Source of the DNA: Actinomycetes bacterium
Lineage (GTDB): Bacteria > Actinomycetota > Thermoleophilia > Solirubrobacterales > Solirubrobacteraceae
Direction of reading: 5' to 3'
Assembly (NCBI GenBank): GCA_023405705.1
Contig: JAEXXR010000052.1
Span: forward strand, 1 to 20,310
DNA: 20,310 bases
The position numbers were made by a program, and so were the translations under genes. Below the pieces are notes generated by a model. The model was not told the DNA's origin, made no database searches, and was given only the letters and a program-made list of their open reading frames with translations. Below are positions 1-20,310 of the stretch, piece after piece (within the stretch, counting starts at the first letter, position 1; every line of letters begins with the position of its first letter).

Positions 1-25
1 GCGCGCCGCTGTGCCGGCGGCGCGC
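1..25 (-). terminator. Hairpin downstream of mscL, probable terminator
   Basis: Bases 1-9 (GCGCGCCGC) and 17-25 (GCGGCGCGC) form a perfect 9-bp inverted repeat with a 7-nt loop, 12 bases past the mscL stop codon on the minus strand. The window ends here, so a following U-tract cannot be checked. Confidence 0.4.
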
Positions 26-36
26 CTCACGCTGCT

Positions 37-459
37 TCAGGCCGGGACGCCCACGGGCGTCGCGGCGGGGCCGATCTCCGAGGTGCAGTACATGCAGCGG
101 CGGGCCTCGGTCGGGACCATGCTGAGGCACTCCGGGCACTCGCGCAGCCTGGCGTCCTCGCTGTCGGGCTTCTTCAGCACCTTCTCCAGCGGCAGGACGA
201 CGAGGAAGTAGACGGCCGCCGCGATGATCAGGAACGAGATCACGGCGTTGAGGAAGTGGCCGTAGGCGAACTTGCTGCCGTTGATCGTGAAGCTGAGCGC
301 GGAGAAGTCCGGTTGGCCGCCGATCGCGGCGATGACCGGCGTGATGAAGTCGCTCACGAGCGCCGTGACGACCGCGCCGAACGCGGCGCCCATCACGACC
401 GCGACCGCGAGGTCGATCACGTTCCCTCGCGAGATGAAGTCCTTGAAGCCCTTCAGCAC
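37..459 (-). CDS. mscL: Large-conductance mechanosensitive channel MscL with C-terminal zinc ribbon
   Basis: MscL forms a homopentameric inner-membrane channel that opens under membrane tension and releases solutes after hypo-osmotic shock. The 140-aa product begins MLKGFKDFISRGNVIDLAV, the classic MscL amphipathic N-helix and start of TM1. TM1 runs to about residue 45. A periplasmic loop with the family's FAYGHFLNAVISFLI stretch leads into TM2 (about 70-95). The start is GTG, chosen because the MscL N-terminus begins exactly there and GGGAGG lies upstream. The oddity is the tail: in place of the usual plain C-terminal helix bundle there is C108-P-E-C111 and C122-M-Y-C125, a zinc-ribbon-like four-cysteine knuckle. 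It lies 38 bases downstream of the carboxypeptidase gene on the same strand. Family assignment is certain; the function of the ribbon is unknown to me. Confidence 0.96.
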   Translation of the reverse strand: MLKGFKDFISRGNVIDLAVAVVMGAAFGAVVTALVSDFITPVIAAIGGQPDFSALSFTINGSKFAYGHFLNAVISFLIIAAAVYFLVVLPLEKVLKKPDSEDARLRECPECLSMVPTEARRCMYCTSEIGPAATPVGVPA

Positions 460-464
460 TGCAT

Positions 465-493
465 GCCTCCCGTCGGTGGTGCGGACGGGAGGC
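465..493 (-). promoter_or_regulatory. Perfect 10-bp hairpin burying the mscL ribosome binding site
   Basis: On the minus strand GCCTCCCGTC, a 9-nt loop, then GACGGGAGGC form a perfect 10-bp stem. The second arm contains the mscL Shine-Dalgarno (GGGAGG) and ends 5 nt before the GTG start. It begins 4 nt after the carboxypeptidase stop. It could act as a terminator for that gene, as a translational gate on mscL, or as both; there is no U-tract after it. Confidence 0.6.
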
Positions 494-497
494 GACG

Positions 498-1940
498 CTA
501 GCGCGCTGCTCGGACCGCTCCGACCTGCGTGCCGTGGACGGCGGAGGCCTTCGCGCCGCCCGATCTCGTGGCGGTGGTCCGCTTCGCGCGCGCCTTCGCC
601 GGGGCCGCGCCCGACGGTCGCTGGCGCGCGAGCATGATCGCGAGGCGATCCTCGGCCGCCTTCGCCGACGGCGTGTAGACGCTGTTGGCGAGGAAGGCGA
701 ACGCGACGACGTGGTTGTTCGCCGTGCGGCAGTAGCCGGCGAGCGCGGAGACGTTCGAGAGCGTGCCGGTCTTCGCCTGGCAGCGGTCCTGCGCCGAAGT
801 GCCGCGCATCCGCCGCGACAGCGTGCCGTCGCGGCCGGCGACCGGCAGGCCGGCGCGGAAGCCGGGCTCGTCGCGCATCGCGTCGAGCAGCGTCACGACC
901 TGGCGCGGGGAGGTGGCGTTCTGGCGCGAGAGGCCGGAGCCGTCGGCGATCTTCGGGGCGATTCTGAAACGCCGCAGGGTCTGGCGCGCGACCGTCGCGC
1001 CGGCGGTCGTCGATCCGGCGCTGCCGTGGTGGGCGCCGAGCGCCTTCAGCAGCTGCTCGGAGTAGAGGTTGTCGGAGTCGACCAGCACGAGGCGCGCGAG
1101 CGTCGACATCGGCGGCGAGGAGACCGAGGCGAGCTCCTCTGCCTCGGCAGGGGCGGTGGCGCTCGACGCCTTCTTGGCGACGCGCACGCCCTCGGTCTTC
1201 AGCGCGGCGGTCAGCTGCTGGGCGGCGAACAGCGCCGGTGCGCTCTGGCGCGCCGAGCCGTCCTCCTTCGCGAGGCCGCGGTTGTACATCAGCGCCGACA
1301 GCGAGCCGCCGATCCAGATGTCGTAGCCCCAGTTGGTCGACGGGCCGCCGCGGCGCAGGTCGAAGCGCGACTCGTCGCCGTAGACGCGGCCGGTCACGCG
1401 CGTGATCCCCGCGTCGGCGAGCGCCTGCGCGATCGACTGCACGCTGGTGCCGACGCCGTAGGAGCGGGCGATGAAGCTCTCCGAGCCGAAGGTCGGGTCG
1501 CCGCTGCCGCGCAGATAGAGGTCGCCCCGCCAGGTCCCGTTCTCCAGCAGCGTGCCGCTGCCGAGCACCTTCGTGTCGAGCGTGCCGTCGGCGCCGAAGT
1601 TGAGCAGCGCAGCGGCGGTCGTGTAGGTCTTCTCGACCGACGCCGGTATCCGCGGCGTGTCGGCGCGCACGGAGGCGAGCACGCGGCCGGTCGTCGTGTC
1701 GAGCACGTAGCCGCCGTTGACGCCGCCGGCCCGTGCCAGCTCGCGTGAGACGGCGCTGTCGAGCGGGGCGGCGGAGGCGGTCTGGACGACGGCGGCGGGC
1801 GCGCTCAGCGCGGCCGCGGAGAGAAGCAGGGCAAGTCGGCGCACGCTGCCCGGAACAGACGTGCGTGCGGAAAGTCGCGGTCCGTGCGCGAGGGGTGTGC
1901 GTTTGGAGGTCAAAACGCAGCCGTACACTATTGCGCACAT
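498..1940 (-). CDS. dacB: D-alanyl-D-alanine carboxypeptidase/endopeptidase (PBP4, peptidase S13)
   Basis: Exported penicillin-binding protein that trims the terminal D-Ala of peptidoglycan stem peptides and may cut cross-links. All three active-site motifs of the S13 family are visible: SVEK (S-x-x-K, nucleophile Ser, in RIPASVEKTYTTAAALL), SGLSRQN (S-x-N box) and KTGTLSNVSALAGY (KTG box). A hydrophobic stretch LALLLSAAALSAPAA followed by ASA-AP is a signal peptide. The start is uncertain. The ATG at 1940 gives 480 aa with an unusually long n-region, whereas GTG at 1844 gives 448 aa beginning directly at the signal peptide; neither has a clear ribosome binding site. With the 1940 start, its first codon overlaps the start codon of the divergent patatin gene, so 1844 may be closer to the truth. 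The C-terminal tail is Ala/Lys/Arg-rich. Confidence 0.92.
   Translation of the reverse strand: MCAIVYGCVLTSKRTPLAHGPRLSARTSVPGSVRRLALLLSAAALSAPAAVVQTASAAPLDSAVSRELARAGGVNGGYVLDTTTGRVLASVRADTPRIPASVEKTYTTAAALLNFGADGTLDTKVLGSGTLLENGTWRGDLYLRGSGDPTFGSESFIARSYGVGTSVQSIAQALADAGITRVTGRVYGDESRFDLRRGGPSTNWGYDIWIGGSLSALMYNRGLAKEDGSARQSAPALFAAQQLTAALKTEGVRVAKKASSATAPAEAEELASVSSPPMSTLARLVLVDSDNLYSEQLLKALGAHHGSAGSTTAGATVARQTLRRFRIAPKIADGSGLSRQNATSPRQVVTLLDAMRDEPGFRAGLPVAGRDGTLSRRMRGTSAQDRCQAKTGTLSNVSALAGYCRTANNHVVAFAFLANSVYTPSAKAAEDRLAIMLARQRPSGAAPAKARAKRTTATRSGGAKASAVHGTQVGAVRAAR
1902..1929 (+). promoter_or_regulatory. Possible promoter for a leaderless patatin mRNA
   Basis: TTTGGA (1902-1907), a 16-nt spacer and TACACT (1924-1929) precede the ATG at 1939 by nine bases. 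The -10 to ATG distance fits a leaderless transcript, and no Shine-Dalgarno is present. This is pattern evidence only. Confidence 0.35.
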
Positions 1941-3219
1941 GGGCAGAGTCGTGAGATTGGAATCCGCTGCGTCGGAGCGCGCCGGCCGCAGAGCCGCAGG
2001 ACGCGCCGGCGCCAGAGGCTCCGCGGCCGCGCGCCGCAGAGGCCGCTCGAAGACGGCGCTCGTGCTCGGCGGCGGCGGGATGACCGGCGCCGTCTACGAG
2101 ATCGGCGCGCTGCGGGCGCTCGACCTGCTGTCGGTCAACCGCTCCGTGAACGACTTCGACGTCTTCGTCGGCACGAGCGCCGGCTCGTTCGTCGCCGCGA
2201 TGACGGCGAACGGCATCTCGCCCGAGGAGATGATGCGGGTCCTCAACAGGCAGGTGCCGACGCCGTTCCCCGACGTCGACCTGAAGGCCGTGCTCGCGCT
2301 CAACGTCCGCGACCTCGCGATCAGCGCGATCGCCTTCCCGTTCCACGCCGCGAGCCTGACGCGCAGGCTGATACGCCAGCTCGGCCAGGTCTCGGCGCTC
2401 GACGTCGTGCTCGGGCTCGCTGAGGGGATGCCGCCCGGCCTCTACACGGGCAAGGGGATAGAGCAGTACGTCCGCTCCGTGCTCGCCGACGGCGACTACA
2501 GCGACGACTTCCGCACGTTGCAGCACGAGCTGTACCTGACGGCGACCGACCTCGACTCCGCCGAGCGGGTCGTCTTCGGCAGAACGGGCTTCGACGACGT
2601 GCCGATCTCGACCGCCGTGCGCGCGTCGACGGCGCTGCCGATGGTCTACGAGCCGGTCCGGATCGGCGACCGCGAGCTGGTCGACGGCGGCATCGTCTCG
2701 ACGACCAACCTCGACATCGCCGTCGAGGCCGGCGCGAGACTGCTCGTCGTCGTCAACCCGCTGGTGCCGTACGTCAACGACCTGAGAGATCCCGGCCGCC
2801 GACGCGGCCGCGTCTCCGACATGGGCTTCCCGCAGATCGGCTACCAGACCTTCAAGCTGATGGCCCACGGCCGCCTGCACGAGCTGAAGCGCCAGTGGGA
2901 GCAGCGCTACCCGGGCGTCGACATCATCCTGATCGAGCCGGAGCCGACCGACGAGCTGATGTTCCGCACGAACGTGATGGACTTCCGCTCGCGCGTCGAG
3001 ATCGCCCGCCACGGCTTCAGATCGGTGACGGTGAAGCTGTCGGAGGACTACGACAGGCTGCGGCGCATCGCGGCGCGGCACGGGATCGAGATCTCCGCCA
3101 CGCGCGTGCGCAAGGTCGTCAGGCACTTCGCGGCGGCCGAGCCGGTCGAGACGACCCGCTGGCGCTCGATCCTCGAGCAGACGAGAAGCACGCTGCTGCG
3201 TCAGTCGGCCGGCGACTGA
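1939..3219 (+). CDS. Patatin-like phospholipase family protein
   Basis: Predicted serine acyl hydrolase acting on membrane lipids through a Ser-Asp dyad. The 426-aa product has an Ala/Arg-rich, low-complexity N-terminus (about 35 residues). Then come the oxyanion-hole glycines (LGGGGMTGAVYEIGALRAL), the nucleophile elbow GTSAGS (G-x-S-x-G) and the second catalytic motif DGG in ELVDGGIVSTTNLD. No signal peptide or membrane segment is obvious, so it is probably cytoplasmic or peripheral. The ATG at 1939 lacks a ribosome binding site; leaderless translation or a start nearer residue 36 are both possible. It is transcribed divergently from the carboxypeptidase and convergently with the secreted protein at 3330. 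The substrate cannot be told from sequence. Confidence 0.92.
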   Translation: MGRVVRLESAASERAGRRAAGRAGARGSAAARRRGRSKTALVLGGGGMTGAVYEIGALRALDLLSVNRSVNDFDVFVGTSAGSFVAAMTANGISPEEMMRVLNRQVPTPFPDVDLKAVLALNVRDLAISAIAFPFHAASLTRRLIRQLGQVSALDVVLGLAEGMPPGLYTGKGIEQYVRSVLADGDYSDDFRTLQHELYLTATDLDSAERVVFGRTGFDDVPISTAVRASTALPMVYEPVRIGDRELVDGGIVSTTNLDIAVEAGARLLVVVNPLVPYVNDLRDPGRRRGRVSDMGFPQIGYQTFKLMAHGRLHELKRQWEQRYPGVDIILIEPEPTDELMFRTNVMDFRSRVEIARHGFRSVTVKLSEDYDRLRRIAARHGIEISATRVRKVVRHFAAAEPVETTRWRSILEQTRSTLLRQSAGD

Positions 3220-3303
3220 ACCCGGCGGCGGCGAGGCTGCGGCCCGGGGACGGGCGATCGCGGCGGCCGCCCCGCGACGAGGCGACCGCCAGCTGCCGAT
3301 CTA

Positions 3304-3318
3304 CCCGCGCACCGCGGG
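3304..3318 (-). terminator. Short GC hairpin after the secreted-protein gene
   Basis: CCCGCG-CAC-CGCGGG is a perfect 6-bp stem with a 3-nt loop, 11 bases beyond the stop codon at 3330. It has no U-tract, so it is only a weak candidate terminator between the two convergent genes. Confidence 0.25.
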
Positions 3319-3329
3319 CGAGGGGTGCG

Positions 3330-3938
3330 TCACGGCCCTATGAAGAGCGGCGGCGCGAGGTTGTACTGGCCCGGGCCCTTCTGCAGCGGTAGGCCGGCCG
3401 GGCAGGTGTCGCCGGGCTGCGGGGTGGCGACGAAGCTGCTCGGTAGTAGCTGAGCGACCGGGTTCCCGTTCGTTATTAGGATCCCGAGCGAGCCGGTGTA
3501 TAGGCAGCGGAAGCCGATCGCGGGATCGTTCAGCTGTATCCGGACGCCTAGGATCGTGATTAGCGCGCCGGTCGGTGCCGGTAGGTTTAGGACCGCCGTG
3601 AGCGCTATGACCCACGGGCCCGGCGCGCTGCTTAGCGGCGACACTAGGGGCACGACGGTGACGCCCGGCTGGTTGCAGGTTATGTTCGCGTTCTCGATCC
3701 CGCCGATCGGTCTTAGCGTCGGGCCTAGGTCGACCTGCTGGACTAGGATCCGGCCGCTCAGGTTCCAGAGGCAGGTGTAGGTTCTGCCCGTCGACGGGAC
3801 GTTGATCGTCTGTAGGACGATCCCGTTCGCGTTGAACGGGCCTACAGGTATCGACACCGCGCCGGCGGCGCCCGCGGTGAGCGCGACCGTCAGCGCGACG
3901 AGCGCGCCGACGAGCAGCGCTCGCTTGGTGTGGAGCAT
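3330..3938 (-). CDS. Secreted protein of unknown function with four cysteines and CTA-rich codon use
   Basis: I do not recognise this family. The 202-aa product starts at an ATG with AAGGGGG ten bases upstream. A textbook signal peptide follows (MLHTKRALLVGALVALTVAL, then TAGAAGA and a likely cut before VSIPV). The mature part is rich in Pro, Gly, Leu and Val, probably beta-structured. Four cysteines (TYTCLW, NITCNQ, FRCLYTG, GDTCPAG) suggest two disulfides in an exported protein. Codon use is very odd. In the mature region 15 of 23 leucines are CTA and six isoleucines are ATA, both rare in DNA of this GC content. None of the six signal-peptide leucines is CTA. The gene stands alone, with an AT-rich upstream region (4021-4047) that may hold its promoter. 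Confidence 0.85.
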   Translation of the reverse strand: MLHTKRALLVGALVALTVALTAGAAGAVSIPVGPFNANGIVLQTINVPSTGRTYTCLWNLSGRILVQQVDLGPTLRPIGGIENANITCNQPGVTVVPLVSPLSSAPGPWVIALTAVLNLPAPTGALITILGVRIQLNDPAIGFRCLYTGSLGILITNGNPVAQLLPSSFVATPQPGDTCPAGLPLQKGPGQYNLAPPLFIGP

Positions 3939-4031
3939 CGTTGAATCCCCCTTCGCGCCGTCCCGCCCAGGCGGCGGCCGGCGCGGCTCTGTTTGACACG
4001 ATGCCGCCGACGGTCGGCGCGAGCCTAACAG

Positions 4032-4047
4032 ACCATATATATGTGGT
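4032..4047. promoter_or_regulatory. AT-rich imperfect palindrome upstream of the secreted-protein gene
   Basis: ACCATATATATGTGGT is a 16-bp inverted repeat with a single mismatched pair, the only markedly AT-rich spot in this region. On the minus strand a TAGGCT (4027-4022) lies just downstream and could be the -10 box, about 84 bases before the ATG at 3938. A repressor or activator site is plausible. No good -35 box is seen. Confidence 0.4.
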
Positions 4048-4099
4048 TCGCGCCCGGAACGGCGCGATGGCGTCGTGCGGGCCCGCGGATTCGCCGCGC

Positions 4100-5245
4100 C
4101 TAGAGCGCGGTGCGGATCGCCTGCAACAGGCGATCGACGTGCTGGGGCGCCTGGATCGACGCGCGCACGTGCTCCTCGTCGCCGACCGCCTCGCCGGACA
4201 TGACGATCACGTTGCCGTTGCGCAGGCGGGTCGTCAGCTCGCTCGCGGAGTGGCCGGGGGCGCGCAGCCACAGCACGTTCGCCTCCGACGGGGCGGCGTC
4301 GACCGGGAGGTCGTGGAGCGCGTCGAGCATGCGAGCTCGCTCGGTGAGGACGACGGCGCGGCGTGCCGCGATCTGCGCGTCGCAGCAGCGGACCGCCTCC
4401 AGCGCGCCGGCCTGGACCGGCGTGCCGACGCCGAGCTCGGGCGCCAGCTGCGCGACGAGCTGCTCGGAGCCCGGGCCCCCGAGCACGTAGCCGCAGCGCA
4501 TCCCGGCGAGGCCGTAGATCTTCGAGAAGGTGCGGAAGACGAGCAGACGCGGGTGGTCGTCGAGCAGCGCGAGCGAGGAGGCGGCGGCGCGCTCGTCGGC
4601 GACGTAGTCGATCAGCGCCTCGTCGAGCAGCAGCGAGACCTGGTCGGGCAGCGCGTCGAGCAGCTCGCGCAGGCGCTGCGGCGTCAGGTACGCGCCGGTC
4701 GGGTCGTTCGGGTTGCAGAGGACGATCGCGCGCGTGCGCTCGGTGACGGCGCCGAGCAGCCGCTCGACGTCATGGCCGTGGGGGACCGGGACGGCGCGGG
4801 CGCCGGCGCGCTGGGCCATCAGCGGGTAGAGGCCGTAGGAGGGCCACGGGATCAGCAGCTCGTCGTCGGCTCTCAGCAGCGCGCGGGTCGCGGAGGAGAG
4901 CAGCTGCGCGGAGCCGTTGCCGATCGCGATGCGGCCGGGCTCGATCCCGACGCGGCGGCCGATCTCGCGGCGCAGCTCCTCGGCGGTCGGGTCGGCGGCG
5001 GCGTTGAGCGAGCCGCGCACGGCGAAGGTGATCGCCGCGACGACGTCCGGGTGCGGCAGCTCGTGCCAGGTCGTGCTCGAGAGGTCGAGCGGGTCGACGC
5101 GCAGCAGCGCCTTGCGCCGCTCCTCGGCCGACTTCTCCTTCAGCTCCGCGGAGATCTCCTCGTCGGTCATCCCGGCGAACTGCTTGTAGTACCCGCGGAG
5201 CCCCATCCTGCGGCTAATGGTACGCCCCGTACGGTCGCCGAGCAT
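4100..5245 (-). CDS. PLP-dependent class I/II aminotransferase, histidinol-phosphate aminotransferase-like
   Basis: Fold-type I PLP enzyme closest in style to HisC (L-histidinol-phosphate + 2-oxoglutarate) or a related L-amino-acid aminotransferase. Visible landmarks are IAIGNGSAQLL (cofactor phosphate region), IPWPSYGLYPLMA, CNPNDPTGAYL (NP-x-x-PTG), LLLDEALIDY with the Asp that holds the PLP ring, the Schiff-base lysine in FSKIYGLAGMRCGYV, and a C-terminal ANVLWLRAPG. Length (381 aa) fits the family. Two starts are possible: ATG 5245, nine bases after the upstream gene's TAG, or ATG 5206 (MGLRGYYKQFAGM), which looks like the natural N-terminus. No other histidine-pathway genes are near, so the substrate is unproven. 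It is the last gene of a three-gene minus-strand run with the membrane protein and acyl-CoA synthetase. Confidence 0.88.
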   Translation of the reverse strand: MLGDRTGRTISRRMGLRGYYKQFAGMTDEEISAELKEKSAEERRKALLRVDPLDLSSTTWHELPHPDVVAAITFAVRGSLNAAADPTAEELRREIGRRVGIEPGRIAIGNGSAQLLSSATRALLRADDELLIPWPSYGLYPLMAQRAGARAVPVPHGHDVERLLGAVTERTRAIVLCNPNDPTGAYLTPQRLRELLDALPDQVSLLLDEALIDYVADERAAASSLALLDDHPRLLVFRTFSKIYGLAGMRCGYVLGGPGSEQLVAQLAPELGVGTPVQAGALEAVRCCDAQIAARRAVVLTERARMLDALHDLPVDAAPSEANVLWLRAPGHSASELTTRLRNGNVIVMSGEAVGDEEHVRASIQAPQHVDRLLQAIRTAL

Positions 5246-5254
5246 CGCTCACGG

Positions 5255-5734
5255 CTATATGCCCATGTTGCCCATGCCGGACAGCTGGGCGCCGCTGAAG
5301 CCGAGCAGCCAGATCGCGAAGATCGGCGCGCCGATCGCGCAGCAGATCATGAAGATTCTGCCGATCACGCCCTGGCGCTGGTCGACGCCGCTGGCGCGCC
5401 GCACGAGGATCCAGGCGTAGTCGAGCCGCTTCAGCGCCATCAGGCCGAGCAGCAGGCCGCCGATCAGCGTGCCGAACGAGGCGGCGAGGCCGATCCCGAT
5501 GTTGTCGGTCAGGTGCTGGAGGCGGCCGCCGACGAACAGGCAGGCGAGTGGGAGCGGACCCCAGAAGCAGAGGTTGATCAGGATCATCACCGCGAGCAGG
5601 CCGGCGGCGACGATCCCGTCGGTGCGTCGGCGCTTCTCGCCGAGGGTTCTCGGCGGCGCTCTGTACTTCGTCGGTCTGGTCCCGGGCCGTCGTGTGACGA
5701 ACAGCCCGCCCGTGTCGCTCGGATCGGTGCGCAT
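5255..5734 (-). CDS. Small integral membrane protein of unknown function
   Basis: Not recognised. The 159-aa product has a basic, soluble N-terminal 35 residues followed by three or four hydrophobic segments: GIVAAGLLAVMILINLCFWG, an Ala/Gly/Leu-rich helix IGLAASFGTLIGGLLLGLMAL, and IFMICCAIGAPIFAIWLLGF. It ends in a Gly/Met-rich tail. Its start lies 28 bases after the acyl-CoA synthetase stop. Its stop is nine bases before the first possible start of the aminotransferase, so the three are probably one transcript. Nothing suggests a catalytic site. Confidence 0.75.
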   Translation of the reverse strand: MRTDPSDTGGLFVTRRPGTRPTKYRAPPRTLGEKRRRTDGIVAAGLLAVMILINLCFWGPLPLACLFVGGRLQHLTDNIGIGLAASFGTLIGGLLLGLMALKRLDYAWILVRRASGVDQRQGVIGRIFMICCAIGAPIFAIWLLGFSGAQLSGMGNMGI

Positions 5735-5762
5735 CTCTCTCAGTGGAGACTACGCCCTCGCG

Positions 5763-7605
5763 CTACTCCGCGTAGAGGGCATCGAATTCGGCCGCGTATT
5801 TCTGGTTGACGACGGCCCGCTTCACCTTCAGGGTCGGCGTCAGCTCCCCGGTCTCCTGCGAGAGGTCGTGGGGGAGGACGACGAACTTCTTCACCTGCTC
5901 GACCTGGGCGTACTTCGCGTTGGAGCGGTCGAGGTCGGCCTGGATCAGCTCGAGCACGCGCGGCTCGCGCGCGAGCCGCGGCGACGTCCTGCGGCAGGCC
6001 CTGCTGCTGGGCCCACGGCACGACCACCTCGGCGTCGAGCGTGATCAGCATGACCGGGTACGGGCGGCGGTCGCCGTGCATCACCGCCTGCGAGACCCAG
6101 CGCGACTGCTTCATGTCGTTCTCGCTGTTGGCCGGCGTCAGGTTCTTGCCGCCCGCGGTGATGATGATGTCCTTCTTGCGGCCGGTGATCGAGAGGAAGC
6201 CGTCCGCGTCGATCGAGCCGAGGTCGCCGGTGTGGAGCCAGCCGTCCTCGACCGCGCCGAAGGAGGCGTCGTCGCGCTTGTGATAGCCGGCGAAGACGTT
6301 GGCGCCCTTGATCAGCAGCTCGCCGTCCTCGGCGATTCTCAGCTCGACGCCCGGGAACGGCTTCCCGACCGTGCCGAGCTTGTGGCTCTCCAGCGACTGG
6401 AAGGTGGCGGCCGTCGAGGTCTCGGTCATCCCGTAGCCCTCGAAGACCGGCACGCCGCAGGCGAAGAAGAACTCGAGGATCTCCTTCGCGATCGGGGCGG
6501 CGCCGGTGACGGCCTGGCGGACGCGGCCGCCGAAGGCCGCGCGGACCTTCGAGTACAGCTCCTCGTCGGCTCTGTCGAAGGCCTGCTGCAGCTCGGGCGG
6601 GACGGGCTTGCCGGCGAGCTGCAGCTGGCGGACCCGGACGCCGAGCTGGGCGGCCTGGCGGATCTGCTCCGGCGGGTAGTTGCCGGTGACGAGCGTGTAG
6701 ATCTTCTCGAAGATCCGCGGGACCGACGGGAGGTTGGTCGGGTGGACCTCGTTCAGCTCGACGATGATCTGCAGCGGGTCGTTGGACCAGTACGCGAGCG
6801 CGGCGCCGACGTCGAAGGAGAGCAGCTGGATCAGCAGCGCGTAGGAGTGCGCCAGCGGCAGGTAGAGGTAGGTCAGCTCGTCCTCGACGATGCCGTTGCC
6901 GTGCTCGGCCATCGTCAGCATCGCGCGGTAGTTGCCGTGCGTCAGGACGCAGCCCTTCGGCGGGCCGGTCGTGCCCGAGGTGTAGATGAAGGTGAAGGGG
7001 TCTGCGGGGGAGACGGCCCCGATCCGCTGCTCCAGCTCGGATCGGTCTCCGCGCTGCGTCGCGCGGGCGCGGCCGCGGGCGCGCAGGTCGGCGAGGGAGA
7101 TCGCGTCGCCTCGGTGCTCCTGGTCGATCCCGTCCGGGTCGAAGACGATCACTTGGCGGAGGTGAGGCAGTCTCGCGTGGACCTCGCGCACCTTCGCCAG
7201 CTCGCCGGCGTTCTCGACGAAGACCGCGGTCGCGTCGGAGTCGCCGAGCACCCACTCGCACTCTTCGGGCGAGTTGGTCTGGTAGATCGGCACGACGACG
7301 GCGCCGGTCTGGGCGATGCCGAAGTCGGCGTAGGTCCACTCCGGGCGGGTGCGCGAGAGGATCGAGACGCGGTCGCCGGGCGCGATCCCGAGGTCGATCA
7401 GGCCGTAGGAGATCTCGTCCGCGATCGCGCCGACCTCGGCGTAGGTCGCGTCCTGCCACTCGCCGTCCCGCTTGACCTTGACGGCGACGCGGTCGGCGTA
7501 GCGGTCGGCCGCGAGCGACAGCAGGTCGGCGATCGTCTGCGAACCGGTCGACGCGTCGGACGCGCTCTGCGTGGCGGCGGCGCTGGTGCCGGCGCTGGCC
7601 TCCAT
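5763..7605 (-). CDS. Long-chain acyl-CoA synthetase (AMP-forming, FadD15-like), frameshifted near the 3' end
   Basis: Activates fatty acids with ATP and CoA through an acyl-adenylate. Motifs of the ANL superfamily are all present: P-loop YTSGTTGPPKG (residues 208-218), GYGMTETS, TGDLG, and GRKKDIIITAGGKNLTP. The start is ATG 7605 with AGGAGGAGG just upstream. The reading frame breaks at about 5976-5979. One extra G in a GC-rich palindromic run shifts the frame after QQGLPQDVAA. The expected family C-terminus (LAREPRVLELIQADLDR, then VVLPHDLSQETGELTPTLKVKR, ending FDALYAE) continues in the next frame to TAG at 5763. Without correction the ribosome would read a nonsense Arg/Ala tail to 5740. 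Either a sequencing error or a real mutation that removes the last ~70 residues, including the conserved C-terminal lysine region. Confidence 0.9.
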
Positions 7606-7642
7606 CGGTCCTCCTCCTGGTGCGGGGCTGGGAGCAGGCCGA

Positions 7643-7652
7643 CTCTATAGAG
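7643..7652. promoter_or_regulatory. Palindrome CTCTATAGAG upstream of the acyl-CoA synthetase
   Basis: A perfect 10-bp palindrome 38 bases before the ATG at 7605. On the minus strand it contains TATAGA, a reasonable -10 box that would give a short leader with the AGGAGG site. No matching -35 box is visible. Confidence 0.35.
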
Positions 7653-7680
7653 GGCGCAGCACGCGCGTGCGGGTTCCTGG

Positions 7681-7696
7681 CCGCCTGGCCAGGCGG
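7681..7696. promoter_or_regulatory. 16-bp perfect palindrome in the acyl-CoA synthetase upstream region
   Basis: CCGCCTGGCCAGGCGG is perfectly self-complementary. It lies about 30 bases upstream of the putative -10 box, where a TetR/FadR-type regulator of fatty-acid genes could bind. It may instead be part of a terminator for the 62-aa gene ending at 7839. The rest of 7606-7838 is GC-rich with no recognisable gene. Confidence 0.35.
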
Positions 7697-7838
7697 GTGT
7701 TCGCATGCGCACATTCGGGCGCCCGCTTTCCGGGGCGCTGCGGTGATGGCTGGCCACCCGTCGGGCCCGCGGCGGGCCGACGTCGGTGGCGGCGCGCGCG
7801 GGCGGAGTGGGGGGACGGGTGGGTGGGAGGCCGGCGAC

Positions 7839-8027
7839 CTATCCGGTCGCCAAGGGTGTCGGCGAGGCGGTGACCTGGTACTGCTCCTCCAGGCTCGCCG
7901 AGAAGAGGGTTCTGTCGATGCGGCCGTGGTAGATGGGGACGCCCATCTCGAGGCACTTGAGGATCACGTCGCGCCGGTCAAGGCCAGCCTCGCGTGCGAG
8001 CTCCGTGGGCGTCAGATGGTTTGCCAT
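7839..8027 (-). CDS. Small helix-turn-helix protein (62 aa)
   Basis: A short protein with a MerR/IF2-N-like helical start: LTPTELAREAGLDRRDVILK, then CLEMGVPIYHGRIDRTLF and a C-terminal SLEEQYQVTA stretch. The 'ELAREAGLDRRDVI' turn is typical of a DNA- or RNA-binding helix-turn-helix in which the second helix specifies recognition. The start is ATG 8027, preceded by GGGAGG, and a good promoter lies at 8064-8092. It is monocistronic. I cannot name the family or its target. Confidence 0.75.
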   Translation of the reverse strand: MANHLTPTELAREAGLDRRDVILKCLEMGVPIYHGRIDRTLFSASLEEQYQVTASPTPLATG

Positions 8028-8063
8028 CGGTCTTGAGACCTCCCGTGTGGATGCCGTGATGCG

Positions 8064-8092
8064 GTTATACCTCCACCGACGGACGCGCTCAA
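8064..8092 (-). promoter_or_regulatory. Sigma-70-type promoter of the 62-aa gene
   Basis: On the minus strand TTGAGC (8092-8087), exactly 17 nt, then TATAAC (8069-8064). This matches the housekeeping consensus well and predicts a start near 8057, about 30 bases upstream of the ATG with its own ribosome binding site. Confidence 0.65.
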
Positions 8093-8100
8093 ACCCACTG

Positions 8101-8129
8101 GTCTGAACGCCCGTAGTTGGCGCTCAGAC
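8101..8129 (-). terminator. Hairpin at the 3' end of the Nif3-family gene
   Basis: GTCTGAACGCC (8101-8111) and GGCGCTCAGAC (8119-8129) form an 11-bp stem (one wobble pair in the transcript) with a 7-nt loop, straddling the stop codon at 8124. It is followed on the minus strand by a short GTTTG. Likely a transcription terminator. Confidence 0.5.
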
Positions 8130-8897
8130 AGGGTTTGGGAGGTCGACGAAACGGTGATCCACGCCGAATCGCTCGGCGACCAGCTCGCCGATGCGGCGGA
8201 CCCCGAACGTCTCCGTCGCGTAGTGGCCGGCGGCGATGAAGTGGATGCGGTTCTCGCGCGCCTGCGCCATCACGTGCTCCTTCGGCTCGCCGGTCATGAA
8301 GGCGTCGAGCCCGAGGTCGATCGCTTCGCTCAGGTCGTTGGCGGCCGAGCCGGAGACGATCCCGAGCCGGCGCACGAAGGCGGGGCCGGCGTCGAAGACG
8401 AGCGGGTCGCGGTCGGTGAGCGTCGCCACGCGCGCGAACAGCTCCGGCGCGGGCACGCCGTCGCCGCCGTTGACGTCGAAGTGGGCGATCGTGCCGATCG
8501 TGCGGCCCTTGTGGTCGAAGGCCGGCTCGACGACGTCGGCGCCGAGGCCGGCCGCGAGCAGCGCGTTGTTGCCGACCTCCGGGTGGGCGTCGAGCGGCAG
8601 GTGGTAGCCGGCGAGCGCGATGTCGTTGGTCAGGAGCGTCTTCAGCCGCTTCGCCTGCGCGAACCCGATCCGCCGCGGCTCGAAGTCCCACAGGATCCCG
8701 TGGTGGACGATCACCAACTGCGCTTGGAGCTCGACCGCGCGCTCGAACAGCTCCAGCTGTCCCGAGACGCCGGAGACGACGGTCGAGACGGTCGCGGAGC
8801 CGGGGACCTGGAGCCCGTTGGGGCCCATGTCCGGAAAGCCTCTGACGCCGAGCAGGTCGTCGAGGAAGGCGATGATCTCTTCGGTGCGGGCGGCCAT
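8124..8897 (-). CDS. Nif3-like dinuclear metal centre hexameric protein (YbgI/NIF3 family)
   Basis: Nif3-family proteins form toroidal hexamers, each subunit holding two metal ions; the biochemical role is still unclear despite the frequent label 'GTP cyclohydrolase 1 type 2'. Recognisable features in the 257-aa product are the N-terminal GVRGFPDMGPNGLQVPG (family: D-x-x-N-x-G-L-q-v), the metal-binding VIVHHGILWDF and GYHLPLDAHPEVGNN, the metal Asp/Glu region in TGEPKEHV, and the C-terminal FIAAGHYATETFGV. The length is that of the short form without the inserted PII-like domain. It starts nine bases after the membrane-protein gene stop (8907), so the two are probably cotranscribed. No clear ribosome binding site precedes ATG 8897. 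Confidence 0.93.
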   Translation of the reverse strand: MAARTEEIIAFLDDLLGVRGFPDMGPNGLQVPGSATVSTVVSGVSGQLELFERAVELQAQLVIVHHGILWDFEPRRIGFAQAKRLKTLLTNDIALAGYHLPLDAHPEVGNNALLAAGLGADVVEPAFDHKGRTIGTIAHFDVNGGDGVPAPELFARVATLTDRDPLVFDAGPAFVRRLGIVSGSAANDLSEAIDLGLDAFMTGEPKEHVMAQARENRIHFIAAGHYATETFGVRRIGELVAERFGVDHRFVDLPNPV

Positions 8898-8906
8898 GAG
8901 GGGAGG

Positions 8907-9374
8907 CTAGACGGTGGGGTCGCTGCTCGCGCGCGCGGCTGTCGCGGCGTGGATGGCGAGCAGTGCGCCGGTCGCCGCGGCGGCCGCGATCGCGATCCAG
9001 CCGCCGATCAGGATCCGGAACGGCGCCTCGCCGAGGCCGGGGACCAGGACGGCGAGCGTCACCCAGCCGGGCAGCGCGAGCGCGACGACGTACGCGGGCG
9101 CGCGCACGTCGCGTGCGCGCGCGGGGCGCAGCCGGAGCGCGAGGCCGAACAGCAGCGTGAGCGCGAGCAGGAGCAGCTCGATGGTGGCTGGGAAGGGGAA
9201 GAAGAACGCGTCGACCTTCGGCAGCTCCGCCTCGGCGGTCGTCTGGAAACCCGGAAGGTAGGTGCTGAGGTGCGCCTCCCAGCTCGTCGGCTGCGCGCGC
9301 GGGAGCAGCATCGTCGCGAAGGAGACGGCGACCGCGACGACGAGCCACCCCCAGCTGCGCTGGAGCGGCGTCAC
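8907..9374 (-). CDS. Four-helix membrane protein of unknown function
   Basis: The 155-aa product has four hydrophobic segments: WGWLVVAVAVSFATMLL (about 8-25), FPATIELLLLALTLLFGLAL (about 60-80), AYVVALALPGWVTLAVLVPG (about 93-112) and ILIGGWIAIAAAAATGALLA (about 121-140). A periplasmic-type loop containing WEAHLSTYLPGF lies between the first two. The start is GTG at 9374 with a weak GAG upstream. It precedes the Nif3-family gene by nine bases on the same strand. Family not recognised. Confidence 0.7.
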   Translation of the reverse strand: MTPLQRSWGWLVVAVAVSFATMLLPRAQPTSWEAHLSTYLPGFQTTAEAELPKVDAFFFPFPATIELLLLALTLLFGLALRLRPARARDVRAPAYVVALALPGWVTLAVLVPGLGEAPFRILIGGWIAIAAAAATGALLAIHAATAARASSDPTV

Positions 9375-9541
9375 GCGGGGCTCGGGTGGGGTCCCGGGTA
9401 CGGCTGGGCGGTGGGCGCGGCCGGCATCTGCGAGACGGTACGCCGCGCCGGCGCCCGCCCGCGCCGCCTCGCGCCACGCATGGTCAGGACCGCGACGCCC
9501 ACATCAGCCCGGCTGTGGAATACTGACCGGGCACCGTTCAT

Positions 9542-9615
9542 CGGGGCGTGGCGCAGCCTGGTAGCGCGCACCGTTCGGGTCGGTGAGGTCCCGAGTTCAA
9601 ATCTCGGCGCCCCGA
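9542..9615 (+). tRNA. tRNA-Pro (anticodon CGG)
   Basis: A full cloverleaf can be drawn. Acceptor arms are CGGGGCG (9542-9548) and CGCCCCG (9608-9614) with discriminator A. The D-arm is GCGC...GCGC with AGCCTGGTA, the anticodon arm is CACCG-TTCGGGT-CGGTG (anticodon CGG, reads CCG), and the T-arm is CCGAG-TTCAAAT-CTCGG. C1-G72 is typical of bacterial tRNA-Pro. CCA is not encoded. AATACT at 9519-9524 may be its -10 box. It marks the boundary between housekeeping genes and accessory DNA and is a plausible integration site. Confidence 0.97.
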
Positions 9616-9620
9616 TTGCA

Positions 9621-9648
9621 GAAAAGCCCCGCTCTGGCGGGGCTTTTC
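9621..9648 (+). terminator. Rho-independent terminator after tRNA-Pro
   Basis: GAAAAGCCCCGC (9621-9632), loop TCTG, then GCGGGGCTTTTC (9637-9648) form a perfect 12-bp stem whose 3' arm ends in a T run. It lies six bases after the tRNA. Its A-tract/T-tract symmetry would allow bidirectional termination. Confidence 0.85.
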
Positions 9649-9857
9649 GCGTTCTGGAGGGGCCCTGAGGTTCCATTTGAGGTGCTTTTTTATGCAGGGC
9701 GCCCGCGAGATTTCGGCGGCTAAGGGCGCTTCTCGGCGCCTGGGGCGTACGGGTCCTGACGCTTTCGGCGACGGTGGTCGCCGGGCGCGGCCGAGCCGCC
9801 GCACGGCGGTCGTGAGCCGTTTGGGCGACGTGGTCGTGTGACCGCTGGCATTCGCCC
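9649..9857. other. Gene-free stretch after the tRNA
   Basis: No protein-like reading frame is supported on either strand. It contains an isolated T6 run (9686-9691) in otherwise GC-rich DNA. If the element hypothesis is right this is the element's left end. I see no obvious repeat of the tRNA 3' end here. Confidence 0.4.
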
Positions 9858-9886
9858 TTGTCGCTGGATTCCGGTCCACCTACAGT
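9858..9886 (+). promoter_or_regulatory. Promoter of the RLLDD-GW operon
   Basis: TTGTCG (9858-9863), exactly 17 nt, then TACAGT (9881-9886): a good housekeeping promoter. Transcription would start near 9893, giving a leader of about 75 bases to the first ATG at 9968. Confidence 0.6.
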
Positions 9887-9900
9887 CGGCGGCGCTGTAG
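9880..9900. promoter_or_regulatory. Inverted repeat overlapping the operon -10 box and start site
   Basis: CTACAG, nine bases, CTGTAG is a perfect dyad that includes the -10 hexamer. Its position is ideal for autorepression by the XRE or ribbon-helix-helix protein encoded at the end of the same operon. The assignment of binder is inference. Confidence 0.5.
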
Positions 9901-9967
9901 TTCCACCCAATAAGCGGCCCGGCGGTGCTGTGACACCCCGGGCCCGGCACCGAAAGGAGCACTTTCG

Positions 9968-10444
9968 ATGCAAGACCATTGTTCCCGATCGCCGCGAGGC
10001 GATGGGCAGTTCCCGGCTGCGCAGATGCCGCACGGCCTGATCGTGTCGGGCGACATCCGCGATGCGATCCATCCCGAGCTGATGATCGCGCTGAGCGTCG
10101 TCGGCGACATCTGGATCTCGCAGGACCAGGGCGCGCACGTGGAGGCGGCCTCGCGGGCGCGCGAGCTGCGTGATGTTACGCGGCTGCTGGACGACTTCGG
10201 CTGGGATCCCGAGGGCGACGCGTCCGAGTACCAGATCACGCTCGGCGCGGCCGAGCTGACGCGGGTCGTCGGTCGTCTCCAGCTGCGGACGGCAGCCGCG
10301 CTGGAGGAGGAGATCCCCGAAGCGCGCGCGAGCGAGCTGCCGTGCCGAGACTCGCTGCGCGCGATCGCCGCCTACGGCGCGATCCTCCGGCTGCTGGGCG
10401 AGGCTACGAAGCCGGCCGTGCTCGGGCGCGGCGAGGGGGTGTAG
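9968..10444 (+). CDS. Single-copy RLLDD-GW domain protein, function unknown
   Basis: First gene of a five-gene operon. It starts at ATG 9968, preceded by AAAGGAG. The 158-aa product has a polar N-terminus (about 30 residues) and then one copy of a helical domain shared with the next two proteins. A first helix (MIALSVVGDIWISQ) is followed by ELRDVTRLLDDFGWD (signature at residues 72-79), an acidic linker, then YQITLGAAELTRVVGRLQLR. The same order (amphipathic helix, RLLDD-x-GW, F/Y-x-[IV]-T, L-x-R-x-L-x-x-L) recurs in all five copies. No signal peptide, membrane segment or known catalytic motif is seen. I cannot assign the family. Confidence 0.8.
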   Translation: MQDHCSRSPRGDGQFPAAQMPHGLIVSGDIRDAIHPELMIALSVVGDIWISQDQGAHVEAASRARELRDVTRLLDDFGWDPEGDASEYQITLGAAELTRVVGRLQLRTAAALEEEIPEARASELPCRDSLRAIAAYGAILRLLGEATKPAVLGRGEGV

Positions 10445-10447
10445 GCG

Positions 10448-11317
10448 ATGCCGCTGCCCAAGAGGAAGCCGGGCGCGCCGCTGCGTCTGGGCGTCGTCTC
10501 CCGCGACGCTCTGCGCGGCGCCGCGCTGGAGCTGCTCGCCATGCCGGGGTACGTGTCGGAGGTCGGCAACGTGCTGGACCACTTCGAGTCGGCCGGTCGG
10601 CGCGGGCTGGTGGAGGCCGTCTTCCGGTTGCTGGACGACCTCGGCTGGGGCGCTGACGACTGCGAGAGCGTGTTCGCGCTGACCCAGCCTGACGCCGAGC
10701 TTGCCAGAGCAGTGCTCGCGGTGCGGGGCAACACGAGGGCTTCGCTGGCGTTCGGGGTGCTGGCCGATGTCGCTGAAGCTCCGCGGCCCAGCGGCCGGCG
10801 TCAGCGGTTGGCCGAGCACGCGCTCGCGCTGTTCGCCCTGGGAGTCTGCGACGACGTGCTGGCGGCGCTGCCGCCATCGATAGCCGAGCAGCTCACGGGA
10901 GAACAGCCCGAGAGCATCGAGACGATCGCCGCCGACACGCGCGCAGCCGCGACGACGGCCCCGGCCGGGCGCATCTTGGCCGTGCCACATGGGGCGCGGA
11001 TAGAGCTGCGCGAGGCGGTGCTGCTCTGCCTCGAGCAGCCGATGACGGTGTTCGCGGACGCGGTCGCGGCGCCCGGCGCGCACGACGCCCGCCGCTTGCG
11101 AGCGCAGGTGGTGGCGGGGTGGCGGCTGCTGGACGACCTCGGCTGGAACCAGCAGGACCCGCGCCACGAGTTCCGCATCACGATGCCCGTCGAGCAGCTT
11201 GCCTTGGCGCTGCTGTGGCTGCACGAGGCGCCCGGCCAGCCCGTGACGGCGGCCCGACGGCTGCTGGAGCTGTTGGCGCCCGAGGTCGTGGAAGGAGCGG
11301 CGTCATGGACTCCGTGA
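10448..11317 (+). CDS. Two-copy RLLDD-GW domain protein, function unknown
   Basis: Second operon gene, starting three bases after the previous stop with GAGGGGG upstream. The 289-aa product carries two copies of the repeat. Copy one has RLLDDLGWGADD at residue 60 followed by VFALTQPDAELARAVL. Copy two has WRLLDDLGWNQQDPRHEF at residue 226 followed by RITMPVEQLALALLWLHE. The copies are separated by an Ala-rich middle (about 130-205). Copy one is the most diverged of the five. Soluble, helical, no known enzyme motif. It overlaps the next gene by 13 bases, indicating translational coupling. Confidence 0.8.
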   Translation: MPLPKRKPGAPLRLGVVSRDALRGAALELLAMPGYVSEVGNVLDHFESAGRRGLVEAVFRLLDDLGWGADDCESVFALTQPDAELARAVLAVRGNTRASLAFGVLADVAEAPRPSGRRQRLAEHALALFALGVCDDVLAALPPSIAEQLTGEQPESIETIAADTRAAATTAPAGRILAVPHGARIELREAVLLCLEQPMTVFADAVAAPGAHDARRLRAQVVAGWRLLDDLGWNQQDPRHEFRITMPVEQLALALLWLHEAPGQPVTAARRLLELLAPEVVEGAASWTP

Positions 11318-12135
11318 CCATCCGACGGGCCGAGCGCGACGCGCTGTATTGGCTCTGCTGGCTGAAGATGGCCGCGATCGGCGAGATCTTCACTGCGTTC
11401 GCGGCCGGCGACGTCGACGAGGCGCGGGGCTTGCGGCACGTCTACCGCGACGTGACGCGGCTGCTGGACGACATCGGCTGGAAGGAGCAGCAGGACGGCG
11501 ACGCGTTCGCGGTCACGATGGAGCTCGATGCGCTGCTGCGCGCGCTCTTGCAGCTGCACGAGCGCGGGATCGCGCTCGTCTCCGCCCACGCGCACGGCGT
11601 CGGCGACGGACCCGAGGAGCTCCAGAAAGCCGTGGACGGCGTCACAGCCTGCGACGCGCTCATGATCCGACTTGCCCAACCGGTCAGCAGCGACGACCTC
11701 GCCGCGGACGAGCCGGAGGCGGCGAACGTCGCGATCACGGTCCGGCGCAACGAGCGCCGGGCGCTCTGGCACCTCTGCTACCAGCGGATGGCGGCGATCG
11801 GCGACATCTTCGACGCCTTCGACCGCGACGACGCCAGCGAGGCGCTGACGCTGCGCAACCGTTACCGCGACCTGATGCGGCTGCTGGACGACATCGGCTG
11901 GAGAGAGGAACAGCCCGCCGAGCAGTTCGCGATCACGATGGAGCCCGACCGGCTCGTGCGCGTGCTGCTGCGCTTGCACGAGACCGCCGTCGAGCAGATC
12001 GCCGACCACGTCGACGGCCTCGCCGACCAGCCGCAGAGGCTCCAGACGGCCGCCGTCGGCGCAGCGGCCTGCGGCACGCTCCTGACGCAGCTCGCCTACA
12101 TGCACGGGACGCCCTCAGGGGAGGCGTCGTCATGA
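11305..12135 (+). CDS. Tandem-duplicated RLLDD-GW domain protein, function unknown
   Basis: Third operon gene. ATG 11305 was chosen because GGAAGGAG sits just upstream and the first repeat begins at residue 9. The 276-aa product is essentially two copies of one ~140-residue domain. Signatures are TRLLDDIGWKEQQ at residue 52 and MRLLDDIGWREEQ at residue 192, exactly 140 residues (420 bases) apart. Each is preceded by R-x-(E)R-x-ALxxLCxxxMAAIG(E/D)IF and followed by FA(V/I)TME and L-x-R-x-L-x-x-LHE. The two halves are much more alike than the copies in the other genes, so the duplication is recent. It overlaps the XRE gene by four bases (ATGA). Confidence 0.82.
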   Translation: MDSVTIRRAERDALYWLCWLKMAAIGEIFTAFAAGDVDEARGLRHVYRDVTRLLDDIGWKEQQDGDAFAVTMELDALLRALLQLHERGIALVSAHAHGVGDGPEELQKAVDGVTACDALMIRLAQPVSSDDLAADEPEAANVAITVRRNERRALWHLCYQRMAAIGDIFDAFDRDDASEALTLRNRYRDLMRLLDDIGWREEQPAEQFAITMEPDRLVRVLLRLHETAVEQIADHVDGLADQPQRLQTAAVGAAACGTLLTQLAYMHGTPSGEASS

Positions 12136-12446
12136 CCGCGGAGGAGCAGGGGACTTGGACCAGGCCGGCGCAGTCGGTCGATCACGACTACCTCGGCCGC
12201 GCGATCCGCGAGCTGCGCGCCCGGCGCGCGCTCTCGCAGGAGAAGCTCGGCTTTGCCTCCGGGCTGCATCGCAACTACATCGGCGCGATCGAGCGCGGCG
12301 AGATCAACCCGACCTTCAGGGTGCTGCTCAGAGTCAGCGACGGGCTGCGGCTTCCGCTCTCGGAGATCTTCGCCCTCTTCGAACAGCGGCGCGAGGACGA
12401 CCCGCCGCCCACACGCCGCCGTCGCCGGCGACGGCTCGGGCCGTGA
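12132..12446 (+). CDS. XRE-family helix-turn-helix transcriptional regulator
   Basis: The 104-aa DNA-binding protein has a Cro/CI-type five-helix domain at about residues 20-80: YLGRAIRELRARRALSQEKL, then GFASGLHRNYIGAIERGEIN, PTFRVLLRVSDGLRLPLSEI. SQEKLGFASGLHRNYIGAIERG is the helix-turn-helix itself and matches the family closely. A basic Arg-rich tail follows. ATG overlaps the upstream TGA (ATGA), and its own stop overlaps the next GTG (GTGA). As a small regulator inside the operon it is the obvious candidate to bind the dyad over the operon promoter (9880-9900). Confidence 0.92.
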   Translation: MTAEEQGTWTRPAQSVDHDYLGRAIRELRARRALSQEKLGFASGLHRNYIGAIERGEINPTFRVLLRVSDGLRLPLSEIFALFEQRREDDPPPTRRRRRRRLGP

Positions 12447-12688
12447 AGACCACCACCGTCCGGTTCGACACCGAGACCTGGGACGACATCGTCCGCCAGT
12501 CCGACGCGCTGGGGATCTCGCACGCGGAGTTCATCCGCGGCGCGGTCCACCGGCGCCTCGGGCGCCTCGCCGACGCCCAGCGGCTTTCCTCTCTCGAGCG
12601 TCAAGCCGCGCTGCTGAACACGCGACTCGAGAGTGTCTCGAGTCTCGTTCAGCGGCTCGCGGTCGTCGCACAGCACGTGCGGCGGTAG
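12443..12688 (+). CDS. Ribbon-helix-helix (CopG/Arc-type) DNA-binding protein
   Basis: The 81-aa product begins with a beta strand TTTVRFDTETWDDI, followed by helix VRQSDALGISHAEFIRGAVHRRL, the ribbon-helix-helix arrangement of Arc/MetJ/CopG repressors. The helical C-terminal half (LSSLERQAALLNTRLESVSS) could be a short coiled coil. The GTG start overlaps the XRE stop (GTGA), so translation is coupled. Such proteins often serve as antitoxins or plasmid copy-number/partition regulators. No toxin-like partner follows, since the next gene has its own upstream region. Confidence 0.82.
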   Translation: MKTTTVRFDTETWDDIVRQSDALGISHAEFIRGAVHRRLGRLADAQRLSSLERQAALLNTRLESVSSLVQRLAVVAQHVRR

Positions 12689-12755
12689 GTATCGAGGCGT
12701 CACCTCTCGGTGCCGGCCCCCAAAACGAAGTGCGTCACCAGCGCTGGAGGCGTTG

Positions 12756-12761
12756 TAGCCT
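12756..12761 (+). promoter_or_regulatory. Possible -10 box for a leaderless ATPase mRNA
   Basis: TAGCCT lies seven bases before ATG 12769, a spacing typical of actinobacterial leaderless genes, and no ribosome binding site is present. A perfect 10-bp palindrome CCAGCGCTGG (12738-12747) sits just upstream. No convincing -35 box is seen. Confidence 0.35.
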
Positions 12762-12768
12762 GCCGCGC

Positions 12769-14157
12769 ATGGCTGCGGTCGTTCCAGAAGGATACGTCGA
12801 TGCGTTTCCGGAGAAGCGCTTCTTCGTGGGCATGCTGACCCGAGACATCGAGCTGGCGCCCGCGATCATCGATCTGGTCGACAACTGCGTTGACGGTGCC
12901 AAACGAATTCGGCCGGACGAAGAGGACGAGCGACGGTTCGAGGGACTGTGGGTCCGGATCACGATCAACCCAGAGACCTTCGAGATCGAAGACTCCTGCG
13001 GTGGGTTCAGTCGCGATCACGCGGCCCGATACGCGTTCAAGTTCGGTCGCCCCAGAAGTCAGCCAGGTAGCCACGGCGAGGTAGGACAGTTCGGCATCGG
13101 CATGAAGCGGGCGATCTTCAAGATGGGTCGTGCCTTTGAGGTCTTGTCAGCGACTTCCGAAGGCGATCGGTGGCGAGTGCAACTCGACGTCGATGATTGG
13201 TTGGAGGACCAAGACCCGTCGTCGTGGGTGTTCCCACTTGAAGACGCCGACGACGCGGCACCGGACCATCCGGGGACCGTTGTCCGCTGTTCGAAGTTGC
13301 TGCCGGCGGCGCGCTCACGCTTCAGACAGGACGGGTTCCTCTCGCGCGTGCTGCATGAGATCTCGATGCGTCACGCGATCGCGCTGCAGGACGGCCTGAG
13401 AATCGAGGTCAACGGCAGACCGCTCCATCCCCGCCCTCCTTTCCTGCTCGCTGCGGCAGGACTGGAGCCGATCTCATATTCGGAGACCTTGGAGGACACC
13501 GACGGCCAACGCGTCGAGATGAGGTTGTACGCCGGGCTGGCTGCGGGTGAGGAAGACGAAGAGGCGGACACCGATGATCCGAGCCTGTGGACCGGGCTCG
13601 ATGCTGCCGGCTGGTACGTGTTCTGCAACGATCGTGCACTCCTCTTCGCCGATCGCGGCCGGCTGTCTGGATGGGGAGAGGACGTTCCTCGGTTTCATCC
13701 GCAGTACCGACGCTTCCGCGGGTACGTCTACCTTTCAGGCGATAGCTCAGCGATGCCGTGGAATACGGCGAAGACCGATGTCGACGAAGACAGCGAGATC
13801 TGGGCTCAGACTCGGCGTCGGATCGTTGACGCGCTGCGGAAATCCATCACCGTGATGAACCGCATCAAACGAGAGGTTCAGCAGCGGCCGCCCGAAGACC
13901 GTCCGCTCGTCGCGGCCATCAACGCGGCCAAGCCGGCGTCTTTGGAGAACCTGGCCCCACGCAGAACCTTCGTCGTGCCTGACGTGCCGCCTAAGGTCAC
14001 ATCCGACTACGTCCGAGTCGCCTACTCGCTCCCCGCCGACGTGTTTGCGAGAGCGAGTGACGCGCTTGAGACGAGTCGTCCGTCCGAGGTGGGCCAACGG
14101 ACGTTTGCTTACTGGATGCGACGTGAAGTCGACAAGAGGTTCGACTTTGACGGTTGA
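12769..14157 (+). CDS. GHKL-fold ATPase (MORC/Hsp90/MutL-like) of a restriction-modification-type locus
   Basis: The 462-aa product has the Bergerat ATP-binding fold. The N-box is DLVDNCVDGA (residues 35-44, catalytic-site Asn39). Motif G1 is IEDSCGGFS (Asp75, with D-x-x-G-G in place of the usual D-x-G-x-G). The G2 lid is GQFGIGMKRA (106-115). The remaining half probably contains the S5-like domain found in MORC and MutL relatives. Length and context fit the prokaryotic 'paraMORC' ATPases that accompany DNA methylases and Vsr-like nucleases. In those systems the ATPase is thought to remodel or clamp DNA. The next gene overlaps its end by 11 bases; dcm and vsr genes follow. Base composition is visibly less GC-rich than the upstream operon, suggesting separate acquisition. 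Confidence 0.85.
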   Translation: MAAVVPEGYVDAFPEKRFFVGMLTRDIELAPAIIDLVDNCVDGAKRIRPDEEDERRFEGLWVRITINPETFEIEDSCGGFSRDHAARYAFKFGRPRSQPGSHGEVGQFGIGMKRAIFKMGRAFEVLSATSEGDRWRVQLDVDDWLEDQDPSSWVFPLEDADDAAPDHPGTVVRCSKLLPAARSRFRQDGFLSRVLHEISMRHAIALQDGLRIEVNGRPLHPRPPFLLAAAGLEPISYSETLEDTDGQRVEMRLYAGLAAGEEDEEADTDDPSLWTGLDAAGWYVFCNDRALLFADRGRLSGWGEDVPRFHPQYRRFRGYVYLSGDSSAMPWNTAKTDVDEDSEIWAQTRRRIVDALRKSITVMNRIKREVQQRPPEDRPLVAAINAAKPASLENLAPRRTFVVPDVPPKVTSDYVRVAYSLPADVFARASDALETSRPSEVGQRTFAYWMRREVDKRFDFDG

Positions 14158-15064
14158 CGACTTCGAGGTGCGGCTCCCGGAGGCGCCCTACGCATTCCGA
14201 CCTGCGAAGCGGATTCAGCGGATGATGTTCTGCGATGCGCTTCGGGCGCTTCGCGCAGTCCGCGCCATGGATGAGTATCAATACGTCGGGCTCGGGCACT
14301 GGCAGTTCGTGGACTTTGAACTGATGCGACGCGAAGTCGGGATTCGACGCATGGTCAGCATCGAGAAAAACACCATGCTGAAGGCCCGCTTCGAGGAGAA
14401 CCTCCCATTTCAGGAGATCGAGCTGTTGTTCGGCTCGACTGCCGAGCGGTTGCAGGACATTGACGTCGATCAGCCGACCATCGCGTGGTTGGACTACACA
14501 GCAAAGCTCACGACCAGAGAGTTGCAAGACCTGGCATTCCTGGCCGACCAACTGCCACTCGGTAGCGTGGTCGCTGCCACGTTCAACTGCCGGCCGGATC
14601 GAGAAGACCGCCGCCTTGAGACATTGTCGACCCAGATTGGCGAGGTCCCGGGCGATATCGCAGAAGATGACCTGGATGCTGACGGCCTCCCTCGCGTCCA
14701 GCGGCGAGTGTTGGTCGAGAGGCTGAATCGAGTCGCCGATGCTCGTGGCGACGGCGCCCGGATCGAGCAGTTCATGTTCATCAGGTACGCGGACGGCGCG
14801 CCGATGGTGTTCTGGGCCGGTCTCATCGCGGATGACGACATCGCGGCCGCGACACTGCCTGCGCTTCGACGGCACGAGCAGTTCAGAGATGGCGACGACT
14901 ATCTCGATGTGACAGTGCCCTTCCTGTCAACGCGCGAGGTCATCTTGCTGAACAAGGAGATTCGCGAGGGCGCGGGCCCCCGGCTTGCCGGAGTAGACAA
15001 AACCGACGCCGAGGCGTACGGTCGCCTCCATCGCTGGTACCCGGTTCCGCCCCTTCCGTTCTAG
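14147..15064 (+). CDS. Rossmann-fold methyltransferase-like protein associated with the ATPase
   Basis: The 305-aa product starts most likely at TTG 14147, because AAGAGG is seven bases upstream and this gives an 11-base overlap with the ATPase gene; GTG 14168 is an alternative. Near the N-terminus is AYAFRPAKRIQRMMFCDAL, then YVGLGHWQFVDFELMRREVG (residues 46-65), a glycine loop like methyltransferase motif I. SIEKN (71-75) follows, where an acidic residue would bind the ribose of SAM. TIAWLDYTAKLT occupies the motif-IV position, followed by LPLGSVVAATFNC. This order of elements is typical of O-methyltransferase-like Rossmann proteins, but no exact family is recognised and activity is unproven. 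Coupled translation with the ATPase implies a joint function. Confidence 0.75.
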   Translation: MTVDDFEVRLPEAPYAFRPAKRIQRMMFCDALRALRAVRAMDEYQYVGLGHWQFVDFELMRREVGIRRMVSIEKNTMLKARFEENLPFQEIELLFGSTAERLQDIDVDQPTIAWLDYTAKLTTRELQDLAFLADQLPLGSVVAATFNCRPDREDRRLETLSTQIGEVPGDIAEDDLDADGLPRVQRRVLVERLNRVADARGDGARIEQFMFIRYADGAPMVFWAGLIADDDIAAATLPALRRHEQFRDGDDYLDVTVPFLSTREVILLNKEIREGAGPRLAGVDKTDAEAYGRLHRWYPVPPLPF

Positions 15065-15167
15065 TAGGGTCCAGTTGCGGCTCGCTTCCGTCGACGGTCG
15101 GCGCCACAATGGTGCGCTGTGCTCGTCATCGCTTGCCATCCGCATCGTCGCCTGCCTGCCGTGATAC

Positions 15168-16517
15168 GTGTCTAGGCCCGTCGCCGTCGATCTCTTCGCG
15201 GGGGTCGGCGGCATGTCTCTCGGATTCGAGCAAGCGGGTTTCGATGTCGTGTGCGCGGTCGAATCGGACGCCGCACACGCAGGCGCGCATCGGTTCAACT
15301 TTCCGCTCTGCGAGGTCGTGCAGGAGGATGCTCGCTCCATTACGGCCGAAAGACTGCGCGCCGCCGTCGTCTCAGGCTTGCAACGACACGGGCGGCCTTG
15401 CGGTACACCGGTCGACGTGGTGTTTGGGGGCCCCCCGTGCCAGGGGTTCTCTGTCGGCGGCCGTCTCGATCCTGAGGACCCTCGGAACCGGCTCGTCGCC
15501 GAATTTGCCCGTCTGGTCGCCGCGCTTGAGCCGAACGCGTGGGTGATCGAGAACGTGCCTGCGATGGCTTCGCGGTCCCTGCCGGGGGACGAGATGCTGC
15601 CAGTCATCGACTGGCTGGAAGTCAAGACCAAGCAACTCGGCTACACCATCGCGGGCAACGGCGTGTTGAACGCCAACCGGTTTGGCGTCCCCCAAGATCG
15701 ACGGCGGCTTCTCGTGGTCGGCGTCCGAGACAAGGCCGCGTTCCGACTCCCCGAGCACGAGACTGCTGGTCTCTCCCGTCTTCCGAGTTCAAATCCGAGG
15801 CTCGGGGGATACGGGCACCCACAAACCCCTGCCGATATGCCCCGGTGCCCGACCGTGGCAGAAGCGATTGACGACCTCCCGGATCTCGATCGTTTCGAGC
15901 AGCTTCTGCGTGAGGACGCGGTGGCGCTCTGTGCGGACGAGAACGACGAGCGGTGGCGCTGCGCTTCGCCTTACGCGCGTCGGCTCGCTGGGCTCGATCG
16001 TGAAGACGGCAACTATGCGTGGCTGCGCAAGAGCGACATGTCGGTCCTCACTGCGTCGATGCGCACAGCCCACAGCGACGCGGTCATCGAGCGTTTCGCC
16101 GCGACGGCCCCGGGAGACCGCGAAGCCGTCAGTCGGTTCCTCCGCCTGCATCCGGACGGGGTAGCTCCGACGCTGCGAGCGGGAACCGCGCCCGATCGTG
16201 GTAGTTACAGTGCACCACGGCCTATTCACCATCGGTTCGATCGAGTCATTTCGGTCCGTGAAGCTGCGCGACTTCACGGGTATCCGGACTGGTTTCGACC
16301 AAGCGCGGCGAAATGGCACGGCTTTCGGCAGGTCGGAAATTCTGTGCCGCCGCCTCTCGCCAAGGCTGTCGCTGTCGAAGTCCGCCGGGCGCTCGCGCGC
16401 GAGCCCGAATACTCCGAAAGAACCCTCCGGCTTGGGCCGGTCGAGTTGCTGAGGGTGGCTGCGGGCGGCGGGCGTGCGGCGGCGAAGCGCAAGATGCTGG
16501 CTGCCGCCGCCGCTTGA
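15168..16517 (+). CDS. DNA (cytosine-5)-methyltransferase
   Basis: Transfers a methyl group from SAM to C5 of cytosine in a specific DNA sequence. The 449-aa product shows the ordered motifs of the family: I (DLFAGVGGMSLGFEQAG, from residue 8), IV with catalytic Cys91 (FGGPPCQGFS), VI (ENV at 128-130), VIII (QDRRR, 176-180), a variable target-recognition region (about 200-350), IX (ISVREAARLHGYPDWF) and X (QVGNSVPPPLA, 388-398). All key residues are intact. The start is GTG 15168, without a strong ribosome binding site; 103 bases separate it from the upstream gene. The vsr gene follows 43 bases downstream. The recognition sequence cannot be predicted from the sequence alone. Confidence 0.96.
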   Translation: MSRPVAVDLFAGVGGMSLGFEQAGFDVVCAVESDAAHAGAHRFNFPLCEVVQEDARSITAERLRAAVVSGLQRHGRPCGTPVDVVFGGPPCQGFSVGGRLDPEDPRNRLVAEFARLVAALEPNAWVIENVPAMASRSLPGDEMLPVIDWLEVKTKQLGYTIAGNGVLNANRFGVPQDRRRLLVVGVRDKAAFRLPEHETAGLSRLPSSNPRLGGYGHPQTPADMPRCPTVAEAIDDLPDLDRFEQLLREDAVALCADENDERWRCASPYARRLAGLDREDGNYAWLRKSDMSVLTASMRTAHSDAVIERFAATAPGDREAVSRFLRLHPDGVAPTLRAGTAPDRGSYSAPRPIHHRFDRVISVREAARLHGYPDWFRPSAAKWHGFRQVGNSVPPPLAKAVAVEVRRALAREPEYSERTLRLGPVELLRVAAGGGRAAAKRKMLAAAAA

Positions 16518-16560
16518 CTGCACATCCGGTCGAGGGCGGGCGGGCATACCTGCGTGTGTG

Positions 16561-17001
16561 ATGCGCCATACCGACGTTCCGTCAGTCCCGCCGGCCCCGC
16601 CGGCCTCGTCGGCCACAGCACGCAAAGTGATGCTCGGTAACCGTTCTGAGAGCGAGGTTGAGCGTCGATTGCGGGCCGCGCTTCACCGACGCGGCCTGCG
16701 GTTCCGGAAGCACTGGAGCCCACTTCCGAGAGTGCGCTGCCGTCCAGACATCATCTTTCGCCGACAGCGCGTCGCAGTGTTCGTGGATGGGTGCTTTTGG
16801 CATCGATGCCCGGTTCACGGCTCAAGTCCTAGAGCGAACTCGGAGTGGTGGAGAATCAAGCTGGACGCCAACGTTGCGCGTGACCGTCGCAACGATGCAG
16901 CACTTGCAGCAGCTGGTTGGACGGTCGTGCGGCTCTGGACGCACCAGGACCTCGACGACATGATCGAGACGGTAGTAGCGGCCGTCGAACAAGCCGCGTA
17001 G
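16561..17001 (+). CDS. vsr: Very short patch repair (Vsr)-type DNA mismatch endonuclease
   Basis: Vsr nicks DNA 5' of T in T:G mismatches that arise when 5-methylcytosine deaminates at sites of a partner C5-methyltransferase. In ATPase-linked loci a Vsr-like protein may instead be the restriction nuclease. The 146-aa product has the usual length. GNRSESEVERRLRAALHRRG occupies the first helix. RCRPDIIF carries the catalytic Asp (residue 63), FVDGCFWHRCPVHG the metal/active-site His region, and then come WWRIKL and NVARDRRNDAALAAAGW. The start is ATG 16561, with GTG 16558 possible. The cytosine methyltransferase immediately upstream strongly supports the assignment. Confidence 0.94.
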   Translation: MRHTDVPSVPPAPPASSATARKVMLGNRSESEVERRLRAALHRRGLRFRKHWSPLPRVRCRPDIIFRRQRVAVFVDGCFWHRCPVHGSSPRANSEWWRIKLDANVARDRRNDAALAAAGWTVVRLWTHQDLDDMIETVVAAVEQAA

Positions 17002-17048
17002 GCGCTCTGGCACAGCGATACCTGGTCCCTACGACTAGGTGTTGCAAA

Positions 17049-17065
17049 TGCGCCGGTTTGGCGCA
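17049..17065. promoter_or_regulatory. Inverted repeat upstream of the first ArsR-type gene
   Basis: TGCGCC, five bases, GGCGCA is a perfect dyad about 45 bases before the regulator start. The right arm continues as GCGCAAGA, sharing CGCAAG with repeats near the second ArsR-type gene. Possible operator. Confidence 0.35.
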
Positions 17066-17111
17066 AGACTGGTAGCGGAGAGTCGTTCAACCTGTTGGTC
17101 GTTCGCCCTGC

Positions 17112-17465
17112 ATGGATGAGGGGTGGTGGGTTGTGCTGTCACGGCCGGTGTCCGTCGAGTCGGCGGAGGAGATCGCTCGTCACCTGAAGGTGATCGGCCA
17201 GCCCGTGCGCGTGCGGCTGATCGAGACGCTCGACCGCGTCGGCGCGGCATCGGTCGGAGAGCTGGCCGACGCGGTGGGCGTGAGCATCACCGACGCCTCG
17301 CAGCATCTGAAGATCCTGCGCGAGGGCGGGATCGTGGCCCGCCGGCAGAACGGCCGGCACGGCGTCTACCAGCTGGTGGCGCCGGCGAGGGTGCTGGCGA
17401 TCTACGACCAGGTCGCCGCGGACTTGCACGCGCGCGCCGCCGAGCGGCCGCCGGAGCTCCTGTAG
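17112..17465 (+). CDS. ArsR-family winged-helix transcriptional regulator
   Basis: The 117-aa (ATG 17112) or 110-aa (GTG 17133) protein; the GTG is better supported because GAGGGG lies nine bases upstream, while no site precedes the ATG. The winged helix is clear: IARHLKVIGQPVRVRLIETL, then GAASVGELADAVGVSITDAS, QHLKILREGGIVARRQNGRH and GVYQLV. The recognition helix is the ITDASQHLKIL segment. No CxC metal-binding motif is present, so it is probably not a classic metal sensor. It faces the gene at 17472 tail to tail with six bases between stop codons. Confidence 0.92.
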   Translation: MDEGWWVVLSRPVSVESAEEIARHLKVIGQPVRVRLIETLDRVGAASVGELADAVGVSITDASQHLKILREGGIVARRQNGRHGVYQLVAPARVLAIYDQVAADLHARAAERPPELL

Positions 17466-17471
17466 CGCTCG

Positions 17472-17822
17472 TCAGCTGCTGATGGTCGTCAGCTGCTGCC
17501 GCAGGCGGGCGATGGTGCGCGGGCGGCAGCGGTCGAACTGGGGGCGGGCGCCGAGCTGGGATTCGAGCTGGTCGCGGTCGAAGTGGGCGGCGATCTCGAC
17601 GTCGAGGGCGCCTTGGTGGAGGTCGTCGGCGTCGAGCTGGTCGGGGTCGATGCGCTCGATCGTCAGCTCGCCGGTCTCGGCGTACCAGACGACGCGGAAG
17701 GGGTCTCCGGCTTCGTCGGTGAAGTCGACGCCGATCTCGAGCGCGTCGCCTTTGCGGCGGTCGTCCTGCTGCAAAAACGTTTGGTAGCTGAGGACGGTTT
17801 TGTTTCTCTCTTGCGGTGTCAT
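17472..17822 (-). CDS. Small acidic protein of unknown function
   Basis: The only minus-strand gene right of the tRNA. The 116-aa product begins MTPQERNKTVLSYQTFLQQD, then has alternating strands (ALEIGVDFTDEAGDPFRVVWYAETGELTIERI cut into three segments), an Asp/Glu-rich helix DPDQLDADDLHQG and a helical C-terminus RPRTIARLRQQLTTI. It looks like a compact alpha/beta fold; I recognise no family. It lies between two ArsR-type regulators and shares an intergenic region full of inverted repeats with the second one, so co-regulation is likely. Confidence 0.7.
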   Translation of the reverse strand: MTPQERNKTVLSYQTFLQQDDRRKGDALEIGVDFTDEAGDPFRVVWYAETGELTIERIDPDQLDADDLHQGALDVEIAAHFDRDQLESQLGARPQFDRCRPRTIARLRQQLTTISS

Positions 17823-17832
17823 TTGCGTGAGT

Positions 17833-17865
17833 TCTTACATGAGCCAACTCGCAAGTAAGAGTTGG
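17833..17865. promoter_or_regulatory. Overlapping inverted repeats between divergent genes
   Basis: CCAACTC (17844-17850), eight bases, GAGTTGG (17859-17865) form a perfect 7-bp dyad. TCTTAC (17833-17838) and GTAAGA (17855-17860) form a second, interleaved one. They lie just upstream of the acidic-protein gene and are likely operators for one of the neighbouring ArsR-type proteins. Confidence 0.45.
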
Positions 17866-17866
17866 T

Positions 17867-17893
17867 TTGAGCAGTGCATTCCCGAGATAACAT
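17867..17893 (+). promoter_or_regulatory. Possible promoter of the second ArsR-type gene
   Basis: TTGAGC (17867-17872) and TAACAT (17888-17893) are good hexamers but only 15 bases apart. Such short spacing is common where a regulator must act. A start near 17900 would fall at the hairpin-like dyad that follows. Confidence 0.35.
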
Positions 17894-17901
17894 CGCTTTA
17901 C

Positions 17902-17917
17902 GCAAGATCCCTCTTGC
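17902..17917. promoter_or_regulatory. Perfect dyad GCAAGA-TCCC-TCTTGC, candidate operator
   Basis: A 6-bp perfect inverted repeat with a 4-base centre at the predicted transcription start of the second ArsR-type gene. Its CGCAAG core also occurs at 17850-17855 and 17061-17067. Confidence 0.45.
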
Positions 17918-17934
17918 AATCGTCGGGGGTTCTA

Positions 17935-18027
17935 ATGGAAGGGAGATCGCTACCGATGACGATACGAGTCTATCGTCGCCCTGGGGCAAAGGGGGAATGC
18001 ATGGCGTCGTTCGATGACGGCCCCTGA
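17935..18027 (+). CDS. Possible leader peptide overlapping the second arsR-type gene
   Basis: A short frame of 30 codons from ATG 17935. Internal in-frame ATGs lie at 17956 (preceded by GAAGGGAG) and 18001 (preceded by AAAGGGGGAA). It ends at TGA 18027 and overlaps the ArsR-type start (18014) by 14 bases in another frame. The strongest ribosome binding sites here serve this frame, while the ATG at 18014 has none at normal distance. This suggests a translationally coupled leader. The peptide (MTIRVYRRPGAKGECMASFD...) resembles nothing I know and may not be functional itself. Confidence 0.35.
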   Translation: MEGRSLPMTIRVYRRPGAKGECMASFDDGP

Positions 18028-18388
18028 GCGACACTCCACCGGCGTCGCCGTGCAGCGGCGGCGCCAGGTGCCCGACCGGGTGCTGGAGTTGGTCGGCGGG
18101 CGGCTGCGAGTGGTCGCAGATCCCACGCGGATGCGCATCCTGCGGTATCTGGAGTCGAACGGGAGCGCCACCGTGCAGCAGGTCTGCGACGGCCTGGGCG
18201 GCGCGCATCAGAACGTCTCCAAGCACTTGCGGATGCTGCTGGGCGCGGGGATGGTGATGCGGGCGCGCGAGGGGAACAGCATGCGCTACGAGCTGGCGGA
18301 CTTCACGGTCTTGTGGGTGATCGAGAAGATGGCCGCCAGCGTGCAGGCGCAGCTGGAGGAGCAGTACGAACGCTTCGCCGACGTCTAG
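18014..18388 (+). CDS. ArsR-family winged-helix transcriptional regulator
   Basis: The 124-aa product contains a clear winged helix: LRVVADPTRMRILRYLESNG, then SATVQQVCDGLGGAHQNVSK, HLRMLLGAGMVMRAREGNSM and RYELADFTVLWVIEKM. The recognition helix is AHQNVSKHLRML. It has a single cysteine (QQVCDGL) and no CxC motif, so a canonical metal site is unlikely. The C-terminal helix (MAASVQAQLEEQYERF) should mediate dimerisation. Start at ATG 18014; GTG further in (VQRRRQVPD) is an alternative. It is distinct from the regulator at 17112, being closer in fold than in sequence. Confidence 0.92.
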   Translation: MTAPERHSTGVAVQRRRQVPDRVLELVGGRLRVVADPTRMRILRYLESNGSATVQQVCDGLGGAHQNVSKHLRMLLGAGMVMRAREGNSMRYELADFTVLWVIEKMAASVQAQLEEQYERFADV

Positions 18389-18391
18389 AGC

Positions 18392-18450
18392 AGCACCACC
18401 TCTGAGCGCCCCTGGCGCCGGCCCTTACGGCTGGCTGCGGGGGTGCTCTT
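18392..18450 (+). terminator. Candidate terminator after the second ArsR-type gene
   Basis: An outer stem AGCACCACC (18392-18400) with GGGGGTGCT (18439-18447, one mismatch) encloses an inner 7-bp hairpin GCCGGCC-CTTAC-GGCTGGC (18417-18435). CTCTTTGTC follows. The structure lies directly after the stop codon and is terminator-like, though the T run is short. Confidence 0.4.
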
Positions 18451-18451
18451 T

Positions 18452-18463
18452 GTCGTTAACGAC
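18452..18463. promoter_or_regulatory. 12-bp perfect palindrome GTCGTTAACGAC
   Basis: Fully self-complementary 12-mer in the 211-base gene-free region before the conjugation genes. Candidate operator or part of a transfer-related site; I cannot tell which. Confidence 0.35.
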
Positions 18464-18479
18464 CGCTGACATTTCACTA

Positions 18480-18505
18480 TGCAACTAAGCGTCCCCATAG
18501 TTGTA
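18480..18505. repeat. Inverted repeat before the conjugation operon
   Basis: TGCAACTA (18480-18487), ten bases, TAGTTGTA (18498-18505), with one mismatch. It lies in locally AT-richer DNA. A TTGTAG (18501-18506) followed 20 bases later by TAGAAC could be a weak promoter for the conjugation genes. The rest of 18506-18583 shows nothing recognisable. Confidence 0.35.
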
Positions 18506-18599
18506 GACAGCGCTTGCCGGTCCACGTAGAACTTGTGACGCACTCGATCAGCCGCTTCATCACATACCGCTGATCGCCACTCGTTCGGAGGCGTTTCAA

Positions 18600-19469
18600 G
18601 TGAAGGCTTCGATTCATCGAGGCGTTCCGCGTGAGCTTGCGCGGAATGCAGGTCGCGCGACGCTGTGGGCCGCTGTGGGCCTGGTGCTCGTGCGCGGCGT
18701 CGGCGACATCCTCGCCGACGATCCGCAGCCGGCCGCGCACCCGGCGCCCGTCCGCACGAGCGCGGCGCAGTTCCCCGACGGTGAGGCGCGGGCGTTCGCG
18801 ATCGCGTTCGCCCGCACCTACCTCACCGTCGACCCGAGCGACGAGCGCGGCGCGCGGCGCCTGGCGCCGTTTGTCTCTTCGAGTTTGAGCGACCAGGTGG
18901 CACCTTCGGTGTCGCCGCGCAGCCCAGGGGCTGAGGTCGCTTTCGCGACGGTGGCGCGGGAAGTTCACCTGGGCGAGTCCCGCGCGCTCATCACCGTCGC
19001 AGTCTTTCTGCGCAACGGGGGCGACCGGTACCTGACGGTGCCGGTCGCCCGCGATGAGGCGGCCGGGTTGGTCGTCTACGACCTGCCCGCTCTCAGCGCA
19101 GCGCCTGCCGCCGGGGCTGGAGATCCCCCGGCGGTGTCCGAACTGTCAGGTCCCGACGGTGCGGCCGTCGAGGACTTGGCAGCACGCTTCCTGCGCGTCT
19201 ACCTCCACGGCGGCAGCCGGGCCGAGTTGGCCTATCTGCTCGCTCCGGGCGTGCACGTGGCGCCGATGGGGAGGGGCCTGGTCGTCGAGGCGATCGAGGA
19301 GGTCGCTCGCCTCGGCGCCCTCCACCCGACCCGGCTTCAGGTCGCCGTCACCGCACGTGTGCGCGAGAGCGCGACGCGGGCGAGGTACCGGCTGCGCTAC
19401 CGCCTCGCCGTCGAACGGTCCGACGACCGTTGGCAGGTCACTTCGGTAGCCGGAGGGCCGGCGTCATGA
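18600..19469 (+). CDS. Conjugative transfer protein, TcpC-like
   Basis: TcpC-type proteins are VirB8-like components of Gram-positive conjugation machines, anchored by one N-terminal transmembrane helix with two NTF2-like domains outside. The 289-aa product fits. A basic N-terminus is followed by one hydrophobic helix (about residues 18-38, ATLWAAVGLVLVRGVGDIL). A first domain with EARAFAIAFARTYLTVDPSD comes next, and after a Pro/Ala linker a second with DLAARFLRVYLHGGSRAELAYLL and the closing strands RARYRLRYRLAVERSDDRWQ. The start is GTG 18600 with GGAGG upstream. It overlaps the next gene by four bases (ATGA). Assignment rests on architecture and neighbours, not on a strict motif. Confidence 0.82.
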   Translation: MKASIHRGVPRELARNAGRATLWAAVGLVLVRGVGDILADDPQPAAHPAPVRTSAAQFPDGEARAFAIAFARTYLTVDPSDERGARRLAPFVSSSLSDQVAPSVSPRSPGAEVAFATVAREVHLGESRALITVAVFLRNGGDRYLTVPVARDEAAGLVVYDLPALSAAPAAGAGDPPAVSELSGPDGAAVEDLAARFLRVYLHGGSRAELAYLLAPGVHVAPMGRGLVVEAIEEVARLGALHPTRLQVAVTARVRESATRARYRLRYRLAVERSDDRWQVTSVAGGPAS

Positions 19470-19780
19470 GCGCGGCGCGAAGGGCCTCGATCGCGCTCGT
19501 CGCGCTGTTGGCGATTGGCGGGCTGCTGCTCGCTGCCCCGGATGCGTTGGCGCAGTCGGGCAATGACGTGGGGCGCAACATCGGCGATCTGCTGCGGCAG
19601 TACGCGGCGCAGATCTACGGCGGGATCGTCGCGATCGTCGGCCTCGTCTTCCTGCTCAACCGCCGCTACAGCGAGCTGGCGCTGTTCCTGCTCGCGGCGG
19701 TGGTCGTCGCGTGGCTGGTGTTCAGCCCCGACCAGATCGCCAACGCGGCGCGCGCGATCGGTCGGCGGGTGCTCGGATGA
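19466..19780 (+). CDS. Small membrane protein of the conjugation operon, VirB2/TrbC-like
   Basis: The 104-aa product has a signal-like N-terminus (RRASIALVALLAIGGLLLAA with a likely cut after ALA in APDALA-QSG), a short polar stretch and two further hydrophobic helices. These are AAQIYGGIVAIVGLVFLL and ELALFLLAAVVVAWLVFS, separated by a basic NRRYS loop. This layout is that of VirB2/TrbC pilin-like proteins and of small membrane partners found between tcpC-like and tcpE-like genes in actinobacterial conjugative elements. Both ends overlap neighbours by four bases (ATGA), so it is translated from the same message. Confidence 0.75.
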   Translation: MSAARRASIALVALLAIGGLLLAAPDALAQSGNDVGRNIGDLLRQYAAQIYGGIVAIVGLVFLLNRRYSELALFLLAAVVVAWLVFSPDQIANAARAIGRRVLG

Positions 19781-20310
19781 CCTCCACCGATCGTCACCCG
19801 GTGCGCTCCTACCAGCGGATCTTCCGCCCCGAGCGCCGGATCTATCAAGTCGAAGGGCACCGCCTCCCGGTCCCCGGCGGCGTGCCGTTGTGGTGGCTGG
19901 GCTACGCGATCGGCGCGCTGCTGGCCGTGATCGCGCTCTCCACCCGCTCACAGCCCTTGAGCGTCCTGCTCGCCGCCACCGTGGCGGCGGCCGGGGCCGC
20001 CCTCGGCGCGCGCTCGGGCGCGTTGGTCGCGGGGGCGGCGGCGTTGGGCGGCGCGCAGGTCGTCGGCTACATGCTGGCGACGGTGGACTGGCCGATGCGG
20101 TTGGTCGTGCTGCCGGCGCTGGTCGCGACGCTCGCGACCCAGGCGACCCCGGACGGCCGCGCCGCGCACCGCTTCGCGCGGTCATGGCTGACGTTGCAGT
20201 TGCGGCCCGAGCGGCGCACCCTCGGCCGCCCGCTGCCCACTCTCGGCGAGCCGGTCGCGCTCTCCGGCGCGCTGACCGTCGCGTCCGATCACCACGGGCA
20301 GCGTCTGCGC
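19777..20310 (+). CDS. Conjugative transfer protein, TcpE/PrgI-like (3' end beyond window)
   Basis: Open to the window edge (178 codons seen, no stop). The N-terminus has the pattern of TcpE/PrgI-type proteins, RSYQRIFRPERRIYQVEGHR then LPVPGGVPLWWLGYAI. Two hydrophobic regions follow (LGYAIGALLAVIALS and an Ala/Gly-rich pair around LAATVAAAGAALGA and VVGYMLATVDWPMRLVV), then a soluble part starting HRFARSWLTLQLRPERR. TcpE family proteins are membrane components of the conjugation channel. ATG overlaps the preceding stop (ATGA). In known elements the VirB4-like ATPase usually follows soon after, which would be the next thing to look for past the window. Confidence 0.8.
   Translation, partial: MTSTDRHPVRSYQRIFRPERRIYQVEGHRLPVPGGVPLWWLGYAIGALLAVIALSTRSQPLSVLLAATVAAAGAALGARSGALVAGAAALGGAQVVGYMLATVDWPMRLVVLPALVATLATQATPDGRAAHRFARSWLTLQLRPERRTLGRPLPTLGEPVALSGALTVASDHHGQRLR

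Follow-up and report, generated by a model that had tools for sequence, protein, structure and literature searches.

A structured leader RNA upstream of an operon of repeated domains is the main discovery reported here; the operon is real, yet it is one cargo of a leader that is absent from the Rfam catalogue, no family matching over it at E ≤ 1 or E ≤ 0.5. The window, by which we mean the whole 20,310-nucleotide stretch of DNA analyzed, carries the leader, three genes (A, B, and C) encoding a domain with an RLLDD-GW signature (hereafter FAM), and genes for an XRE and a ribbon-helix-helix-like (RHH) regulator (Table 1). Of the two hairpins of the leader, P1 keeps a one-sided bulge and a loop of the C[GU]NNAA type among relatives, and P2 in the window holds an SD-like AAGGAG and the ATG of gene A, whose start is either 9968, inside the leader, or 10025. 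A single-sequence fold of a longer window stretch draws the inner stem of P2 and lacks the GCA/TGC pairing. By our reading, the third hairpin differs in sequence and is still paired in several Conexibacter-type relatives. The first-pass annotation, which described the operon, overlooked the structured leader that encloses the gene A start codon.

Table 1. Coordinates of the leader RNA, the operon, and neighboring features in the window
Feature	Position	Strand	Remarks
tRNA-Pro (cgg)	9541..9616	+	left of operon
Sigma70-like promoter TTGTCG-17-TACAGT	9858-9886	+	ends 23 nt before RNA match
Dyad CTACAG/CTGTAG over -10 box	9880-9900	+	from sequence
Leader RNA, model R1 match	9910-9976	+	79.4 bits, itself among the 16 seed sequences of R1; ~67 nt, two hairpins
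Hairpin P1 GGCCCGG-(bulged C)-GGTG-CTGTGA-CACC-CCGGGCC	9916..9944	+	from fold and relatives
Hairpin P2 GCA-(C.A mismatch)-CGAAAG-loop-CTTTCG-ATGC	9947..9971	+	from sequence
Third hairpin ATCGCC-GCGA-GGCGAT	9988..10003	+	from fold in window
Gene A	9968-10444	+	158 aa, one FAM domain
Gene B	10448-11317	+	289 aa, two FAM domains
Gene C	11305-12135	+	276 aa, two FAM domains, 420 nt apart
XRE regulator	12132-12446	+	Pfam HTH_3, E 2.4e-12
RHH regulator	12443-12688	+	GTG start; weak Arc/NikA-like resemblance
HATPase_c_3 protein	12769..14157	+	neighbor, weakly MzaB-like
Methyltransf_35	14147-15064	+	neighbor
C5-cytosine methylase	15168-16517	+	neighbor
Vsr	16474-17001	+	neighbor
Conjugation protein TcpC	18675..19469	+	neighbor, E 3.7e-15

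The pairs of the leader covary strongly. In the 41 matches from 40 loci that served as the test set, the seed alignment being left out, 92.0% of cells were paired compared with 81.7% (sd 0.6) after shuffling, 74 cells were changed on both sides compared with 21.7 (sd 4.4), and the covariation score was 0.297 compared with 0.128, with none of 500 shuffles as high in any of the three measures. Shifting the partner by one column lowered pairing to 41-50%, and when anchoring was rigid and gap-free, each of the three helices outscored all 1000 shuffles in the 40 non-seed loci. Further pair types were not in excess (17 vs 15.9 shuffled, with 150 of 500 shuffles as high), and P2 in the FAM-locus sequences fell short of the highest-scoring shuffle among 1000 (0.722 vs 0.727). 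Covarying pairs, a fixed orientation, and a position just upstream of ORFs together mark the element as a probable cis-regulatory leader RNA of a general kind.

Within the class, 63 of 299 genomes carry the leader; for the phylum the count is 44 of 396, with 10 genomes common to both. In another high-GC phylum it was found in 1 of 140 genomes, that one being a seed. The single-contig genome G005 has ten copies, and the viral contig L190 has three matches (E 5.1e-6, 6.6e-4, and 8.2e-4). At 27 of 30 FAM loci the leader precedes FAM; elsewhere in actinobacterial mobile DNA it stands, without FAM, before integrases, XRE repressors, and SSB genes, and it also precedes phage genes, sometimes just 3′ of a tRNA gene. 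Among 37 first genes after the leader, 12 matched Phage_integrase, 7 HTH_3, and 3 SSB, and among 37 genes in second or third place, 6 matched Phage_integrase and 2 Resolvase/Recombinase. A tyrosine or serine recombinase lies within 3 kb of 32 of 91 leaders, and a local search of the same span found no integrase, serine recombinase, XRE, RHH, or FAM at 30 of the 91. A promoter of the TTGTCG-17-TACAGT form precedes 30 of 91 leaders, against 3.3% in shuffled sequence; for the promoter in the window, a stricter consensus scan gave no match.

An AUG lies within P2 in 67 of the 91 leaders, in frame with the next gene in 23 and opening a different, often short frame in 42. The first downstream start is exactly this AUG in 9 of 37 cases and falls at +63 to +117 in 19. 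As 24 of the 91 have no AUG in P2 and an SD-like core is just as common there (22/24 vs 56/67 with the AUG), masking of the SD and AUG cannot account for the whole function of the leader.

The observation behind the first-pass annotation is confirmed, and its interpretation is partly supported. Five RLLDD(F/L/I)GW signatures start at 10181, 10625, 11123, 11458, and 11878 in the three genes, next to a clear XRE gene. The proposed RHH gene is present and its assignment is based on recurrence in relatives as well as on the family resemblance, which is weak. Genes B/C, C/XRE, and XRE/RHH overlap, and A and B are 3 nt apart. The near-identical DNA reported for the copies holds within the signature of ~26 nt and not beyond it: the gene C copies, at their 420-nt offset, share 66% of positions when no gaps are allowed and 78.5% over 372 positions when gaps are free, and are 47% identical as proteins. 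Nor is their tandem duplication recent, as had been proposed, since both copies are already kept in the homologues P0131 and P0132 (276 aa) and each is nearer its counterpart there (67-91%) than its sister copy (42-50%). The dyad described on the -10 box is present in the window and, by reading, not conserved in L001 and L032, two loci that have the tRNA-Pro and left-hand genes as in the window and whose NIF3-like neighbor protein is 77% identical to that of the window.

The signature had been thought to belong to no recognized family, and FAM, with at least 525 proteins, indeed has no Pfam family. DUF6301 (Pfam PF19818) was rejected as its identity: it bears a weak local resemblance to the second FAM copy of gene C, at 16.5 bits against a cut-off of 27.2, and was matched at E ≤ 0.01 by 1 of 128 FAM members. 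The structure prediction that had been suggested was run and gave a helical bundle (pLDDT 92.3). The conserved residues of FAM appear to be structural, and a catalytic set is not evident among them. The domain is acidic; the median pI of 20 FAM proteins is 4.81 compared with 6.15 for 136 other genes, 11% of which are as low, and the XRE and RHH regulators have pI values of 10.65 and 11.24. In one relative (L002), FAM is fused to a DNA-binding Trans_reg_C domain (E 3.2e-21). Loci have one to three FAM genes and up to five domains. The pairing of FAM with both regulators held in part, XRE following FAM at 16 of 30 FAM loci, with RHH as well at 10, and 14 having no XRE downstream. An operon complete in itself is not supported, as FAM occurs without both regulators and leader-XRE-RHH occurs without FAM at L103 and L137, and by reading also at L116 and L123 if the second gene there is RHH.

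Carriage by a mobile element, also proposed earlier, is supported by several relatives that lie, in the manner of mobile islands, next to complete or partial tRNA 3′ ends. Repeats of a tRNA 3′ end were found at L036 (20 nt, exact), L042 (40 nt, 1 mismatch), L043 (40 nt, 2 mismatches), L062 (40 nt, 5 mismatches, a related locus supplying the tRNA for comparison), and the distal end of the tRNA-Ala island of G005 (40 nt, 1 mismatch); none was found at L035, L034, L038, or L044. The partial ends at some cassettes look like att sites, and with such a repeat at the island boundary, these relatives appear to be tRNA-targeted integrative elements. Replic_Relax, integrase, and DprA-like genes are present in one relative, an element of 12.1 kb. 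As in actinomycete integrative elements with Replic_Relax, Xis, and Int, the G006 relative has Replic_Relax and integrase (Pfam), an Xis-like HTH (by reading), and a tRNA-Phe 3′ end repeat. The window differs in that no Replic_Relax, Xis, or Int was found among its scanned genes, only the TcpC gene, and the tRNA 3′ end is not repeated anywhere in its 20,310 bases. The integrative island may extend past the window ends.

We tentatively propose that the operon may well be a tRNA-proximal control module of an integrative element, in which the leader RNA gates regulator genes and FAM acts as a partner. The promoter would give a transcript whose 5′ end folds into P1 and P2. In P2, the 5′ strand and the loop carry an SD-like stretch and the 3′ strand usually carries an AUG, so that the first reading frame would stay closed until the leader is opened; translational coupling would then extend expression to the genes downstream. 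P1, in which bulge and loop type are conserved, is a likely recognition handle. The gated genes would often be the ones that settle between retention and movement of the element, such as integrase or, in other elements, XRE/RHH repressors, and here FAM-XRE-RHH, with FAM as an acidic helical partner domain that may bind and tune the basic DNA-binding regulators. The leader would thus be a post-transcriptional gate for mobile-element control genes.

According to the excerpt cited, conAn of pLS20-type plasmids combines RNA and protein at the operon start, and put RNA of HK022 achieves antitermination by RNA alone (PMC8955417). Like them, the leader is an RNA at the start of mobile-element operons, and it could be a cis-acting processive antiterminator whose nascent hairpins modify RNA polymerase so that operons are read through, a possibility we consider rather unlikely. 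It fits the two hairpins that closely follow the promoter at leaders for which a promoter is seen, the unrelated operons that follow, the matches in L190, and the leaders independent of an AUG. However, the P2 AUG of most leaders is left unexplained, and many leaders stand ahead of short genes or of an integrase followed by little else. Inverted repeats also covary, and XRE or RHH genes often follow the leader, as expected if the element acted as DNA, through XRE/RHH operators or recombinase arm sites; the bulge and kept loop type of P1, the two unequal hairpins, the fixed orientation with preferred distances to the next start codon, the position 3′ of the -10 box at leaders that show one, and the occurrence before genes without XRE/RHH make this improbable. 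That the leader serves as a guide or bridge for a recombinase is hardly credible: it does lie upstream of tyrosine and serine recombinases, but also before other genes, and in 8 of 8 loci tested neither its identity nor its complementarity to the 3′ half of the tRNA exceeded the shuffled maximum.

Two further explanations concern FAM. We think it improbable as well that FAM proteins are DNA mimics with an anti-restriction or other anti-defense role, produced early by the element and repressed by XRE/RHH; their acidity, their place as first genes of the module, and their copy number would suit such a role, and no test favors it over a regulatory one. The L002 fusion speaks against it, genes A-C had a best PADLOC match of E 0.017, and the adjoining restriction-type cluster was noticed at the window only, not by a search of every locus. 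For the MZA defense system, the downstream genes gave an MzaB score of 24.5 against a cut-off of 850 bits. XRE and RHH proteins are common antitoxins and the module is located in mobile elements, but an addiction (toxin-antitoxin) module is very unlikely given that a single operon holds several FAM copies, that no toxin family was matched (Pfam, NCBIfam, PADLOC), and that the conserved residues are apparently structural.

Structured RNAs before integrase or DNA-handling genes are already catalogued as motifs. Among them, int-alpA and Lacto-int are, by name, tied to integrase genes; no Rfam family matched at the leader. STAXI RNA is likewise structured and located near single-stranded-DNA-binding, integrase, and antirestriction genes, with a role that is only suggested (Weinberg et al. 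2010, PMC2864571). In the excerpted description, STAXI is a pseudoknot repeated two or three times, whereas the leader is a single P1 and P2 unit without tandem pseudoknots, and we rejected this identity on that description. The same source lists the Lacto-int motif for Lactobacillales and phages (PMC2864571).

In conclusion, the clean covariation, the AUG hairpin, the ten copies in G005, and the natural variants with and without the AUG make the function of the leader directly testable. It is possible, though doubtful, that unrelated Actinomycetota phages and integrative elements share this cis-acting P1-P2 RNA, sometimes repeated at several operons of one element, giving element genes a control apart from the host, with FAM, expanded through repeated duplication of the domain, as its dedicated protein arm in Conexibacter and related bacteria. 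The leader places a large orphan protein family in a context, and it is a handle for locating integrative elements with unannotated genes.

Comparison by reading of 27 loci that carry FAM, the family of the RLLDD(F/L/I)GW domain, revealed, in most of them, a shared block ahead of the first FAM gene, a leader RNA with two hairpins, P1 and P2. A covariance model of 16 sequences, R1, with a short calibration and rough E-values, matched in 27 of 31 sources, including all 16 seeds. The leader is commoner than FAM in whole genomes: of the 299 class genomes searched, 63 have it (E <= 0.01) and 10 have FAM (E <= 1e-4). It also occurred in 44 of 396 genomes of the phylum, 10 of which are in the class count as well, and in 1 of 140 genomes, itself a seed, of the phylum to which the Polyangiaceae MAG belongs; from the organism names, we take the class to be Thermoleophilia and the phyla Actinomycetota and Myxococcota. 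Pattern searches of IMG/VR returned 4, 12, and 5 contigs, and R1 matched in 18 of the 21, with 20 matches at E <= 0.05. By reading, the leader precedes FAM in viral contig L177 and stands at the start of HNH-type genes in L182, L173, and L174; viral contig L190 has three matches, each before different genes.

P1 comprises a stem of 7-8 bp, one bulged base, a stem of 4 bp, and in most sequences a C[GU]NNAA loop, and P2 a GCA/UGC helix, a mismatch, and a variable stem. Outside the seed, the leader shows strong compensatory change, as 11 of 17 pairs (6.9 when shuffled) and 74 cells (21.7 when shuffled) changed on both sides, and the covariation score was 0.297 versus 0.128, values that 0 of 500 shuffles reached. 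Further pair types in non-seed sequences were ordinary in number (17 versus 15.9 shuffled), the sole covariation measure not to stand out. Because the covariation alignment was fitted to the model, we also used rigid gap-free offsets, and pairing of the three helices in 40 sequences (0.843, 0.731, and 0.747) exceeded the maximum of 1000 shuffles each time. This test was weaker in the 24-26 FAM-locus sequences, where lower P1 (0.802; shuffle maximum, 0.797) and upper P1 (0.760; 0.731) stood above the shuffles and P2 (0.722) did not exceed the best one (0.727). When the sequences were folded without an alignment, both hairpins formed in 40/40 by a loose count, with P2 drawn differently by eye in L124 and L130, and z < -2 in 34/40.

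A promoter of the form TT...-16..19-TA...T was found ahead of 30 of the 91 leaders (3.3% of shuffles), which places the RNA near the transcript 5′ end at those leaders. An AUG lies within P2 in 67 of the 91; in 23 it shares the reading frame of the next gene, and in 42 it opens a different frame, which is often short and ends beside the next start. The A of a kept AUG is often opposite a C, as a mismatch, and about 14 of the 24 AUG-less leaders have, by reading, a pairing-competent G at that position; this trade suggests that an AUG inside the hairpin is under selection. A Shine-Dalgarno (SD)-like core is present in 56/67 leaders with the AUG and 22/24 without it, compared with 34% in shuffles, and this equal frequency speaks against a pure mask of the ribosome site. 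We therefore propose translational gating as the most likely action of the leader, with antitermination as its main rival.

Among 40 FAM-less leader contexts selected from the class-genome matches, the next gene was co-directional in 37; its start coincided exactly with the P2 AUG in 9 and fell at +63 to +117 in 19. These 37 first genes included matches to Phage_integrase (12), HTH_3 (7), and SSB (3), and 37 second and third genes included matches to Phage_integrase (6) and to Resolvase and Recombinase (2). Within 3 kb downstream of all 91 leaders, we counted integrase or serine recombinase at 32, FAM at 27, XRE at 25, and RHH at 15 (three RHH queries, that from L116 assigned by reading), and local search found none of these at 30. 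The series of leader, then SSB, then the same three gene kinds recurs at L111, L118, L122, L156, and L159 in two genomes (G164 and G068), as a repeated element. At L151 and L154 (genomes G005 and G006), a leader and an XRE reading frame precede a methyltransferase-like gene, apparently at the same site, and at L109 two opposite-strand leader matches face each other across an integrase gene.

A cmscan search of 4,227 Rfam families found no match over the leader of the window or 20 further leader loci, where the sole matches were tRNAs and weak unrelated ones adjoining tRNA. The nearest described motif that we found, STAXI (PMC2864571), has similar gene company and a different structure. RNA motifs of mobile elements are a known kind; as far as our searches reach, this leader, FAM, and the cassette of leader, FAM, XRE, and RHH are without published description.

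Coordinates of the features discussed
Feature	Position	Remark
Leader RNA	window 9910-9976	about 67 nt
Gene A	window 9968-10444	1 domain copy
Gene B	window 10448-11317	2 domain copies
Gene C	window 11305-12135	2 domain copies
XRE	window 12132-12446	
RHH	window 12443-12688	
HATPase_c_3 (weakly MzaB-like), Methyltransf_35, C5-cytosine methylase, Vsr	window 12769-17001	in a row
TcpC conjugation gene	window 18675-19469	
Small membrane-type protein	window, region 18675-19780	after TcpC
Two cassettes of G005	G005:C1:719000-746000	L031, L175, L176; tRNA-Ala and 40-nt 3′-end repeat
Extra protein, L030	4110-4676	after RHH
Extra protein, L031	6070-6810	after RHH
Extra protein, L002	9903-10331	between XRE and RHH
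Leader matches, L190	472-516, 4500-4567, 6254-6323	
Leader matches, L109	3342-3412, 4960-5026	opposite strands

The five RLLDD-GW signatures and the five genes lie where the first-pass annotation had placed them, with overlaps of a few bases at B/C, C/XRE, and XRE/RHH. RLLDD, GW, the preceding R and A, and, further on, T, L, and A are invariant, and the other copies share 21-26% protein identity with the first. The tandem duplication in gene C had been called recent, which no longer holds, since the pair has diverged (47% protein identity, 66% ungapped DNA identity) and the pair is already present in two metagenomic homologues. The profile built from all five copies retrieved 10 proteins, one of them from the window itself; another search with one of the 10, P0010, as query retrieved 452 at E <= 0.01, and a 128-row profile 525 at E <= 0.001 among 7,996 candidates scored. 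In the best 120 of each search, the annotation, where given, was hypothetical protein, and some came from Solirubrobacterales. No known family recurred among the 128 members scanned, TetR_C_9, DUF6301, and DUF2582 matching once each (E 0.003-0.007). AlphaFold2 predicted, with confidence (mean pLDDT 92.3), a bundle of helices plus two short strands, for which no close solved fold was found. FAM proteins are acidic (median pI 4.81, n = 20, versus 6.15 for 136 other genes at these 11 loci, with 11% of those genes equally low), and the XRE and RHH proteins are strongly basic. Together with operon order and one fusion of a Trans_reg_C DNA-binding domain to two FAM domains (L002, E 3.2e-21), this charge leads us to infer that FAM would be a partner of the basic regulators.

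A genome scan placed FAM at three loci, of which one belongs to the Polyangiaceae MAG and two to Conexibacter sp. CPCC 206217; additional FAM genomes were reached from these. The first Conexibacter locus has the left flank of the window, with the same genes and tRNA-Pro, followed by three FAM genes and XRE. Across 30 FAM loci (some fragments only; L040 and L070 excluded), the leader lies upstream of FAM at 27, and 6 have a gene for an integrase or a serine recombinase no more than 5 kb away. The expected company of XRE and RHH held in part, as XRE follows FAM at 16/30 and both regulators at 10/30. An extra protein near RHH in L030, L031, and L002, one copy of which is weakly RHH_5-like, may be a second regulator.

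A whole same-strand tRNA lies within 700 nt upstream of 14/91 leaders (10/27 with FAM and 4/64 without), at 172-294 nt in 13 of the 14 and 618 nt in L032; presuming about 48 tRNA genes per 3-6 Mb, we estimate the chance of such adjacency at <1%. Partial tRNA 3′ ends of 20-40 nt replace the whole tRNA at L036, L042, L043, and L062, as expected of att sites, and none was found upstream of the leader at L034, L035, L038, or L044. Neither an integrase nor a second att copy was found in the window, and PADLOC gave no match for its HATPase_c_3 ATPase; the run from this gene to Vsr resembles a cluster for restriction or defence that includes an ATPase of the HSP90 type. Given its TcpC conjugation gene and the small membrane-type protein after it, the island of the window may be an integrative conjugative element extending beyond the window end. 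A 12.1-kb stretch of G006 begins at tRNA-Phe and ends at an exact 20-nt repeat of tRNA-Phe, beyond which lie a second leader and FAM; in between come, in order, leader, FAM, XRE, RHH, DprA-like, Replic_Relax, Xis-like HTH, integrase, and ATPase genes, with the HTH and ATPase assigned by reading. In G005, one contig of 6,359,369 bases, tRNA-Ala and a 40-nt copy of its 3′ end, separated by 24.6 kb, enclose two cassettes of leader, FAM, XRE, and RHH, in what looks like accretion of elements at a single att site.
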